Below, one piece after another: positions 1 to 64,000 of a stretch of DNA of 64,000 nt. The DNA comes from Xanthobacter sp. NM-59. GTDB lineage: Bacteria > Pseudomonadota > Alphaproteobacteria > Rhizobiales > Xanthobacteraceae. Under the pieces are notes generated by a model. That model saw only the letters and a program-made list of their open reading frames with translations. It ran no database searches and was not told where the DNA came from. The DNA lies in assembly GCF_021401125.1 (NCBI RefSeq), contig NZ_JACBFQ010000007.1, forward strand, positions 124,001-188,000, given 5' to 3'. Numbering within the stretch: the first letter of the stretch is position 1; every line of letters starts with the position of its first letter. The position numbers and the translations under genes are program-made.

Positions 1-1766
1 ATCTCGGCGGAGGTGGCGTAGCACACACCGGTCATGATGGCCGAAAGGGCGCCGCAAATGGCCCGGCCCTGGGCCGAGTCATAGGAAATGCCGCTGGACA
101 TGAGCAGGCCGCCGATATTGGCGTAGCCCAGGCCCAGGGTGCGGTATTCATAGGAGAGCTCGGCGATGCGGCGCGAGGGGAACTGCGCCATCAGCACGGA
201 GATTTCGAGCACGATGGTCCACAGCCGCACCGCATGCTCATAGCTCGCCACGTCGAACTGCTTCGCCGCATCGCGGAACTGCAACAGGTTCAGCGAGGCG
301 AGATTGCAGGCCGTGTCGTCCAGAAACATGTATTCCGAGCACGGATTGGAGGCGCGGATGTCGCCGCCCGCCGGGCAGGTGTGCCAATCATTGATGGTGG
401 TGTGGAACTGGATGCCCGGATCGGCGCAGTGCCAGGCGGCCGAGCCGATCTTCTCCCACAGGTCGCGGGCCTTGATGGTCTTGGCCACCTTGCCGTCAGT
501 GCGGCGGATGAGGTTCCAGTCCGCATCCGCTTCCACGGCGCGCAGGAAGGCGTCCGTCACGCGCACGGAATTGTTGGAGTTCTGGCCGGCCACCGTCAGA
601 TAGGCCTCGCCGTCCCAGTCCGTGTCGTAGATGGCGACGTCGATGTCCTTGTAGCCCTGGCGCGCGAACTGGATCACCCGGCGAATGGCGGCATCGGCGA
701 TGGCGGCCTTGCGGGCGGCCTTGATCTCGCGCTTCAGGGCCGGGTTCTTCTCGGGATCAAAGCAGGAATCAGCCTCGCCGTCGCAGTTCACGCAGGCCTT
801 CATGATGGCCTTGAGGTGCTTGGCGTTGAGCTTGGAGCCGGTGACGAGCGCGGCCACCTTCTGCTCCTCGATCACCTTCCAATCCACGTAATTCTCGATG
901 TCCGGATGGTCGGCATCCACCACCACCATCTTGGCGGCGCGGCGCGTGGTGCCGCCCGACTTGATGGCGCCGGCCGCGCGGTCGCCGATCTTCAGGAAGC
1001 TCATGAGGCCGGAGGAACGGCCGCCGCCGGACAGGCGCTCGCCCTCGCCGCGCAGGGACGAGAAATTGGTGCCGGTGCCCGAGCCATACTTGAACAGGCG
1101 CGCCTCACGCACCCACAGGTCCATGATGCCGCCCTCGTTCACGAGGTCGTCGCCCACCGACTGAATGAAGCAGGCGTGGGGCTGGGGGTGCTCATAGGCC
1201 GAGGTGGAGGCCTTCGCCTCGCCGGTCTCGTGGTCCACATAGAAGTGGCCCTGGCCCGGTCCGTCGATGCCATAGGCCCAGTTGAGGCCGGTGTTGAACC
1301 ACTGGGGCGAATTGGGCGCCGCCATCTGCATGGCGAGCATGTAGCGCAGCTCGTCGAAGAAGGCCTGGGCATCGCCCTCGTTGTCGAAATAGCCGCCCTT
1401 CCAGCCCCAATAGGTCCAGGTCCCGGCGAGACGGTCGAACACCTGCTTGGCGGAGGTCTCGCCGACGATGCGCTCCTTCTCCGGCAAAGCCGCAAGGGCC
1501 GCCTCGTCCGGCGCCGAGCGCCACAGGAAGGCGGGAACGGTGTTCTCTTCCACCTTCTTCAGGCGCGCAGGCACGCCCGCCTTACGGAAGTACTTCTGGG
1601 CGAGAATGTCGCTCGCCACCTGGGAGAATTGCGCGGGAACCTCGATCCCCTCCTGGCGGAACACCACGGAGCCGTCGGGGTTCTTGATCTCGCTCACGGT
1701 CTCGCGGAACGCGATGTCCGCGTAAGGGGAACGGCCCTCCAGCGTGTAGCGACGTTCAACGCGCAT
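1..1766 (-). CDS. nrdJ: Vitamin B12-dependent ribonucleotide reductase, class II (5' part)
   Basis: Adenosylcobalamin-dependent reduction of ribonucleotides to deoxyribonucleotides, an oxygen-independent route to DNA precursors. About 588 codons are visible; the gene runs off the left edge, so the C-terminal part is not seen. The N-terminus (MRVERRYTLEGRSPYADIAF) and the blocks FKYGSGTGTNFSSLRG, IKSGGTTRRAAKMV and NPCSEYMFLDDTACNLASLN match the class II family; the Cys in NPCSE is the expected thiyl-radical cysteine. It is the only gene in the window that consumes cobalamin, and the riboswitch-controlled B12 uptake operon starts about 6 kb away. The 660 bp upstream carry an NrdR-like palindrome. 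Identity is clear; the complete length is unknown. Confidence 0.96.
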   Translation of the reverse strand, partial: MRVERRYTLEGRSPYADIAFRETVSEIKNPDGSVVFRQEGIEVPAQFSQVASDILAQKYFRKAGVPARLKKVEENTVPAFLWRSAPDEAALAALPEKERIVGETSAKQVFDRLAGTWTYWGWKGGYFDNEGDAQAFFDELRYMLAMQMAAPNSPQWFNTGLNWAYGIDGPGQGHFYVDHETGEAKASTSAYEHPQPHACFIQSVGDDLVNEGGIMDLWVREARLFKYGSGTGTNFSSLRGEGERLSGGGRSSGLMSFLKIGDRAAGAIKSGGTTRRAAKMVVVDADHPDIENYVDWKVIEEQKVAALVTGSKLNAKHLKAIMKACVNCDGEADSCFDPEKNPALKREIKAARKAAIADAAIRRVIQFARQGYKDIDVAIYDTDWDGEAYLTVAGQNSNNSVRVTDAFLRAVEADADWNLIRRTDGKVAKTIKARDLWEKIGSAAWHCADPGIQFHTTINDWHTCPAGGDIRASNPCSEYMFLDDTACNLASLNLLQFRDAAKQFDVASYEHAVRLWTIVLEISVLMAQFPSRRIAELSYEYRTLGLGYANIGGLLMSSGISYDSAQGRAICGALSAIMTGVCYATSAE

Positions 1767-2429
1767 GACCGGTGCTCCTTCCGATCGGCCTCCATGAGGC
1801 CGTAAATTATAGCAGCTAAATGTAGCGGGCGTGACTCACCGACGAGCGCAACGCGTACACGTCGCCCCGGACCGTCACTTGCATGTTCGAAAAGCGCGCC
1901 GAACCCACCTGCCGATCCCATGACCGAAAGGAATGCCCGTCGCGGAGGAGACGGACGCTAGGCGAGTCCCCGGCGTCCGTCAAACTCAGTTTGGCCTCGA
2001 TTTGGGTGCTTCGCCGCCTCAGCTCTACTAAATATAGTACCGCGGCACCCGTTAATAAATCCCTAAGACGCCAGGGCTGGAGCGGGTTTCAGGGCCATCG
2101 GCGCGGATGGCGCCACGCCCTGCGGCCAGGCCCCAGTCGTCACCGTCATCCACAGGTCACGATGGAACAAATGGCGGGCATGATCGCCCCGCCCCTGGGG
2201 CAAGCCACAACATATGGTAGCCCGGAAGGGAGCTGATGGGGCTATGCGTTGCATCACCGCGCGGTGGGGCGGTGTCGCCGCCGCCGGCGACCGCGTGTGA
2301 GTCGCCGCCTGCGGGCCGGGCCGCTTTCGGGTGAGGTGGAGGCAGGTCGGCGCGAGGGGCGCTCTTCGGCTCATCACGCGCGATCAGCGCACCACGGCAC
2401 GCGCCCCGCGAGCTCCCCGGCGGGATCGA
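1767..2429. other. Geneless region between gntR and nrdJ
   Basis: This 663 bp stretch lies downstream of the GntR gene and upstream of nrdJ, both on the minus strand. No reading frame in it resembles a known protein. It holds the NrdR-like palindrome at 2025-2040. On the minus strand a TATATT -10-like hexamer overlaps that palindrome, with a weak TTTATT 17 bp upstream of it. This is the likely nrdJ promoter region. A weaker palindrome-like sequence (CTAAATGTAGC) lies at 1816-1826, about 50 bp before the nrdJ start. Confidence 0.5.
2025..2040. promoter_or_regulatory. NrdR-box-like palindrome upstream of nrdJ
   Basis: CTACTAAATATAGTAC agrees with the NrdR box core C-W-A-T-A-T-A-T-W-G-T at ten of eleven positions and overlaps a TATATT hexamer on the minus strand. 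NrdR is the zinc-finger/ATP-cone repressor of ribonucleotide reductase genes. NrdR boxes usually occur as pairs, and only one good site is visible here. It is also about 260 bp from the nrdJ start codon, so the assignment is tentative. Confidence 0.4.
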
Positions 2430-3164
2430 TCAGGCGAAGGCGCTGGTGGCCGAGGGCGTTTCGCGAACCGCGGGTTCAGACGCGCTGGCCGCCAAAGCGG
2501 GCGTGGCGAGCACGTGGGCGCGCATGGCCTCGCCGGCCTCGTCCCGGTCGCCGCGGAGAATGGCGGTGAGCACCCGGCCATGCTCGGCATAGGACTGGGC
2601 CAGATGCTCAAGCCCCCGGTATTTCTCCCGCAGGAACGGGCGGAGCTTCACGCGCGTGGCGACGGCGAGTTCGGAGAGATAATCATTATGGCAGCCGGCA
2701 TTGACGGCGGCATGGAAGCGCTCGTCGAGACTGTCGCACAGCGTCTCCGCGCCGGCATGGATGGCGGCGGCGAAATCGGCGTGCAGGCGGTCGAGCTGGG
2801 TACGCTCGGCGGATGTCATGCGGGCGGCGGCCTGGGCTGCGCACAGGCATTCCAGTTCGCCCATCACCTCGAACATCCCGCTCAGGCGTTCCATGGACGG
2901 GCGCGCCACAAGTGCGCTGCGATGGGGCCGCGCCTCCACCAGCCCGGAGGCGGCCAGATCGCGGATGGCCTCGCGTACCGGCGTGCGGGAGACACCATAG
3001 CGCTTGGCGATTTCCACTTCTTCCAGCGGCGTGCCCGGCGCCAGGCGCCCGCTGGTGATCTCATCGGCGATGCGCAGCCGGAGCTCTTCCGTCCGGGTCA
3101 CGGCGCGCACGGCACTGGACCGGCGAGGGGCGCGGGCCCCGCCGGGCGCGATGTCCTGTTGCAT
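2430..3164 (-). CDS. GntR family transcriptional regulator, FadR/FCD type
   Basis: A cytoplasmic DNA-binding repressor or activator of about 244 residues. The winged helix-turn-helix is near the N-terminus (YGVSRTPVREAIRDLAASGL, then LVEARPHRSALVA). An all-helical FCD ligand domain follows, with the usual Asp/His pattern (DERFHAAVNAGCHNDY). FCD domains bind small organic acids, often with a metal, but the ligand cannot be read from the sequence. I chose the ATG at 3164 because GGAA lies 9 bases upstream. The ATG at 3182 has no ribosome binding site and abuts a perfect TNGTNNNACNA operator, which suggests autoregulation. No catabolic target operon adjoins it, so its regulon is unknown. Confidence 0.88.
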   Translation of the reverse strand: MQQDIAPGGARAPRRSSAVRAVTRTEELRLRIADEITSGRLAPGTPLEEVEIAKRYGVSRTPVREAIRDLAASGLVEARPHRSALVARPSMERLSGMFEVMGELECLCAAQAAARMTSAERTQLDRLHADFAAAIHAGAETLCDSLDERFHAAVNAGCHNDYLSELAVATRVKLRPFLREKYRGLEHLAQSYAEHGRVLTAILRGDRDEAGEAMRAHVLATPALAASASEPAVRETPSATSAFA

Positions 3165-3181
3165 GGCGACGTCGTTCCACA

Positions 3182-3192
3182 TGGTACGACAA
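3182..3192. promoter_or_regulatory. FadR-type GntR operator upstream of gntR
   Basis: TGGTACGACAA on the plus strand reads TTGTCGTACCA on the minus strand. This is an exact match to the TNGTNNNACNA half-site pattern known for FadR/FCD GntR regulators. It lies 18-28 bases upstream of the preferred gntR start, where binding would block its own promoter or early transcript. Confidence 0.5.
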
Positions 3193-3257
3193 CGCTAATG
3201 CAACGCCCCCCTCAGCGGAATCCGGGATAGTCCGTATGCCGCCCACCGCACCCTGCG

Positions 3258-4115
3258 TCAGGCCGGGCCGGGCGCGGGCCCGGCATCTGCATCCTCCGGC
3301 GCCTTCGCGGCCTGTTCCGCCCGGTGGGCGGCCTGCAGCCGGCGGTAACGCAGTGTCGAGATGGGCAACAGCGCCAGATAGATGATGGAGCACACCGCGA
3401 GCACGACCCACGGATAGCTGGCGAGCAGCGCGAAATAGAGCGCCACCAGCACGAACAGCGGCAGCACCATGTCACGCCGGATGCGCCGGCCGATGGTCTT
3501 GCCTGACCACGCCGGCACCGTGGAAATCATGAGGAAGCCGATGGCCAGGCAGTAGATGAGCGCGATGGGCGCGCTGACGCCGCCATGGGGCACGCCAATC
3601 AGCTCCAGATAGACCGGCAGCAGCACCGTGATGGCTCCCGCCGGCGCCGGAATGCCGGTGAAGAAGTCCGCCGCGAAGGCAGGCCGGTCGGGATCATCCA
3701 GCATCACGTTGAATCGGGCGAGGCGCAGCGCCGCGCAGATGGCGTAGATGAGCGCCGCGATCCAGCCGAAGGACCCGGCTTCGTTGAGACCCCAGAAATA
3801 GAGAATCAGGGCCGGCACGCAGCCGAAGTTCACAAAGTCCGCCAGGCTGTCGAGCTCGGCGCCGAAGCGGGAGGTGCCCTTGAGCGCGCGGGCCAGGCGC
3901 CCGTCGATCCCGTCGAGCAGGGCCGCGAACACGATGGCCGCCAGCGCCAGCTCGATGCGCGATTCGATGGCGAGCCGCACCGCAGTGAGGCCGGAGCACA
4001 AGGCCAGCAGCGTCACCAGATTGGGAATCAGCACCCGCAGCGGGATCTTGCCGATGCGCCCGAAGCGGGGCCGCAGGCGGCCCTGCGGATCAAAGGGAGG
4101 AAAGGGCGCGCCCAT
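3258..4115 (-). CDS. pssA: CDP-diacylglycerol--serine O-phosphatidyltransferase
   Basis: An inner-membrane enzyme that makes phosphatidylserine from CDP-diacylglycerol and serine, the first step to phosphatidylethanolamine. 285 residues. It carries the CDP-alcohol phosphatidyltransferase motif D-G-x2-A-R-x(n)-G-x3-D-x3-D, seen as DGIDGRLARALKGTSRFGAELDSLAD split over two turns, with about six hydrophobic segments after it. The ATG at 4115 overlaps the TGA of the upstream psd gene (TGATG), so the two genes are translationally coupled and the pathway enzymes are made together. The last ~35 residues are a charged, Ala/Pro-rich tail. Confidence 0.95.
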   Translation of the reverse strand: MGAPFPPFDPQGRLRPRFGRIGKIPLRVLIPNLVTLLALCSGLTAVRLAIESRIELALAAIVFAALLDGIDGRLARALKGTSRFGAELDSLADFVNFGCVPALILYFWGLNEAGSFGWIAALIYAICAALRLARFNVMLDDPDRPAFAADFFTGIPAPAGAITVLLPVYLELIGVPHGGVSAPIALIYCLAIGFLMISTVPAWSGKTIGRRIRRDMVLPLFVLVALYFALLASYPWVVLAVCSIIYLALLPISTLRYRRLQAAHRAEQAAKAPEDADAGPAPGPA

Positions 4116-4831
4116 CAGCTCACCCGATAGGCGGTCTCGCGCGGCAGCGAAGCCGTGAGATCGCAGATGATGGTTTCGCCGGCAGTGGCGAGCTGGCCTT
4201 CGGCCACCTGCACCTTGGTGCCGCGCGGCAGGTAGATATCCACCCGCGAGCCGAACCGGATGAGGCCAAAGCGCTCGCCGGCGCCGATCTCCTCCCCCTC
4301 GCGCACGAAGCACACGATGCGCCGCGCCACGAGCCCGGCGATCTGCACCACGCCCACGTCGATGGTGTCCCCAAGCCCGGTGGCGGCGGAAATGACGAGC
4401 CCGTTGCGCTCGTTGTCCTCGCTCGCCTTGTCGAGGTCGGCATTCAGGAAGATGCCGGGCTTGTAGGCCACGCGCGCGATGCGGCCGGTGATCGGCGCGC
4501 GGTTCACATGCACGTTGAACACGTTCATGAAAATGGAGACGCGCAGCAGCGGCTCGTCCGAAAGATCCAGCTCGCGCGGCGGCTTGGCGAGGCCGATGAA
4601 GGAGACCTGCCCATCGGCGGGGGCCACGATGAGGCCCTCGCGCACCGGCGTCACCCGCGGCGGATCGCGGAAGAACAGCGCCGTCCAGATGGCGAGGCCG
4701 ACGCCGATCATGCCGATGAAGGTGTTCACCGACAACAGCAGCAGTGCGATGACCGCCGCGATGGCGATGAAGGGGTAGCCTTCGCGGTGGATGGGCACCA
4801 GCGACTTGCGAATGGTGGCGACGAGGGACAA
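4115..4831 (-). CDS. psd: Phosphatidylserine decarboxylase proenzyme
   Basis: Decarboxylates phosphatidylserine to phosphatidylethanolamine. It is the pyruvoyl-dependent short type, about 238 residues. One or two hydrophobic segments near residues 18-50 anchor it in the membrane. The block VNVFN-like/NVHVNRAPI is conserved, and RFGSR near the C-terminus contains the Gly-Ser bond where the proenzyme cuts itself to form the pyruvoyl group. I chose the TTG at 4831 because GGAGG lies 5 bases upstream and the product (MSLVATIRKSLVPIHREGYP) matches family length. A longer frame to 4975 is open but has no family resemblance. It precedes and overlaps pssA. Confidence 0.94.
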   Translation of the reverse strand: MSLVATIRKSLVPIHREGYPFIAIAAVIALLLLSVNTFIGMIGVGLAIWTALFFRDPPRVTPVREGLIVAPADGQVSFIGLAKPPRELDLSDEPLLRVSIFMNVFNVHVNRAPITGRIARVAYKPGIFLNADLDKASEDNERNGLVISAATGLGDTIDVGVVQIAGLVARRIVCFVREGEEIGAGERFGLIRFGSRVDIYLPRGTKVQVAEGQLATAGETIICDLTASLPRETAYRVS

Positions 4832-5068
4832 TGGGGCCTCCGAAGGACACCGCGCCGCATGCGGGCACGGAGCGCACAGGTAGAGAGAGCGAGCCTCCGC
4901 GTCAAATGCCGGAAGCCCCGCGCGGCGCGCGGCTGGCATGACGCACAGGCGCGGACCGCGCATCAGTGCCGCCAACTTGCCACGACCACGGTCGCAGGCA
5001 AGGCAGATCGCGAACGATCCCCGCGCGGCCGCCCCGCGCGCTATTGGTGAAGCTCGCCCCTCGATGGA

Positions 5069-6178
5069 TCAGGGCTCGAACAGCACCCCACCGGTCAGGG
5101 GCTCAGAAACTCCGGTGGTGGTGGGAAAGGTCAGCGGCAGCCCCCGCGCCGCCCGCGCGGCCAGGAAGCCGAAGGCGTGCGCCTCCAGCGCATCGGCCGA
5201 CCAGCCCACCGCCTCCGCCGCCACCACCTCCGCCCCCAGCCGCTGGGCCAGCATGGCCATGAGGGTGGGATTGCGCGCCCCTCCCCCGGCCACGATCCAG
5301 CGCCGGGGCGGGGCCGGCAGATGCGCCAGCACGGCGGCGACGCTGGCCGCCGTCAGCGCCGTAAGGGTCGCCGCGCCATCCTCCAAGCTCAGGCCGGACA
5401 GGCCCAGCCGCCCGGCGGCATGGGCCCGGAAGGCGTTGCGATCCAGCGACTTGGGCGGCGGCTCGCGGAAGAAGGGGTGATCGAGCGCCGCCGCCACCGC
5501 CGCTTCATCCACGCGCCCGCGCGCCGCTGCCGCGCCGTCGGCGTCGAAGGGGCGGCCGGTGCGCTCCTGCATGAAATCGTCCAGCAGGGCATTGCCCGGC
5601 CCGGTGTCGCAGGCTACCGGCGCCGCGACGCCATCGATGACGGTGACATTCGCCACCCCGCCGACATTCAGCACCGCCAGCGGCCGAGGCCCGCCCAGGG
5701 GCGCCGCCAGCGCGGCATGGAAGACGGGCACCAGCGGCGCCCCCTGCCCGCCCGCCGCCACATCGGCGGCGCGAAAATCGGCCATCACCGGCACGCCGAG
5801 CAGGGCCGCAAGCCGCGCACCCTCGCCGATCTGCACGGTGAGGCGGGCCTCAGGCCGGTGCAGCACGGTCTGGCCATGGAAGCCCACGAGGTCGATGTCG
5901 GACAAAGTGAGCCGCAGCGGCACCAGCAGCGCGCGCACCGCCTCCGCGTGAAGATCGGTGATGCGCCGCTCCGCCTCGGCAAGGGCGCCGGGACGATCGG
6001 TGCGGGCGTTCACGCCGCGCGCATCGGCCATGGCCCGTTCCAGCAGCGCGCGTGTTGGGGCATCGTAGGGGACCGTGACGGCCGGGCCGAGCCAGAAGAC
6101 GTGCTCGCCATCAGTCTCGATGAGGGCGGCGTCGATGCCGTCCATGGACGTGCCGCTCATCAGGCCCACCACGCGCAT
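5069..6178 (-). CDS. anmK: Anhydro-N-acetylmuramic acid kinase
   Basis: Phosphorylates and hydrolyses 1,6-anhydro-N-acetylmuramic acid to N-acetylmuramic acid 6-phosphate during cell-wall recycling. 369 residues, full family length. The N-terminal ATPase-fold loop [18 protein letters not shown], the block [28 protein letters not shown] and [13 protein letters not shown] are all characteristic. It ends about 240 bp from the psd start with nothing recognisable between. It is divergent from tyrS; this anmK-tyrS arrangement is common in related bacteria. Confidence 0.96.
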
Positions 6179-6322
6179 GTGCTGCTTCTCCCCTCATCCG
6201 CGACAACCCTGGCGGGCGGCAGGCGCCCCATTGGCGCCCTCCCCCCATGCAATCTCGCGCCGGACCTGATACACCACCGTTCCTTTCCGCGCCCGTAACG
6301 CACCTCCAACCGATTGATTGCG

Positions 6323-7567
6323 ATGACCACCTTCCGTTCCGATTTCCTGCGCACGCTGCATGAACGCGGCTATATCCATCAGTGCTCGGACCTCGAGCGC
6401 CTCGATGCCAAGGCCGCGGAAGGCCCCATCACCGCCTATATCGGCTTCGACGCGACCGCATCGAGCCTGCATGCGGGGCACCTGCTGTCCATCATGATGC
6501 TGCGCACGCTCCAGCGCACGGGGCACAACCCCATCGCGCTGATGGGCGGCGGCACGACCAAGATCGGCGACCCGTCCGGCAAGGACACCCAGCGCAAGAT
6601 GCTCACCGATGAGCAGATCAACGCCAATATCGCGTCGATCCGCAAGGTGTTCGCCCGCTTCCTGGATTTCGACGCGGGCGCCGTCATGGCCAACAATGCG
6701 GATTGGCTGGACGAGCTGAAGTACATCCCCCTGCTGCGCGAGGTGGGGCCGCACTTCACCATCAACCGCATGCTCACCTTCGATTCGGTGAAGCTGCGGC
6801 TGGAACGCGAGCAGCCGCTCACCTTCCTCGAATTCAACTACATGATCCTGCAGGCCTATGACTTCGTGGAGCTGAGCAAGCGCCACGGCTGCATTCTGCA
6901 GATGGGCGGCTCCGACCAGTGGGGCAACATCGTCAACGGCATGGAGTTGGGCCGCCGGCTCAATGGGGCGGACCTGTTCGCGCTCACCACGCCGCTGCTC
7001 ACCACCTCTTCCGGCGCCAAGATGGGCAAGACCGCCGGCGGCGCCGTGTGGCTCGATGCGGAGCTGCTTCCGGCTTACGAATACTGGCAGTACTGGCGCA
7101 ATGCGGGCGACGCCGACGTGGAACGCTTCCTGAAGCTGTTCACCGAGCTGCCGCTGGACGAGATCGCCCGCCTGGCCGCCCTGAAGGACCAGGAAATCAA
7201 CCTCGCCAAGGAGGTGCTCGCCACCGAGGCCACCGCTCTGCTGCACGGCCGCGAGGCCGCCGAGCAGGCCAAGGCGACGGCGCGCTCCACCTTCGAGCAG
7301 GGCGCGCTCGACGTGAACCTGCCCACGGTGGACGTGCCCCTGGCGCAGCTGGAAGCGGGGCTTGGCGTCGCCAATGCGTTCGTGACGGCGGGCCTCGTCG
7401 CCTCCACCAGCGAGGCACGGCGGCAGATCAAGGGCGGCGGCCTCAAGGTGAACGACGCCGCCGTGACCGACGAAAAGGCCGCGCTCACCCCGGCGGCCCT
7501 CACCGCGGAAGGCGTCGTCAAGCTCTCGCTCGGCAAGAAGAAGCACGTGCTGCTGAAGCCCGTGTGA
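6323..7567 (+). CDS. tyrS: Tyrosyl-tRNA synthetase
   Basis: Charges tRNA-Tyr with tyrosine, class I synthetase. 414 residues from the ATG at 6323 ([20 protein letters not shown]), which matches the family start. A TTG nine bases upstream is in frame but less likely. The HIGH-like motif is HAGHL, the tyrosine/ATP pocket block is [15 protein letters not shown], and the KMSKS loop appears as KMGKT. A C-terminal S4 RNA-binding domain (residues ~350-414, [16 protein letters not shown]) binds the tRNA. A strong 12-bp hairpin follows at 7613. Confidence 0.98.
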
Positions 7568-7612
7568 TTTCTGGGCGAGCGCTCCGCGCCGCCATGCTGT
7601 GATGCAGCAATG

Positions 7613-7641
7613 CCACAGTCCCTGCCCTTCAGGGACTGTGG
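7613..7641 (+). terminator. Hairpin downstream of tyrS
   Basis: CCACAGTCCCTG and CAGGGACTGTGG form a perfect 12-bp stem with a 5-base loop, 46 bp after the tyrS stop. There is no T-run after it, so it is either a non-canonical terminator or an mRNA 3'-end stabiliser. It separates tyrS from the riboswitch-controlled operon. Confidence 0.6.
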
Positions 7642-7702
7642 CCGAGCTGCAGCAGGGAGGAGGCATTGACGTGGCGACAGCCCCTCCTCTACCTTTCCGA
7701 GT

Positions 7703-7880
7703 GACGGTATTCCTCCCAGAGGGATGAAAAGGGAATGCGGTGCGGGCGCCAGGCGCTCCAGGCCGCAGCTGCCCCCGCAACTGTGAGCGGCGAGTCCTTC
7801 GCCACATCGCCACTGGGCACTCGGGGCCTGGGAAGGCGGCGAAGGGCGACGACCCGCAAGCCAGGAGACCTGCCGTCGAT
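7703..7880 (+). promoter_or_regulatory. Cobalamin (adenosylcobalamin) riboswitch
   Basis: All hallmark blocks are present in order: GAAAAGGGAATGCGGTGCGG at the start, GCTGCCCCCGCAACTGTGA, CCACTGGGCA, GGGAAGG, and the B12 box AGCCAGGAGACCTGCC at 7859-7874. It lies about 130 bp before the TonB-dependent receptor gene and should switch off btuB (and perhaps btuFCD) when cobalamin is plentiful. The expression platform between 7880 and 8010 has no T-run terminator. A GC-rich stretch (CCCGCCCGAGG) just before the start codon could mask the ribosome binding site, so translational control is more likely. The 443 bp between tyrS and btuB hold only this element and the tyrS hairpin. Confidence 0.95.
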
Positions 7881-8010
7881 CCGTGGTCACACGCGGGCTC
7901 ATCGGGCGGGGTGTTCCGGTGGCGGGATATTCGCGGCGCACCGTCTTGCGGTCCGCTTCGAAGACCCTCGTTCGCGGTGACGTGCCACTGGCGTCCCGCC
8001 CGAGGTTTGA

Positions 8011-10095
8011 ATGCCCGCCGTCCGTTGCCTTGCGCCCACACCTACCCCGGCCCTTGCCGCCCCCCTTGCCTCTCGCGCCCGCCGACGGCGCGCCGCGCGG
8101 CTTTCCTTCTCCGTCAGCCTGTTGGCCGTCATGGCCGCGACGCCAGCCCTCGCCCAGTCCGCAGCCACGGCGAGCGATGGCAGCGGCACGCAGATCACCT
8201 CGGCGCAGACCACGGATGGCACCCAATACGAGCTGCCGGACGTGGTGGTGAGTGCCACCACCATTGCGACCCCGGCGCGCGAGGTGGCAAGCTCGGTCAC
8301 CGTCATCACCGGCCAGCAGTTGGAGGAGACCCAGCGCCGCGACGTGCCTGACGCCCTGCAATCGGTGCCGGGCCTCAACGTGGTGCAGACCGGCGGCCCC
8401 GGCGGCGGCACCTCCGTCTTCATGCGCGGCACCAATTCCAACCAGACCAAGATCCTGCTGGACGGCATCGACCTCGGCGACCCGTCGAGCGGCAATGGCG
8501 CCTTTGACCTTGGCACCCTGTACACGAACGACTTCGCCCGCATGGAAGTTCTGCGCGGGCCGCAGAGTGGCCTTTACGGCTCGGACGCCATCGGCGGCGT
8601 CATTTCCATGACCACCGAGCGCGGCTCTGGCCCGGCCAAGGCCAACGGTTATCTTGAGGCCGGCTCACTCGGCACCTTCAACCAGGCCGCGGCCCTTTCG
8701 GGCGGCTATAACAATATCGGCTACGCTTTCAATGTCGGCCACTTCGCCTCGACCTCGATCCCGGTGACGCCGTCGGACATCCTGCTGCCGGGCGAGCAGG
8801 CGAACGACAATGCCAGTGACAACTGGACCTATTCCGGCCGCATCGACGCCGATGTGAGCGACGCCTTCTCCGTCAATGTGATGGCGCGCTATATTCAGAC
8901 CCGCCTCGCTTATACGTCGGACCTGTATAACTATTCGACCGGCACGGGCTACCCCGCCCCATTGCAGGATATCGGCTACGGCTCCTTCTTCATCGGCAAG
9001 GCAGAAGGCCAATGGAAAGCCTTGGACGACAAGCTGGTGAGCACCTTCGGCATCGCCGCCACCGACTACGCGCGCGATAATTCCAGCCCATACCCCGACA
9101 ATGTCAGCGACTATACGGGCGACCGCCAGACCTACTACTGGCGCTCCAATTATACATTCCTGCCCGGCCAGAGCCTTCTGTTCGGTGTGGAGCGCTATAA
9201 TGAGAGCATGACCAGCGAAAGCGCTTGGTCCAGCATGGATGCCAGCACCGGCGACACGGCCGGATACCTCCAGCTTCAATCCTCCTTCTTTGAGCGCCTC
9301 TTCCTGGCCGCCAATGTGCGTTACGACAGCAATGACGATTTCGGCGACCACACCACCTGGCGCCTCGCCCCGGCCTTGCTGTTCCCGGAAACCGGCACCA
9401 AGCTGAAGGTGACCTACGGCACCGGCTTCAAGGCCCCGACCCTGTACCAGCTCTATTCCACCTCGGGCGGCAACCCCAATCTGGAACCGGAGGAAAGCAC
9501 GGGCTGGGACGCCGGCTTCGAGCAGGCCCTGTGGGCGGACCGCGTCAGCTTCGGCGCCACTTATTTCGAGAACGACATCACGAACCTAATCAATTCCGTG
9601 CAGGTTTCGCCCTACGTCTGGACCAATGCCAACATTGCCAGCGTCACATCGGACGGCTGGGAAACCTTCGTGGCCGTGAAGGTCACCGATAACTTCTCGG
9701 TGCGCGCGGACTACACTTACACCAATACGGTCGGCCATCCGGAAGACGGGGTTTCGCCCGGCTCCTGCGCCCCCACGGGCCTCGACACCTGCGCGCCCCT
9801 GCGCCGGCCGAAGGACAAGGTGTCGGTGGCGGTCAACTGGCAGCCGGTGGACCCGCTGACCCTCACGGCCACCTTGATCTACCTCTCCGACTGGTGGGAC
9901 ATCGATCGCACGACCTTCGCCTACGTAAAGCAGCCGGGCTACACCATCTTCAACGTGGCGGCGAACTACACGGTCAACGAGAACGTGAAGGTGTTCGGGC
10001 GCATCGACAATCTGTTCGATGAGACGTACGAGAATCCAAATGGTTGGCTCGCCCCGGGCATGGCCGCCTATGCCGGCCTGAAGCTGACCTATTGA
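8011..10095 (+). CDS. btuB: TonB-dependent receptor, vitamin B12 (BtuB type)
   Basis: An outer-membrane beta-barrel receptor that takes up cobalamin using TonB energy. 694 residues. Residues 1-49 form a signal peptide with an Arg-rich start and cleavage after TPALAQ. The TonB box region is around DVVVSATT. The plug domain (residues ~75-190) carries DALQSVPGLNVVQTGGPGG, MRGTNSNQTKILLDGI and MEVLRGPQSGLYGSDAIGG. The 22-strand barrel follows, ending in NLFDETYENPNGW and a terminal aromatic (Tyr), as outer-membrane insertion requires. The cobalamin riboswitch directly upstream makes the substrate call firm. Confidence 0.93.
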   Translation: MPAVRCLAPTPTPALAAPLASRARRRRAARLSFSVSLLAVMAATPALAQSAATASDGSGTQITSAQTTDGTQYELPDVVVSATTIATPAREVASSVTVITGQQLEETQRRDVPDALQSVPGLNVVQTGGPGGGTSVFMRGTNSNQTKILLDGIDLGDPSSGNGAFDLGTLYTNDFARMEVLRGPQSGLYGSDAIGGVISMTTERGSGPAKANGYLEAGSLGTFNQAAALSGGYNNIGYAFNVGHFASTSIPVTPSDILLPGEQANDNASDNWTYSGRIDADVSDAFSVNVMARYIQTRLAYTSDLYNYSTGTGYPAPLQDIGYGSFFIGKAEGQWKALDDKLVSTFGIAATDYARDNSSPYPDNVSDYTGDRQTYYWRSNYTFLPGQSLLFGVERYNESMTSESAWSSMDASTGDTAGYLQLQSSFFERLFLAANVRYDSNDDFGDHTTWRLAPALLFPETGTKLKVTYGTGFKAPTLYQLYSTSGGNPNLEPEESTGWDAGFEQALWADRVSFGATYFENDITNLINSVQVSPYVWTNANIASVTSDGWETFVAVKVTDNFSVRADYTYTNTVGHPEDGVSPGSCAPTGLDTCAPLRRPKDKVSVAVNWQPVDPLTLTATLIYLSDWWDIDRTTFAYVKQPGYTIFNVAANYTVNENVKVFGRIDNLFDETYENPNGWLAPGMAAYAGLKLTY

Positions 10096-10108
10096 GGATG
10101 CTCCGCCC

Positions 10109-11056
10109 TTGACCGAAGCCCGCCCCCTCCCCCCGTTCTTCGCGCGCGCCGCGGGCCGGAGGTGGGCGCGCAGCCTGATCGCCACCGCGCTCGCGCTGGC
10201 CATTGCAGGGCCCGCCGCAGGCGGGGAGACAGCCTCTCCCGCCGCGCGCGAGGCGCCACCGCGCCGCATCGTCTCCTTGAACCTGTGCGCCGACGAACTG
10301 GTGCTGCGCCTTGCCCCCAAGGGCGCCGCGCTTTCCGTCACCAGCCTTGCCACCGACCCGGTGAGCTCCACGGTCACCGATCTGGCGGCCGGCATCCCCG
10401 CCAATCGGGGCCTGGCGGAAGAGGTGGTGCCGCTGGGACCAGACCTGGTCATTGCCGGCGCCTTCACCACCCGCAGCACAGTCTCGCTCCTGCAGCGCTT
10501 CGGCATTCCGGTGATGGAGCTTTCGACCCCCTCCAGCCTGGAGGAGGCCTACGCCCAGATCCGCGCCGTGGCCGCCCGCCTCGGCGTGCCCGAGAAAGGC
10601 GAGGCCATGGTGCGCGAAATCGAGCAAGCGATTGCATCCGCGCCGCCGCCGCCCGGCCCGGCGCCACGCGCCGTGGTGCTGCGCCCCAACGGCTTCACGG
10701 TGGGCCGCGCCAGCCTCGCCGACGATCTCATGCGCCGCGCCGGCCTCGACAATGTGGCCGCCCGCCTCTCGCCCGACAAGCTAGGCCAGCTCTCGCTGGA
10801 AGAGATCATCACCGCCCGCCCGGACGTGCTGGTGGTGGATGACGAGCCCAATGCCGCTCCCTCCCTCGCCCGTGAAATGATGCAGCATCCCGCCGTGAAG
10901 GACGCCATGGCCGGCGGGCGCACCGCCCAGGTGCCGACGCGGCTGTGGGCCTGTGTGGGACCGCAATTGGGCGAAGCCTTCGCGCGCCTGTCCCAAGCCG
11001 CCCACGGCGCCGCCGGCGCCCTGGCCGCGGCCCCCGCCACCACGCGGACACGATGA
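10109..11056 (+). CDS. btuF: Cobalamin ABC transporter periplasmic binding protein (BtuF-like)
   Basis: The periplasmic binding protein that hands cobalamin to the inner-membrane importer. 315 residues with a signal peptide (Arg-rich start, hydrophobic ALALAIAGPAAG) and the cluster A-2 helical-backbone fold. RIVSLNLCADELVLRLAPK, LGPDLVIAGAFTTRSTVSLL and RPDVLVVDDEPNAAPSLA fit the PF01497 family. The start is TTG at 10109 with GAGG 11 bases upstream; the nearer ATG hits a stop after four codons. It follows btuB by 13 bp and its TGA overlaps the btuC start (ATGATGA). The B12 assignment rests on the riboswitch and btuB; a siderophore role is the alternative. Confidence 0.86.
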   Translation: MTEARPLPPFFARAAGRRWARSLIATALALAIAGPAAGGETASPAAREAPPRRIVSLNLCADELVLRLAPKGAALSVTSLATDPVSSTVTDLAAGIPANRGLAEEVVPLGPDLVIAGAFTTRSTVSLLQRFGIPVMELSTPSSLEEAYAQIRAVAARLGVPEKGEAMVREIEQAIASAPPPPGPAPRAVVLRPNGFTVGRASLADDLMRRAGLDNVAARLSPDKLGQLSLEEIITARPDVLVVDDEPNAAPSLAREMMQHPAVKDAMAGGRTAQVPTRLWACVGPQLGEAFARLSQAAHGAAGALAAAPATTRTR

Positions 11057-12075
11057 TGAACGACGGTGCCGCCACCGGCGCGGCTTTGCCGCAGCCGCTG
11101 CTCATGAGCCTTCTGAGCGGGCTGACGCTGGGCCTGTTCGCCCTGTCGCTGGCCATCGGCTACGCCCCCATCCACTGGAACCTCGCGATCAACGACCTCC
11201 TGGCCGGCCGCGAGGGGCTCGATGCCCTGGTGCTGGTGCAGCTGCGGCTGCCGCGCGCGCTGCTGGGACTCATGGTCGGCGCCAGCCTGGGGCTCACGGG
11301 AGCGGCGCTGCAGGGGCTCATGCGCAATCCCCTGGCGGACCCGGGCGTGGTGGGCGTGTCGGGGGCGGCGGCGCTGGGCGCGGTGAGCGCCTTTTATTTC
11401 GGCGCGGCGGCGCTGTTTTCCCTCGCCCTGCCCCTGGGCGGGCTGGTGGGCGCGGGCCTTGCCACCGCCGTTCTGCTCGCCCTCGCCCGGCGCGGGGCGT
11501 CCACCACGGCTCTTATTCTCGCCGGCGTCGCGCTCAACAGCCTGGCGGGCGCCCTGACCGCGCTGGCGCTGAACCTTTCCCCCAGCCCCTATGCCACGCT
11601 GGAAATCGTCTTCTGGCTGATGGGATCCCTCGCGGATCGCAGCCTGCAGCACGTGATGCTGGCGCTGCCCTTCATCCTGGTGGGCGCGGCGCTGGTGCTG
11701 TCCACAGCGCGCGGGCTGGACGCCCTGACCCTGGGGGAGGAAACCGCCGAGAGCCTGGGCTTCTCGCTGCCGCGCCTGCGCCTGCTGGCCATTGCCGGAA
11801 CGGCGGCCATGGTGGGAGCCTCGGTGGCCGTGTCCGGAACCATCGGCTTCGTGGGGCTGGTGGTGCCGCACCTGCTGCGCCCTCTGGTGGGCCATCGGCC
11901 GGGCCGCCTGCTGCTGGTGAGCGCCCTTGCCGGCGCCGCGCTGACGCTGGGGGCCGATGTGCTGGTGCGCCTCATTCCCAGCCGACCGGAACTCAAGCTG
12001 GGCGTCGTGACGGCCCTCATCGGCGCGCCCTTCTTCCTGCTGCTGCTGCGCCGGCTGGGCACGGAAACCGATTGA
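11053..12075 (+). CDS. btuC: Cobalamin ABC transporter permease (FecCD/BtuC family)
   Basis: An inner-membrane permease of 340 residues with about ten hydrophobic helices. Family marks include LRLPRALLGLMVGASLGLTG near the start, LQGLMRNPLADPGVVGVSGA and GFVGLVVPHLLRPLVGHRPG near the C-terminus, the last being the coupling loop that contacts the ATPase. The ATG at 11053 overlaps the btuF stop, which points to translational coupling. A second ATG follows immediately at 11056. It is partnered with btuF before and btuD 10 bp after. Confidence 0.92.
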   Translation: MMNDGAATGAALPQPLLMSLLSGLTLGLFALSLAIGYAPIHWNLAINDLLAGREGLDALVLVQLRLPRALLGLMVGASLGLTGAALQGLMRNPLADPGVVGVSGAAALGAVSAFYFGAAALFSLALPLGGLVGAGLATAVLLALARRGASTTALILAGVALNSLAGALTALALNLSPSPYATLEIVFWLMGSLADRSLQHVMLALPFILVGAALVLSTARGLDALTLGEETAESLGFSLPRLRLLAIAGTAAMVGASVAVSGTIGFVGLVVPHLLRPLVGHRPGRLLLVSALAGAALTLGADVLVRLIPSRPELKLGVVTALIGAPFFLLLLRRLGTETD

Positions 12076-12085
12076 GGATGCCGGC

Positions 12086-12853
12086 ATGATCATCACCGCC
12101 TGTGGCATTTCGGTTCGCCGTGGCTCGCGCCTGGTGCTGGAGGGCGTGGACCTCGTCGCGCGCCCGGGCGAACTGCTGGGTCTGCTCGGCCCCAATGGCG
12201 CCGGCAAGACGACCCTTCTGCGCGCCATGGCCCACCTTCAGGAAACCGCCAGCGGCGCGGTGCTCTATGACGGCGCCCCGGCGGAAAGGCTGGGCCGGCG
12301 AGCCCTGGGGCGGGAGCTGGCCTATCTGGCTCAGAGCGGGCGCATCCACTGGCCCATGCCGGTGGAGCACGTGGTCGCCCTGGGCCGGCTGCCCCACGGC
12401 ACGCCCCCGGAAGTGGACGCCGCCGCCGTCGCCCGCGCCATGGCCGCCGCCGACATCGCGGACTTCGCCGGCCGCGCCTCCGGCAGCCTTTCGGGCGGCG
12501 AGAAGATGCGCGTGCTCCTGGCACGGGCGCTGGCGGTGGAAGGCCGCGCCCTGCTCGCGGACGAGCCGGTGGCCGCGCTCGACCCCTATCACCAGCTCCA
12601 TGTGATGGACGTGCTGCGCCGCCAGGCGCGCGCCGGGCAAACGGTGGTGGTGGTGCTGCACGATCTGACGCTGGCGGCGCGCTTCTGCGACCGGGTGGCG
12701 CTGCTGCGTGCCGGACGCGTGCTCGCCTGCGGCACGCCGGCAGAGGTCATGACGCCGGAACGCCTTGAGGCCGCCTATGGGGTGCGGGTGGAGATCGGCG
12801 AGCGCCACGGCGAGCGCTTCATCCTGCCCTGGTCGCGCCTGCCCGCCCCTTGA
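12086..12853 (+). CDS. btuD: Cobalamin ABC transporter ATP-binding protein
   Basis: The ATPase that powers the BtuC permease, 255 residues, cytoplasmic face. Walker A is GPNGAGKTT, the ABC signature is LSGGEKMRV, Walker B/D-loop is ALLADEPVAALDPYHQ, and the switch His lies in VVVLHDLTLAARFCD. It is the last gene of btuBFCD. The operon has no cobalamin biosynthesis or adenosyltransferase gene here, so it looks dedicated to salvage. Confidence 0.92.
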   Translation: MIITACGISVRRGSRLVLEGVDLVARPGELLGLLGPNGAGKTTLLRAMAHLQETASGAVLYDGAPAERLGRRALGRELAYLAQSGRIHWPMPVEHVVALGRLPHGTPPEVDAAAVARAMAAADIADFAGRASGSLSGGEKMRVLLARALAVEGRALLADEPVAALDPYHQLHVMDVLRRQARAGQTVVVVLHDLTLAARFCDRVALLRAGRVLACGTPAEVMTPERLEAAYGVRVEIGERHGERFILPWSRLPAP

Positions 12854-14087
12854 TGAGCGGGGCCTGAGAGCGAGGGGAATATCGTGGGGGCCGCCGGCCA
12901 TCTCTCCGGCAGGGCACTGAGCCGCAGATCCGCACCGCCCTGGCTCACGTGAGCATCAAGCTCGGCTTTCGGAAGACGTCTCCGCCTTCTTACGAAGACC
13001 GCCAGCAAACCAGTAGCGCACGCGAGCCGCCAGAGCGCGGAAATGCCTCAACCCAGGATGAGTCGCCTTTTCGCCCCGGACCGCACTTTCCCCACCGCGC
13101 CGCGCGCATAAACGACAGCATAATGCCTGCGACAGGCGGTCGGCTCCGGTTCCCGGTCCACCAGCAGGTCCGGCCTTTCGGCAAACCTCTCCAACTTCGA
13201 GCACGACCAGAAGAAGCTCCTGCCCGTTGCGGGCGAGCCACCAGAACGCGGACGCAGCGCCCCTCGCCGCGGGGCCTTTTCGCCCCGCCGGTGCTTTCCC
13301 AACTCGCCGCATGGGCGACTGGCGGCGGGGATGCCTGGGACACGCTCAGCCCGCGCGACAGACGGACGTTTGTCGCGCCCCCTTCAGCAGCAGGTCCGGC
13401 TTTTGGGAAGTGGCACCAACCCCGAACACAACCATATGGATATCATCGGCTGTAAGCGAGCCGACAGAAAAGCGGGGCCGGCCTTCGCCCGGCGGGGCGC
13501 GCACTTTTCAACCCCGGTCTATGCTGTCCCCGCCCTCCGCTCGGGCGACCATGGCAGGCAGAGCGGCTCCGCCTGCGCGCGTGGATCGTTTGCGGCACGT
13601 CCTGTCGATCGCGCGATGGGCGCAGAGCGCTGGCCCGGCCACGAACCATGCTGGAGAGCAACGGCGTTTTCCGCAGACAACGGTTTGCCTTGCGCCGGCT
13701 GAAAGGAAGATCCAGGCCGCTTCGGGGCAGCCACAACCTCCCGCGCGCGGCGCCGGGGCGTGCGCGGAAGCTGTCTTGCAGGGCGGACCGTTTAAGGCCA
13801 CCGCCTGAACACCCGCCCTCGGTCACGAAAGTGCTTCCGAGGCGCATGCCGACGGGACGCTCCCCCTCTCGAAGGGCATCCGTTGCGAGCGGAATAGAGA
13901 CAGCGCCCGCGACGGCTTCCGCCAGCAGCCAACGCGCGACTCAACCGCGGGAGCCGCCGGGCAGACGGTGGCGCGAGAGAACAGGCCCCATGCACACTCC
14001 GGCAGGCCGCACCGCCGGACGGCATTGACTCATGCTTTCGCCTGCGGCGCCGGCCCAAAGCGGACCGACGACGCAGGCGCGCACGCC
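12854..14087. other. 1.2 kb geneless region after btuD
   Basis: Open frames exist in this stretch, as expected at this GC content, but none resembles a protein family, none has a convincing start, and several overlap on both strands. The first part carries a decayed direct repeat (separate entry). No tRNA-like cloverleaf, integrase remnant or terminator with a T-run was found. It may be the relic of lost coding DNA or an unrecognised RNA locus. Confidence 0.5.
13022..13500. repeat. Degenerate direct repeats, period about 210-225 bp
   Basis: Three decayed copies can be followed. CGAGCCGCCAGAGCGCGG at 13023 matches CGAGCCACCAGAACGCGG at 13234 (two changes in 18), and a weaker third copy (CGAGCCGACAGAAAAGCGG) starts at 13457. 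Within the units CCTTTTCGCCCCG recurs at 13066 and 13275, and CAGCAGGTCCGGC recurs at 13162 and 13388. The spacing drifts between 209 and 226 bp, so indels have accumulated. No coding function is apparent. Confidence 0.6.
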
Positions 14088-14921
14088 TCAGTGGGCCATC
14101 AGGACCGGAACGGTCATGCTCTCGAGGATCTCACGGGTAACGCCGCCCAGCACCATCTCCTTCAGGCGCGAATGGCCATAGCCACCCATCACCACGAGAT
14201 CGGAGCCGCGGTCGGACACCTCGTTGAGGATGGCCGCGGAGATCGAATCACCACTCTTCACCGGCAGGCGGCGAATCTGGGCGTCGAGGTTGTGGCGGGC
14301 CAGATGGCGGGCCACCTCGGCGCCTTCCTCATCCTCGCCGTTGGCGCCGTCCGTGACCACGCGGAAGATCTCCACCACCTTGGTCCGGTGCAGAAGAGGC
14401 AGCGCCTCCGCCAGGGCGCGGGCCGAGGCCCGGCTGCCGTCCCAGGCCACCACGGCGTGCTCAGCCGAGAACGGCTTGGTCTGGATGTAGGGCACCACCA
14501 GCACGGCGCGGCCCGATTCGAGCAGCACGGTCTCGGCCAGCAGCTCTTCCGGCCCCGGCTTATCGGGGTCGGGCTGAGCCACCACCGTCACGTCGAACAG
14601 GCGCGCCATGCGGGCAAAGCTGTTGGCGGCCACGCCCAGCGAGGCGGCCATGGTGCGCACCTGATGCGGGATGCCGGCAGCCCTGGCGATCTCCTCGAGC
14701 CGCGTGGACGCCTTTTCCGCCGAAGCCTGATTTTCCAGCACCTGGGCGTCGATGAAGTCGGTCGGAAGGGCACCCATGTAGAAGGGTGGCACATCGATCT
14801 CGTACGCCACCGACAGGCCCGTCAGGTGCGCGCCGAATTCGACCGCGAGGCTTGCCGCGTACTCTGCGGCCGCGTCCCGTTCGACGCCTTGCGCCAGATT
14901 GACCAATATGTCGCGAATCAT
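14088..14921 (-). CDS. Universal stress protein, tandem UspA domains
   Basis: A cytoplasmic stress-response protein of 277 residues with two Usp folds. The N-terminal one (residues 1-140, MIRDILVNLAQGVERDAAAE) looks degenerate. The C-terminal one (about 150-277) keeps the nucleotide-binding signature G-x2-G-x9-G-x-T as GGYGHSRLKEMVLGGVTRE, preceded by SDLVVMGG. Such double-domain proteins in alphaproteobacteria are often induced by low oxygen. Consistent with that, a TTGA-N6-TCAA palindrome lies 70 bp upstream of the start. No operon partner is visible. Confidence 0.92.
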   Translation of the reverse strand: MIRDILVNLAQGVERDAAAEYAASLAVEFGAHLTGLSVAYEIDVPPFYMGALPTDFIDAQVLENQASAEKASTRLEEIARAAGIPHQVRTMAASLGVAANSFARMARLFDVTVVAQPDPDKPGPEELLAETVLLESGRAVLVVPYIQTKPFSAEHAVVAWDGSRASARALAEALPLLHRTKVVEIFRVVTDGANGEDEEGAEVARHLARHNLDAQIRRLPVKSGDSISAAILNEVSDRGSDLVVMGGYGHSRLKEMVLGGVTREILESMTVPVLMAH

Positions 14922-15295
14922 GACCGAAGGCCCTCGTTCAGCCGTTTAAGCGTCGCGACATTACCCTAAACTCGCCCAAAGTCTCGGGTCTTGATGTAGC
15001 TCAAGCGCGGAGCCCCCATCGCGGCGCCGCCGCTTCCCCTTGAAAGGGCAGGCACAGCTGCCGAGGCCGACATGACTGACACTCATGATGCACGAGCCGA
15101 ATGCGGCGGCGCGGCCGTCTCTGGGGGAAAGACGACCGCGCCATGCACGGTCTGGTTGGGGGGCGCGACCGCGCTGATAAGGAAACGCCGGGTGGGAAGA
15201 CAGGTTCCACCGTCATGCAAAAAAATTCGTACTCTTCCCCGCTCGCCGGATTTAGACCACTCCATCCCGTCGCCTCCGCCGACACTGGCCAGCCC
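14922..15295. other. Divergent intergenic region, usp / glycosyltransferase
   Basis: This 374 bp region separates the minus-strand stress protein from the plus-strand glycosyltransferase. It holds the FNR/FixK-like site at 14991-15004. The glycosyltransferase frame stays open through most of it, with alternative starts (for example ATG near 15215), but conservation begins only at MTPDLSIVVP. No other gene is supported. Confidence 0.45.
14991..15004. promoter_or_regulatory. FNR/FixK-like box upstream of universal stress gene
   Basis: TTGATGTAGCTCAA carries the TTGA-N6-TCAA core of CRP/FNR family sites (TTGAT-N4-ATCAA consensus, one mismatch in the inner positions). Its centre lies about 76 bp before the usp start codon. 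With the usual -41.5 spacing it would give a transcript start near 14956 and a 5' leader of about 35 bases. This predicts oxygen- or redox-responsive activation of the stress gene. Confidence 0.5.
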
Positions 15296-16306
15296 ATGAC
15301 CCCAGATCTCAGCATCGTCGTCCCGGTGTATAACGAGGCTGCCGGCCTCGCCCATTTCCACGAGCGGCTGTGCCGCGCCGCGCGGGCCGAGGCGCAGGCC
15401 CGCGGCCTGCGCATGGAAATCGTCTATGTGGACGATGGCAGCCGCGATGGCAGCGCGAGCCTCGCGGCCGCCCTGCCCGCGCTCGGTCTCGACGTGCAGG
15501 TGGTGGCGCTGTCGCGCAATTTCGGCAAGGAAGCCGCCCTCATGGCCGGCCTCGACCATGCCCGCGGCGACGCCCTGCTGTTCATGGACGCGGACGGCCA
15601 GCATCCGCCGGAGATGATCCCCACCTTCGTCCGCCTGTGGAAGGACGAAGGCTATGACGTGGCCTATGCGGTCAAGTCGAACCGGCTCGACGAGCCGGTG
15701 GCCCGCCGCACCTTCGTGCGTGGCTTTTATTGGCTGCTGAACTTCGGCTCCTCCAGCTCCATTCCGGAAGATGCCGCCGACTTTCGCATCCTCTCTCCGC
15801 GCGCCGCCGGAGCCCTGCGCCGGATGCCGGAGCGCAATCGCTTCTTCAAGGGCCTGTCGAGCTGGGTGGGCTTCCGCCAGGTGGCCGTGCCCTACCAGCC
15901 GGAGGCGCGCGCCCACGGCTCCTCCTCCTTCAACTTCCTGCGCCTGCTCGGCCTGTCCATGGAGGCGCTGACCTCGTTCTCGCCGGCGCCGCTGCGTCTT
16001 GCGGCCCTGTGCGGGGCGATCCTGGCCGGGCTCGCTTTGCTGTATGGCACCTGGATCGTGCTGGAGCGCCTGTTCTGGGGCATTCCGCTGCCCGGCTATC
16101 CCTCGCTGGTGGTGGGCATCATGGTGATCGGCGGCGCGCAGCTGCTGGTGATGGGGCTGATGGGCGAATACGTCGCCCGCATCCTGTCCGAGATCAAGGC
16201 GCGGCCGGTCTACTTCGTGGCCGAGCACACCCTCACGCCCGCCGAGGTCCAGGCCGCGCCGCCGGCAACGGAAGCACCGCTGCGGGTGGCGGGGGTGCAG
16301 TCGTGA
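15296..16306 (+). CDS. Family 2 glycosyltransferase, polyprenyl-phosphate type (GtrB/DPM1-like)
   Basis: Likely transfers a sugar from a nucleotide donor to polyprenyl phosphate at the inner membrane. 336 residues. The GT-A catalytic domain starts LSIVVPVYNEAAGL and carries VYVDDGSRDGS and the DxD region FMDADGQHPPEMI, with the family block ALSRNFGKEAALMAGLDHA. Two transmembrane helices close the protein (about residues 238-265 and 275-300), then GEYVARILSEIKARP. I chose the ATG at 15296 because similarity begins there. Its TGA overlaps the GTG of the next gene, tying it to the ChbG/HpnK deacetylase. The sugar and final glycan are unknown. Confidence 0.9.
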   Translation: MTPDLSIVVPVYNEAAGLAHFHERLCRAARAEAQARGLRMEIVYVDDGSRDGSASLAAALPALGLDVQVVALSRNFGKEAALMAGLDHARGDALLFMDADGQHPPEMIPTFVRLWKDEGYDVAYAVKSNRLDEPVARRTFVRGFYWLLNFGSSSSIPEDAADFRILSPRAAGALRRMPERNRFFKGLSSWVGFRQVAVPYQPEARAHGSSSFNFLRLLGLSMEALTSFSPAPLRLAALCGAILAGLALLYGTWIVLERLFWGIPLPGYPSLVVGIMVIGGAQLLVMGLMGEYVARILSEIKARPVYFVAEHTLTPAEVQAAPPATEAPLRVAGVQS

Positions 16307-17112
16307 AGCACGTCACCATCTGCGCGGACGATTATGCCATTGCGCCCGGCGTGTCGGCGGCCATCCGCCGGCTGATCGAGGAGCGCCGCATCAACGCCAC
16401 CTCGGTGATGACCGTGTTCTCGGGCCTTGCGGAGGAAGCCCGCCGGCTGGACGAGACCGTGGGCGGCAAGCGTGTGAGCGTGGGGCTTCACATCACCCTC
16501 ACCGGCGGCACCGCCCCGCTGACGCCCTGGACCGACGGCGGCAACCTGCCCCCCTTGCGCGAGCTGGTGGCGCGCGCCTTCACCGGCCGCCTTGACCGGG
16601 CCGCCGTGGCGGCGGAGGTGGAAGCCCAGTTCCTCGCCTTCGAGCGCGCGTTCGGCCGGCCGCCGGACCATGTGGACGGCCACCAGCATGTGCATGTGCT
16701 ACCGGTCATTCGCGCGGCGGTGCTCAAAGCCACCCATCGCCACGCCCCCAATGCCTGGCTGCGCAATGTGGAGCCGGCTTCCGCCGCGCTCGTCGGGCTT
16801 GATATCAAGGGGCGGCTCATCGGCGCCTTCGGCCACGGCTTTGCCCGCGCGGCGGCGCGCATTGGCCTGTCCACCAACAGCGCGTTCGCGGGCGCCTACG
16901 ACTTCGGCGCCGACCACGATTTCGCGCCGCTCCTGGCCCATTTCCTGAAAGGCCTGCCGGACGGTGGGCTGGTCATGGTGCATCCCGGCCATGTGGACGA
17001 CCCGCTGACCGCGCGCGACCCCCTCACCCACCAGCGGGAGGTGGAGTTCGAGGTGCTCAACGGCCCCCGCATGCCGGAAATCCTCGCAGAGACGGACGCC
17101 CGTCTGTTCTGA
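16303..17112 (+). CDS. ChbG/HpnK family carbohydrate deacetylase (YdjC-like)
   Basis: Predicted metal-dependent deacetylase of N-acetylated sugars, 269 residues. The metal site residues are visible: CADDYAIAPGVS at the start (Asp pair), GLHITLTGG, and DGHQHVHVLP with the HxH pair. The late block GGLVMVHPGHVDD is also typical. The start is GTG at 16303, overlapping the glycosyltransferase stop by four bases (GTGA), so both are made together. A plausible joint role is to build and then de-N-acetylate a lipid-linked sugar for the envelope. HpnK, the hopanoid-associated family name, does not by itself show a hopanoid role, and no hopanoid gene lies nearby. Confidence 0.87.
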   Translation: MKHVTICADDYAIAPGVSAAIRRLIEERRINATSVMTVFSGLAEEARRLDETVGGKRVSVGLHITLTGGTAPLTPWTDGGNLPPLRELVARAFTGRLDRAAVAAEVEAQFLAFERAFGRPPDHVDGHQHVHVLPVIRAAVLKATHRHAPNAWLRNVEPASAALVGLDIKGRLIGAFGHGFARAAARIGLSTNSAFAGAYDFGADHDFAPLLAHFLKGLPDGGLVMVHPGHVDDPLTARDPLTHQREVEFEVLNGPRMPEILAETDARLF

Positions 17113-17276
17113 GCCACCAAGGGGTGCGCTTTCCAGCGAGGCGGCCCCGGCGTACGTCGAGAACACGCGAACACCTCATGAGTTCACGAATGTCCCTGCT
17201 GCCGTGAGATGGGGACAGCTTTGCCGGCTCACCCGCCAGAAGCGTAGGCCGTGTCGGTCCTAAACCAATGGCTGAC

Positions 17277-17302
17277 GCGATCCGCGAGCGCTCACGGATC
17301 GC
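17277..17302. terminator. Hairpin between convergent genes
   Basis: GCGATCCG and CGGATCGC form a perfect 8-bp stem with a 10-base loop, between the convergent deacetylase and ClC genes. There is no T-run on either side. It could act as a bidirectional terminator or transcript-end stem. Confidence 0.4.
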
Positions 17303-17354
17303 CTCCAAATGCCCCGCCCTCGAAAGGGTCGGATTACCGCCCCTGCCTCCGGGA

Positions 17355-18752
17355 TCAGGCGCGCGGCGCGCCGGCGCCCGCTTCGGGGGAACGCCGCTCG
17401 CGTTCGTCCCAGCCGCCGATCGGCTCGTCTTCCGGCGCTTTGGGCGGGGTCTTGCCGGCCAGGAGCAGGGTGCGCTCCAGCAGCACCTCGTAGATGGGCT
17501 TGCCGCCGAGGGCTTCGGCCACCACGTTGGCGCACACGCAGGTGATGATGACCGGGATCATCAGATTGTAGCCACCCGTCAGCTCCGCCACCAGAACCAT
17601 GCCCACCAGCGGGGCGCGGACGGTGGAGGAGAACAGGCCGCCCATGGCCGCCACGCCGAACGCCATGATGGCCCCGGGAGGCAGTGGCAGCGCCAGCTCC
17701 AGCAGCATGGCGAACAGGATGCCCGCCGAAGTGGCGAGGGCCAGGATCGGCGCGAAGATGCCGCCGGGCACGCCGGTGGAATAGCTCGCCATGGTCATGA
17801 CGAACCGCACCACCACGATCACCGCCATGGTGAGAAGCGGCAGATGATGGGTGGCGAGCGAAACCGCCAGCGCCTCGCCGCCGGTGGTGGCCTCGGGGCG
17901 CAGCACCAGGAGCGGGCCAATGGCCGCGCCCACCACCAGGGGCACCAGATAAGGCGACGCCTTCAGGCCGATCTTGCGCGACAGCTCCAGCGCCGCCACC
18001 ACGGCCCAGTTGAAGATCACGCCCAGCGCGCCCAGCAGCACGCCGAGGCCGGCGAAGGCCGGCATCAGCCAGAACGGCATCTCCGTGGTTTCCAGCGCCA
18101 TCATGGGCGCGGTGCCACCGATGATCTCGGTGACGATGGCGCTCACCACCGACGCGATGATCACCGCGCTATAGGTGCGCAGGCCATATGGAAACTGCCG
18201 CCGCGTCTCCTCGATCACGAACAGGATGGCCGCGAGCGGCGCGTTGAAGGCGGCGGCCAGGCCCGCCGCGCCACCGGCCGCGAGCAGGCCGCGACCATCG
18301 CGCACGCCCAGAACGAACCCGTCTCCCACCGCCTTGGCCACCGAGGCGCCCATGTGGATAGTCGGCCCCTCGCGCCCCAGCACCAGGCCCGAGCCCAGCG
18401 ACAGGATGCCAGCCACGAACTTCACCGGCAGGATGCGCTTCCAGCGCACCTCGCGCTGCCCGTCGAGCGCGCCTTCGATTTCCTGCACGCCGGAACCGGC
18501 CGCCTCGGGCGCGAAGGTGCGCACCAAAAGCACCGACACCAGGACCATGGCGGCGGACACCGCGGCGAGCACCGCCAGCACCTCCGGCCCCTCGAAATAA
18601 GGCAGCACCAGCGCCGGCCATTCCATGGCATAGGCGTAGAGCAGGTGGAACGCGGCGCCGACCGCGCCCGCGACAGTGCCCACCAGGACGGCCAGGAGGT
18701 AATAGGCGGCGTCGCTCATGGCGCGCGGCGTTTCGACAACGGGTTCACCCAT
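17355..18752 (-). CDS. ClC family chloride/proton exchanger
   Basis: An inner-membrane ClC protein of 465 residues with about ten to twelve helices. The anion-site motifs are GSGVQEIEG, GREGPTIHMGASV (the gating Glu) and STGVPGGIFAP. The internal proton Glu is present in AAILFVIEETRRQ, so this should be a coupled 2Cl-/H+ exchanger rather than a channel, as in acid-resistance ClcA. There are no C-terminal CBS domains; the cytoplasmic tail is short, Pro/Glu/Arg-rich and ends near residue 465. It stands alone, with the DUF1850/TRAP operon running towards it on the same strand and a repeat half-copy in the 115 bp gap. Confidence 0.93.
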   Translation of the reverse strand: MGEPVVETPRAMSDAAYYLLAVLVGTVAGAVGAAFHLLYAYAMEWPALVLPYFEGPEVLAVLAAVSAAMVLVSVLLVRTFAPEAAGSGVQEIEGALDGQREVRWKRILPVKFVAGILSLGSGLVLGREGPTIHMGASVAKAVGDGFVLGVRDGRGLLAAGGAAGLAAAFNAPLAAILFVIEETRRQFPYGLRTYSAVIIASVVSAIVTEIIGGTAPMMALETTEMPFWLMPAFAGLGVLLGALGVIFNWAVVAALELSRKIGLKASPYLVPLVVGAAIGPLLVLRPEATTGGEALAVSLATHHLPLLTMAVIVVVRFVMTMASYSTGVPGGIFAPILALATSAGILFAMLLELALPLPPGAIMAFGVAAMGGLFSSTVRAPLVGMVLVAELTGGYNLMIPVIITCVCANVVAEALGGKPIYEVLLERTLLLAGKTPPKAPEDEPIGGWDERERRSPEAGAGAPRA

Positions 18753-18813
18753 GGCGGCAACGGCTCATCTGTGATGCTGACGCGTCGCCGAAAAGGGGGA
18801 CGCCCTCTTCCCT

Positions 18814-18850
18814 TAGAGCATTTTGGCCGGGCGTTGAATTGCGAATCTGG
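18814..18850. repeat. Dispersed AGAGCATTT repeat, half copy
   Basis: TAGAGCATTT followed by GGGCGTTGAATTGCG resembles the element at 56317-56357, which has the same order with a closing inverted arm. Here the second arm is missing. Short TAGAGCATTTT elements of this kind are scattered between genes in many Hyphomicrobiales. Confidence 0.5.
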
Positions 18851-18867
18851 ACCGGGAGGTTCCCGCC

Positions 18868-19236
18868 TCATTCGCAGGTGGTGAGGCGCACGGGGTCCGC
18901 CTCGGGCGGCACCAAGCCCCCCATGGGGCGGCAGGTGTCGCCCATGCACACCCGCCAATCGGCGGTGGCGCCGGAGCGCCGCAGCAGCACATCCTTCTGC
19001 GGCGGCAGGCGCGGGTGGGCGACATAAAAGCCGCCCTCCAGCACCGAATCCTCGGGCGGCTCCATGCCCGCGCCCGATCCCTGCACCCGAACCTCGGTGA
19101 GCACGAGGCCCTCGGGGGTCGCCCGCCAGGTCTCGCGCCACTCGCTCTTCTGCACCGAATGGGTCCAGGCCAGGGTGAAGATGGCGGCAAGCCGCACCAT
19201 CTGCCCCCCGGCCGCCAGGCAGGCGACGAGGCCCAT
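18868..19236 (-). CDS. DUF1850 protein, TRAP-transporter associated
   Basis: A small protein of 122 residues with a hydrophobic N-terminus (MGLVACLAAGGQMVRLAAIF) that is probably a signal or anchor. The DUF1850 signature FTLAWTHSVQKSEWRETW is clear, as is the later pair of Cys (CMGDTC) and a C-terminal Cys. Its function is unknown. DUF1850 genes are commonly found next to fused TRAP permeases, and here the ATG lies five bases after the TRAP permease stop. I infer an accessory role in the TAXI-TRAP uptake system. Confidence 0.8.
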   Translation of the reverse strand: MGLVACLAAGGQMVRLAAIFTLAWTHSVQKSEWRETWRATPEGLVLTEVRVQGSGAGMEPPEDSVLEGGFYVAHPRLPPQKDVLLRRSGATADWRVCMGDTCRPMGGLVPPEADPVRLTTCE

Positions 19237-19241
19237 CGCGC

Positions 19242-21371
19242 TCAGGCCGTGGCCGCCCGGGCGCGGGAGCGCCAGACGTGCCAGGCCAGGAAGGCGATGG
19301 AGGCGGCAAAGCCCGCCTCATCGGACAACGGCAGGGCGGCGATGAGCAGTGCCGCCGCCGCGAACGCCCACACCCGCTCCATCACATTGAGCGGCGACAG
19401 TAGGTAGCCGGTGGCGGTGCCCGCCCACAGGATGATGGCGAGAAGCGCCTTCACCACCACATAGATCACCGCCGGCCAGAAGCCGATGACACCGGACATG
19501 GGGTCGCCGTCCTGCAGCATCAGGGCCGGAGAATAGACCGCCATGAAGGGCACCACATAGCCCGCGAGGGCGATGCGGGTGGCGGTGACGCCGATCAGCG
19601 GCCCCGAGGCGCCGGCGATGGGCGCTGCGGCGAAGGCGGCCAGCGCCACCGGCGGGGTGAGATCCGCCATGATGCCGAAATAGAAGACGAACATGTGGGA
19701 GACGATCAGCGGCACCCCGAGCGCCAGCAGCGCCGGGCCGGCGATGGAGGCGGTGATGATGTAGTTCGGGATGGTGGGCAGCCCCATGCCGAGCACGAGG
19801 CAGGCGATCATGGTCAGGATCAGCGAGAGGAACAGCGAGCTCTTGCCCACTTCCACCACGAAGGTGGCAAAGGTGGTGGCCACGCCGGTGAGGGTGAACA
19901 CGCCGATCATGGTGCCCACCAGGGCGCAGGCGATACCCACCGGCAGCGCGTTGCGCGCGCCGTCGGCCATGCTCTCGATGGAAATACGCAGCGTCTCGCG
20001 CCCGCCCTTCACGAACAGCAGCAGCAGCACCAGCGCGGCCACCGCCGTCGCCACGCCATTGATGCCGTATTCGAGGAAGCTCGCGGCCGCGATGCCGAGC
20101 ACGATCCAGAACAGCACGCGCAGGCCATAGGGCCCGATCACCCGCGCCACCGGCGTGCCCAGCACGATGAGGGCCGTCAAGGCCAGGCCCACCGTGCCGG
20201 CGAACAGCGGCGTGTAGCCGGAGAACAGCAGCCACACCAGCACGCCCAGCGGCAGCAGCAGATACCAGCGGTTCTTAAGCGCCAGCCAGGCATTGGGGCA
20301 CTGGGCCTTGGGCAGGCCGGAGAGGCCGTGCTTGCCCGCTTCCAGGTGCACCATGGCGAACACGGTGAAGAAATAGAGGAAGGCCGGGATCACCGCCGCC
20401 GTGGCGATGGTGGCATAGGGCACATCGATGGTCTCAGCCATGATGAAGGCCACGGCGCCCATCACCGGCGGCATGATCTGCCCGCCCATGGAGGCCGTCG
20501 CCTCCACCGCGCCGGCGAAGGCGGGCTTGTAGCCGAAATTCTTCATCAGCGGGATGGTGAACTGGCCGGTGGTGACCACATTCGCCACGCCCGAGCCATT
20601 GATGGTGCCCATGAGCGCCGAGGAGATCACCGAAACCTTCGCCGGCCCGCCCTTCGAGTGGCCCACCGTGCCCATGGCCAGATCATTGAAGAGCTGGATC
20701 ATCCCCGCGCGCTCGAGAAAGGCGCCGAACAGGATGAACAGGAAGATATAGGAGGAGGACACATAAGTGGGTGTGCCGTAAATGCCCTCGGTGCCGAGGA
20801 ACATCTGGTCCACCACCTGCACGAAGTCATAGGGCCGGTGGTCCAGCGGCGGCGGCAGATATTGCCCGAACAGGCCGTAAAGGATGAAGCCGGCGCAGAT
20901 GACGGGCAGCGCGAAGCCCATGAGCCGCCGCGAGCCCTCGAACACCAGGATCACCGCGATGGTGCCCACCACGATGTCCATGGTGGACGGATCGCCCGCC
21001 CGCGCGATGAGGTCGGAATAGAACACCCAGTGGTAGAGGCCGACGATGAAGGAGGCGATGCCCAGCCCCCACAAGGCATAACGCTTGGCACCCTCCCGAT
21101 GATTGCCGGCGATCGCGAACACCACCAACAGCAGGAAGCCCACATGGACCGAGCGCACGATCTGGCTCGGCAGCGGGCTCCAGGCGGCGGTGATGATCTG
21201 GAAGGTGGAGAAGAGCACGGCGATCCAGAACACCGCCCGGCCCCAGGAGCCACGCCCCCAGGTCAGGTCGAGCAGCGAATCATCCACAACCACCGCAGCG
21301 CCGTGGTTCGGATCCTTGATGTCGTGGCTCACCGGCGGGTTGGTGGTGGGCGTGTGGAGCGATTGCGTCAT
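19242..21371 (-). CDS. TRAP transporter fused permease (4TM/12TM, DctQM fusion)
   Basis: The inner-membrane subunit of a sodium-driven TRAP importer, 709 residues. An N-terminal small-subunit-like part (about residues 40-170) is fused to a large DctM-like part. Characteristic blocks are VISSALMGTINGSGVANVVTTG-like (ISSALMGTINGSGVANVV), ATASMGGQIMPPVMGAVAF, LGMGLPTIPNYI and MADLTPPVALAAFAAAPIAG, the last being the second half-site. Fused permeases of this kind pair with TAXI-type receptors, and one is encoded 340 bp upstream. A DUF1850 gene follows. The start ATG at 21371 lacks a clear ribosome binding site. Confidence 0.94.
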   Translation of the reverse strand: MTQSLHTPTTNPPVSHDIKDPNHGAAVVVDDSLLDLTWGRGSWGRAVFWIAVLFSTFQIITAAWSPLPSQIVRSVHVGFLLLVVFAIAGNHREGAKRYALWGLGIASFIVGLYHWVFYSDLIARAGDPSTMDIVVGTIAVILVFEGSRRLMGFALPVICAGFILYGLFGQYLPPPLDHRPYDFVQVVDQMFLGTEGIYGTPTYVSSSYIFLFILFGAFLERAGMIQLFNDLAMGTVGHSKGGPAKVSVISSALMGTINGSGVANVVTTGQFTIPLMKNFGYKPAFAGAVEATASMGGQIMPPVMGAVAFIMAETIDVPYATIATAAVIPAFLYFFTVFAMVHLEAGKHGLSGLPKAQCPNAWLALKNRWYLLLPLGVLVWLLFSGYTPLFAGTVGLALTALIVLGTPVARVIGPYGLRVLFWIVLGIAAASFLEYGINGVATAVAALVLLLLFVKGGRETLRISIESMADGARNALPVGIACALVGTMIGVFTLTGVATTFATFVVEVGKSSLFLSLILTMIACLVLGMGLPTIPNYIITASIAGPALLALGVPLIVSHMFVFYFGIMADLTPPVALAAFAAAPIAGASGPLIGVTATRIALAGYVVPFMAVYSPALMLQDGDPMSGVIGFWPAVIYVVVKALLAIILWAGTATGYLLSPLNVMERVWAFAAAALLIAALPLSDEAGFAASIAFLAWHVWRSRARAATA

Positions 21372-21711
21372 GGCGGCTCGAACTCAGAACAGGCGTGATG
21401 GAAACGAAAACGTGGCGGCGACCGGAATAGCTTTGCCCGGCGAGCGTCCCCATGGCGAAGACGCCCCACCGGCAGCACGGCTTGAGGAGCGCGGGCTTCT
21501 CACCCCCGGGGAGCCCGCGAGCGCTCCGCCATGCGGAACGCTTGGAAGCCTCAAGTGGTTCAACCGAATGCGTTGGCCTGCGGTCGCACTCACCCGGTGG
21601 CATGGCCTGCCCGGGCAATGACAACGCCGCGGCTCCGGCAGTGCCTGCATCGGCAGGCTGGGCCGCGGCGACGCGCTCATGATGGGCAGGCGCCGCGGAC
21701 CGGAGCGGACA
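21372..21711. other. Gap inside the TRAP operon
   Basis: 340 bp separate the receptor stop from the permease start, long for an operon. The receptor-proximal end holds a branched hairpin (next entry). Nothing in the rest looks coding. Confidence 0.45.
21626..21669 (-). terminator. Nested hairpin between TAXI receptor and permease genes
   Basis: GCCGCGGC at 21626-21633 pairs with the same palindrome at 21662-21669, enclosing an inner stem GCCTGC/GCAGGC with a 4-base loop. No T-run follows. It sits 43-86 bp after the receptor stop, so it could stabilise or end the short receptor mRNA. Receptors are usually needed in excess over the permease. Confidence 0.45.
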
Positions 21712-22653
21712 TCAGGGCGTGATGCCCTTTTCCTTGAAATACTTCTCGGCGCCGGGATGGAAGGGCACCGGCGAGCCCTTCATGGCATTCTCGAGCTTGA
21801 TGCCCTTGGCGGCGGAATGGGCCGCGGCCAGTTCCGGCAGATTGTCGTAGATGGCCTTGGTGATCTCGTAGACCTCTTCGTCCTTGAGGCCGGCACGGGT
21901 CACCAGGAAATTGGGCACCGCCGCAGTCACCACGTCCGCCGACTGGCCTTCATAGGTCCCGGCCGGAATGGTGGTGGAGAGATACGGCGCGCCGATCTTG
22001 GCCACCACGTCGGCGGGCACCTCCACCACGACGATCGGAACCGAATTCGCCAGATCCTTGATGGAGGCGACGCCCAGGCCGGCCGACTGCAAGGTGGCGT
22101 CGAGCTGGCGATTCTTCATCAGCTCCACCGATTCGGCGAAGGGCAGGTACTCAACCTTGCCCATGTCGTCATATTTCAGGCCGGCGGCGCCCAGAATGGC
22201 GCGGGCGTTCAGCTCGGTTCCCGAGCGCGGCGCGCCCACGGAGATGCGCTTGCCCTTCAGGTCGGCGATGGTCTTGATGCCGGAATCCTTGGCCGCGACG
22301 ATCTGAATGTAATTGGGATAGATGCCGCCCAGGGCGCGCACCTTGGTGAGGGGGGTCTTGAAGCCCGCCTCTTCCTTGCCGGCCGCGCCGTCGGCGAGGC
22401 TGTCGGCCAGGGTGAAGCCCACCTCGCCCTTGCCCTGCTGCAGCAGGTTCAGATTCTCCACCGAAGCCTTCGTGGCCTGCACCGAAGGCCGCGCGCCCGG
22501 CACCTTCTCGCCGATGAGCTTGGAGACGGCGACGCCGAGCGGATAGTAAACGCCCGAGGTACCACCGGTGAGCACATTGACGAATTCGGCCTTGGCCGCC
22601 ACCGGCGTCAAAACCAGTGCGGACACGACGGCCGCCGTGAGTGCACGGAGCAT
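21712..22653 (-). CDS. TAXI family TRAP transporter solute-binding receptor
   Basis: Periplasmic substrate receptor, 313 residues. The signal peptide (MLRALTAAVVSALVLTPVAAKAEF) is cleaved after AKA. The TAXI family start LTGGTSGVYYPLGVAVSKLI is followed by VNLLQQGKGEVGFTLADS-like (NLNLLQQGKGEVGF), LKGKRISVGAPRSGTELNARAIL split over one loop, and the late VPNFLVTRAGLKDEEVYEIT. I prefer the ATG at 22653 because GGGAG lies 7 bases upstream; the ATG at 22659 would leave only one base of spacing. It is divergent from a glycerate kinase gene, so a hydroxy acid such as glycerate is a guess for the substrate. Confidence 0.93.
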   Translation of the reverse strand: MLRALTAAVVSALVLTPVAAKAEFVNVLTGGTSGVYYPLGVAVSKLIGEKVPGARPSVQATKASVENLNLLQQGKGEVGFTLADSLADGAAGKEEAGFKTPLTKVRALGGIYPNYIQIVAAKDSGIKTIADLKGKRISVGAPRSGTELNARAILGAAGLKYDDMGKVEYLPFAESVELMKNRQLDATLQSAGLGVASIKDLANSVPIVVVEVPADVVAKIGAPYLSTTIPAGTYEGQSADVVTAAVPNFLVTRAGLKDEEVYEITKAIYDNLPELAAAHSAAKGIKLENAMKGSPVPFHPGAEKYFKEKGITP

Positions 22654-22823
22654 GGGCATTCTCCCTATAGCGTTAGTGGTTGTTAATTGAGAGTGAAGCT
22701 AGCGGCTCTTTCCGTAAAGGCCAGCATCTTTTACCCATCTCGAACGAAAGTCTAATCCACGGCGCCCGGGCGGGTTATTTGGTCCGTGCATTTCGCGCGT
22801 TGATTGCAGACAAGGAGCGGAAC

Positions 22824-24095
22824 ATGCCTGCGGAAAAAGAGATTCTGCTGTCGCTGTTCCAGGCGGCCCTGGAGGCGGCGTTGCCCGAGGGCAAATTCAA
22901 GGGCCGGCTGCCGCCGGCGCCGCAGGGGCGCACCCTGGTGCTCGGCGCTGGCAAGGCGGCGGCGCGCATGGCCCGCGCGTTCGAAGAGGAATGGGGCCGG
23001 CCTTGCGAGGGGCTCGTCATCACCCGCTACGGCCACAGCTGTCCCACGCGCTTCGTCGAGGTGGTGGAAGCGGCCCATCCGGTGCCCGACGCGGCCGGCT
23101 GCGAGGCTACCCGCCGCATGATGGAGCTGGCGCGCGGCGCGGGCGTGGACGACCTCGTCGTGGTGCTGATCTCCGGCGGCGCCTCGGCCCTGCTGACCGC
23201 CCCCGCGCCGGGGCTCACCCTGGCCGACAAGCAGGCGCTCAATGCCGCGCTTCTGGCATCCGGCGCGCCCATCGGAGTGATGAACCGGGTGCGCAAGGCG
23301 GTCTCGGCGGTGAAGGGCGGCCGGCTGGCGGCGGCCATCGCCCCCGCCCGATCCGTCACCTACCTGATTTCCGATGTGCCCGGCGATGACCCCGCAATCA
23401 TCGGCTCCGGCCCCACTGTTGCCGAGCCCTCCGACCCGGAAGGGGTGCTGGAGCTGCTGGCGCGCTATGGCATCCCAACGTCCCCCGCCCTCGCCGCGGC
23501 CATCCGCGCCAACCGGCTGGAGCCGCTGCCACCGGCCTGCGAGCTGCACCTCATCGCCACGCCGCTGATGGCCCTTCAGGCGGCGGCGGAGCAGGCCCGC
23601 GCGCTCGGCATCACGCCACTGATATTGGGGGATGCCATCGAGGGCGAGGCGCGCGAAGTGGGCATCGCCCTGGCGGGGATCGCACGGTCAGCCGCCACCC
23701 ATGGCCTGCCGGCGCGGCCGCCCTGCGTTCTGCTCTCCGGCGGCGAGACGACAGTGACCCTCGGCGGGCGCGGGTGCGGCCGGGGCGGACGCAATGCGGA
23801 ATTCCTGCTCGCTCTGACGGCCGCGCTGGGCGGCGCGCCCGGCATTTCCGCCCTCGCCTGCGATACGGACGGCATTGACGGGACACAGGACAATGCCGGT
23901 GCCTGGAGCGATTCGCACACCCTCGCCCTCGCGCGGGAGATCGGCCTCGATATCCCGGCCGCCTTGGCCGACCACAATGCCCATGGCGTTTTCGAAAATC
24001 TCGACCAGCTGGTGATGACCGGCCCCACATTGACCAATGTCAATGATTTCAGGGCCATATTGGTGCAGGAAGGTAAATTGAATTCCCTTCCGTGA
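22824..24095 (+). CDS. Glycerate 2-kinase (DUF4147/MOFRL family)
   Basis: Predicted to phosphorylate D-glycerate to 2-phosphoglycerate; older annotations of this family call it hydroxypyruvate reductase (TtuD). 423 residues. The N-terminal part has the nucleotide loop LVLGAGKAAARMARAFEE and LISGGASALLTAPAPGLTLA; the C-terminal MOFRL domain has LSGGETTVTLGG, GGRNAEFLLALTAAL and ACDTDGIDGTQDNAG. The ATG at 22824 has AAGGAG 6 bases upstream. Longer in-frame starts lie in the TRAP promoter region and are rejected. It is divergent from the TAXI-TRAP operon with 170 bp between, which suggests shared control and a joint uptake-and-use role. Confidence 0.92.
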   Translation: MPAEKEILLSLFQAALEAALPEGKFKGRLPPAPQGRTLVLGAGKAAARMARAFEEEWGRPCEGLVITRYGHSCPTRFVEVVEAAHPVPDAAGCEATRRMMELARGAGVDDLVVVLISGGASALLTAPAPGLTLADKQALNAALLASGAPIGVMNRVRKAVSAVKGGRLAAAIAPARSVTYLISDVPGDDPAIIGSGPTVAEPSDPEGVLELLARYGIPTSPALAAAIRANRLEPLPPACELHLIATPLMALQAAAEQARALGITPLILGDAIEGEAREVGIALAGIARSAATHGLPARPPCVLLSGGETTVTLGGRGCGRGGRNAEFLLALTAALGGAPGISALACDTDGIDGTQDNAGAWSDSHTLALAREIGLDIPAALADHNAHGVFENLDQLVMTGPTLTNVNDFRAILVQEGKLNSLP

Positions 24096-24330
24096 GATGA
24101 TCACGGCTGAATGGTGGCGCATGCCCGCCGTCAGGTCGTGACGGTTCTGCAAATGGCGCATAGCAGCCACAGGGCCTGCAATTGCAACGGTTTGCCACTC
24201 ATCGCCCCCGTAGGGAAGAACTTTCTTACCTAAAGGTTAACGTCAGCACCCTTGACCTTTGCTGCGCTGCACATAATTTTCGGCGCTGGAGGAACCGGAG
24301 GGCTTCAAGACGCCAAGTCTGGAGACCAAT

Positions 24331-24957
24331 ATGACCGATCAGGTCACACCGGGCATCATCCGCAAGCTTTGGGCCGGGGAAGCGGAGATCTTCAAGGATC
24401 ACCTTCTCAGGCTCGATGTGGAGAGCCGGCGTTTCAGATTCGGCTCAGCGGTGTCTGCCGAGTTCATTGAGCGATATGCGGCGCGGGCGTTCCGTACCGG
24501 TGCAATCGTTCACGGTTATTTCGTTGACGGCACGCTGAGAGCCGCGGCGGAGCTTTACCCCATGGGCGACGTGCTGCCCGGAGAAGCCGAAGCCGCGTTC
24601 AGCGTGGAACGGGAATTCCAGAACCACGGCCTCGGCACCCTGTTGCTGGAGCGTGTGATTCTCGCGGCGCGCAATCGCGGCATCCGCACCCTGTGCCTGA
24701 ACTGCCTGGCACAGAACCGCCGGATGCAGCAGATCGCCCGCAAGTTCGATGCCGATCTCAGCTTCGACACCGATGAGGTGGTGGCGGAGCTGAAGGCCCC
24801 CTTCCCCACCGCCATGTCCCTGGCGCGGGAAGCGGCGGCGGACGCTCAGGGCATGGCGGGTGCCGTGCTGCAGGCCCAGCGCCTCGCCACCGGGCGGCTG
24901 TTCGGCATGTTCATGCCGGCCAACGACGTGCGCGAGCTGGAAGCCACCGGCTCCTGA
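24331..24957 (+). CDS. GNAT family N-acetyltransferase
   Basis: 208 residues with a single GNAT fold. The acetyl-CoA loop is seen as FQNHGLGTLLLERVILAARN (Q/R-x2-G-x-G/A type), then the conserved Asn in LNCLAQNRRMQQIARKF. GGAG lies 6 bases before the ATG. A TTGACC hexamer at 24252 followed by ATAATT may be its promoter, though the spacing is short (15). An efficient terminator closes the single-gene unit. The substrate cannot be told; the C-terminal 50 residues are helical and unlike known enzymes. Confidence 0.85.
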   Translation: MTDQVTPGIIRKLWAGEAEIFKDHLLRLDVESRRFRFGSAVSAEFIERYAARAFRTGAIVHGYFVDGTLRAAAELYPMGDVLPGEAEAAFSVEREFQNHGLGTLLLERVILAARNRGIRTLCLNCLAQNRRMQQIARKFDADLSFDTDEVVAELKAPFPTAMSLAREAAADAQGMAGAVLQAQRLATGRLFGMFMPANDVRELEATGS

Positions 24958-25001
24958 AGCCGGAAAGCCAGCCAGGACAACAAGTCCGTTGAGAGAAAGA
25001 A

Positions 25002-25029
25002 GGCGGTGCCGCAAGGCGCCGCCTTTTTT
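25002..25029 (+). terminator. Rho-independent terminator after GNAT gene
   Basis: GGCGGTGCC pairs with GGCGCCGCC (one G-T pair) around a GCAA tetraloop, followed by six T. It lies 45 bp after the GNAT stop. Confidence 0.9.
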
Positions 25030-25066
25030 CGTGCGCCGGCGCCCGGTGCGACCAGGCCGGCGCCCC

Positions 25067-25396
25067 TCAATGGGCCATGGTCTTGGAGAACAGGTTCACC
25101 ACCGCCACCCCGGCAATGATGAGGCCGAGGCCGAGGATCGCCGGCAGGTCCAGCGCCTGCCCGTAATAGATCCAGGCGAAGCCCGCCACGAGCACGATGC
25201 CCACCGCCGACCAGATGGCGTAGACGACGCCCACCGGCAGTTCCCGCACGGTGATCGACAGGCAATAGAAGGCGACCACATAGCCGAGGCCCACCACCAG
25301 CGAGGGCACCAGCCGGGTGAAACCCTCCGTGGACTTGAGGGCGGAGGTGGCGATCACTTCGGCGACGATGGCGATGGCGAGATAAAGATAGCTCAT
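25067..25396 (-). CDS. Small multidrug resistance (SMR) family transporter
   Basis: A four-helix inner-membrane protein of 109 residues that works as a dimer and exchanges protons for cationic drugs or guanidinium-like compounds. MSYLYLAIAIVAEVIATSAL carries the essential membrane Glu in helix 1. YAIWSAVGIVLVA and LGLGLIIAGVAVVNLFS are typical of EmrE/QacE-type members rather than Gdx. The start at 25396 is the conserved MSYLYL; a longer frame has no family match. It is convergent with the GNAT gene and separated by its terminator. Confidence 0.93.
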   Translation of the reverse strand: MSYLYLAIAIVAEVIATSALKSTEGFTRLVPSLVVGLGYVVAFYCLSITVRELPVGVVYAIWSAVGIVLVAGFAWIYYGQALDLPAILGLGLIIAGVAVVNLFSKTMAH

Positions 25397-25598
25397 GGGC
25401 GGCAGGGCTCGCGGCGAGATCGGCGGGAGGAGGTCCCCCGCATTCCAGGAAACAGGACCGGATGGCCGCCACGCAAGCGGCAAGCCGCCCGCAGACGAGT
25501 GGGAAGCCCGCTACGCCGCCCTTATCCTCTTTCACTGAAGCTTCAGCCTATTTTTCTTTATAGGAAAAAGACATCCTCACTCTGAAAAATATTCACCT

Positions 25599-25618
25599 CC
25601 CCTGTCGGCATACAGGGG
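25599..25618 (-). terminator. Hairpin downstream of dnaE2
   Basis: CCCCTGT and ACAGGGG form a 7-bp stem with a 6-base loop, 18 bp after the dnaE2 stop. A run of five T on the minus strand follows after about ten bases, so it is a weak intrinsic terminator candidate for the imuA-imuB-dnaE2 transcript. Confidence 0.45.
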
Positions 25619-25635
25619 GGCAAGGGAAGGCGACG

Positions 25636-28600
25636 TCAGTGGAAATTCCGCCCCTTCGGCATGGCGGAGCCGGGATGCTCGCGGGGCATGGGACCATGGG
25701 GCATGGGACCATGGGGCATGAGGCGGTCGGGTGCATCGACGCCGGCTTCACCCAGATGCTCCAGAAGGTGGCTCCAATCCTCCACGCTTTCCGCCACCAG
25801 GTGGATCACGCTCTGCTCGTTCTGAAGCTTGCCGCGCACCATCACCAGCCGCGCCCCCAGCACCTGCGGACGAAACGCCTCGAACACACGCGGCCAGACG
25901 ATGACATTGGCCCAGGCCGCCTCGTCCTCCAGGGTCATGAAGATGACGCCGCTGGCCGTGCCCGGCCGCTGGCGCACCAGCACCAGCCCGGCCAAGGTCA
26001 GCCTCTGCCCGCTTTTCATCCCGGGCAAATCGGCCGCCGGCGTCACCCCGCGCCGCCGCAGCTCGGGGCGCAAGAACGCGAGCGGATGGGCCTTCAGGGA
26101 CAGCTTCATGTGGCGATAGTCCGCCACCACCTGCGCCCCCGGCGGCAGCACCGGCAGGTCCACCTCCGGCTCATGCTCAAGAAAGGGCGCGGCGGGTGAC
26201 GGGCTGGCAGGCGATGAAGCCGCGCGGAATAGCGGCAGGTCGTCCTTGTCGCCGGAGCGGCGCAGGCCCTTCACCGCCCAGAGCGCGGCCCGCCGGTCGA
26301 GACCGAAGGCGCGGAAGGCATCGGCATCGGCCAGCTTCTCCAGGGTGGAAGGCGGCAGGCCTGTGCGCAGCCAGACATCACGCACCGAATCGTAGCCCGC
26401 CCCACGCCGCGCCACGAGGCGCGCCATCTCCTCCTCCCGCAGCCCCTCGACCTGCCGGAAACCCAGGCGCAGCGCATGGGTGGAATGGATGTCGCCCGCC
26501 ATCTCCCCATGGCGCGAATTCAGCCGGGCCGATGCCCCGGGCCCGTCGGCCGCCCCCATCCCGAGGGCCTCGCGCCCCCTGGCCACATCCGGCAGGGTCG
26601 GGGGCTGCGGGGCTCCATCCCTCGGCGCGGTCCGCTCCACGGCCATGCGCGCGGCGAGGCTGCCTCCATGCTCCGGCAGGGGAAGCGGCAACGGCGCGGC
26701 CTCCGGCTCCAAGGTGTGGTCCCAATGGGAGGCGTTCACGTCCACGGGGCGCACCTCCACCCCATGCTCGCGGGCGTCGCGCACCAGCTGGGCGGGGGCG
26801 TAGAAGCCCATGGGCCAGGCATTCATGAGCCCGGCCGCGAACACATCCGGATAGTGGCACTTCAGCCAGGCCGAGCAATAGACGATGAGGGCGAAGCTCT
26901 CCGCATGGGAGCGCGGGAAGCCATAGGAGCCGAAGCCCTCGATCTGCTTCCATAGGCTTTCCGCGAATTCGCGCGTATAGCCCCGCTGGAGCATGCCGGT
27001 GATGAGCTTGGCGTGGAAGGTGTGGATGGTGCCAACCCGCTTGAAGGTGGCCATGGCCCGCCGCAGGGCATCGGCCTCCCCCGCCGAGAAGCCGGCGCCG
27101 ACCATGGCGATGCGCATGGCCTGCTCCTGGAACAGCGGCACGCCGAGGGTGGATTCCAGCACCTCCCGCAGCTCGGGCGAGGGATAGTCCACCGGCTCCA
27201 GCCCCTGCCGGCGCCGCAGATAGGGATGCACCATGCCGCCCTGGATGGGGCCGGGCCGCACGATGGCCACCTCCACCACCAGGTCCTGGAAACGCTCGGG
27301 CCTGAGGCGGGGCAGCATGGTCTGCTGGGCCCGGCTCTCCACCTGGAACACGCCGATGGAATCCGCGCGCTTCAGCATGGCATAGACCCGCTCATCCTCC
27401 GCCGGCACGTCGCCGATGCGCGTCATCTCCAGCCCATAATGGCGTTCCAGCAGGCCGAAGCATTTCTTCACCGCCGTCAGCATGCCCAGGGCCAGGATGT
27501 CCACCTTGAGCAGGCCGATGACCTCGATGTCATCCTTGTTCCATTCGATGATGGGCCGCTCCTCCATGGCGGAGCGGGTGAGGGGCACGATCTCGTCGAG
27601 CCGCTCATGGGTCACCACCATGCCGCCCACATGCTGGGACAGATGGCGCGGAAAGCCGATGAGGGCCTTCGTCAATTCCAGCACGCGGGCAAGCCGGGGC
27701 TCATCGGGATCGAGGCCGAGCCGGCGCGCCTCCTCCGCCTTCACCCCGCCCGACGACCAGCCCCAGATGGTGCCGGCGAGCGCGCCCACCAGATCTTCCG
27801 AAAGGCCGAACGCCCGCCCCACCTCCCGCACCGCCGAGCGCGAGCGATAGGTGGTGGTGGTGGCCGTGAGCCCGGCATGGGCGGCGCCGTAGCGGCGATA
27901 GATGAAGGAGAGTACCTCCCCGCGCCGCTCGTGCTCGAAATCGATGTCGATATCCGGCGGCTCGCCGCGCTCCTCCGAGATGAAGCGCTCGAACAAGAGC
28001 TCGGTGCGCATAGGGTCCACGTCGGTGATGCCGAGGCAGAAGCACACCGCCGAATTGGCCGCCGAGCCGCGCCCCTGGCACAGGATGCCCGCCCCGCGCG
28101 CGAACCCCACGATCTCGTGCACCGTGAGGAAATAGGGCGCGTAGGAGAGGCGGCCAATGAGGTCCAGCTCATGGTCCAGCGCCTTGATGACCTTGTCCGG
28201 CACTCCATCGGGATAATGGGCGGCCGCACCCGCCCAGGTCAGGGCTTCCAGCGCCGCCTGGGGACTGGAAAAACCCTCCCGCACCTCGCGCGGATAGCTG
28301 GGCTTCAGCTGATCGAGGGAGAAATTCAGGCTCTTGAAGAAGACATGGCTCTCCTCCACCGCCTCCGGCAAGGCACGGTAGAGGCGGGCCATCTCCGCCG
28401 CCGGCTTCAGGTGCCGCTCGCCATTGGCGGCAAGGCGCGTGCCCGCCTCGTCCAGGCTCACATGGTGGCGGATGGCGGTGAGCACGTCCTGCAACGGGCG
28501 CCGGTCGGCATCGTGATAGAGCGCGTCCAGGGTGGCGAGGAGCGGGAGGCCCGCCTCGGCGGCCAGCGCCTTCAGCCGGGCGAGGCGGCGGGCGTCGTCG

Positions 28601-29205
28601 CCCCGGAAGGTGACCGGCGCGGCGAGCCACAGCCAGCCCCCCGCAGCCGCCCTCAGGCCGGCGAGGAAGGGCGCGAAGGCCCGGGGCAGCCGGCGCGGCG
28701 GCATCACCACCAGGTTGAGCCCCTCCGCCCAGGCCAGGAGATCGTCCAGGGTCAGGATGCAATCGCCCTTTTCCGCCCGCATGTTGCCGGTGGTGAGCAG
28801 GCGGCACAGACGGCCATAGGCGGCCCGGTCACGCGGATAAGCGAGGATGTCGGGCGTGCCGTCGGCGAAGACGAGGCGCGCGCCCACCGCCAGGGGAAAG
28901 CCCTGCGCCTTGGCCTTGGCATGGGCCCGCACCACCCCGGCCAGGGTGTTGCGATCGGCGATGCCGATGCCGCGATGGCCGAGCGCCTGCGCCGCCGCCA
29001 CATATTCCTCGGGATGGGAACCACCGCGCAGGAAGGAAAAATTGGTGGTGACGGCCAGCTCCACGAAATCCGGCGCCAGCGGGCGCGATGGCGGAGGCGG
29101 GCGATGACGGGCCGCGCGATGCTCCGGCAGGCGCACGACCGGCCCGACGGCGGGCACTTGCGGTGGCGCGGACCGGTTCGGCGATGAATCCATTGACGAA
29201 TCCAT
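25636..29205 (-). CDS. dnaE2: Error-prone DNA polymerase DnaE2 (ImuC)
   Basis: The catalytic polymerase of the SOS mutasome, for translesion synthesis. About 1189 residues, some 100 more than typical. Order: Pro-rich N-tail with duplicated MDSS; PHP domain from FVELAVTTNFSFLRGGSHP; palm with the catalytic Asp motif PDIDIDFEHERRG near residue 416; fingers; helix-hairpin-helix; OB-fold (GLVLVRQRPGTASGVIFMTL). Extra length comes largely from a Pro/Gly/Arg-rich insert of about 75 residues before HALRLGFRQVEGL. The tail repeats MPHGP from a 15-bp DNA duplication. The ATG at 29205 lies 6 bases past the imuB stop with GGTGAG before it; a GTG at 29214 overlapping that stop is also possible. Confidence 0.95.
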   Translation of the reverse strand: MDSSMDSSPNRSAPPQVPAVGPVVRLPEHRAARHRPPPPSRPLAPDFVELAVTTNFSFLRGGSHPEEYVAAAQALGHRGIGIADRNTLAGVVRAHAKAKAQGFPLAVGARLVFADGTPDILAYPRDRAAYGRLCRLLTTGNMRAEKGDCILTLDDLLAWAEGLNLVVMPPRRLPRAFAPFLAGLRAAAGGWLWLAAPVTFRGDDARRLARLKALAAEAGLPLLATLDALYHDADRRPLQDVLTAIRHHVSLDEAGTRLAANGERHLKPAAEMARLYRALPEAVEESHVFFKSLNFSLDQLKPSYPREVREGFSSPQAALEALTWAGAAAHYPDGVPDKVIKALDHELDLIGRLSYAPYFLTVHEIVGFARGAGILCQGRGSAANSAVCFCLGITDVDPMRTELLFERFISEERGEPPDIDIDFEHERRGEVLSFIYRRYGAAHAGLTATTTTYRSRSAVREVGRAFGLSEDLVGALAGTIWGWSSGGVKAEEARRLGLDPDEPRLARVLELTKALIGFPRHLSQHVGGMVVTHERLDEIVPLTRSAMEERPIIEWNKDDIEVIGLLKVDILALGMLTAVKKCFGLLERHYGLEMTRIGDVPAEDERVYAMLKRADSIGVFQVESRAQQTMLPRLRPERFQDLVVEVAIVRPGPIQGGMVHPYLRRRQGLEPVDYPSPELREVLESTLGVPLFQEQAMRIAMVGAGFSAGEADALRRAMATFKRVGTIHTFHAKLITGMLQRGYTREFAESLWKQIEGFGSYGFPRSHAESFALIVYCSAWLKCHYPDVFAAGLMNAWPMGFYAPAQLVRDAREHGVEVRPVDVNASHWDHTLEPEAAPLPLPLPEHGGSLAARMAVERTAPRDGAPQPPTLPDVARGREALGMGAADGPGASARLNSRHGEMAGDIHSTHALRLGFRQVEGLREEEMARLVARRGAGYDSVRDVWLRTGLPPSTLEKLADADAFRAFGLDRRAALWAVKGLRRSGDKDDLPLFRAASSPASPSPAAPFLEHEPEVDLPVLPPGAQVVADYRHMKLSLKAHPLAFLRPELRRRGVTPAADLPGMKSGQRLTLAGLVLVRQRPGTASGVIFMTLEDEAAWANVIVWPRVFEAFRPQVLGARLVMVRGKLQNEQSVIHLVAESVEDWSHLLEHLGEAGVDAPDRLMPHGPMPHGPMPREHPGSAMPKGRNFH

Positions 29206-29210
29206 GGCGC

Positions 29211-32200
29211 TCACCCGAACAGGCCGTGGATGAACCAGGCCGGCTTGCCGCCCTCGCCATAAAGGCCCGCGCGGAACAGCCAGAAGCGATGGCCCGCAGC
29301 CGTCTCCACCCGAAAATAATCGCGAGCGGGCGGCTCGGCACCCGCGCGCCACCATTCGGCGGCGATGCGCTCCGGCCCCTCGGCGCACGCCACCACATGG
29401 TTCACCCGGCGCCAGCGGAAGCGGATGGGCGGGCCATCGGGCACCTCGGCCACCGCCTCCACCGGCTCCGGCTTGTCCAGCAGGCGCAGCGGCCGGGCCG
29501 GGCCGGCAAGATCCGGCTCGTCATCGGCCCGGAGCGCCGCCCGGCCGCCCATCCATCCATCCCTGCGCCGAGTGGGAGCCCCGTCCCGTCGCCCCGGGCC
29601 ACGGCCCTCCGCCGCAAGCGGGCCAGCCTCCTCCCACCCCGCCCCCGCAAGCGAGAGAGGGCTTTGCCCGCCCCCATCCGAAGCGCTCCCCTCCGCGCAC
29701 AGAGGGAGCCCCCCTGCGGCTGATGGCGGAAGCCGACACTCCGGTGGGAAAAGGCTTACGTCCCGCTCAGCCGGCGCCAGCCCTCTCCCCCGCTGGCGGG
29801 AGAGGGGTTCAGACGGCTCGGAAGGCAGCTCCATTCCAGGCGCGCAGCTCCTCGCCGAGATCAGCGGAAGGTCATCCCCATGACCGGCGGGGACGAGCTC
29901 CCCCACCTCTGGCATCCCAGCCCGCCCTTGCGTGCGGAAGGAGGCTTCGGGCGGCTCGGAAGGTGATGTCATACCAAGCGCGGAGCTCTCCGCTGCGCTG
30001 GGCAGGAGGCTGCCCCTGTTCCCGGCGGATGCGGGCTTCTCCTGCGTCGCCTCCCGCAGACCCTCTCTCCGCAGGGGGGAGAGGAATTCAGACGGCTTTG
30101 AAGACGCCCCGACTTCGGACGCGGCGCTCCCCGCTACGGAGAGCGGGAGGCTGTCCCGGTTCCCTGCAGACCCGGTCTCCCCCACCTCCGGAGCTCTCTC
30201 CCGCCCCGGCGTGCGGAAGGAGGCTTCGCACGGCTCAAAGGACAGCCCCATTCCGGGCGCGTCGTTTCCGACTGCGGTGGGCAGGAGACCGCCCCCATTC
30301 CCGGCAGGTTCAGGCCGGTCCTGCGCCGCCCCGTTCAGGGCCTTCCCCCGCAGGCGTGAAAGGAGGTCCGGCGGTGCGGAAGAGGACTCCGCTTTGGGCG
30401 CCGCGCTCCCCGCTGCGCTGGGCTGGAGGCTGCCCCCACTCCTGGTGGGGACGAGCCCCCCTACCTCTGGCACCCCAGCCCGCCCTTGCGTGCGGGAGGA
30501 GGCTTCAGACGGCTCGGAAGGTGACTTCATGCCAAGCCTGGCGTCACCTGCTGCGCTGGGCAGGAGGCTGTTCCTCTTCCCGCCGGGTGCGGGCTCCTCC
30601 TGTGCCGCCCCTTGCAAAGTCTCTTCCCTCAAGGGGGAGAGAGCTGCGGATGGCTCGGAAGGCGGCTCCATTCCGGGCGCGCGGTTCCTTGCTGCGGCGA
30701 GCGGGAGGCCTTCCTTATTCTCGACAGGCGCAAGCTCCCCCGACACCGCCGGCGCGGGTTTCCCTGCCGCGATGGGCGGCAGGCCTCCCCCATTCCCGGT
30801 GGGTGCGGGCTCCACAGGCACCGGCTCACTTCCCCACGAGAGAGAGAGGGTTGCGGGAGACGCTGGCGTGGTCCAGGCCGTGGCTACCGGCTCTTGTGTC
30901 ACCACGGCGCCGCCCCTCCTGCTTGCGGGGAGGAGTTGGGACGCGCGAAAAGCCGAGGCCGGGAGGAAACCCGGAGACTGGGATATCGCCCCATCAGCCA
31001 ACCTCCGATCAAGGGCGGCCCCGCCATCGCGCCCGCGCGCGCCAACGGCTTCCAGGCGCGAAGGCAGGCGAGGGGCGCCCGGCGGAAGGTCATGGGGCAG
31101 ACCGGACGGGAGCCCCCCGACCCGCGGCCCCTCCGCGTCATCTCCCACCGGGCCCACGCCTGCGGCGCCCGGCGGCTCCAGGGCCTCCAAGGCCACGGCG
31201 GCTTGCGCCCAGCCGCCCGCAGTCTGGGCCGGCACGTCCCCGGCGGCTTCCTCCGGCACGTGGCGATCCGCCAGCACGAGACGGCGCACCCGCGCCGCGC
31301 CGAAGCGGGTGGTGAGCCGGTCCACCAGCTCGTCCAGGGCCCCGGCCCCCTCATCCCCCGCGCCGAAACCCTCTTGATGGGCGGACAAGGGCGCGGCCTC
31401 ACGCACCGCAAGGCGCACCAGCTCGAAGCCAAAGCCCGGATCGAGGCTGGACAGGGCCGCCACCTTCTCGGCGAACAGGCGGCGCACCACCAGCGGGTCG
31501 CGCAAAGGCCGGCTGGTGCCGATGCCGAGGCGGGTCACCTTGCCATCCACCCGGAACAGGACCAGATCGAGCCGCCGCGCGCCCATGCCGTGCCGCTCCA
31601 TCGCCTCCGCAAGGGTCATGGCGAGGTGGGCGGCGAGGCCCAGCACATCCTCCACCCGCTCCACCGGTTCGGTCAGGTTCCGCTCGGCGCAGAAGACGGG
31701 GGCGGGAAAGCGATAGTCCATGGCCGCCGGGGCATGGCCCAGCGCCTCGTCGAGCCGCCGCAGCAGCCCCGCGCCGAAACGGGCGGCGAGCGGCGCGCGC
31801 GGCTTGCCATAAAGATCCCCCACCCACCGGAAGCCGAGCCGGGCCAGCGCCTCCACCTCCGCCCCGCCGAGACGGAGAGCCTCGAGCGGCAGCGGCCCAA
31901 GCAGCACCGCCAGATCCTCCCCCGGGGGTACCACCGCGCCGCCCCGGCCGGCGGCGAAGCGGGCGAGGGCGAAGGCCGCGCCACGGGTGGCGGCCAGCGC
32001 CGCCCGCCCCGCGAAGCCCGCTATCGCCACCCGGCGCAGCAGGTCGCGCACCAGCCCTTCCTCGCCACCGAACAGATGGGCGCAGCCGGTGACGTCGAGC
32101 ACCAGCCCATCGGCGCCGTCGAGGCCGATGAGGGGCGTGTAGCGCTCGCACGCATCGGCCAGATGCTCCAGCATCCGCGCCGCCGCGTCCGGCTCCGCCT

Positions 32201-32438
32201 CGCTCACCGCCAGATCGGGATGGCGCGCCCGCGCATCGGCCAGGGCAAGGCCCGGCTCAAGGCCGAGCGCCGCGGCGGCCGTGTTCACGGCGATGAGCCG
32301 CAGCGCGTTTTTCTCCATCGCCACCACGGCACGCGGACAGGCCCGCGCCTCAGGCGACATCCTCCGTTCCACGAGATCCGTGGGCAGGCGAGGCAAGGCG
32401 AGGCTCAGATAGCGCCGCTGCGACGCGCCCGCGCTCAT
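29211..32438 (-). CDS. imuB: ImuB, Y-family polymerase-like mutasome adaptor, repeat-expanded
   Basis: ImuB links ImuA, DnaE2 and the beta clamp and lacks polymerase activity. 1075 residues, about twice the usual ~500. The conserved first part (residues 1-430) starts YLSLALPRLPTDLVER and includes LVLDVTGCAHLFGGEEGLV. The conserved end (about 980-1075) is ARPLRLLDKPEPVEAVAEV, RFRWRRVNHVVACAEGPERI, PARDYFRVE and AGLYGEGGKPAWFIHGLFG. Between them lies a Pro/Ser/Gly/Glu-rich stretch of roughly 450 residues, the core being imperfect 46-residue tandem repeats (about 536-906). Both conserved ends are in one frame, so it is a real fusion of repeat and core. AAAGGAG precedes the start. It overlaps imuA by 89 bp. 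Confidence 0.93.
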   Translation of the reverse strand: MSAGASQRRYLSLALPRLPTDLVERRMSPEARACPRAVVAMEKNALRLIAVNTAAAALGLEPGLALADARARHPDLAVSEAEPDAAARMLEHLADACERYTPLIGLDGADGLVLDVTGCAHLFGGEEGLVRDLLRRVAIAGFAGRAALAATRGAAFALARFAAGRGGAVVPPGEDLAVLLGPLPLEALRLGGAEVEALARLGFRWVGDLYGKPRAPLAARFGAGLLRRLDEALGHAPAAMDYRFPAPVFCAERNLTEPVERVEDVLGLAAHLAMTLAEAMERHGMGARRLDLVLFRVDGKVTRLGIGTSRPLRDPLVVRRLFAEKVAALSSLDPGFGFELVRLAVREAAPLSAHQEGFGAGDEGAGALDELVDRLTTRFGAARVRRLVLADRHVPEEAAGDVPAQTAGGWAQAAVALEALEPPGAAGVGPVGDDAEGPRVGGLPSGLPHDLPPGAPRLPSRLEAVGARGRDGGAALDRRLADGAISQSPGFLPASAFRASQLLPASRRGGAVVTQEPVATAWTTPASPATLSLSWGSEPVPVEPAPTGNGGGLPPIAAGKPAPAVSGELAPVENKEGLPLAAARNRAPGMEPPSEPSAALSPLREETLQGAAQEEPAPGGKRNSLLPSAAGDARLGMKSPSEPSEASSRTQGRAGVPEVGGLVPTRSGGSLQPSAAGSAAPKAESSSAPPDLLSRLRGKALNGAAQDRPEPAGNGGGLLPTAVGNDAPGMGLSFEPCEASFRTPGRERAPEVGETGSAGNRDSLPLSVAGSAASEVGASSKPSEFLSPLRREGLREATQEKPASAGNRGSLLPSAAESSALGMTSPSEPPEASFRTQGRAGMPEVGELVPAGHGDDLPLISARSCAPGMELPSEPSEPLSRQRGRGLAPAERDVSLFPPECRLPPSAAGGLPLCAEGSASDGGGQSPLSLAGAGWEEAGPLAAEGRGPGRRDGAPTRRRDGWMGGRAALRADDEPDLAGPARPLRLLDKPEPVEAVAEVPDGPPIRFRWRRVNHVVACAEGPERIAAEWWRAGAEPPARDYFRVETAAGHRFWLFRAGLYGEGGKPAWFIHGLFG
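29720..30830 (-). repeat. Tandem repeats inside imuB, period about 139 bp
   Basis: Seven or eight imperfect units of about 139 bp (46 codons). The marker GGCTCGGAAGG (with preceding TTCAGACGG in the best copies) recurs near 29820, 29955, 30100, 30235, 30370, 30510 and 30655. Adjacent units alternate between two variants, giving a higher-order period of about 280 bp. Each unit also carries a short GC hairpin like CCTCTCCC-N8-GGGAGAGG (29782-29805). The encoded motifs include SLLPSAAG, SPSEPSEAS and GRAGMPEVGELVP. Confidence 0.85.
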
Positions 32439-33906
32439 GCCCGCTCCTTTCGCCCGGCGCCGGCTGGAACACCCCCGTGTGGAACATCAGCCGCCATTCT
32501 CCCGTGGGGCCGAAACGATTGCGCGTAAGGCGGGCGAGGAAGCATGGGGCCCCGAGGCCGCCGAAGCCATCCGCCGCGGAGCTCGGCAATGTCGAGATCC
32601 GCCAGCGGGTGAGGGCGGCACAGGGCGAGGGGTCCGCCTTGTGGCGCAGCATCAGGCCGAGACGAGGGGACCCCTGGGCGGCCAAGGCGAGGCGCCGCGT
32701 GGCGGTGAGCAGCTCCGGCACCGGCGACAGAAACTCTCCCAGAACCGCGGACAGGCCGGCACATTTCAAGCCCTCCTCCATCACGAACAGCACATCCTGC
32801 GGCTTGCGCACGCGCACCAGCAGCAGCGCCTCGGGCGGCAGGCCCAGCGCCGCCAGCCCCGGGCCGTAGAGGCGTCCCGCCTCCCACTCCGCCACCTCCT
32901 GGCAGGCCAGCAGAACCGGCCGCCGCAGCCCCGCCGCGGCCCGCGCGGCAAGCCCCACGGCGAAGGCGACAAGCGGCCCCTCCTCTCCCGGCATGCCGGC
33001 CAGCTCGTGCAGCGCCCCGCAGGACAGTCCGCCGCCGAGAGCCGCATCCACCTCCCGCACCCCCAAAGGCAGGCGCGAGGGCTCGGCTGCGGGCCGCCCC
33101 CAGGCATCGGCTCCCCCCGCCCAGCCGCGAGCATTTCCCGGCACGGCAGGGGCCCCAGCACGGAAGGAGGGGCGCTCGACCAAAGCGCCAGGCCTCGTCC
33201 CCTCTTCCCCCACCGCGACAGGGGCGGAACCCGGCGACGGGATCTCCGGAAAACCGCCATCGTGCCGCACGCGAGACCGCTTGGCCTCCGCCCCACCGTC
33301 AGGCGACTCCGGAACGGCCAAGGTGGGAGGTGAAGCCTCTGACAACGTGCTGGGGGGAAGCGGAGAAGCCACCTCCCCCGCCATCGCGACAAGGTCGGTG
33401 CCTCGCGGCGAGGCCTTAGGGAAGCCACCATCGCGCCGCGCGCGAGACCGGTTGGCCTCCGCCTCACCATCAGGCAGCTTCGGAACGGCCAAGGCGGGAG
33501 GTGGAACCTCCGACAAGGCGCCGGGAGGCAGCGGGGAAGCCTCCACCACCCTCGTCATCGCGACAGGAGTGGAACCCCGCGGCAGGGTTTCAAGGAAGTC
33601 TCCATTGCGCCGCGCAGGAGACCGGCTGGCCTCCACCTCACCGTCATGCGGCTCCGGGACGGCCAAGGCCGGAGGTGGGGCCTCCGACAAGGCACAGGAA
33701 CTCAGCGGGGAAGGCGCCTTCCCCTTCCCTGTCCGCGCGGGGAAAGTGGTGTCCCATTCCCCGGCGTCCGCGGGCGGCTCCGGATTGGAGGCAACCCGCA
33801 TCGGGGCGGGGAAAGCCGGCGGCGCCCCGCCGCGCTCCATGGCGGCGATGATGCCGCGCAGACGTGCGAGGTCGGCCGCGGTGCGGGGGGCGCGCGGAGA
33901 TGACAT
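32350..33906 (-). CDS. imuA: ImuA, RecA-like mutasome protein, repeat-expanded
   Basis: First gene of the SOS mutagenesis operon. 518 residues, about twice typical ImuA length. The RecA/SulA-like core is C-terminal (about residues 255-500): LPLGVREVDAALGGGLSCGALHE, the block VLLACQEVAEWEAGRLYGPGL, LLVRVRKPQDVLFVMEEGLKC split by a turn, and the end FLARLTRNRFGPTGEWRLMF. The N-terminal start MSSPRAPRTAADLARLRGII is normal. Between residues 72 and 235 are three 57-58-residue tandem repeats built on LSE-x-PPPALAVP. A LexA box lies 21-35 bp upstream of the ATG. The gene overlaps imuB. Confidence 0.9.
   Translation of the reverse strand: MSSPRAPRTAADLARLRGIIAAMERGGAPPAFPAPMRVASNPEPPADAGEWDTTFPARTGKGKAPSPLSSCALSEAPPPALAVPEPHDGEVEASRSPARRNGDFLETLPRGSTPVAMTRVVEASPLPPGALSEVPPPALAVPKLPDGEAEANRSRARRDGGFPKASPRGTDLVAMAGEVASPLPPSTLSEASPPTLAVPESPDGGAEAKRSRVRHDGGFPEIPSPGSAPVAVGEEGTRPGALVERPSFRAGAPAVPGNARGWAGGADAWGRPAAEPSRLPLGVREVDAALGGGLSCGALHELAGMPGEEGPLVAFAVGLAARAAAGLRRPVLLACQEVAEWEAGRLYGPGLAALGLPPEALLLVRVRKPQDVLFVMEEGLKCAGLSAVLGEFLSPVPELLTATRRLALAAQGSPRLGLMLRHKADPSPCAALTRWRISTLPSSAADGFGGLGAPCFLARLTRNRFGPTGEWRLMFHTGVFQPAPGERSGHERGRVAAALSEPRLASPAHGSRGTEDVA
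33195..33695 (-). repeat. Three tandem repeats inside imuA, period about 172 bp
   Basis: GGCCAAGGCCGGAGGTGG at about 33661 is followed by near copies at about 33487 and 33316 (spacing 174 and 171 bp, multiples of three). In protein the units begin ALSEAPPPALAVPE (residue 72), ALSEVPPPALAVPK (130) and TLSEASPPTLAVPE (187). They share no obvious sequence with the imuB repeats beyond being Pro/Ser/Glu-rich. Confidence 0.85.
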
Positions 33907-33926
33907 GACGGTTCGTCCGCCTCTGT

Positions 33927-33941
33927 GTTCACTGTTTGTTC
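33927..33941. promoter_or_regulatory. LexA (SOS) box of imuA-imuB-dnaE2
   Basis: GTTCACTGTTTGTTC is an exact GTTC-N7-GTTC, the direct-repeat LexA site of alphaproteobacteria. It lies 21-35 bp upstream of the imuA start. It predicts induction of the whole mutasome operon by DNA damage. Confidence 0.9.
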
Positions 33942-33994
33942 TAGATAGATTCCGGAAACGACGGGGGGAGTCAAGCACCCCACCCGGCCCAGGG

Positions 33995-35866
33995 TTAACG
34001 GCGCCCCTCGACGGAAGTGGCGGAGCCCTCCCGCTCCTGGTCCGCCGCGAGGCTGGCCATCTGGGCGGCGATCTCGGACTGCCTTGCGGCGTCGATGCCG
34101 GTGTCTCGGGCGAGATACGCGGTCTGGCTTGGAAAGGCGAAGCCCGTCCCCGCCGCCGCCACCACCTTCGCGACATCGAGCAGCAAACGCTCCTGGATCC
34201 TCAGGAATTCCTCGTAATCGGTGGTCAGCACACCGGCCCGGATCTGGATGGTGATGGCGCTGTCGGCGAAGCCCGTCAGGGCCACGCGGGGCAGGCTGCC
34301 GGTCTTCTCGACCATGGGGTGCGCCCGGAAGATGCGGCGCAGCTCGGTCAGCAGCCATTGCAGCTGCTCGGGCGAGGTTTCATAGCGCACGCCGATCTCG
34401 TGCAGGAACAGGCACTTGTCGCGCCTCGACACATTCACGATGTGCCGCTTGGCGAGATCGCCATTGGGCACCGTGATCAAGGTGCCATCCAGCCCGCGGA
34501 TGCGCACCGAGCGCGGGCCGATGGCCTCCACATCCGCCAGCTGCCCCTCGAAGCGGATGGAATCGCCGATCCGGAACGGCCGGTCCGCGAAGATGGACAG
34601 GCCCCCGATCAGGTTTTCCAGGGTGGACTGGGAGGCGAGCGCCACCGCGATGCCGCCCACCCCGAGGCCCGCCACCAGCCCCAGGGCCGGAATACCGATA
34701 TTGTTCGCGCCATAAAGCAGCACCACCGCCACCGCCAGAATGGAGCCGAGGCGCGCGGCCAGGCGCAGCAGGTGGGCATCATAGCTATTGTCGGGAATGC
34801 GCGGCGAGGCGATCACCGCCTCCGCCAGGAAGAAGCAGGCGTTCCACACCAGCCACGCCCCGGTGGCGTACAGGACGATGTTGGAGAAGATGCTCTCGCC
34901 GCTCGAGAATTCGCCGGAGAGGTGGATCTGCATGCGGATGAAGGCGGCCGCCAGCAGATACAGCACGATGAGCAGCAGCGGCGTCGAAAGCCGCCAGCCC
35001 AGGTACCGCACGCGCCCGCCGCCGCGCCCGGCGCGCCGCGCCAGCCGGCTCCACAGCCACACCGCCACGAACACCGCCAGCACCAGCATCACCGAGAGCA
35101 CCGCCTTCCACAGCGGCGTATCGAGCACCAGATAAGCGGCCGTCGGCAGCCGGTCCTGGATGCCGTCGGGAAACAGCGGCCCCGTGAAATTGACCTGCAC
35201 CCGGTGCCAATCATCGAACATCACCGGCCGAAGAGGCGGCCGGCCGATGAGCAGCGCATAGTCCCGCGGCAGCCCCTCCAGGCTGTCGGCCGTGAACAGA
35301 TATTCGCCGGCGCGCGGCCCGCTCTCCACCCGGGCAATGGTGATGTCGCTGCCGGGAATCTCCCATTTCGCCGGCAGCTTGCCCCAGTCCCGGCCCGGCG
35401 CGCCGGGAATGTCGGCGGCCGGCACTTCCGGCAGGCGGTTCAAGATATCCACGAGATAGGTGATGCCGGCACTGGCCACCTTCTCGCGGATCGCCGGCGG
35501 CAGGGGCTCCAGATCGAACAGGCGCTGCGTGCGCAGCACGGTGGCGAACATGGCGAGCTCCCCCACCCGCGTCTTGTGCGCGTCGTAATCGACGTAGGCC
35601 TTTTCCAGCCGCCGGGTCTGCCGCATGAACGACTGGAAGGTCGCGCTGGGGCTCGATGTATCGAGGGGATCAAGGGGGCTGTCCGCGCCACTGGCCACTT
35701 GAGGGGCGCTGCCCGCCGGCTGCGCCGGGCTTGAGGGCGCGACATCCGCCCGCGCCGCCCCAGCCTGAGCCAGGACGATCACCACAAGAACCATCAAGGG
35801 GAGCAGGCCGCGCCGGATGGCCGCGTACCAAGCCCGCGCGGCGCCGCACGCCTCAGCGGCGGCCAT
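33995..35866 (-). CDS. MscS family mechanosensitive ion channel
   Basis: An inner-membrane channel that opens under hypo-osmotic tension. About 623 residues from the chosen ATG. A signal peptide (LLPLMVLVVIVLAQAGAARA) leads into a periplasmic domain of about 220 residues. About five helices follow (first near LWKAVLSVMLVLAVFVAVWL), and the last is the pore helix GLVAGLGVGGIAVALASQSTLENLIGG seen in two parts with its Gly/Ala pattern. The beta domain follows (FADRPFRIGDSIRFEGQLAD, VPNGDLAKRHIVNVSRRD), then an alpha/beta C-terminus. The start is uncertain: in-frame ATGs at 35932 and 35971 would add residues before the signal peptide. Confidence 0.9.
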   Translation of the reverse strand: MAAAEACGAARAWYAAIRRGLLPLMVLVVIVLAQAGAARADVAPSSPAQPAGSAPQVASGADSPLDPLDTSSPSATFQSFMRQTRRLEKAYVDYDAHKTRVGELAMFATVLRTQRLFDLEPLPPAIREKVASAGITYLVDILNRLPEVPAADIPGAPGRDWGKLPAKWEIPGSDITIARVESGPRAGEYLFTADSLEGLPRDYALLIGRPPLRPVMFDDWHRVQVNFTGPLFPDGIQDRLPTAAYLVLDTPLWKAVLSVMLVLAVFVAVWLWSRLARRAGRGGGRVRYLGWRLSTPLLLIVLYLLAAAFIRMQIHLSGEFSSGESIFSNIVLYATGAWLVWNACFFLAEAVIASPRIPDNSYDAHLLRLAARLGSILAVAVVLLYGANNIGIPALGLVAGLGVGGIAVALASQSTLENLIGGLSIFADRPFRIGDSIRFEGQLADVEAIGPRSVRIRGLDGTLITVPNGDLAKRHIVNVSRRDKCLFLHEIGVRYETSPEQLQWLLTELRRIFRAHPMVEKTGSLPRVALTGFADSAITIQIRAGVLTTDYEEFLRIQERLLLDVAKVVAAAGTGFAFPSQTAYLARDTGIDAARQSEIAAQMASLAADQEREGSATSVEGRR

Positions 35867-36247
35867 CCACCCCCAATGCTTCGCGCCGGAATGAGCCGCG
35901 CCCCAGAATGCGCCCTCTCGAATCACACCCATGCTCCGCCCGTTCCCACGCCCCGCGGTCTTGCGCCGCAAGATAGCAAGGGCCTGGCGCCATGGCGCAT
36001 GTCAAGGAACGCCATCCGCCCTCTCCCGCATCTTTTCCGGCCCCATCCCCGACGCACCGCGCGGCGAAGGGCATTCCCTTGCGGATGGCATTGCCGGAAT
36101 TGACAGCGCCTTCACCTATAGGTCAACTCACGCATCCGGTTCGCCAGGGGCCATGGCCCCGCGAAAGAGCGGCACGCAGAACGCCGCCGCCGGCCAACAG
36201 GCTCCGCCGGCCAACAATGACCGCCTTGTCCTGGCGGATGGAGGAAC

Positions 36248-37252
36248 ATGCCCATGCTCGAAGCCAAACCCGTGCTCGAAGCCAAACCCCTGCCCGCGCC
36301 GCTCGAAGGTCGCCTTGCCGTGCCGGCCATCGCCGCGCCCATGTTCCTAGTCTCAGGACCGGATTTGGTGGCGGAGACCTGCCGGGGCGGCATTCTCGGC
36401 ACCTTCCCCGCCCTCAATGCGCGTTCCACCGAACTCTACGGCGCGTGGGTGGACGACATTGCCCAGCGCAATGCCCGCGCGGGCGCGGCGGCGCCCTTCG
36501 GCGTCAATCTCATCGTCCACAAGACCAATGCGCGCCTTCAGGCCGACCTCGCCGTGACGGTGGAAAAGAAGGTTCCGCTGGTCATCACCTCCCTCGGCGC
36601 GGTGCGCGAGGTGGTGGAGGCGGTGCATTCCTATGGCGGGCTCGTGTTCCACGACGTCATCAGCCGCCGCCATGCGGAAAAGGCCATGGAAGCGGGGGTG
36701 GATGGCATCATCGCCGTGTGCGCGGGCGCCGGCGGCCATGCGGGCACTTTGAGCCCGTTCGCCCTCATCGGCGAAATCCGCCGCTTCTTTGCCGGCACCC
36801 TGGTGCTCTCGGGCGCCATCTCCACCGGCGCCCACATCGCGGCGGCACAGGTGATGGGGGCGGACCTGGCCTATCTCGGCACCCGCTTCATCGCCACCAA
36901 GGAGAGCCTTGCGCCCCAGGAATTCAAGGAGATGATGCTTTCCTCCGCCGCCGAGGACGTTCTCTACACCGACGCCGTTTCAGGCGTGAACGCCAATTTC
37001 CTGAAGCCGTCCCTCATCCGCGCGGGGCTTGATCCGACCAATCTCAAGAAGCATGGCGGGCTCGACATGGCCAACGAGGCCAAGGCCTGGCGCGATGTGT
37101 GGTCCGCCGGGCACGGGGTGGGCGCCATCGCCGATATCCCAGCCACGGCCGAGCTGTGCGCCCGCCTCACGCGGGAATATGACGACGCTCTCGCCACCGC
37201 CGCCGCCCGCATCACCATGCGCCGCGCGCGGGAAATGGCCGCCGCCTCGTAA
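36248..37252 (+). CDS. Nitronate monooxygenase (FMN-dependent)
   Basis: Oxidises toxic nitronates such as propionate 3-nitronate; TIM barrel with FMN, 334 residues. Family blocks are PAIAAPMFLVSGPDLV, GGILGTFPALNARS, APFGVNLIVHKTNAR, the FMN-binding AGAGGHAGTLSPFALI, LSGAISTGAHIAAAQVMGADLAYLGTRF in two halves, and TDAVSGVNANFL. GGAGG precedes two possible ATGs (36248 and 36254); the second has better spacing. The N-terminus contains a direct repeat of LEAKP. It is a single gene. The 267 bp after it hold no gene, only a GC-rich stretch with CCGCCCCCTCCCCC/GGGGGAG inverted arms near 37360. Confidence 0.92.
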   Translation: MPMLEAKPVLEAKPLPAPLEGRLAVPAIAAPMFLVSGPDLVAETCRGGILGTFPALNARSTELYGAWVDDIAQRNARAGAAAPFGVNLIVHKTNARLQADLAVTVEKKVPLVITSLGAVREVVEAVHSYGGLVFHDVISRRHAEKAMEAGVDGIIAVCAGAGGHAGTLSPFALIGEIRRFFAGTLVLSGAISTGAHIAAAQVMGADLAYLGTRFIATKESLAPQEFKEMMLSSAAEDVLYTDAVSGVNANFLKPSLIRAGLDPTNLKKHGGLDMANEAKAWRDVWSAGHGVGAIADIPATAELCARLTREYDDALATAAARITMRRAREMAAAS

Positions 37253-37519
37253 CGCAGGACGCGGCGTCCGGACGGCAAGACCTCGCTCATTGAACTGACA
37301 GGTTCTGCACGCCGCCCAGTGTCCGCTTCGCTCAAGGGCGCTCTGCAGACGCAACCGCCCCCTCCCCCGCCCGCGAAGCTGGCCGGGGGAGCTCCACCCC
37401 ATGAAGAGCAGGGGGCGGACAGCTGATAGCGCGCCACCCTTCCCCGCGCCCGGTTCCCTTTCCCAGCGCAGAGGCGTGAGGGCCATGGCGGAGCGCCGCG
37501 CCCATGGCCCCGCCGCCCC

Positions 37520-40261
37520 TCACTCCGGGCGCCAGGCCCGCAGCAGCAGGGCATTGGTGATCACGCTCACCGAAGAGAGCGCCATGGCCGCTGCCGCCAC
37601 CATGGGCGACAGCAACAGGCCGATCACCGGATACAGGATGCCCGCCGCGATGGGCACGCCGGCGGCATTGTAGACAAAGGCGAACAGCAGGTTGCGGCGG
37701 ATGTTCGCCATCGTCGCCTTGGACAGCGAGCGGGCGTGGCAGATGCCCAGCAGGTCGCCCTTGAGCAGGGTGATGCCGGCGCTCTCCATGGCAATGTCAG
37801 TGCCGGTGCCCATGGCGATGCCCACATCCGCCACCGCCAGAGCGGGCGCGTCGTTCACACCGTCTCCGGCCATGGCCACCACATGGCCTTCCTTGCGCAG
37901 GCGCTCCACCACCGCGGCCTTGTGGTCCGGCAGCACCTCGGCTTCCACTTCCTCGATGCCGAGGCGCTTGGCGACGGCGAGGGCCGTTGTGCGGTTGTCG
38001 CCGGTCAGCATCACCACGCGCACGCCATCGTCGGCGAGCCGCTTCAGGGCGGCATCGGTGGTGTCCTTCACCGGATCGGCCACGGCGATGACGCCGGCGG
38101 CGTGGCCATCCACCGCCACCAGCACGGCGGTGGCGCCGTCTTTCTGGTAGCGCTCGGCAGCCGCGGTGAGATGATCAGTGTGCACGGCGTGCTCACCCAG
38201 GAAGGCCGCATGGCCGATCACCACGGTGCGCCCGTCCACCATGCCACTGATGCCCTTGCCGGCCGGGCTCACCACACCCGAGGGCTCGGCCAAAGCGAGC
38301 TCACGGGCCTTGGCCTCCGCCACCAGGGCCGTGGCCAGGGGGTGCTCGCTGGAGCGCTCCAGGCTTGCGGCGAGGCGCAGCACCTCATTGGCCTCGAAGT
38401 CGCGCAGGGGCTGGACCGCCACCACCTTGGGCTTGCCGACGGTGAGGGTGCCGGTCTTGTCCACCACCACCACGTCCACCTTCTCCAGGCGCTCCAGGGC
38501 CTCCGCGCTTTTCACGAGTACGCCGAGCTGCGCGCCGCGCCCCACGCCCACCATGATGGACATGGGCGTGGCGAGGCCAAGGGCGCACGGGCAGGCGATG
38601 ATGAGCACCGACACGCCCGCCATGAGGGCGAAGGTAAGGCTCGGCTCCGGCCCCACCACCAGCCACACGGCGAAGGCGATGGCGGCAGCCGCCACCACGG
38701 CGGGCACGAACCAGCCGGAAACCTGATCGGCCAGCCGCTGGATGGGCGCCCGCGAGCGCTGGGCCTGGGCGACCATCTGGACGATCTGCGAGAGCACGGT
38801 GTCGCGACCCACCTTCTCGGCGCGCATGACGAACGCACCAGAGGAATTCACCGTGCCGCCGATGACCTTTTCTCCAGTTTCCTTCGATACCGGCATGGAT
38901 TCCCCGGTCACGAGGCTTTCATCCACCACCGCGCGGCCTTCGGTGATGATGCCGTCCACCGGCACCTTCTCGCCGGGCCGCACCCGCAGCACATTGCCGG
39001 GGGCGACGAGATCGAGCGCCACTTCCTCGTCGATGCCATCGGGGCGCACGCGCAGGGCGCTCTTGGGGGCCAGCGACAGCAGGGCCTTGATGGCGCCGGA
39101 GGTCTTCTCGCGGGCGGTAAGCTCCAGCATCTGGCCGAGCGCCACCAGCACCGTGATGACGGCCGCCGCCTCGAAATAGACCGGCACCGCACCGCCATGG
39201 GTGTGGAACGCCTCCGGGAACAGGCCGGGCAGGAACGTGGCCACCAGAGAATAGGCATAGGCCACGCTCGTGCCCATGCCGATGAGGGTGAACATGTTGA
39301 AATTGCGCGTCTTCAGTGAAAGCGCGGCGCGTTGGAAGAAGGGCCAGCCCACCCAAAGCACCACTGGCGTCGCCAGCACGAACTGCACATAGTTCGAGAT
39401 CTGCGGCGCCAGCAGATGCAGGCCGAAGGCATGCTCGCTCATGGCCAGCACGAACACCGGAATGGTCAGCACGAGGCCGATCCAGAACCGGCGGGTCATG
39501 TCCACCAGCTCCTCGTTCGGCCCCTCGTCGAGGGTGACGAGCTCCGGCTCCAGCGCCATGCCGCAGATGGGGCAGATGCCGGGGCCGACCTGCCGGATCT
39601 CGGGATCCATGGGGCAGGTATAGATGGTGCCCTCCGGCACCTCCTCGGGCGGCGGCGGCGCCTTCTCTCCGGTATAAACGCCCGGATCGGCCTTGAACTT
39701 GGTCTCGCAGGAAGACGAGCAGAAGAAATAGGTCTTGCCGGCATGGCGCGCCGCATATTTTGCGCTCGCGGGCTCCACCGTCATGCCGCAAACGGGATCG
39801 ATCACGGGCGCCAGATACTGTTCCGGATTGGCTTCGAACTTGGTCTTGCAGCCGTTGCTACAGAAGTGGAACGTCTTGCCATTATAATCCGCGCTGGGCT
39901 TTCCCGCCTCCGGGGAAGGGTCCACATCCATGCCACACACCGGGTCTTTCACCTTGCCCTTGGTCGGGGCGGGCCCGGCGTGGTCATGCGCGGCGTGGTC
40001 ATGCCCGCCACAGCAGGCGCCGGTGGGGGCGGCTTCGGCGAGATAGCGCTTGGGGTCGGCCTCGAACTTGGCCTTGCAGCCGTTGCAGCAGAAATAGAAG
40101 GTCTTGCCTTCATAGGTGCTGGTGGGCTTGCCCGCGGCAGCCGAGGTGTCCACGTCCATGCCGCACACCGGGTCCTTGGCGGTGGTGGACGCGGCGTGGT
40201 CATGCCCGCCGCAGCAGGCGCTGGCCGCGTCGTGGCCGGTGGGGGTGTGATCGTGGGCCAT
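37520..40261 (-). CDS. copA: Copper-exporting P1B-type ATPase with three YHS domains
   Basis: Pumps monovalent copper (possibly silver) out of the cytoplasm. 913 residues. A His-rich start (MAHDHTPTGHDAASACCGGH) is followed by three YHS/TRASH-type metal modules, each beginning DPVCGM (about residues 29-75, 105-150, 154-200). A heavy-metal-binding motif YTCPMDPEIRQVGPGICPIC follows, then eight helices. The membrane metal site is CPC (IIACPCALGLA), with TGES, the phosphorylation motif DKTGTLTVG, the HP motif SSEHPLATA and GDGVNDAPALAVADVG. No classical GMxCxxC N-domain is present. It is divergent from csoR, with CsoR-type palindromes between. Confidence 0.94.
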   Translation of the reverse strand: MAHDHTPTGHDAASACCGGHDHAASTTAKDPVCGMDVDTSAAAGKPTSTYEGKTFYFCCNGCKAKFEADPKRYLAEAAPTGACCGGHDHAAHDHAGPAPTKGKVKDPVCGMDVDPSPEAGKPSADYNGKTFHFCSNGCKTKFEANPEQYLAPVIDPVCGMTVEPASAKYAARHAGKTYFFCSSSCETKFKADPGVYTGEKAPPPPEEVPEGTIYTCPMDPEIRQVGPGICPICGMALEPELVTLDEGPNEELVDMTRRFWIGLVLTIPVFVLAMSEHAFGLHLLAPQISNYVQFVLATPVVLWVGWPFFQRAALSLKTRNFNMFTLIGMGTSVAYAYSLVATFLPGLFPEAFHTHGGAVPVYFEAAAVITVLVALGQMLELTAREKTSGAIKALLSLAPKSALRVRPDGIDEEVALDLVAPGNVLRVRPGEKVPVDGIITEGRAVVDESLVTGESMPVSKETGEKVIGGTVNSSGAFVMRAEKVGRDTVLSQIVQMVAQAQRSRAPIQRLADQVSGWFVPAVVAAAAIAFAVWLVVGPEPSLTFALMAGVSVLIIACPCALGLATPMSIMVGVGRGAQLGVLVKSAEALERLEKVDVVVVDKTGTLTVGKPKVVAVQPLRDFEANEVLRLAASLERSSEHPLATALVAEAKARELALAEPSGVVSPAGKGISGMVDGRTVVIGHAAFLGEHAVHTDHLTAAAERYQKDGATAVLVAVDGHAAGVIAVADPVKDTTDAALKRLADDGVRVVMLTGDNRTTALAVAKRLGIEEVEAEVLPDHKAAVVERLRKEGHVVAMAGDGVNDAPALAVADVGIAMGTGTDIAMESAGITLLKGDLLGICHARSLSKATMANIRRNLLFAFVYNAAGVPIAAGILYPVIGLLLSPMVAAAAMALSSVSVITNALLLRAWRPE

Positions 40262-40431
40262 GCCGCTATCCTCTCCGCTCTCAAAGCGCGGCGCGAAGCC
40301 TTGGCCCATCCGCTCCCCGCGGCCTTGAGCCGGCGCACGCCCGGAAGAATTCAAAAATCGCCTCAGTCTACCGCATCGACGCAAACTCTTCAGGCGATGC
40401 CGCCGTGACCGAGCCTGAAGACACGCCAGAA

Positions 40432-40477
40432 ACCCCCGGGGGGTATCGGCCTTGTTCATTATACCCGATGGGGGTAT
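40432..40477. promoter_or_regulatory. CsoR-type operators between copA and csoR
   Basis: ATACCCGATGGGGGTAT at 40461-40477 is an ATACCC-N5-GGGTAT palindrome ending 10 bases before the csoR start. ACCCCCGGGGGGTAT at 40432-40446 is a second, more compact CCC/GGG palindrome. GC tracts flanked by TA are typical of CsoR/RcnR sites. Apo-CsoR bound here would repress csoR and probably copA, which starts 170 bp away on the other strand. Confidence 0.7.
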
Positions 40478-40487
40478 ATGGCAAGGC

Positions 40488-40763
40488 ATGCGCAGCCCGA
40501 CCAAGGAACAAGTTCAAAAGCGCCTGAGCCGCATCGAAGGCCAGGTGCGCGGCCTCTCCCGCATGGTGGACGAGGACCGTTACTGCATTGACGTCATCAC
40601 CCAGATTTCCGCCGTCCGCGCGGCCTTGAAGCGGGTGGAGGAGGAGGTGCTGCGCGATCATGTGGGCCACTGCGTGGAGCATGCCATCAGCTCCGGAGAC
40701 GCCGAGGACCAGCGCCGCAAGGTGGCTGAGCTGATGGCCGTCATCATGCGCACGGAGCGATAG
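40488..40763 (+). CDS. csoR: CsoR family copper-sensing repressor
   Basis: An all-helical DNA-binding repressor (DUF156 family), 91 residues, released from DNA when it binds Cu(I). The start MRSPTKEQVQKRLSRIEGQV and GLSRMVDEDRYCIDVITQIS are family hallmarks. The copper ligands Cys (RYCIDV) and the H-x3-C pair in DHVGHCVEH are all present, which separates it from the nickel (RcnR) and formaldehyde (FrmR) sensors. The ATG at 40488 is chosen because it gives the family N-terminus. It is divergent from the copper ATPase. Confidence 0.92.
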   Translation: MRSPTKEQVQKRLSRIEGQVRGLSRMVDEDRYCIDVITQISAVRAALKRVEEEVLRDHVGHCVEHAISSGDAEDQRRKVAELMAVIMRTER

Positions 40764-40781
40764 GCCCCGCGAGCCGGCGCC

Positions 40782-41399
40782 CTAAAGGGAGAGAGCCAGC
40801 AAGACCGCCATGGCGATCATGGCGATGGCCACGCCCGCATCCAGCAGGCGCCACGCATTGGGCGCGCTCATCAACCGACGTGCGCTGCGCGCGCCGGACA
40901 CCCAGAGGCAAAACCAGATCAGCGAGGCCGTGGCGGCACCGGTGGCGAAGCTGAAGCGCAGCGGGGCGGCCAGGGTCGCGCCCACGGTGCCGATGACCAG
41001 CAGGGTGTCGAGCCATACGGCTGGATTGAGCAGCGAGACGATGAGGAGGCGCCTCAGCCCGGCCCCATCCGGGAGGGGTGGGCATGGTTGCTCCGCACCG
41101 CTCGGGCCGCCGCCGCGCAAGGCGGCGCGCGCCGCCTGCACACCGTGGAGGAGAAGCAGGCCGATGCCGAGACCCTGGGCCAGCAGCTGCAGGCTTGGAA
41201 TCTGCTGCAGCAGCGCCGAGAAGCCCAGCATGCCGAGGCACATGAGGATGATATCGCTGAGAACGGCGATGGCGATCAGCCGGGCGGGGGATTGGCCAAC
41301 CAGCGTCTCTCGCAGGATCACGATATCCTTCGGACCGGGCGCAACGAACATGGCCAGCCCGAGACCAAGACCGTGCATGAGGGCTGAGAGGTCGAACAT
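40782..41399 (-). CDS. LysE/ArgO family amino acid exporter
   Basis: An inner-membrane exporter of basic amino acids or similar compounds, 205 residues with six helices. The start MFDLSALMHGLGLGLAMFVA is followed by APGPKDIVILRETLVG, equivalent to the conserved PGP loop of the LysE superfamily. SLLNPAVWLDTLLVIGTVGA holds the second conserved Asn-Pro. It is convergent with csoR with an 18 bp gap and has no linked LysG/ArgP-type regulator. Confidence 0.87.
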   Translation of the reverse strand: MFDLSALMHGLGLGLAMFVAPGPKDIVILRETLVGQSPARLIAIAVLSDIILMCLGMLGFSALLQQIPSLQLLAQGLGIGLLLLHGVQAARAALRGGGPSGAEQPCPPLPDGAGLRRLLIVSLLNPAVWLDTLLVIGTVGATLAAPLRFSFATGAATASLIWFCLWVSGARSARRLMSAPNAWRLLDAGVAIAMIAMAVLLALSL

Positions 41400-41795
41400 G
41401 ACACGCGCCGACAACCTCTCAAGCTGAACCGGTCCCTGCTGGCGAGGCACATGGCAGCCATGGCCTTTGGTTTCCATGCGAGCCCACGGAAAGGCGGGAT
41501 CGGGCCCCCGGATCGCGCCGCTCCCGCACCGGCAGGCCGGGCCGCCCGCCCCTGGGGCAGGTTCGCAGGTCCGCAAAATGATCACGGAGATCGCGCGAAC
41601 GATCCATCCTGAGCGTATCGCAGGTTTCATGATGGGCGAATGACGGGGCTGCGCTCACATGGCGCGGCGGGAAGTCGACAGACCTCACCTAGTCACGTCG
41701 GATCCAGGGCACACCCGCGCCCCACGGCATCGCAGTCACCATATCTCATTGATTTAATTATGTTTTCTAAACGATTAGCTTCACTGAAGAAGGCC
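41400..41795. other. Geneless region between lysE and rsmD
   Basis: 396 bp with no supported gene. Most is GC-rich, but 41738-41790 is strikingly AT-rich (TTGATTTAATTATGTTTTC within it). On the minus strand this could hold the lysE promoter or act as the end of the rsmD transcript. No clear hairpin with a T-run was found. Confidence 0.4.
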
Positions 41796-42353
41796 CTATG
41801 CCCCGGCGCGCTCCAGCATGATCAGCTCGCTCTCGTCATACGGCCGCCGTTCCAGCTCGCGGAAGCCTTCGGGCGTGACGAAGGCGCCGGTGCGCTCTTC
41901 CACCACCAGCAGGGCATCGGGCGTGAGCCAACCGCCGGCCTGGGCCGACGCGATGGCGGCTTCCGCCAGCCCCTTGCCGTAAGGCGGGTCGCAGAAGACG
42001 AGGCCATAGGGCTCGCCGGGGCCGAGCGGGCCAAGCCGGGTGGCGTCCCGGCGGAAGATCTTGGTGATGCCGGTGAGGCCCAGGGCCTCAACATTGTCGC
42101 GGATCACCCCGCGCGCGCCGGCCGCCTCTTCCACCATGAGCGCGAAGCGCGCCCCGCGCGAGAGCGCCTCGATGGCGAGTGCCCCGGTGCCGGAGAACAG
42201 GTCCAGCACCCGCGCGCCCTCGCAGGGGTCGTCATAGGCGTGGGCGAGCACGTTGAACAGGCTCTCGCGCAGCCGGTCCGAGGTGGGCCGGGTGGCGCTG
42301 GAGGACGGGCCCTTCAGCACCCGCCCCTTCAGCGTGCCGCCGACGATGCGCAT
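41796..42353 (-). CDS. rsmD: 16S rRNA (guanine966-N2)-methyltransferase
   Basis: Methylates G966 of 16S rRNA using S-adenosylmethionine, 185 residues. MRIVGGTLKGRVLKGPSSSA and RPTSDRLRESLFNVL are the family start; VLDLFSGTGALAIEALSRGA is the SAM loop; the catalytic motif is FCDPPYGKGL. The start lies 15 bp after the rluB stop on the same strand, so the two rRNA-modifying enzymes probably share a transcript. Confidence 0.97.
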   Translation of the reverse strand: MRIVGGTLKGRVLKGPSSSATRPTSDRLRESLFNVLAHAYDDPCEGARVLDLFSGTGALAIEALSRGARFALMVEEAAGARGVIRDNVEALGLTGITKIFRRDATRLGPLGPGEPYGLVFCDPPYGKGLAEAAIASAQAGGWLTPDALLVVEERTGAFVTPEGFRELERRPYDESELIMLERAGA

Positions 42354-42368
42354 GGGGCCTCTCCCGCG

Positions 42369-44309
42369 TCAGCGCTTGCCGCGCGGTGCCGAAGGCCGGC
42401 CGCCACCGGGGCCGGGCCGCTTGCCGAAAGGCTTGCCGGCTGGGCCTTTGCCGCCTGCCCCCCGGCCACCCGGGCCCTTGCCCCCTGCCGGCCGTCCACC
42501 GAAGCCGCCGGGCTTGCCGCCGGAGCGGGGACCGCCCTTGAACCCCTCCTTTGGCGCGCCGCCGCGTTCCGAACGCTCGCCGCCGAAGCCCCGCTCGGCG
42601 CGCGCGCCGTGGGGCTTGTCGCCAAAGCTCTTATTGCCAAAGCCTTTGCCGCGGGGCGCGCGCTCGCCACCCGCCGGACGGCCGCCGAAGCCCTCGCCGC
42701 GGGGGCGGCGGCCTTCACCGGTTTCCGCGTCAAAACGGCGGGGGCCTTCGCCGCGCGCCGGGCGCTCGCCCCGACGAAAATCCTCGCGCCCTTCGCCATC
42801 GCGGGGGCGGAAGGTGCGGGGACCGCGCTCACCCTCGGCCCGGTTGCCGAACCCGCCCTTGAAGCCGCCTTTGCCGCGCATGGGCCGACGGCCTTCACCG
42901 CCCTCCTCGCTGCCAAAGTCGCGTCCCGGGGCGCGGCTGCGGCCGGGCCGGTCCTCGCGCAGGCGGAAATCCTCGCGGCCCTCGCCATCACGGGGGCGGA
43001 AGCTGCGGGGGCCGCGCTCGCCTTCCGGCCGGCCACCGAAGCCGCCCTTGCCGCGCTGCGGACGATCCTCCTCGAACCGGCGCGGGGCGCCTTCGCCGCG
43101 CGGGCGGCGGGGGCGTTCATCGCCGCTGCGATAGGGGGAACGCTCGTCCGTGTCGAACCGCTTGCCGTGGGCGGGGCGGCCGAAGCCCTTGCCGGCGCCA
43201 CGGGTCGGCCGCTCGTCGCCCGCGCGGGCCAAGCGCTCCACCTTCACGGCGCGGCCCTTGCGATCGGCTACGGTGCCGCGGCTCTCCACCTCGCCGTCCT
43301 CCGCGATACGGCGGCGCACGCGCGGGCCCGCAGGGCGGAACTCATCGCGAATGGGCGCTTCGGCCGAGCGGCCTTCGGCGGCCTGGGCACGGGCGGCCAG
43401 ACGCTCGGCGCGCTCCGCAGCCATGCGGGCGGCAAGGCGATGGGCGGTGTCGGGGTCTTCCTCCACCTCGCGTTCCACCAGGGGCGCCTCGAAATCGGCG
43501 CCGGCGGCGGCGGCGAGTTCGGCGCCGATCTGCTCGCGCAGCACGCGGGTGCGCACTTCCTCAATGCCGCATTCGGGGATCTCGCCGAGCTGGAACGGCC
43601 CGTAGGAAATGCGGATCAGCCGGTTCACCTTGAGCCCGAGGGCGCCGAGCACGTTGCGCACCTCCCGGTTCTTGCCCTCGCGCAGCGAGACGGTGATCCA
43701 GGCATTGGCGCCCTGGACACGGTCGAGCTCGGCCTCGATGGGGCCGTATTCCACGCCGTCCACGGTGATGCCCTTGAGCAGGGTGTCGAGCTTGGCCTGG
43801 TCGATCTCGCCATTGGCGCGCACGCGATAGCGGCGCAGCCACCCGGTTTCCGGCAGCTCCAGCACGCGGGCGAGGCCGCCATCATTGGTGAGCAGCAACA
43901 GTCCTTCGGAATTGAGATCAAGCCGCCCGACGCTGACGAGGCGCGGCAGGCCCTTGGGCAGGATCTCGAACAGGGTGGCGCGCCCCTCGGGGTCGCGGTT
44001 GGTGGTCACCACGCCGCGCGGCTTGTGGTAGATGAAGAGGCGCGTGCGCTCCTTCTCCGGCAGCGGCGCGCCGTCCACGGTAATCTTGTCCTTGGCGGTG
44101 ACGGTCACGGCGGGGCTGGTGAGCACCTCACCATTCACGGCCACGCGGCCCTGGGCGATCCACTCCTCGATCTCACGGCGGGAGGCGAGGCCGGCGCGCG
44201 CGACGACCTTGGCGACGCGTTCCGCCTCCTTCTTCGGGGCGGCGGGCAGCTCGCGCTTGAGGCGGGGGACCTTGTTCTTGTCCTTGCGGGGAGGTGTAGT
44301 GCGCGGCAT
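42369..44309 (-). CDS. rluB: 23S rRNA pseudouridine synthase (RluB family) with long Arg/Gly tail
   Basis: Isomerises uridine in helix 80-90 region of 23S rRNA. 646 residues. S4 RNA-binding domain about residues 28-75 (RVAKVVARAGLASRREIEEW), then the RsuA/RluB catalytic domain with the catalytic Asp131 in GRLDLNSEGLLLLTNDGGLA and VTVSLREGKNREVRNVL-like WITVSLREGKNREVRNVL. After about residue 290 comes a 350-residue low-complexity tail rich in Arg, Gly, Glu and Phe, with repeats such as ERGPRSFRPRDGEGREDFR. Such tails are common in alphaproteobacterial homologues but vary in length. The start codon is 15 bp from a perfect 20-bp hairpin in the leader. Confidence 0.93.
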   Translation of the reverse strand: MPRTTPPRKDKNKVPRLKRELPAAPKKEAERVAKVVARAGLASRREIEEWIAQGRVAVNGEVLTSPAVTVTAKDKITVDGAPLPEKERTRLFIYHKPRGVVTTNRDPEGRATLFEILPKGLPRLVSVGRLDLNSEGLLLLTNDGGLARVLELPETGWLRRYRVRANGEIDQAKLDTLLKGITVDGVEYGPIEAELDRVQGANAWITVSLREGKNREVRNVLGALGLKVNRLIRISYGPFQLGEIPECGIEEVRTRVLREQIGAELAAAAGADFEAPLVEREVEEDPDTAHRLAARMAAERAERLAARAQAAEGRSAEAPIRDEFRPAGPRVRRRIAEDGEVESRGTVADRKGRAVKVERLARAGDERPTRGAGKGFGRPAHGKRFDTDERSPYRSGDERPRRPRGEGAPRRFEEDRPQRGKGGFGGRPEGERGPRSFRPRDGEGREDFRLREDRPGRSRAPGRDFGSEEGGEGRRPMRGKGGFKGGFGNRAEGERGPRTFRPRDGEGREDFRRGERPARGEGPRRFDAETGEGRRPRGEGFGGRPAGGERAPRGKGFGNKSFGDKPHGARAERGFGGERSERGGAPKEGFKGGPRSGGKPGGFGGRPAGGKGPGGRGAGGKGPAGKPFGKRPGPGGGRPSAPRGKR

Positions 44310-44323
44310 CGCGTGAATCAATT

Positions 44324-44369
44324 GTGTCCGTTCGGCAGGGCTCAAGCACGAGCCCTGCCGAACGGACAC
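44324..44369. repeat. Perfect 20-bp inverted repeat in the rluB/tadA gap
   Basis: GTGTCCGTTCGGCAGGGCTC and its exact complement enclose a 6-base loop (AAGCAC). The element starts 15 bp upstream of the rluB start codon, inside its expected leader. The divergent rluB/tadA gap is 315 bp (44310-44624); apart from this hairpin and an AT-rich stretch around 44500-44570 nothing else is recognisable there. Confidence 0.9.
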
Positions 44370-44624
44370 CCTATGGCTGATTGTTTGAACGGATGGGTGG
44401 CCTGTTCCACGCCGCGTGCGGCATGAAACGTGTTGGTTCGCCTCTAGCACACCAATTGTGGCGCGGCGAGCGTTGCGACCGCTTTTCGCGTTTCGTTGAA
44501 GCTCAAGAGTGTGCGAGATAGTTGTCCATCGCATTTTCTTCTGGCGAAACAATGTTCGTCTTGCCGGAAAATGCTCATCGTGCCGGAGTGCCGCGCGGCG
44601 GTTCCGGCGCTGCAAGGGATGGGG

Positions 44625-45068
44625 ATGTCGGGAACCTTCATGCAGATGGCGCTCAACGAGGCGCGGGCGGCGGCGGAGCGGGGTGAAGTTCCGGTGGGCG
44701 CGGTGCTGGTGCGCGGCACCCAGGTGCTCGCCCGCGACGGCAACCGGACCCGCGAGCTCAACGACCCCACCGCCCATGCGGAGATGCTGGTCATCCGCGC
44801 CGCCGGCGCCCAATTGAAGTCCGAGCGGCTGGTGAATTGCGATCTCTATGTGACGCTGGAGCCCTGCGCCATGTGCGCGGGCGCGGCCTCCTTCGCGCGG
44901 CTGCGGCGCATCTATTTCGGCGCGTCCGATCCCAAGGGCGGCGCGGTGGAAAACGGCCCGCGCTTCTTCTCCCAGCCCACCTGCCACCACGCCCCCGAAG
45001 TCTATGGCGGCATCGCCGAGCGCCAGGCGTCGGAGGTGCTGCGGAACTTCTTCCAGGATCGGCGGTAG
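44625..45068 (+). CDS. tadA: tRNA(Arg) adenosine-34 deaminase
   Basis: Converts A34 to inosine in tRNA-Arg(ACG), essential for decoding CGN codons. 147 residues. The zinc and proton-shuttle motif is HAEMLVIRAA and the Cys pair is TLEPCAMCAGAASFARL, followed by the family block YFGASDPKGGAVENG. I chose the ATG at 44625 with AAGGG 6 bases upstream; the ATG at 44619 would be too close. The upstream frame has no family match. It is divergent from rluB. Confidence 0.95.
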   Translation: MSGTFMQMALNEARAAAERGEVPVGAVLVRGTQVLARDGNRTRELNDPTAHAEMLVIRAAGAQLKSERLVNCDLYVTLEPCAMCAGAASFARLRRIYFGASDPKGGAVENGPRFFSQPTCHHAPEVYGGIAERQASEVLRNFFQDRR

Positions 45069-45079
45069 GCCATCACCCG

Positions 45080-45119
45080 GTTTCAATGGGATCGACGAAA
45101 TATTCGATCCCATTGAAAC
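45080..45119. terminator. Perfect 16-bp inverted repeat between tadA and hemW
   Basis: GTTTCAATGGGATCGA and TCGATCCCATTGAAAC flank an 8-base loop, 12 bp after the tadA stop and 93 bp before the end of hemW. The genes converge here, so a bidirectional terminator is the simplest reading. The flanks carry no long T-run. Confidence 0.6.
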
Positions 45120-45211
45120 AAGCGCGTTCTTCACGCCGCACGCCGCTGCGCCCGCGCGCGCCATAGCACGCGGCACAGTCCTGCAGGGACCCGGAACGGG
45201 CCGGGGACGTG

Positions 45212-46369
45212 TCAGTCGTCCGCCAGGGCGGCGATGACCGCATTGAGCACCGGGAAGCCCTCCGGGGTGACCATCAGGCGGTCGCCCCGGTGCTGCACCA
45301 GCCCCTGCTCCGCCAGCGCGCTGATGCGCTCCTGCGACAGGCCGTGGCCCGCGAGGCGGGCATAGCGCAGGAGGTCCACCCCCTCCCTCAGGCGCAGGCC
45401 CATGAGAAGCATCTCGTCGGCCTGTTCGGGGCGGCTCAGGGGCTCATCCGTCATGATGCCGTGGCCCTGGCGATCCACCAGGTCCAGCCAGGCGTCGGGC
45501 ATTTTCTCCACGTAGGTCGCCCGGCGCTCGCCCTGCACCGCAATGCGCCCATGGGCGCCCGGGCCAATGCCGGCATAGGTGCCGTAGCGCCAATAAACGA
45601 GGTTGTGCCGCGCCTCCGCCCCCGGCCGGGCGTGGTTGGAAATCTCGTAGGCGGGAAGGCCGGCGGCCGTCGTCACCTCCTGGGTGACGTCCCACAAGGC
45701 GCGGGAGAGGTCGTCGTCGGGCAGGATCAGCTTGCCGGCCCCGTAGAGCCGCTCGAAGGGCGTGCCCGGCTCAATGGTCAATTGGTAGAGCGAAAGGTGC
45801 TCGCAGCCTTCCGCCAAGGCCCGCTTCAGCTCCTGCGCCCAGGCTTCGGGCGTCTGGCGCGGGCGGGCATAGATGAGGTCGAAGGACACCCGCTCAAAGG
45901 CCGCGCGGGCGATGGCCACTGCCGCCAGCGCCTCGTCCACCGTGTGCATGCGGCCGAGATTCTTCAGGTCGGCGTCATGGAGCGCCTGCACCCCGAGGGA
46001 GACACGGTTCACCCCTGCCGCCCGGTAGCCATGGAAGCGCGAGGCCTCCACGGAGGTGGGGTTCGCCTCCAGTGTAATCTCGGCGCCGGGTGTCAGCGGC
46101 CAGGCATCATTGATGGCCTCGAGGATGCCGGCCACCGTTTCCGGCGTCATCAGCGAGGGGGTGCCGCCGCCGAAGAACACCGTTTCCGCCCGCTTCGGCC
46201 CGGTAAGGGCGCGCATGTGCGCGATCTCGCGCCGATAGGCCGCAAGAAAGCGCGCCTGGTCGGGCGCCTCCCGGCGCACATGGGAATTGAAATCGCAATA
46301 GGGGCACTTGGCGAGGCAGAACGGCCAATGGACATAGACGCCGAACCCGCCATCCGCCGGCTCCCCCAT
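45212..46369 (-). CDS. hemW: HemW, radical SAM heme chaperone
   Basis: A radical SAM protein related to coproporphyrinogen dehydrogenase that binds and delivers heme to membrane proteins. The [4Fe-4S] motif is CLAKCPYC (C-x3-C-x2-C) in GVYVHWPFCLAKCPYCDFNS. FFGGGTPSLMTPETVAGIL and RVSLGVQALHDADL follow. RHNLVYWRYGTYAGIGPGAH is the heme-binding HNxxYW motif that separates HemW from true HemN. I place the start at the ATG at 46369 (MGEPADGGFGVYVHWP), which gives the usual short N-terminus and 385 residues. The frame stays open to an ATG at 46543, but that extension is made of palindromic repeat DNA. Confidence 0.92.
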   Translation of the reverse strand: MGEPADGGFGVYVHWPFCLAKCPYCDFNSHVRREAPDQARFLAAYRREIAHMRALTGPKRAETVFFGGGTPSLMTPETVAGILEAINDAWPLTPGAEITLEANPTSVEASRFHGYRAAGVNRVSLGVQALHDADLKNLGRMHTVDEALAAVAIARAAFERVSFDLIYARPRQTPEAWAQELKRALAEGCEHLSLYQLTIEPGTPFERLYGAGKLILPDDDLSRALWDVTQEVTTAAGLPAYEISNHARPGAEARHNLVYWRYGTYAGIGPGAHGRIAVQGERRATYVEKMPDAWLDLVDRQGHGIMTDEPLSRPEQADEMLLMGLRLREGVDLLRYARLAGHGLSQERISALAEQGLVQHRGDRLMVTPEGFPVLNAVIAALADD

Positions 46370-46377
46370 CTTCGCGC

Positions 46378-46545
46378 CCTGCTCTCCCGCTTGCGGGGGC
46401 GGGTTGGAAAGGGCGAAGGCCGCCATGGGGTTGGACGCGGAACGCGGGGCCATGGCCGGCGATGGGCCGGACGCCCCGCCTTGCGCCTGCGATCCGGCGC
46501 CCGCCCCCTCATTGCCCTCCCCCGCAAGCAGGAGAGGGTTCATGT
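46378..46545. repeat. Two GC-hairpin repeats between hemW and rdgB
   Basis: GCTCTCCCGCTTGCGGGGGC starts at 46381, and CCCTCCCCCGCAAGCAGGAG starts at 46515 and continues to the end of a GAGAGGG arm. Both are imperfect palindromes of the CTCTCCCGC-AA/TT-GCGGGAGAG type, the same kind found inside imuB (29782-29805 and nearby). Depending on the true hemW start they are intergenic or encode its first ~58 residues. Confidence 0.6.
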
Positions 46546-46578
46546 CGCGCGGGGGATGATCGCCGGTGCCCAACCCGC

Positions 46579-47214
46579 TCACGCCTTCAGGCATGCCTGG
46601 GAGAGCTTCAGGAAGGCGCGGGCACGATGCGACAGGCCGAAGCCCTTGGGCGGCATGGAGTGCTTCTCGTCCGCCGTCATCTCGGCGAAGGTGCGGGTGT
46701 AGTCCTCCGGCGCGAACATGGGATCGTAGCCGAAGCCCTTGGCGCCGCGCGGCGGCCACACCAAAGTGCCTTCCACCACCCCCAGGAACTCCTCCAGGTG
46801 CCCATCCGGCCAGGCGATGCACAAGGCCGAGACGAACCGCGCCTTGCGCTGGTCCGGGCTGGTGGCGCCGGCCTTCTGAAGGGCGGCCTCCACCTTCTCC
46901 ATGGCCATCTCGAAGTCGCGGTCCGGCCCCGCCCAGCGGGCGGTGTGGATGCCGGGCGCGCCGCCCAAAGCATCCACCACGAGGCCGGAATCGTCCGCGA
47001 AGGCGGGAAGCTGCGCGGCCTTGGCCGCCGCCTCCGCCTTCAGCCGGGCATTGCCCTCGAAGGTGTCGGCGGTCTCTTCCGGCTCGGGCAGGCCCAGCTC
47101 GCCGGCGGAAACCGCGTCCACCCCATGGGGCTCCAGCAGCATGCGCATCTCGATGAGCTTGCCGGGATTGTGGGTGGCCACCACGAGCCGCCCGGTGAGC
47201 AGGCGATGAGCCAT
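46579..47214 (-). CDS. rdgB: Non-canonical purine NTP pyrophosphatase (RdgB/HAM1)
   Basis: Hydrolyses dITP, XTP and similar damaged nucleotides to monophosphates, keeping them out of DNA. 211 residues, full length. [17 protein letters not shown] is the family start, with [25 protein letters not shown] in two parts, [18 protein letters not shown] and [12 protein letters not shown]. The start overlaps the rph stop (TGATG), so translation is coupled. RNase PH, RdgB and HemW in this order is a conserved cluster in related bacteria. Confidence 0.97.
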
Positions 47215-47927
47215 CAGGCGACGGCCTTCTTCTGCATCTCCACCAGATGGTCGACGCCGCTGCGGGCAAGGCCCAGCAGGGAGAGGAGCTCATCCTGGGT
47301 GAAGGGAGTCTTTTCCGCCGTGCCCTGGATCTCGACGATGCCGCCGGTGCCGGTCATGACGAAGTTGGCATCGGTCTCGGCCACCGAATCCTCGGCATAA
47401 TCGAGGTCGAGCACGGGCGTGCCCTCATAGATGCCGCAGGAAACGGCCGCCAGGTGCTGCTTCAGCGGCATGTCGCGGATCATGGAGCGGGCGCGCATCC
47501 ACGACAGGCAATCATGCAGCGCGATCCAGGCGCCGGTGATGGAGGCGGTGCGGGTGCCGCCGTCGGCCTGGATGACGTCGCAGTCAATGGTGATCTGCTT
47601 CTCGCCCATGGCCACGAGGTCCGTCACCGAGCGCAGAGAGCGGCCGATGAGGCGCTGGATCTCCTGGGTGCGGCCGGAGGGGCGGCCGGTGGTGGATTCG
47701 CGCCGCGTGCGGTCGTGGGTGGCGCGGGGCAGCATGGCGTATTCGGCGGTGATCCAGCCACGGCCCTGGCCCTTCAGCCACGGCGGCAGGCGCTCTTCCA
47801 GCGTGGCGGAAACCAGCACGTGGGTCTCGCCGAACTTGACCAGGCAGGAGCCTTCGGCGTGGCGCATCACGCCCCGTTCGAATGAAACGGCGCGCATCTC
47901 GTTGCTCGCGCGTTTGCTGGGGCGCAT
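47214..47927 (-). CDS. rph: Ribonuclease PH
   Basis: Phosphorolytic 3'-5' exoribonuclease that trims tRNA 3' ends; hexameric ring, 237 residues. [20 protein letters not shown] is the family start, followed by [40 protein letters not shown]-like ([20 protein letters not shown]), [20 protein letters not shown] and [20 protein letters not shown]. It is the first gene of the rph-rdgB-hemW unit and divergent from hrcA across 186 bp. Confidence 0.97.
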
Positions 47928-48113
47928 GGTGTTTTCCTTCATGTCTCTCTCGTTTCGGGCGCTTCTTTTAGGAGCCCAGCGGGCAAAACCGCAAGGGCGG
48001 GCGCATTCCCATTCGAACACGCTTGAAGGAGCGGGCCGGAAACGACACATAATAGGGTGCCGCCCGCCCAGCGGCAGCGCGGCGCGGGCGGCCTCAAGAA
48101 GGCGTGCTGTCCC

Positions 48114-49217
48114 GTGGCGATCGACCCTTTCTTCTCCCTCTCGTCCGGCGCCCTGGCGCAGATCGACGCCCGTGCGCGCGAGATCTTCCGCCAGATCGTG
48201 GAAAGCTACCTGGCCACCGGAGAGCCGGTGGGCTCGCGCAACATCTCGCGCCTCATCCCCATGACGCTGTCGCCCGCCTCGGTGCGCAACGTGATGGCGG
48301 ACCTGGAAGCCGCCGGCCTCATCTATGCCCCCCACACCAGCGCCGGGCGCCTGCCCACCGAGCGCGGGCTGCGCTTTTTCGTGGATGCGCTGATGGAGGT
48401 GGGCGACGTCAATGAGCGCGACCGCACCAATATCGAAACCCAGGTGATGGCCGCCGCCAAGAAGACCACCGTGGAGGGCGTGCTGCAGGAAGCCTCGACC
48501 CTGCTTTCCGGCCTTGCCCGTGGCGCCGGCGTGGTGACCGCCACCAAGACAGATCCGCGCCTGAAGCATGTGGAGTTCGTGCCCCTCGACCCCGGCCGGG
48601 CGCTGGTCATCCTGGTGTCCGAGGACGGGCAGGTGGAAAACCGGGCGGTGGCGCTGCCCCCGGGCCTGCCCGTTTCCGCCCTCACCGAGGCGACGAACTT
48701 CCTCAACGCCCACATTCGCGGCCGCACCCTGGCGGAGGCCCGCGATGAGATGGAAACCCTGCTGGCCGAGCTGCGCCGCGACCTGGATGCCCTGACGGCG
48801 CGGGTGGTGGAAGAAGGCCTCGCCTCCTGGTCCGGCGACGAACCGGCCGAGCGCAAGCTCATCGTGCGCGGGCAGGCCAAGCTGCTGGAAGATCTCCACG
48901 CCCTGGAGGACCTGGAGCGCATCCGCCTGCTGTTCGACGATTTCGAATCGAAGCGCGAGGTGGTGGACCTGCTCGGCCGGGCGGAGGAGGCGCAGGCGCT
49001 GCGCATCTTCATCGGCTCGGAGAACCGGCTGTTTTCCCTGTCCGGCTCCTCCACCATTGTCGCACCCTATCGCGACGGCCAGGGCCGGGTGCTCGGCGTG
49101 CTGGGCGTGATCGGGCCGACCCGGCTCAATTACGGGCGCATCGTGCCCATGGTGGACTTCACCGCGCGGCTCGTGAGCCGGGTGCTCGGCGCGCCCGGAA
49201 GCGTGGACGCAGCCTGA
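48114..49217 (+). CDS. hrcA: HrcA heat-inducible transcription repressor
   Basis: Represses chaperone operons by binding CIRCE elements; needs GroEL for activity. About 367 residues. The winged helix is at the N-terminus ([40 protein letters not shown]), then [20 protein letters not shown]. The GAF-like dimerisation domain ends with [20 protein letters not shown] and [20 protein letters not shown]. The GTG at 48114 gives a normal N-terminus; a GTG at 48057 is an alternative. I found no CIRCE (TTAGCACTC-N9-GAGTGCTAA) in its promoter, so its targets lie elsewhere. grpE follows 113 bp downstream. Confidence 0.96.
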
Positions 49218-49330
49218 GATTGCGCCGCGCCCGCCTGTGCGGACTTGATTTTTGCCGGCAGGGCTCCGATATCCCGTGTAACTCACGGAAGGTCCAAGAG
49301 GACCCAGATCCAGCCAAAAGGAAAGACCGG

Positions 49331-49954
49331 ATGAGCGAGCAGACGCGCGCGCCCGAGACCGGCGACGGTGTCAAGGACCCCGAATTCAACGCCACGGCCT
49401 CCGCCGAGGCGGACGCCGCCGCCCAGGCCTCGCCAGAGGCCGACAAGGAGCGCATGGAAGCGGAGATCGCCGCGCTGAAGGACAAGTATCTGCGCGCCTT
49501 CGCGGAAGCCGAGAACATCCGCCGCCGCGCCGACAAGGAAGTGGCCGACGCCAAAGTCTACGGCATCGCCTCCTTCGCCCGCGACATGCTGACCGTCGCC
49601 GACGATCTCAACCGCGCCCTGGCGACGGTGGACGACGAGGTGAAGGCCCAGGCGGAAGGCCCGGTGAAGGCGCTGCTGGAAGGCATCGAGATCACTGAAC
49701 GCGCTCTCGCCCAGGCGCTCGAGAAGCACAAGATCCGCAAGATCGAGCCGCGCGGCGAGAAGTTTGATCCCAACCTGCATCAGGCCATGTTCGAGGTGCC
49801 GGACCCGTCCGTGCCCAATGGCACGGTGGTTCAGGTGGTGCAGGCCGGCTACGTCATCGGCGAGCGCGTGCTGCGCCCGGCCATGGTGGGCGTCGCCCGC
49901 GGCGGCCCAAAGGCCGATGCCCCGGCCGAGGCCAAGCCCCAAGGCGAGGCCTGA
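49331..49954 (+). CDS. grpE: GrpE nucleotide exchange factor
   Basis: Exchanges ADP for ATP on DnaK. 207 residues. A long acidic, coiled-coil N-terminal half (about residues 35-95, [36 protein letters not shown]) leads to the beta-domain signature [40 protein letters not shown] and [13 protein letters not shown] precedes the ATG. It probably shares a transcript with hrcA and is closed by a strong terminator. Confidence 0.97.
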
Positions 49955-50655
49955 TCCTCCACCGCGAGAATGGGCGTGCCACGGCGCGCCCATTTTTCCG
50001 TGCCCGGGAAACCGAAACCTGCCGATGCGCCGTGAACGGAGCCGAGGGGTTTCGCATTGCATGGCCCTGCCCTGCCGCCGACCGCGAACGGGTCGCAATG
50101 TTTGCGGACAGGCACACCGGCCGCGGTGCGCGCACCTTAGACGTGTGAAGCGCGACAGGCCCCCGGCCCTTGCGATCCCTCAGCAGCTGTCTTGAGGCCG
50201 CATTCGCCGGACGTGTTGAGGGGCCGCCTCGTGCGAACCCGCGAACGTGCGCACCTTCAAGCCGGCGGAAGTTCGGCGCGCGCGAAAAGTACATGTTAAA
50301 TCAATAATCTAGATGACCCTTCACTTCCGCGAAGCCCGCCAGTGCTCCAGCTGCATGCGTGGAGCGGAAGCACGCGCGGGGTGCAGCCCCTGCGGGGGAT
50401 GATGACTTTCCGTTGGGCACCCCCGCAAGGCGTGGCGCGCTGCTGATGAGGCCCATGCGCGCAGAACGCGATTTCCGCTTTGGCGGGGCCTGAAAAGCCG
50501 ATCTCTTTTATGGCGCTGGAGTGCCTTTGCGCGCACCGGGCTTCGCGCAACTCAAAAACGCTCGCAATCCGGCCCGAGAGCATTCCCAGACGGCTCAGGC
50601 GCGTGGAACGCACCAAGGCCGGCCTCTTCCCGCCTGCCAACCCGGCGCATCAAAA
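49955..50655. other. 700 bp geneless region after grpE
   Basis: Apart from the grpE terminator this stretch has no supported gene. A short motif recurs (GTGCGCGCACCTTAGACG near 50127 and GTGCGCACCTTCAAGCCG near 50248), both in GC-rich context, but no unit can be defined. TTAAATCAATAATCTAGATG near 50297 is a local AT-rich spot. Confidence 0.4.
49969..49997 (+). terminator. Rho-independent terminator after grpE
   Basis: AATGGGCGTGCC pairs with GGCGCGCCCATT (one G-T pair), followed by a T-run ending at 49997. It starts 15 bp after the grpE stop. Confidence 0.9.
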
Positions 50656-51123
50656 TCACGACATTCCCGGCTCCCGAGCCGCCCGCACCGGCGGCGCGGC
50701 GCGGCGCGCGCGTCCATCGCGCCCAGTTTTGCGGTGGGCAACGTCGGGCCGCCCTGCCCCGCCGGCCATCACGACGCTGGCCAACGCGGCGATGATCATG
50801 GCTCCGGTGAAAGGCTTGGCCACGCGGGGCCGATCCGCAAACCGGCGCGGGACGGGCTCAGGGCTCGTGAAAGCGGAGCAGAAAACGAAGGGCACGCCCC
50901 GCGCGGCCAGAATGGCGGCGGCGGGAAACACGCAGTCCCGCCCCAGGCTCACATCCAGAAGGGCGGCATCCAGCCCCTCGTTACGCGCGACATCCAGGGC
51001 CACGGAGAGATTGGCGACCGGCCCCACCACATCGCAGCCCAGGGCACGCAATTCACCTTCAAGGCCGAGAGCGACCAGGAACTCGTCCTCTACGACGAGA
51101 ATGCGCAATCCCGCGAAGTTCAT
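50656..51123 (-). CDS. Single-domain response regulator (CheY-like receiver)
   Basis: A stand-alone phosphoreceiver of 155 residues. RILVVEDEFLVALGLEGELR supplies the acidic pair, the phosphoacceptor Asp is in AALLDVSLGRD, the Thr/Ser position is in FVFCSAFTSP, and the invariant Lys is in RVAKPFTGAMII. No DNA-binding output domain follows, only an Arg-rich tail of about 35 residues (HRKTGRDGRARRAAPPVRAA). The Arg-rich frame upstream of the ATG at 51123 is not conserved. No histidine kinase gene is adjacent, so it is an orphan; the partner is unknown. Confidence 0.88.
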   Translation of the reverse strand: MNFAGLRILVVEDEFLVALGLEGELRALGCDVVGPVANLSVALDVARNEGLDAALLDVSLGRDCVFPAAAILAARGVPFVFCSAFTSPEPVPRRFADRPRVAKPFTGAMIIAALASVVMAGGAGRPDVAHRKTGRDGRARRAAPPVRAAREPGMS

Positions 51124-51381
51124 GTTCCGCGCCTTTCGCCCGCCCCTCGGAAGCGCGCGCGCATTCCGAACGGCCCCGCGGCCCATCCGCCCGCCCACCA
51201 TCCGCCCGGCAAAGCGCCGGAACGGACGGAACGAGGCAGACTTCGGCTGCTTACCGCTCAACGGGCGGCGCGGGCGAAAGTTCCCCTGCCGCGGCTCCAC
51301 CCGTGTCCGGGGAGATGCCGCGAAAACGCCCGCGACGCGGTGCGGGCGCGGTGACGGCCCCTCGGCAGGAGCCGCGGGACA

Positions 51382-51951
51382 TCAGTCCTTGGCGCGCTCC
51401 ACATAGGAGCCGTCGGCGGTCATGATGACCACGCGGGTCCCGGCGGAGATGTGGGGCGGCACCATGGTGCGCACACCGTTCGAGAGCACGGCCGGCTTGT
51501 AGGAGGAAGACGCGGTCTGGCCCTTCACGGTGGGCTCGGTGTCCACGATCTCCAGCACCACGCGGGCCGGCAGCTCAATGGCGATGGGATTGCCGTTGTG
51601 CGTGGAAAGCATGCACTCCATGCCTTCCTGCAGATACACGGCGGAATCGCCCATCACTTCCTTGGAGACGGTCACCTGATCGAAGTTATCAGGGTTCATG
51701 AAGGTGTAGCCGTCCGAATCCTCATAGAGGAAGGTGTGGGGGCGATCCTCCACGAAGGCGCGCTCCACCTGCTCGGTGGTACGATAGCGCTCGGAGATCT
51801 TCACACCGTCCGAGATGCGGCGCATGTCGAGCTGCGTGACCGGCGTGCCCTTGCCGGGGTGAATGTTCTCGGCGGTGAGCACCACATAGAGCTTGTCGTC
51901 GATATCGACCACATTGCCTTTACGCAGGGAGCTGGCGATGACCTTGACCAC
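51382..51951 (-). CDS. efp: Translation elongation factor P
   Basis: Relieves ribosome stalling at polyproline stretches. 189 residues in three OB-like domains. The modifiable Lys is in [16 protein letters not shown], the position that EpmA lysylates. [20 protein letters not shown] and the C-terminal [20 protein letters not shown] are typical. The start is GTG at 51951 ([15 protein letters not shown]) with GGAAG 7 bases before. It is divergent from epmA, its modifying enzyme. Confidence 0.97.
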
Positions 51952-52088
51952 GTCGCGTCTTCCTTGAACTTTTCGCGGCGTCGTGCCGCTCGTCTTCGTT
52001 GGCGGGCAACATACCCATCTTCGCGCCGAGCGCCACCCTCGCGGCGGTGTTTCAGGCGCCCAAAGCGGCTTGTGAAGGACGTTTCCCC

Positions 52089-53153
52089 GTGAAATTGGTA
52101 TCAGGATCCGGTCAAAGCCCGTGGTGGGACCGGGACGTGCACGCTGACCGCCGCCCCTTCCTGCTGGCACGCGGTCGCATCACGGCGATGGTGCGGGCGT
52201 GGTTCCTGGAGCAGGACTTCGTTGAGGTGGAAACCCCCATCCTCCAGCTCTCGCCCGGCAACGAGGCGCACCTGCACGCCTTCGCCACGGACCTTATCGC
52301 GCCCGACGGCGCGCGCCACACCCTGCATCTTCGCACCTCGCCGGAATTCACCGCGAAGAAGCTGCTGGCGGCAGGCGAGCCCCGCATTTTCGAGCTGGCG
52401 CGGGTGTTCCGCAATCGCGAGCGCGGCATGGCGCACCATCCGGAATTCACCATGCTTGAATGGTACCGGGCCGGCGCGCCGTACAGCCAGCTGATGGAGG
52501 ATTGCACCGCGCTGCTGCGGCTCGCAGCCCGCATCGGCGGCGCTTCCCGCTTCACCTACCGGGGCGCGGAGTGCGACCCCTTCGCGGAGCCCGAGCGCCT
52601 CACCCTCACCGCGGCCTTCGCGCGGCATGCGGGCATCGACCTTCCCGCCGTGGTGCCCGCCCCCGGAGCGCCGGCCGATCCGGCACCACTGGCAGCGGCC
52701 GCGCGCGCGGCGGGCATCCGCGTGGCCGAGGACGACAGCTGGGCGGACATTTTCTCGAAGGTGCTGGTGGAGCGCATCGAGCCTCACCTGGGCATGGGCC
52801 GCCCCACCCTCCTGTGCGACTACCCGCTGAGCGAGGCGGCATTGGCGCGGCCGAAGCCTGAAGACCCGCGCTTTGCCGAGCGGTTCGAGTTCTATGCCTG
52901 CGGGCTGGAGCTGGCCAACGCGTTCGGCGAGCTCACCGATGCCGACGAGCAGCGCCGCCGTTTCACCCACGAGATGGAGCTGAAAAGCCGCCTTTACGGT
53001 GAGCGCTATCCCCTCGACGAGGACTTCCTGGCCGCCCTGCACCAGATGCCCGAGGCTGCCGGCTGCGCCCTGGGCTTCGACCGGCTGGTGCTGCTGGCCA
53101 CGGGCGCGCGGCGCATCGAGGACGTGCTGTGGGCACCTGTGGCGGCGCCCTGA
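52089..53153 (+). CDS. epmA: EF-P lysine lysyltransferase (EpmA/PoxA/GenX)
   Basis: A truncated class II lysyl-tRNA synthetase homologue, 354 residues, that attaches beta-lysine to EF-P. The N-terminal anticodon domain of LysRS is absent; the catalytic core carries motif 1 ([20 protein letters not shown]), motif 2 ([31 protein letters not shown]) and motif 3 ([20 protein letters not shown]). The start is GTG at 52089 with AAGGA upstream. It is divergent from efp. The usual third partner, the lysine 2,3-aminomutase EpmB, is not in this window. Confidence 0.96.
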
Positions 53154-53180
53154 GACGGGTTGTCGCCGGGAGCGCCGGCC

Positions 53181-53492
53181 TCAGGAGATCTCGAACAGGG
53201 TCGAGAATCCGGAAATGTCGAACACCTCGCGGATCTGCGGCTGCAGGGAGGTGAGGGAGAGGCGGCGCTTGGAATTGCGCATGGCCTTGCCGGCCACCAG
53301 CAGCGCGCGCAGGCCGGAGGAGGAGACATAATCCACCCCGGCCAGATTGATGATGATCGGGCCGTCTGTCATGGACAGCACGTCCATGAGGCTGGTCTCG
53401 AACGGCTTAGCGTTGGGCGTGTCGAGTCGCCCGGCCACCTTCAGCAGCACCGCGCCGTCCGCCTGTTCACGCTCAATGTGCATGGACGTCAT
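53181..53492 (-). CDS. STAS domain anti-anti-sigma factor (RsbV/SpoIIAA-like)
   Basis: A cytosolic partner-switch protein of 103 residues. The STAS fold ends its second strand with PIIINLAGVDYVSSSGLRAL, where the second or third Ser is the phosphorylation site of SpoIIAA-type proteins. When dephosphorylated such proteins sequester an HPK-like anti-sigma kinase. A suitable kinase is encoded at 55650 and an RsbU-type phosphatase at 62543. GGAG precedes the ATG at 53492; a second ATG lies at 53483. The start is inside the end of the Na/Pi-like gene, so it is coupled to it. Confidence 0.92.
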   Translation of the reverse strand: MTSMHIEREQADGAVLLKVAGRLDTPNAKPFETSLMDVLSMTDGPIIINLAGVDYVSSSGLRALLVAGKAMRNSKRRLSLTSLQPQIREVFDISGFSTLFEIS

Positions 53493-55101
53493 TCCGCTCC
53501 GCCGACATCAATCCGTCACTGGGATTATCGTCATTCGTCGCAGGGCGCAACGCCACCGCGGTCCGACGAATCAACCAGATGGCGCGCTCGAACAGGCTGG
53601 TGGCCAAGAGCAGGCGGCGCGCATCCTCCCCCGCCCCAAGGGAAGCGCCCACCAGGCTCCGGCGGATATCGTTGAGCAGCTTGCTGCGATCGGCGGTCAG
53701 GGCGGCGATCACGTCATAATCCTCCGCGCTCGATGCGTCGGCCAGCAGCAGCACGTTCACCCGCAGCGATTCGGAAAGGTTGAAGGCCAGCTGCGGCGGC
53801 CGCTCATAGCTTTCCACCACCTCGGCGAAATCGTGCAGCGTGTCCTGCAACACACAGATCATTTCCAGCAGGGATTGCTGGCTCAGCGCGATATCGAGGC
53901 TCTCGCGCTCCGGAGCGCGGCCGATGAGATCGGTCAGGAAATGCTCGGTGCTCCGCGCGATGCTGGCCGCGCCGCGCCACAAGGCCAGGCGCTCGCCGGC
54001 GCCCGCGCTCTCCGCCACGTCGAGGTCGGGCAGCAACGTGGGCAGGAGCTGGATCAGCCGCTGGATCTCCCTTTCCGAAAGGTCGAGCGCGGTGGCCGGC
54101 GCCTCCATGGCCCGATCATGGATATAGCGCGGCCGCGAGGCGCCATCCTCCAGCGTCGGCGGGCTGAGGCGGATGGCGATCGTCTCGGTGACGCCGCGCC
54201 CGAACGCCACCGGAACGGCACCGGCGAGCTGCAGCGCGAGGAACAGCAGCGAGAGCGAAACGGCGGGCTGCCCGCCGCCCACCGCGGACAGCCATTGGGC
54301 GGGATCGGCCCCGGCACTCCCCACCGCCAGCCACAGTGCGAACACGGCCGCGCAGCCGATGGCCTTCACCAGGATATGCACATAGCAGAGCTGCCGCCCC
54401 GTGCCCTCAAGCCCGCCGGCGGCGATCAGCGTCGCCAGACCGGAGCCGAGATTGGCGCCCAGCACCACATAGAACGCGCCGTCGAGCCCCATGACCGAGG
54501 ATTGCAGCAGCGCCAGAACCAGGATGGTTGGCGTGGAGGACGACTGGCTGAGCGCCGCCGCCGCCAGCCCTGCCGCGAAGCCCAGCAGCGGCGAAAAGCC
54601 GGCATCGAGCGCCGCCCCCAGCACCGCCGGATCGATGGCTCGCGGCCCCTGCTTGATGAAATCGAGCCCCAGCAGTGCCAAGGCGAGGCCGAGCGCCACC
54701 CCCATCCATTCGCGCCACGACGGCTGGCGGTCCAGCCGGAGCTGGAAGCCGAACCCCACCAGCGCCACCAGATAGAGAACCACCAGCCGGAAATCGATGG
54801 CGGCCACGAACACCAGCGCCGCCGTTCCCACATTGCCGCCGGCCACCACCGGAATGGCATCACGCGTGGTGAGCACGCCGCCGCGCACCAGGTTGCCGCA
54901 GATGATGGCGACCGCGTTGCTCGACTGGGTGGCCGCGCCGGCCAGGGTGCCGGAAAGAAGGCCCGTCAGCGGCGAGCGGGTGGCGCTGCGCAGCATCCGG
55001 CGCACGCCCCGACCCGTGGCCTGCTGGAGGTGGGAGGAGAGGGACTTGAGCCCCACGAACAGAAGGCCCAGCCCCGCGAGGATTTCCGCCAGAATGGTCA
55101 T
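53473..55101 (-). CDS. Na/Pi cotransporter family protein with PhoU-like C-terminus
   Basis: Inner-membrane protein of 542 residues in the NptA/PF02690 family. Two inverted repeats carry the hallmark QSS motifs: GAATQSSNAVAIICGNL and ALSQSSSTPTILVLALLQSS. About nine helices occupy residues 1-310. The remaining ~230 residues are soluble and helical, like the PhoU-type domain of bacterial family members. I start at the ATG at 55101 (MTILAEILAGLGLLFVGLKS), the family N-terminus. It overlaps the STAS gene by 20 bp, an unusual partner that suggests transport is linked to the partner switch. Phosphate is the family substrate but is not proven here. Confidence 0.88.
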   Translation of the reverse strand: MTILAEILAGLGLLFVGLKSLSSHLQQATGRGVRRMLRSATRSPLTGLLSGTLAGAATQSSNAVAIICGNLVRGGVLTTRDAIPVVAGGNVGTAALVFVAAIDFRLVVLYLVALVGFGFQLRLDRQPSWREWMGVALGLALALLGLDFIKQGPRAIDPAVLGAALDAGFSPLLGFAAGLAAAALSQSSSTPTILVLALLQSSVMGLDGAFYVVLGANLGSGLATLIAAGGLEGTGRQLCYVHILVKAIGCAAVFALWLAVGSAGADPAQWLSAVGGGQPAVSLSLLFLALQLAGAVPVAFGRGVTETIAIRLSPPTLEDGASRPRYIHDRAMEAPATALDLSEREIQRLIQLLPTLLPDLDVAESAGAGERLALWRGAASIARSTEHFLTDLIGRAPERESLDIALSQQSLLEMICVLQDTLHDFAEVVESYERPPQLAFNLSESLRVNVLLLADASSAEDYDVIAALTADRSKLLNDIRRSLVGASLGAGEDARRLLLATSLFERAIWLIRRTAVALRPATNDDNPSDGLMSAERNDVHAH

Positions 55102-55649
55102 GCGCGCATCGCGGGCTCCCCGGCCCAGAACTCCGGCCACCACAGCCGGACGACTTCAACAGGCCCACCTCAACACGCAGTGTCGCCCAAGCCTCAGGCG
55201 GCGGCCTCACGCGATGAGCCCACCCGGTCAGCCTTGCACCGGCGCCAGGGCCGCAGTCGCGACGTGGCCTCAAAGATTTAAAACGGAAGCGATAGCGAGC
55301 CGATGTGTCAGTGATGCGACAGCATTGCCCCCCTATCGCGGAACTCCGGACACCACGGACCGCCGCCCGCGCGCCCGCCTTCGCACGCTGGCGCAACGAT
55401 CATTCCCGTGGCCGGAGCCTCGTGAACCTGTTCGCCGTAAGGGGCACGCGCCTTCCCCGTGGCGCGGCACCTCTCCCGCGCGCCAGGGCGGACTGTGGAG
55501 GGGAAACGTTGGGGCCCCCTTTCTCCACAGCGAGAGGAAGGGCAGTGCCTTGAAAGCGCGGCATCCGCGCCGCAACCGCTCCCGGCTCTCCCCCACCCAA
55601 ATGCGCGAGCGGGAAGGCGCCCATGGGCACCCTGTCTCTTGAATGCTGG
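55102..55649. other. Geneless region between the HATPase and Na/Pi-like genes
   Basis: 548 bp on the minus-strand side of the partner-switch genes. No supported gene. GTGGAG at about 55494 and CTCCAC at about 55523 form short inverted arms around GGGG/CCCC tracts. The AT-rich spot AAAGATTTAAAACGG near 55272 may be part of the Na/Pi-STAS promoter. Confidence 0.4.
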
Positions 55650-56105
55650 TCAACCCGCGGCGCGGGCGGGCGCGGCCACCAGGGTCAGGTGGTTCTCGTC
55701 CCCCTCGCGGCGATAGGTGAGGCTCTCCAGGAAATGGCGCATCAGCTGCACCCCGTGCCCACCGATCCGCGCATCCTCGATGGAATCGACGGCCTCCGGC
55801 TCGGCCAGGGTGGTCGGGTCGAAGGCGACACCGTTGTCGATGAGATGGACCGCGATGCGCCCCCCCTCCAGGCCATGCACCTCGACGCGAATCAGCGGCT
55901 CGCGCGGGGACTGGGCAAAGCCGTAGGAGATGACATTGGTCAGCGCCTCCTCGACACTGAGCTCAAGGCCGAAGCGCATGGCCGGCGGCCAGTCATGTTC
56001 ATCGGCCAGGTCGCCGAGCCAGGATGTCACCTGCGCGATGGAGGCGATGTCGGCGCCGACCCGCAGCGCAGAAATCAGGGTGTCGGCGGCGGGCGGCATG
56101 GTCAT
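55650..56105 (-). CDS. ATP-binding anti-sigma-type kinase (RsbW/SpoIIAB-like HATPase)
   Basis: A cytosolic GHKL ATPase of 151 residues, the kinase/anti-sigma class. The N-box is LELSVEEALTNVISYGF, the G1 box is HLIDNGVAFDP and the G2-type loop is RIGGHGVQLMRHFLESLTY. Proteins of this class phosphorylate a STAS partner and hold a sigma factor or other target. Starts at 56105 and 56099 are both possible. It lies between the GNAT gene and the Na/Pi-STAS pair on the same strand, so all three partner-switch components are within 9 kb. No sigma factor gene is visible nearby. Confidence 0.9.
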   Translation of the reverse strand: MTMPPAADTLISALRVGADIASIAQVTSWLGDLADEHDWPPAMRFGLELSVEEALTNVISYGFAQSPREPLIRVEVHGLEGGRIAVHLIDNGVAFDPTTLAEPEAVDSIEDARIGGHGVQLMRHFLESLTYRREGDENHLTLVAAPARAAG

Positions 56106-56316
56106 GGCCCGCGGCTTAGGTGGTCGCGCAGCAGAAGATTGCATCGCGCCCCAAGCGGGCCGCGCCCGATGCCGGCCGGCGGTGCTGATGGACGCTGACC
56201 GCGATGCGCGGCGCCCGGGATGGGATCTCGATCTTCATGTCCGCCGTACTTTCGGAGAGGGACCCCGCGCGCGCAAGGGGCATCGCGACACCCTCAGCGC
56301 TCGACTGCCGCCAATC

Positions 56317-56357
56317 TAGAGCATTTCCCCGGCGCGTTGAATCGCAAAAATGCTCTA
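56317..56357. repeat. Dispersed TAGAGCATTT inverted-repeat element
   Basis: TAGAGCATTT and AAATGCTCTA flank a 21-base loop containing GGCGCGTTGAATCGC. A half copy lies at 18814-18850 with GGGCGTTGAATTGC in the same place. It sits in the gap between the GNAT and HATPase genes and could form a stem that separates them. Confidence 0.6.
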
Positions 56358-56381
56358 TGCCGTTGCTTTGGCGGGCCTTCT

Positions 56382-57068
56382 TCAGGCGTCCCTAAAACGT
56401 GGGCGGGCGAACATCACCCCCGGCTCGCCGCCGGGCAGGCGCCGGCGCTCATAGCCCCGCCAGCCTTCGGCGAACAGGGCGCGCTGGCGGTCGAAATCCC
56501 GCGGGTCCACCACCACCACCTGCTCGGGATCGTAGGACGAGCCGTCGCGCAGCATCACGTAGCGCGCATAGCCGCCGAAGAAGAATTCGATGCCGACAAT
56601 GGGAAAGCCGCCGGCCAGCAGGTTCGACCAGCTCGGCGTATTGATGGGCGCGGCGGTGGAGAACAGCACCATGCCGGCCGGGGCCGAGGCCACACGCTCC
56701 GCGATCACCGCGCGCTGGAAGCCGCGACCGCGATGGTCAGGGTGCACGGAAGCCCCGGCGAGCCGGCCAATCGAGGTTTCCGGCGGCAGGTTCAAGAGCC
56801 GGTGCGGCCCGTCGGCGGGGGTGTGCTCGTGCTGGAGGATGCCATAGGCAACGAGGGCTTCCCCGTCGAAGATCCCCACGGCGGAGCCGCGCCCTTCGGC
56901 AACGACGCTCTGGAAATAGCTGCGGCTTTCCGGCTTCACCACCTCGGGGCGGGTGACCGGGCCGATGGCGACACGATGGAGCGCCTCGATGGCATCCACA
57001 TCGTCCGCACCCAGCGGGCGGGCGTGAACCGACATTGCCGCGGGCGCGGCGCTGCGAGCCGTGGTCAC
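56382..57068 (-). CDS. GNAT family N-acetyltransferase in the sensor operon
   Basis: 228 residues. The acetyl-CoA motif is SVHPDHRGRGFQRAVIAERV. Upstream RPEVVKPESRSYFQSVVAEG and YGILQHEHTPADGPHRLL do not resemble well-known GNAT enzymes. The start is GTG at 57068, overlapping the stop of the binding-protein gene (GTGA), so it is co-translated with it. In context it may modify a protein or a compound sensed by the system; the substrate is unknown. Confidence 0.82.
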   Translation of the reverse strand: MTTARSAAPAAMSVHARPLGADDVDAIEALHRVAIGPVTRPEVVKPESRSYFQSVVAEGRGSAVGIFDGEALVAYGILQHEHTPADGPHRLLNLPPETSIGRLAGASVHPDHRGRGFQRAVIAERVASAPAGMVLFSTAAPINTPSWSNLLAGGFPIVGIEFFFGGYARYVMLRDGSSYDPEQVVVVDPRDFDRQRALFAEGWRGYERRRLPGGEPGVMFARPRFRDA

Positions 57069-58075
57069 GTGATCACCTCAGCATAATTAAGCATGGCGAT
57101 GGGCGGATAGACGCCGAGCTGCTTGGCCACCGACATGTTGATGATGAGCGCGAAGCGCTTCAGCGTCTCAATCGGGATATTCTGCGGCGGCACATGATCC
57201 ACCAGGATCTCGACCGCCTTGGAGCCGGCCAGCTGGCCTACGGAATAATAGCGGCTCACCAGCCCCACCAGGCCCAGCCCCTCCCGCAGGAAGAACTCGG
57301 TGGCGCCGAAGGTGGGCAGCTTGGCCTGAAGGGCCGCCGGGCCGACGCGGTCGAAGATGGAGGCGAGGAAGGTATCCGCCGGCAGATACAGCCAGTCGGC
57401 CCCCTTCTCCTTCAGGTCACGCACGAACCCCTCGACCCCGTCGCCGGTGGCGCGGGTGCCGTCCATCTTGAGCGGCTGCGCCAGCACCTCCACCCCGATG
57501 CCGGCGCAGAAGGCGCGCATCTCCTCGATGATGACCAGTGAGTTCTTCTCGTTGGGCGAATAGATCACGCCCACTTTCTGGAACGGGCGATAGCTCTGCA
57601 TGGCGCGCATCTGCACGTCGGTGGGCACCACATGCACGGCGCCGGTGACGTTGCGGCCGGAAGAGGAGAGCGAGGGCGCGATCTTCACCTGCACCGGCGC
57701 CGCCACCAGCGCGAACACCACGGGAATGTCGTGCACGAACGGCGCCGCGGGTGGCGCGTCATAGGGCCCCACCACCGCCAGGGTGTTGGGCGTGCCGTAG
57801 GTGTAGATGAGGTCCGGCTTGAAGGTGGGCAGCACCTCCGCCAGGATGGGCTTCACCTTGGCCGCATCGCGCTCCACATCGCGGGTGAGGAAGTCCACCG
57901 CGATCTCATTGGCGGCGAAATAGTCGCGGAAGCCGCGCTCCACATCGGTCTCGCCCCGGAAGGTGAGCATCAGGATGCGGAACGGGCGGGCTTGGCTGTT
58001 GGCGGAAGCGGCCTGCCCGAGCAGGCTCGCGGCCCCGGCGCCCAGGCCCAGGGAAAGAAGCGTACGTCGGTCCAT
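57065..58075 (-). CDS. ABC-type substrate-binding protein (PF04392 family)
   Basis: A periplasmic binding protein of 336 residues. The start MDRRTLLSLGLGAGAASLLG has a hydrophobic signal with cleavage around ASANSQA. FRILMLTFRGETDVERGFRD, LAEVLPTFKPDLIYTYGTPN and VFALVAAPVQ-V-KIAPSLSSSGRN then GAVHVVPTDVQMRAMQSYRP follow the TrpX-like/PF04392 pattern (the RNVTG loop is clear). No ABC permease or ATPase is nearby; instead it is coupled to an MFS transporter (TGATG overlap) and a GNAT gene. A role as ligand sensor for the neighbouring membrane proteins is therefore more likely than ABC uptake. Confidence 0.87.
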   Translation of the reverse strand: MDRRTLLSLGLGAGAASLLGQAASANSQARPFRILMLTFRGETDVERGFRDYFAANEIAVDFLTRDVERDAAKVKPILAEVLPTFKPDLIYTYGTPNTLAVVGPYDAPPAAPFVHDIPVVFALVAAPVQVKIAPSLSSSGRNVTGAVHVVPTDVQMRAMQSYRPFQKVGVIYSPNEKNSLVIIEEMRAFCAGIGVEVLAQPLKMDGTRATGDGVEGFVRDLKEKGADWLYLPADTFLASIFDRVGPAALQAKLPTFGATEFFLREGLGLVGLVSRYYSVGQLAGSKAVEILVDHVPPQNIPIETLKRFALIINMSVAKQLGVYPPIAMLNYAEVIT

Positions 58076-60060
58076 CACACAGGGCTCCCTTCCGAGGAGG
58101 CCGCGCGGGTGGCGCGGCGTGAAGCAGACGGCGCGGAAAAGCTGCGTCCCGATAGCGCAAACACCACCGCTCCCGCCACAACCACCGCGCCCATCATGGC
58201 GGTTGTAAGCGAAAATCCCACCGCTGCCAGCAGCGCGCCCGCCCCCGCCGGCCCCGCCGCATTGCCGGAACGCTCCACCAGACGGAACAGGCCCAGCACC
58301 CCGGCGGAGGAAAAGCCGGAATTGGCGGCCGTATCCGCCACCAGGGCGGACTGGGAGGCGATGGAGAGCGCCTGCCCCAGCCCCAGCATGGCCAGAGCGA
58401 ACACGATCAGCATCACCGAAGGATGGAGCGGCACCGTCAGCGCCCCCAGCCCCGAAACCAGCCCGCCCGCCACCACGAATGTGGCGCGGGCGTTCCAGCG
58501 GTCGGCCAATGCCGCGAAGATGGGCACCGCCACCACCATCAGCAACGGATAGATCATCTGGAAACGGCCGATGGCGGCGGAGGAATAGCCCTGCCGCTGC
58601 AATTCCAGCGGCACCAGCAGCAGGCAGAGGGCCGCGAACAGCAGCTTGGCGGGAAAGGCGCAGCCCACCAGCAGCGCCATCAGGCGCGGCGCGCGGGTGG
58701 CCTTCACCAGATCGCCCACCCCGATGCTCACATGGGCGGCGCGGCGCGGCGCGCGCGGCACCACCATCAGCACCACGCCCATGGCGATGACCGCCACCAC
58801 CCCCGAGGCCCCCAAGGCGGCGGAGGTTCCCAGCCGGTCGGCGATGACGCCGCCGATGGGCGGCCCGCACAGGCACGCCACCATGATGGCCCGCACGAAC
58901 ACTGCCAGCGCCGCGCTACGCCCCGCCCCCTGGGAATGATCCACCACATGCCCCTGGGCCGAGACGAACACCAGCGCATAGCCCGCCCCGGACACGATGC
59001 GCGCGGCGAGAAACAGCAGGTAATGCTCGCTCACCGCCGCCAGCCCATAGCCGGCGGCCGCCGCCAGCGCGCCGAGCACGAAGCCTGAGCGCCGCCCCAG
59101 GCGCTCGGACAGGCCGGCGAACGGAATCTGGCACAGGGCCACCACGGCCATGAAGGCGACGATGGGAAGGCTCGCCGCCGTGTCCGGGCTGATGACGCCA
59201 TCGGAGGGGGCGAGCGACTGGGCGAGGCGCGGCAGGAACGGCCGCGTCAGCTCTTCCGAGAGCATGAACAGGAACAACGCCGGCCGGATGGCCGCCGCCA
59301 GCCCGCTCTCGCCCGCCTCGGTCTCACCAATTCCAGTGCGCTGGGAGAGCGCGTCGAGGCGCGCCAACACTGCGGCGTCGCCGCTGGCGCGGGCACGTTC
59401 GCGCATGGCTTCGTGCCGTGTGCTCAGGCGCGCCACCTGCGCGTCCACGGGGTCGACAAGGCCCTCTGCCTCGGTCCCGGCGCCACTGCGGTACAGCGCA
59501 AGGCGCCCGCGCGCCAGGGCGCGCACCCGCTGCTCCACCGCGGCCACCGCCTCGATGCCGCGGGTGCCGACCACCAGGGCCACCAGCTCCAGCGCCACCA
59601 GCAGCGCCACCACACCGATGAAGGCCACGTCCACCAGCACCGCCGCCACCTGCTGCCACACCACCGAGGGGTCGATGGTGATGGCGATCTCGCCCACGGT
59701 CGCGCCCTCGCGCAGCACCGGCACCCGCACCACGGTGGGAGCGTCGAGCCCTTGCACGGAGCCGGAAGAGGCGCCCGCGCCGGAGGGCAGCAGCAGCCGG
59801 ATCTGCGCGAACTCCCCGTTGGCGGCCCGCAGCTCGTCGAAATAGCCGCTCACGCCCACCAATTGGTCCAGCGGAATGCCGGTGGCGTCGGCCCGTTCCA
59901 CCAGGGCCGCGGCGGAGCGGCCGACGCTTTCCGCCTTCACCAGGATGGCGGGAACAATGGTGTGCTCCGCCGCCCGGTGGGCCCCCCAGGCGATGAGCGC
60001 CAGCGCCGCGCACAAGATGAATGCGATGGCAACCGTGATCCCTGCCCGAAGCCCCATCAT
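58075..60060 (-). CDS. MFS transporter fused to an N-terminal membrane sensor module
   Basis: 661 residues with an unusual architecture. TM1 (about 7-27), a periplasmic domain of about 110 residues and TM2 (about 138-164) form a receptor-like module. A cytoplasmic linker (165-255) follows, then a 12-helix MFS transporter (about 257-645) with the loop-2 motif GLSERLGRRSGFVLGALAAA and, in the second half, ALADRWNARATFVVAGGLVS. The periplasmic part resembles those of three neighbouring genes (SVGRSAAALVERADATGIPL is the shared region). The start overlaps the stop of the upstream sensor gene (ATGATG) and its end overlaps the binding-protein start. The transported compound is unknown. Confidence 0.88.
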   Translation of the reverse strand: MMGLRAGITVAIAFILCAALALIAWGAHRAAEHTIVPAILVKAESVGRSAAALVERADATGIPLDQLVGVSGYFDELRAANGEFAQIRLLLPSGAGASSGSVQGLDAPTVVRVPVLREGATVGEIAITIDPSVVWQQVAAVLVDVAFIGVVALLVALELVALVVGTRGIEAVAAVEQRVRALARGRLALYRSGAGTEAEGLVDPVDAQVARLSTRHEAMRERARASGDAAVLARLDALSQRTGIGETEAGESGLAAAIRPALFLFMLSEELTRPFLPRLAQSLAPSDGVISPDTAASLPIVAFMAVVALCQIPFAGLSERLGRRSGFVLGALAAAAGYGLAAVSEHYLLFLAARIVSGAGYALVFVSAQGHVVDHSQGAGRSAALAVFVRAIMVACLCGPPIGGVIADRLGTSAALGASGVVAVIAMGVVLMVVPRAPRRAAHVSIGVGDLVKATRAPRLMALLVGCAFPAKLLFAALCLLLVPLELQRQGYSSAAIGRFQMIYPLLMVVAVPIFAALADRWNARATFVVAGGLVSGLGALTVPLHPSVMLIVFALAMLGLGQALSIASQSALVADTAANSGFSSAGVLGLFRLVERSGNAAGPAGAGALLAAVGFSLTTAMMGAVVVAGAVVFALSGRSFSAPSASRRATRAASSEGSPV

Positions 60061-60806
60061 CGGCCGATCTTTCCTGATGCGCCGGCCAGGGTCGGCGATC
60101 CGTGCCCACCCGCGCCGCGCGCGGCAGCCTGCCCCACCAGTTCCTGCCCCGCCAGTTCCTGCCCCGCCAGTTCCTGCTCGACCCTGGCATGGGCGCTCTG
60201 GGCCTCAGCCAGGGCCGCGCGCGCCGCCGGTGGCCAGCGCGCGGGATCGGCCGCCTTCAGGGCCGCGCGGCGCAGAGCCACCGCCAGGAGCAGGCCGATG
60301 GCGATGGTGGCGAGGCACGCCCCCGCCAGGGCCGGCCAGGCGATTCGCCACAGGTCCCGTTGCAGCGCGCCCTCCCCCTCCGCCAGCACCTGCGGGTCAT
60401 AGCGCAGCACCACCTGCCCGATGGGCGCGTCAAAATCGTTGAGGACCACGCGGCGCACCGAATGGGGCGGCTTCTTCTCCGACGCCGCGCCCACGCGGGA
60501 AGCGACGCTGGAGAAGACCACCACGCCGCGCTCGTCCACCAGGTCGATGGACTGCAGCGCCGGCTCGATCCGCGCCTCGCGTTCCAGCAATGCGGGAAGG
60601 GTCGCCTGGGCCGGCAGGGCGATGCCGAGGGAGGAGGCCCGCTCCACCACCGCGGCAAGGCGCGATGCCGTCACCGCGAATCGCGCTTCCACCGCGGAGC
60701 GGTAGGCATTCACCAGCGTGACGGACGAGAAATAGGCGCCAAAGGCGACGCAGGCGGCCGCGATCAGCGCAAACACGCCAATGAGCCACAGCGCTGTGCG
60801 CGTCAT
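60057..60806 (-). CDS. Membrane sensor-like protein, minus operon
   Basis: 249 residues; no family recognised with certainty. Visible: TM1 (about 5-26, ALWLIGVFALIAAACVAFGA), a periplasmic domain of about 125 residues with RLAAVVERASSLGIALPAQA and SIDLVDERGVVVFSS, TM2 (about 155-178), and a cytoplasmic tail of about 70 residues with three GQELA-type repeats. The periplasmic pattern (helix, G-I-x-L, then strand with D-x2-G) looks like a single Cache domain. There is no kinase, HAMP or methyl-accepting part. GGAGG lies about 9 bases before the ATG. It is first in the operon sensor-MFS-binding protein-GNAT. Confidence 0.75.
   Translation of the reverse strand: MTRTALWLIGVFALIAAACVAFGAYFSSVTLVNAYRSAVEARFAVTASRLAAVVERASSLGIALPAQATLPALLEREARIEPALQSIDLVDERGVVVFSSVASRVGAASEKKPPHSVRRVVLNDFDAPIGQVVLRYDPQVLAEGEGALQRDLWRIAWPALAGACLATIAIGLLLAVALRRAALKAADPARWPPAARAALAEAQSAHARVEQELAGQELAGQELVGQAAARGAGGHGSPTLAGASGKIGR
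60137..60180 (-). repeat. 15-bp in-frame tandem repeat
   Basis: CCAGTTCCTGCCCCG occurs at 60137 and 60152, with a third partial copy from 60167. On the minus strand it encodes QELAGQELAGQELVGQ near the C-terminus of the sensor-like protein. Because the unit is a multiple of three, copy changes would keep the frame. Confidence 0.9.
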
Positions 60807-60970
60807 CCGGGGATTCCTCCAAATGGAGTACACGACACCATGTCAGGCTCGCAGAATGATGAAAAGCATCCTGAGATTGCAGGTTTTTTTAAACCTTGCG
60901 CGGTTTTTTTCTGGTTTGGTCCGGCTGGGGCGGTTAACGTCCCGCCCGTCCGCACAGCAAAGCATATTCC
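60807..60970. promoter_or_regulatory. Divergent control region of the two sensor operons
   Basis: 164 bp serve both operons. AGGTTTTTTTAAACCT at 60881-60896 is a palindrome (AGGTTT-N4-AAACCT), and GGTTTTTTTCTGGTTTGG follows from 60902, so GGTTTTTTT is repeated 20 bp apart. These A/T tracts stand out in the GC-rich context and fall where both promoters should lie, making them candidate regulator or sigma-factor sites. No standard -35/-10 pair is convincing. Confidence 0.5.
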
Positions 60971-61717
60971 ATGACGTTCGTAAGCCGGCTGGCATTTGTC
61001 GTGATCTTCGCGGTGATCGCTACGGTGGTGGCGGTCGCCGTGATCTGCTTCGCCGCCAGCGAGCGTGTCAATTTCCAGATCGAGCGCGCGCGGGTCGCCA
61101 ATCTGCTCACCAACCTGCGCACGGCCACCGAGGCCAACCTGTCCATCGGCCTCGCCCTCGACCAGGTCTCGCCGCTCCAGGAGCGCATTGAGCGTGAGAA
61201 GGCGAGCGACCCTTCCGTGCTCGCCATCGACATCTTCAATTCGGCAGGCCGCGCCTTCTATTCCACCGACCGCAGCGTCATCGGCGAAAGCGTGCCCACC
61301 GACTGGGTGCGGCGGCTGGCCGACGCCGGGATCTGGCAGACGGTGGAGCGGGGAGACACCGTGTTCGGCACCCATTTCGAGAACGACCTCGGCGTTGCCG
61401 GCGGCATTTCCGTCACCACCTCCGATCGTGGCCGCATCGCCCGCTCCGACTCGCTCGGCCTCAGCCTCACCAGCCTCGTCGTCCTGCTGGCGGCGGTGGG
61501 CGGGGCGACCGCCGCCCTCGCCGCCGGCATCTTCAACCATGTCATGTCGCGCCCGTTCGAGCGGGTGGCGCGAATCCTGTCCGGCGAGGCCGTCAGCACC
61601 AGCGGGGATGTGGGCCTGCCACGCCTGGCCACGGCCGCGCAGCACAGCTGGACCCAGGCGGCGGCCCGGGTCGACCGGGGCCTGAGCCAGCTCGGAGCAC
61701 TCGACGATGCGGCCTGA
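60971..61717 (+). CDS. Membrane sensor-like protein 1, plus operon
   Basis: 248 residues, family not recognised with certainty. TM1 (about 7-28, LAFVVIFAVIATVVAVAVIC), a periplasmic domain of about 130 residues with ATEANLSIGLALDQVSPLQE and AIDIFNSAGRAFYST, TM2 (about 163-190), and a cytoplasmic tail of about 55 residues starting RPFERVARILSGEAV, which looks like half a HAMP. The domain pattern matches the divergent sensor gene and the MFS fusion. Its end overlaps the next gene by 11 bp. Confidence 0.75.
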   Translation: MTFVSRLAFVVIFAVIATVVAVAVICFAASERVNFQIERARVANLLTNLRTATEANLSIGLALDQVSPLQERIEREKASDPSVLAIDIFNSAGRAFYSTDRSVIGESVPTDWVRRLADAGIWQTVERGDTVFGTHFENDLGVAGGISVTTSDRGRIARSDSLGLSLTSLVVLLAAVGGATAALAAGIFNHVMSRPFERVARILSGEAVSTSGDVGLPRLATAAQHSWTQAAARVDRGLSQLGALDDAA

Positions 61718-62543
61718 TCCCGGGCGGGCGCGCCTCATCACCAGCCTCGCCGCCTTTCTCGTCACCCTGATCGTGGGCGGCATCGCCGCGGCCATTCTCA
61801 CCACCAGCTATCGGGCGCGGGTGGAAGACGGTGCCCGGCGCGATGCGCTCGTGATCGGCACCTCGGTGGCGCGCACGCTGGCCCAGCAGTTCGAGAAGGC
61901 CGAGCGGTTCGGCGTCCCGCTCAAGCTTCTGCCCGGGGTGGAAGACCACCTGAAGGCGACCCTGGCGGGCACACCCGCCATCACGCAGATCATCCTGCGC
62001 GGGCCCGATGGCCGCGAGATCCGCAGCGCCACGGGCGACCAGCCCAGCGTCGATTCCACCAGCGCCCCGGTGGTGGTGAGCGGCAACACGGTCGCCACCG
62101 TGGAGGTCGCGACCAATCCGGTGGCCCTCACCGACCAGTTCGGCGGCGTGGGCGTTCAGGCGGCGCTGGCGGTGTTCATCTTCGCGGCGCTGGCGGCGCT
62201 GGCGGCTGGCGTCACCGCCGGCCTCACCCTGGACCGCAGCGAGGCACGCCTCACGGCGGCGCTGGCGCGGGCCGCCGCGGGCGATTTCGAGCCCGAGCCG
62301 GGCAGCTCCGGCCGCCCTGAGCGCGCACGCGGGGCCATCGGCCGCGCCTTCCGCGCCCTGGCCCAGGGCAACCGGCACATCCGCGAACGCCGCGCCGTGT
62401 TTGACGCCTATGCGGAGGAACTGCTGGCGGTGGATTTCGACGGCAGCATCCGGCCCGACGTGGAACGCCTGCGGCGCGAGGTGCTTCAAACACCTCCGGC
62501 CGCCGACAAGGACGGGGCCCGCCATCAGGAGCGGGGCGAGTGA
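61707..62543 (+). CDS. Membrane sensor-like protein 2, plus operon
   Basis: 278 residues with the same plan: TM1 (about 10-32, ITSLAAFLVTLIVGGIAAAI), a periplasmic domain with SVARTLAQQFEKAERFGVPL and ITQIILRGPDGREI, TM2 (about 148-172), then about 105 cytoplasmic residues with a HAMP-like stretch (RSEARLTAALARAAAGDFEP) and an acidic, charged end. There is no catalytic domain. Its TGA overlaps the ATG of the phosphatase gene (TGATG), so the two products are made in step and probably interact. Confidence 0.75.
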   Translation: MRPDPGRARLITSLAAFLVTLIVGGIAAAILTTSYRARVEDGARRDALVIGTSVARTLAQQFEKAERFGVPLKLLPGVEDHLKATLAGTPAITQIILRGPDGREIRSATGDQPSVDSTSAPVVVSGNTVATVEVATNPVALTDQFGGVGVQAALAVFIFAALAALAAGVTAGLTLDRSEARLTAALARAAAGDFEPEPGSSGRPERARGAIGRAFRALAQGNRHIRERRAVFDAYAEELLAVDFDGSIRPDVERLRREVLQTPPAADKDGARHQERGE

Positions 62544-64000
62544 TGCTTCTGCGCACCCGGATCACCCTCATCGTCGCCCTCGGCTTCAGCGTTCTCATGC
62601 TCGGCATCTGGGGTGCCACCGTGCTGCGTGACCGCGTGGCGGAAGCGCGCGAAGGCGAAGTCGCCATTGCCGGCCAGAGCGTGCTGTGGCGCGAGATCGT
62701 GGCGTTCCAGACCTCGAACCTCTCGCGCATCCTGGAGCGGGTGGACCGCTCGGCCCCCTTCCGCACAGCCCTCGTCGCCGCCGACCGCCCCGGCATCGCC
62801 TCCGCATTGAGTGACCTGGGCGTGGATGTTTCCGACCCGGACACCGCGCTTGAAGTGGTGGGCGCCGACCGCGAGCTGATCTACAGCGCCGGCGGCGCGA
62901 GCCCCACCCGCAGCGTGCTCGACGCCGGCAGCCTCGACCGGGCCCTGAAGGGAGAGGCCATCCTCGGCCTGCGGCAGGTGGCGGGCAATCGCATCCTGGT
63001 GCTCGCCACCCGCACCATCGAGCTGCCGGGCAAGGGCACCGTGGTGATCGTGCTCGGGCGTGACGCCAGCATCGGCATGGACCGCTTCGCCCGCGGCATC
63101 GGCGCCTCCACCACCCTCGTCACCGTGCGCGGGCGGGTGGTGGCCTCCACCGACATGCGCCTGTGGGAGCGGGCCAAGCTCGACATCGCCCCGCGCCATG
63201 CCCTGTCCCGGCGCATCGAGCTCGACGGGCATGATTGCAGCGTCACCTCCATCCCCGTGGAGGACATCAACGGCAGCACCATTGCCGCGCTGGTGAGCCT
63301 CATCGACAATACCGAGACCCTCCAGGCCACCAGCCTCATTCGCCGGTCCGCCATCATCGGCGCCATCCTGATGGCTGTGCTGGGCGTGATCGGCCTCAAC
63401 ATGTTCCTCTGGTACAGCTTCCGCCCGCTGGAGGAGGCCATCGACGTGCTGCAGGCCCTGGCGCGCGGCGACACTTCGGTGACCGTGGAGCATACGGGCT
63501 CCGACGAGATCGGGCGCATCGCATCGGCGGTGCTGGCCCTGCGCGGCAATGTCCAGGCCCTGGCCGAGGCCCGCCGCCAGCGCGAGCGGGTGCGCCGCCG
63601 GCAGGGCATCGTGATTTCCGGTGAGCTCAAGTCGCTGGCCGATTCCATCGACCCCACCGACCGCGAGGAGGTGCTGGCGCTGCTGGCCAACAGCTCCCGC
63701 CTGGAGAAGGACGACGAGCTGAAGCGCGTGGCGCGGGTGCTGCACGACCTCTCCCGCCGCATCATCGAGCAGCATACGCGCCTGAGCTCCATGGTGGTGG
63801 AGCTGCGCGAGGCCCTCATCACCAAGACCAAGCTCGCCGGCCTGCAGCAGGAGCTGGAGATTGCCCGCCAGGTGCAGCTCGCCATCCTGCCCAAGGAATT
63901 CCCGCCCGACGCGCGCGTGGCCGTGCACGGCCAGATGACGCCGGCCCGCGAGGTGGGCGGCGACTTCTACGACTACTTCATGATCGACGAGCGCACCCTC
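62543..64000 (+). CDS. Membrane PP2C/SpoIIE-type phosphatase with sensor and HAMP (RsbU-like), partial
   Basis: 486 codons are visible; the gene continues past the window. TM1 (about 7-26), a large periplasmic domain (30-265) with GVDVSDPDTALEVVGADREL and VIVLGRDASIGMDRF (double-Cache-like), TM2 (267-290), HAMP (RPLEEAIDVLQALARGDTSV), then a long helical linker. The SpoIIE/RsbU signature begins at about residue 433: LQQELEIARQVQLAILPKEF, then the metal-binding REVGGDFYDYF. Such phosphatases dephosphorylate a STAS protein and release the switch; the STAS and HATPase partners are encoded at 53181 and 55650. It is the only catalytic output in the plus operon. Confidence 0.92.
   Translation, partial: MLLRTRITLIVALGFSVLMLGIWGATVLRDRVAEAREGEVAIAGQSVLWREIVAFQTSNLSRILERVDRSAPFRTALVAADRPGIASALSDLGVDVSDPDTALEVVGADRELIYSAGGASPTRSVLDAGSLDRALKGEAILGLRQVAGNRILVLATRTIELPGKGTVVIVLGRDASIGMDRFARGIGASTTLVTVRGRVVASTDMRLWERAKLDIAPRHALSRRIELDGHDCSVTSIPVEDINGSTIAALVSLIDNTETLQATSLIRRSAIIGAILMAVLGVIGLNMFLWYSFRPLEEAIDVLQALARGDTSVTVEHTGSDEIGRIASAVLALRGNVQALAEARRQRERVRRRQGIVISGELKSLADSIDPTDREEVLALLANSSRLEKDDELKRVARVLHDLSRRIIEQHTRLSSMVVELREALITKTKLAGLQQELEIARQVQLAILPKEFPPDARVAVHGQMTPAREVGGDFYDYFMIDERTL

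What the first reader, a model, noticed from the sequence alone, without database searches (positions are those of the whole stretch)
53181..64000. Candidate sensing-and-transport system wired to a partner switch
Seen: an RsbU-like membrane phosphatase, an RsbW-like HATPase and an RsbV-like STAS protein lie within 11 kb. They are interleaved with three small membrane sensor-like proteins, a sensor-MFS fusion, a PF04392 binding protein, a GNAT enzyme and a Na/Pi-like protein fused in expression to the STAS gene. Almost every junction within the two divergent units overlaps by 1-20 bp. Known: RsbU/V/W modules relay signals by STAS phosphorylation. Inference: extracytoplasmic ligand information is passed to the phosphatase, and the switch controls transport or a target other than a sigma factor, since no sigma gene is visible. 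I know of no described system with this composition.
Basis: partly seen in the sequence, partly recalled or inferred. Interest (0 to 1): 0.78.

Follow-up and report, generated by a model that had tools for sequence, protein, structure and literature searches.

The report
Conserved sensor-transporter wired to protein switch
A set of bacterial genes that pairs sensor-equipped membrane transporters and an amino-acid-type binding protein with a phosphorylation switch is inherited together in many proteobacteria, and looks like a signalling system that the papers searched do not describe.

Summary
Window genes 53181-64597 (the phosphatase ends beyond the window) include the only complete RsbU/V/W trio found in this Xanthobacteraceae genome. 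Among 57 relatives of the sensor-MFS with at least 8 kb on each side, the PF04392 binding protein is present in 55, GNAT in 46, SpoIIE phosphatase in 40, full trio in 28; among the 34 closest, 33 have the phosphatase and 25 the trio. A sigma homologue is near in 1 of 104 loci. The 'sensor-MFS' is a Cache-like/HAMP-type module fused to a DHA/VMAT-fold transporter. In many relatives 'sensor 3' is a second, divergent sensor-MFS. In 12 loci a class III nucleotide cyclase is fused to or beside the HATPase; 19 others, mostly the window's clade, have a Na/Pi protein; none has both. Some distant relatives keep sensor-MFS and binding protein beside c-di-GMP, histidine-kinase or protein-kinase genes. 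Best reading: an amino-acid-like ligand sensor driving a sigma-independent partner switch. Ligand, effector and direction of transport are inferred.

The parts
53181..53492 (-). RsbV-like STAS protein (103 aa), Ser in YVSSSGLR at the usual phosphoacceptor place (place recalled from SpoIIAA)
   Evidence: STAS 1.5e-17; ant_ant_sig 3.9e-20; nearest PDB 4hyl, then anti-sigma F factor antagonists 1th8_B and 1tid_B; only stand-alone STAS found in the genome
53473..55143 (-). Na/Pi-cotransporter-like membrane protein; real start probably 42 bp further in (MTILAEIL)
   Evidence: PF02690 1e-36; start inferred from translation and conservation of M15; 20 bp overlap with STAS
55650..56144 (-). RsbW-like HATPase (164 aa)
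   Evidence: HATPase_c_2 1.2e-18; E66, N70, D103, G128, G129, G131 identical in 41 of 41
56382..57068 (-). GNAT-like acetyltransferase
   Evidence: Acetyltransf_9 7.8e-5, below cut-off; relative present in 46 of 57 loci
57065..58078 (-). PF04392 periplasmic binding protein with twin-arginine-like signal (MDRRTLLSLG; motif recalled)
   Evidence: PF04392 7.3e-27; nearest PDB 3lkv, 3lft, 6hni
58075..60060 (-). Cache-like sensor / TM / HAMP-like linker fused to an MFS transporter (661 aa)
   Evidence: MFS_1 5.6e-32; HAMP found in 10 of 47 and sCache_3_2 in 3 of 47 aligned relatives, not in the window copy; model pLDDT 88.5, VMAT/MdfA fold
60057..60833 (-). stand-alone membrane sensor 1
   Evidence: homologous to the extra N-terminal sensor part of fused sensor-MFS proteins in L070, L095, L107 and L120
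60911..60942 (+). bipartite element CTGGTTT-17 bp-TAACGTCC, 28 bp before the sensor 2 start; promoter or operator candidate
   Evidence: exact with 17 bp spacing in the window and 15 of 80 scan loci, all of the window's clade; single exact copy in the genome
60971..61717 (+). stand-alone membrane sensor 2 (Cache-like, weak)
   Evidence: dCache_1 at E 0.1 or better in 9 of 37 relatives, best 0.0026; conserved place
61707..62543 (+). membrane sensor 3; in other families the homologue is a sensor-MFS of about 600 aa
   Evidence: model of the long form has an MFS fold
62540..64000 (+). RsbU-like phosphatase: N-terminal membrane part, HAMP, SpoIIE; gene continues to 64597 in window numbering (L004:10540-12597)
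   Evidence: HAMP 3.1e-8, SpoIIE 3.9e-50; GGDFYD, ADVSGKG, DG and DD motifs kept in 93-98% of 54 aligned sequences

Best explanation
One conserved transmembrane signalling system. SHOWN by sequence: co-inheritance of the genes, intact catalytic motifs, sensor-HAMP-like-MFS architecture, fusions, lack of a local sigma gene. INFERRED: the exported PF04392 protein captures an amino-acid-like ligand; sensor 1 pairs with the sensor-MFS (they are one protein in some bacteria), and sensors 2 and 3 form a second, partly degenerate sensor/transporter pair; ligand state or transport flux is passed through Cache/HAMP bundles to the HAMP-SpoIIE phosphatase. The phosphatase dephosphorylates the STAS protein, the STAS protein then binds the HATPase kinase, and the HATPase lets go of (or takes up) an effector that is not a sigma factor: in several families a class III nucleotide cyclase, in the window's clade most likely the Na/Pi protein encoded between HATPase and STAS. 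The MFS, with the fold of VMAT/DHA drug-proton antiporters, probably exports the ligand or its GNAT-modified form.
For: Co-conservation: of 57 loci with 8 kb flanks, binding protein 55, GNAT 46, SpoIIE 40, HATPase 35, STAS 29, trio 28 (HATPase rule tightened and recounted with the same result). In the order-wide sample SpoIIE is near the MFS in 14 of 14 closer relatives (L033-L046) and 0 of 6 distant ones (L047-L052). Of the 12 best SpoIIE matches in 101 genomes of the order, 9 sit in this cluster. Trees of phosphatase, MFS, binding protein and GNAT over 34 loci correlate 0.83-0.91. Fusions: a stand-alone-sensor-type domain plus sensor-MFS in L070, L095, L107, L120; cyclase plus HATPase in 8 rows, 7 distinct contigs. 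HAMP evidence: MFS profile positions 152-246 match sensory rhodopsin transducer 2f95_B at 1e-5; Pfam HAMP in 10 of 47. Catalytic motifs kept. Sigma homologue near in 1 of 104 loci. Ligand class.
Against: No interaction, phosphorylation or ligand data. 17 of 57 loci keep the sensor-MFS without any of the trio, and 3 of 14 closer order loci lack a detectable STAS or both STAS and HATPase. In Xanthobacter tagetidis the binding protein, GNAT and a racemase lie at another locus, away from sensors and switch. In six loci of Xanthobacter a second, divergent STAS gene sits next to the HATPase, and in X. tagetidis only that type is at the locus, so the partner of this HATPase is not certain. The Na/Pi gene is absent from most of the system's range. 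HAMP is not detected by Pfam in the window's own MFS. Two Azospirillum plasmids with a distant, about 500-aa MFS relative carry an annotated rpoH gene 7-8 kb from it (not among the 104 loci). Congruent trees partly reflect shared species history; no housekeeping control was run.
Confidence: 0.5

Rival explanations
1. Self-regulated efflux and detoxification system: the MFS exports a toxic amino-acid-like compound, the GNAT inactivates it, the binding protein and sensors report its periplasmic level, and the switch only tunes expression or activity of the cluster itself.
For: Nearest folds are drug and monoamine antiporters; GNAT enzymes often inactivate toxins (recalled); the divergent unit has a conserved promoter-like element with a single exact copy in the genome, as expected of local control.
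Against: A binding protein, two sensor-transporter pairs and differing neighbouring signalling genes (cyclase, c-di-GMP, kinases) are more than an efflux operon needs. None of the ten cluster proteins matched a transcription factor family.
Confidence: 0.2
2. Cell-to-cell signalling: GNAT plus racemase, ATP-grasp or ketopantoate-transferase-like enzymes make or modify an amino-acid-derived signal, the MFS exports it, and the binding protein with the sensors detects its return.
For: Different small-molecule enzymes follow the binding protein in different lineages: alanine racemase, ATP-grasp, PanB-like; binding protein, GNAT and racemase stay together when the locus splits; VMAT-like fold.
Against: The racemase is missing from the window locus and from the locus in all nine Xanthobacter rows, although X. 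tagetidis has one elsewhere; no product is known; the enzymes could equally degrade a nutrient.
Confidence: 0.2
3. Two neighbouring units by accident: a sensor-MFS-binding protein operon, and an unrelated Na/Pi-STAS-HATPase group.
For: 237 and 506 bp gaps separate GNAT, HATPase and Na/Pi in the window; X. tagetidis lacks the Na/Pi and window-type STAS genes at the locus (not searched elsewhere in that genome).
Against: The phosphatase together with STAS or HATPase lies in the locus in 36 of 57 cases, in alpha-, beta- and gammaproteobacteria, and this is the only complete trio found in the genome.
Confidence: 0.04
4. Classical sigma control at a distance: the HATPase is an anti-sigma factor for one of the genome's sigma-70 family members.
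For: RsbW-type HATPases usually bind sigma factors (recalled); five sigma-70 region 2 proteins exist in the genome; the conserved bipartite element with 17 bp spacing resembles a promoter of non-standard type; two distant Azospirillum loci have rpoH within about 8 kb.
Against: A sigma homologue was found in 1 of 104 loci; the five look like RpoD, RpoH and three ECF-type proteins with no SigB/SigF-type factor (my reading of the sequences); in R. capsulatus attempts to find a cognate sigma for RbaW failed (PMC3999984, passages).
Confidence: 0.15

Closest known systems
RbaV-RbaW-RbaY partner switch of Rhodobacter capsulatus (PMC3999984, passages seen)
   Same: Alphaproteobacterial STAS / HATPase / phosphatase switch with no cognate sigma factor found; STAS protein proposed as output
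   Different: No transporter system is described with it: 'MFS' and 'transporter' have 0 occurrences in its text
SiaABCD of Pseudomonas aeruginosa (PMC7647112, abstract and outline seen)
   Same: PP2C phosphatase and kinase set the phosphorylation of a STAS-like protein in a pathway with a diguanylate cyclase, not a sigma factor; SiaA is the second-best NCBIfam match of the window phosphatase (7e-18, far below its cut-off)
   Different: Output is a diguanylate cyclase; no sensor-MFS, binding protein or GNAT (recalled)
PF04392 aromatic amino acid binding proteins CD0873 / VC_1101 / SP1069 (PMC6816091, passages seen)
   Same: Same family; closest solved structures of the window protein
   Different: CD0873 belongs to an ABC import system; here no ABC gene is among the ten cluster proteins, the TrpX equivalog score is 94 against a cut-off of 390, and CD0873's selectivity residue Glu-263 aligns with Thr here (my mapping)
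DHA1 / VMAT antiporters (MdfA, NorA, VMAT2)
   Same: Fold of the MFS part (best E 1.7e-10)
   Different: Known members lack an N-terminal Cache-like sensor and HAMP-type linker (recalled)

Membership tests
RsbU/V/W partner switch | SpoIIE/PP2C phosphatase with its metal-site motifs | tested here: met
   SpoIIE 3.9e-50; D475, D493, D613, D666 kept in 93-98% of 54 (their role is recalled)
RsbU/V/W partner switch | Stand-alone STAS protein with the phosphoacceptor serine | tested here: met
   serine role recalled from SpoIIAA
RsbU/V/W partner switch | HATPase kinase with complete nucleotide-binding motifs | tested here: met
   E66, N70, D103, G128, G129, G131 in 41 of 41 (roles recalled)
RsbU/V/W partner switch | HATPase phosphorylates the STAS protein and the phosphatase reverses it | not testable with these tools
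   needs purified proteins
Sigma-controlling partner switch (SigB/SigF type) | Cognate sigma factor encoded with the switch | tested here: not met
   1 of 104 loci has a homologue of the genome's five sigma factors (L095); a distant sigma elsewhere is not excluded
SiaABCD-type switch | Diguanylate cyclase encoded as target | tested here: not met
   no GGDEF match among the ten cluster proteins; genes to the right judged from translations only
PF04392 ABC importer | Binding protein of the family | tested here: met
PF04392 ABC importer | ABC permease and ATPase beside it | tested here: not met
   none among the ten cluster proteins; not searched systematically in relatives
DHA/VMAT-type MFS transporter | MFS fold of that type | tested here: met
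DHA/VMAT-type MFS transporter | Proton-coupled export activity | not testable with these tools
   needs transport assays

The most novel reading that the evidence does not exclude
The core is a new class of receptor: an MFS transporter whose N-terminal Cache-HAMP module makes it a 'transceptor', working with an orphan PF04392 binding protein and paired sensors, and plugged into exchangeable outputs (STAS/HATPase switch with cyclase or Na/Pi effector, hybrid histidine kinase with GGDEF-EAL, PAS-GGDEF-EAL, or Ser/Thr-type protein kinase). In this reading the HAMP module either reports transport to the switch or lets the sensor gate the transporter.
Probability: 0.35. Interest if true: 0.85.

Novelty: new variant of a known kind. 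Interest (0 to 1): 0.66.

Why it matters
Few partner switches have a known input, or a known output other than a sigma factor (my judgement). This cluster offers both sides by genomics: a periplasmic ligand system at the input and, through gene fusion, a nucleotide cyclase at the output in relatives. It also proposes that a Cache-HAMP receptor module can be joined to an MFS transporter, which would link transport to intracellular signalling in bacteria in a way that can be tested with a handful of deletions and purified proteins in soil bacteria.

Tried and rejected
Rejected: chance neighbourhood. A sigma gene just right of 64000 (end of the phosphatase, then genes that read as a GlcD-like oxidase, RimM, AHCY and a CarD-like protein, judged from translations only). 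The idea that the window's STAS belongs only to the Na/Pi gene: by sequence it resembles the STAS found beside the HATPase in other families, while the extra 116-120 aa STAS of some Xanthobacter loci is the odd one (no tree was made of it). A remnant of that extra STAS in the 237 bp GNAT-HATPase gap: best E 0.087 over 27 residues, not convincing. A regulon for the bipartite element: no other site with up to 2 mismatches, and at up to 3 mismatches 20 sites against 75 for the reversed control. A standard sigma-70 promoter in 53000-64000: none found. Naming the sensor fold: only weak Cache matches, and no convincing PDB match. Ligand identity from pocket residues: not decided.

Limits: loci were seeded on the sensor-MFS, so percentages are conditional on it; the scan kept the best 80 of 104 relatives. 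The sample holds several species of one genus, and the two locus sets overlap (for example L036 and L073 are the same contig). Gene calls came from a home-made codon model trained on the window and are poor or empty in some loci (L049, L092, L093, L105, L109), so the counts rest on tblastn. Thresholds there: SBP 1e-10, GNAT 1e-3, Alr 1e-20, SpoIIE 1e-30, STAS and HATPase 1e-6, NaPi 1e-20; 23 of 80 loci were dropped for short flanks; the divergent STAS of L058 misses the STAS threshold. would have let a cyclase-only match pass as a HATPase; one search demanded the HATPase part and no count changed. Of the 21 order relatives other than the window's genome, 20 were fetched at length. Trees were quick searches with long-branch warnings, and part of the MFS tree was cut from the output.
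Full report
WHAT IS THERE. Ten genes were confirmed. The minus-strand unit reads sensor 1, sensor-MFS, PF04392 binding protein, GNAT, each overlapping the next by 4 bp; after 237 bp comes the HATPase; after 506 bp the Na/Pi protein, whose end overlaps the STAS gene by 20 bp. The plus-strand unit reads sensor 2, sensor 3, phosphatase with 11 and 4 bp overlaps. The phosphatase ends at 64597 in window numbering, outside the window, and its SpoIIE domain lies there. In the 8 kb fetched right of the window no ORF translation reads as a sigma factor (not scanned with Pfam).

GENOME CONTEXT. The nearest named relative is Xanthobacter agilis (sensor-MFS 82% identical). In the window's own genome PF13581 finds 17 places, of which only the window HATPase is a strong match (68 bits; the other 16 have 35 bits or less, in open frames of 456 aa or more). 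PF01740 finds three, of which only the window STAS is a stand-alone protein. PF07228 finds two; the second, in a 289-aa frame, was not analysed. PF04542 finds five sigma factors, none near the window cluster. So this is the only complete partner switch found.

CONSERVATION. Of 199 genomes of the order, 22 including the window's own have a relative of the sensor-MFS at E 1e-10 or better. Of the 21 others, 20 neighbourhoods were fetched. The 14 closer ones (L033-L046) all have the SpoIIE phosphatase nearby, 11 of 14 the full trio; the 6 distant ones (L047-L052) have none of it. A scan of a collection of 84,980 species genomes kept the best 80 of 104 relatives. With at least 8 kb on both sides (57 of 80), the binding protein is in 55, GNAT 46, SpoIIE 40, HATPase 35, STAS 29, racemase 18, Na/Pi 13, trio 28, none of the trio 17. 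Split by MFS similarity: 34 close loci have SpoIIE in 33 and the trio in 25; 23 distant loci have SpoIIE in 7 and the trio in 3. In 101 genomes of the order SpoIIE matches occur in 50, and 9 of the 12 best lie in this cluster (compared with places). Trees of phosphatase and binding protein show the same three groups, with betaproteobacterial loci beside the Xanthobacteraceae (part of the MFS tree was cut from the output). Path distances of four proteins over 34 loci correlate 0.83 to 0.91; no housekeeping control was run, so part of this is species history.

SENSOR-TRANSPORTERS. The predicted structure of the window's sensor-MFS (pLDDT 88.5) has a long helix, a small helix-plus-strands domain, a second long helix, a helical linker, then the MFS helices. 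Foldseek matches VMAT1/2, MdfA and NorA (best 1.7e-10). A profile of 47 relatives matches the sensory rhodopsin transducer at profile positions 152-246 (1e-5; that this part of the transducer is its HAMP region is recalled). Pfam finds HAMP in 10 of 47, sCache_3_2 in 3 of 47 and MFS_1 in 47 of 47 at E 0.01. The window's own copy has no significant HAMP match, so the linker is called HAMP-like here. Sensor 3, 278 aa in the window, is about 600 aa in most other alphaproteobacterial families seen; three long forms scanned have no Pfam match, but the model of one (pLDDT 83.6) is again an MFS fold (1e-6). The ancestral set thus seems to be two sensor-transporters, each next to a stand-alone sensor, plus the phosphatase, itself a membrane protein with HAMP. 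A stand-alone-sensor-type domain and the sensor-MFS are one protein in L070, L095, L107 and L120; in L107 the extra domain is closer to sensor 2 than to sensor 1. This suggests that the separate proteins interact.

INPUT. The binding protein's nearest solved relatives are 3lkv, 3lft and 6hni. The CD0873 paper states that these hold phenylalanine, tryptophan and tyrosine (PMC6816091, passages). The window protein is far below the TrpX cut-off (94 against 390 bits), and the tyrosine-selecting Glu-263 aligns with threonine (my mapping), so the ligand is taken only as amino-acid-like. 50 of 79 aligned N-termini carry an RR motif of the twin-arginine kind (motif recalled; several starts are uncertain). 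The gene after the binding protein is usually the GNAT; then comes an alanine-racemase-family protein in 18 of 57 loci, an ATP-grasp protein in Azospirillum, a ketopantoate-transferase-like one in Roseospira. In X. tagetidis binding protein, GNAT and racemase form their own group elsewhere, before a PAS-GGDEF gene, while sensors, MFS, HATPase, phosphatase and a divergent STAS remain together.

OUTPUT. HATPase, STAS and phosphatase keep their motifs. In 12 loci (8 of the 80 plus 4 of the order set, L036 and L073 being one contig) a class III cyclase region was found: fused to the HATPase in eight rows and directly before it in four (L076-L079) (Pfam on L033 and L077). Nineteen loci have the Na/Pi protein; none has both. 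This makes a cyclase the most likely effector in those families and the Na/Pi protein a candidate by position in the window's clade. A homologue of the genome's five sigma factors was found in 1 of 104 loci, L095. Against this, two Azospirillum plasmids with a distant, shorter MFS relative have an annotated rpoH gene 7-8 kb away (not among the 104). Some distant relatives keep sensor-MFS and binding protein but stand beside a hybrid histidine kinase and a response regulator with GGDEF-EAL, PAS-GGDEF-EAL, a 7TMR-DISM hybrid kinase in Azospirillum, or a kinase-dCache-HAMP protein in L107 and L120. Those links are by neighbourhood; the proteins named were scanned in single loci, with relatives in others by BLAST clustering, and were not counted against a control.

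CONTROL REGION. Between the divergent units the motif CTGGTTT, 17 bp, TAACGTCC is exact, with unchanging spacing, in the window and 15 of 80 scan loci, all from the window's clade; L061 and L091, also of that clade, deviate, and the 14 order loci lack it. It occurs once in the genome without mismatch, and the other sites listed at up to 3 mismatches all have 3, fewer than the reversed control gives. The consensus scan found no sigma-70 promoter there.

LITERATURE. Full-text searches for this combination gave no paper that describes it by its listing: and each listed one Bordetella secretion review (PMC7498569, not read), none, three unrelated listings, 869 papers of which 15 were listed, 22 of which 10 were listed. 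The library holds only open-licence PMC papers, so this is weak evidence of novelty. The nearest systems are RbaVWY (passages) and SiaABCD (abstract and outline); a review of STAS-only proteins has no occurrence of 'MFS' or 'cyclase' (word counts and passages).

VERDICT. The co-inheritance and single-system claim is strong (about 0.85 in my judgement). The signal path from ligand to phosphatase to STAS to a non-sigma effector is the best reading (0.5). The ligand, the effector in this clade and the direction of transport are guesses. Partner switching is known; this input side and the apparently interchangeable outputs look new, hence 'new variant of a known kind'.

Noticed in passing
60911-60942: Bipartite element CTGGTTT-N17-TAACGTCC before sensor 2, exact in the window and 15 loci of its clade, one exact copy in the genome; not a sigma-70 promoter by consensus.
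   Followed up: partly
L161:10047-12928 and L058: In Xanthobacter tagetidis the binding protein, GNAT and racemase genes have moved away from the sensor/switch locus and sit before a PAS-GGDEF gene.
   Followed up: partly
L054, L055, L056, L057, L062, L091: Two STAS genes flank the HATPase: a divergent 116-120 aa one (FMASIGIR or FIASIGIR) before it and the window-type one after the Na/Pi gene.
   Followed up: partly
L107:6180-8552 and L120:7119-9206: Protein-kinase / dCache / HAMP proteins encoded divergently beside fused sensor-sensor-MFS genes.
   Followed up: partly
L007:6003-10278: A Nitratidesulfovibrio plasmid carries a protein annotated as ABC substrate binding and a 1016 aa MFS protein with a long N-terminal part (weak sCache match).
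   Followed up: no
L114:14971-16651: Two uncharacterised proteins of about 250 aa without Pfam match follow the ATP-grasp gene in the Azospirillum brasilense version and recur in relatives.
   Followed up: no
L033:14262-15884: The cyclase-HATPase fusion protein has an N-terminal region of about 190 aa with no Pfam match.
   Followed up: no
L005:18450-19035 and L009:17144-18103: Two Azospirillum plasmids have an annotated rpoH gene 7-8 kb from a distant MFS relative that stands before alpha/beta-hydrolase, histidine-phosphatase and chemoreceptor genes.
   Followed up: no
51382-53153: An elongation factor P gene and an EpmA-like gene stand next to the STAS gene; looks ordinary (read from translation, names recalled).
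   Followed up: no
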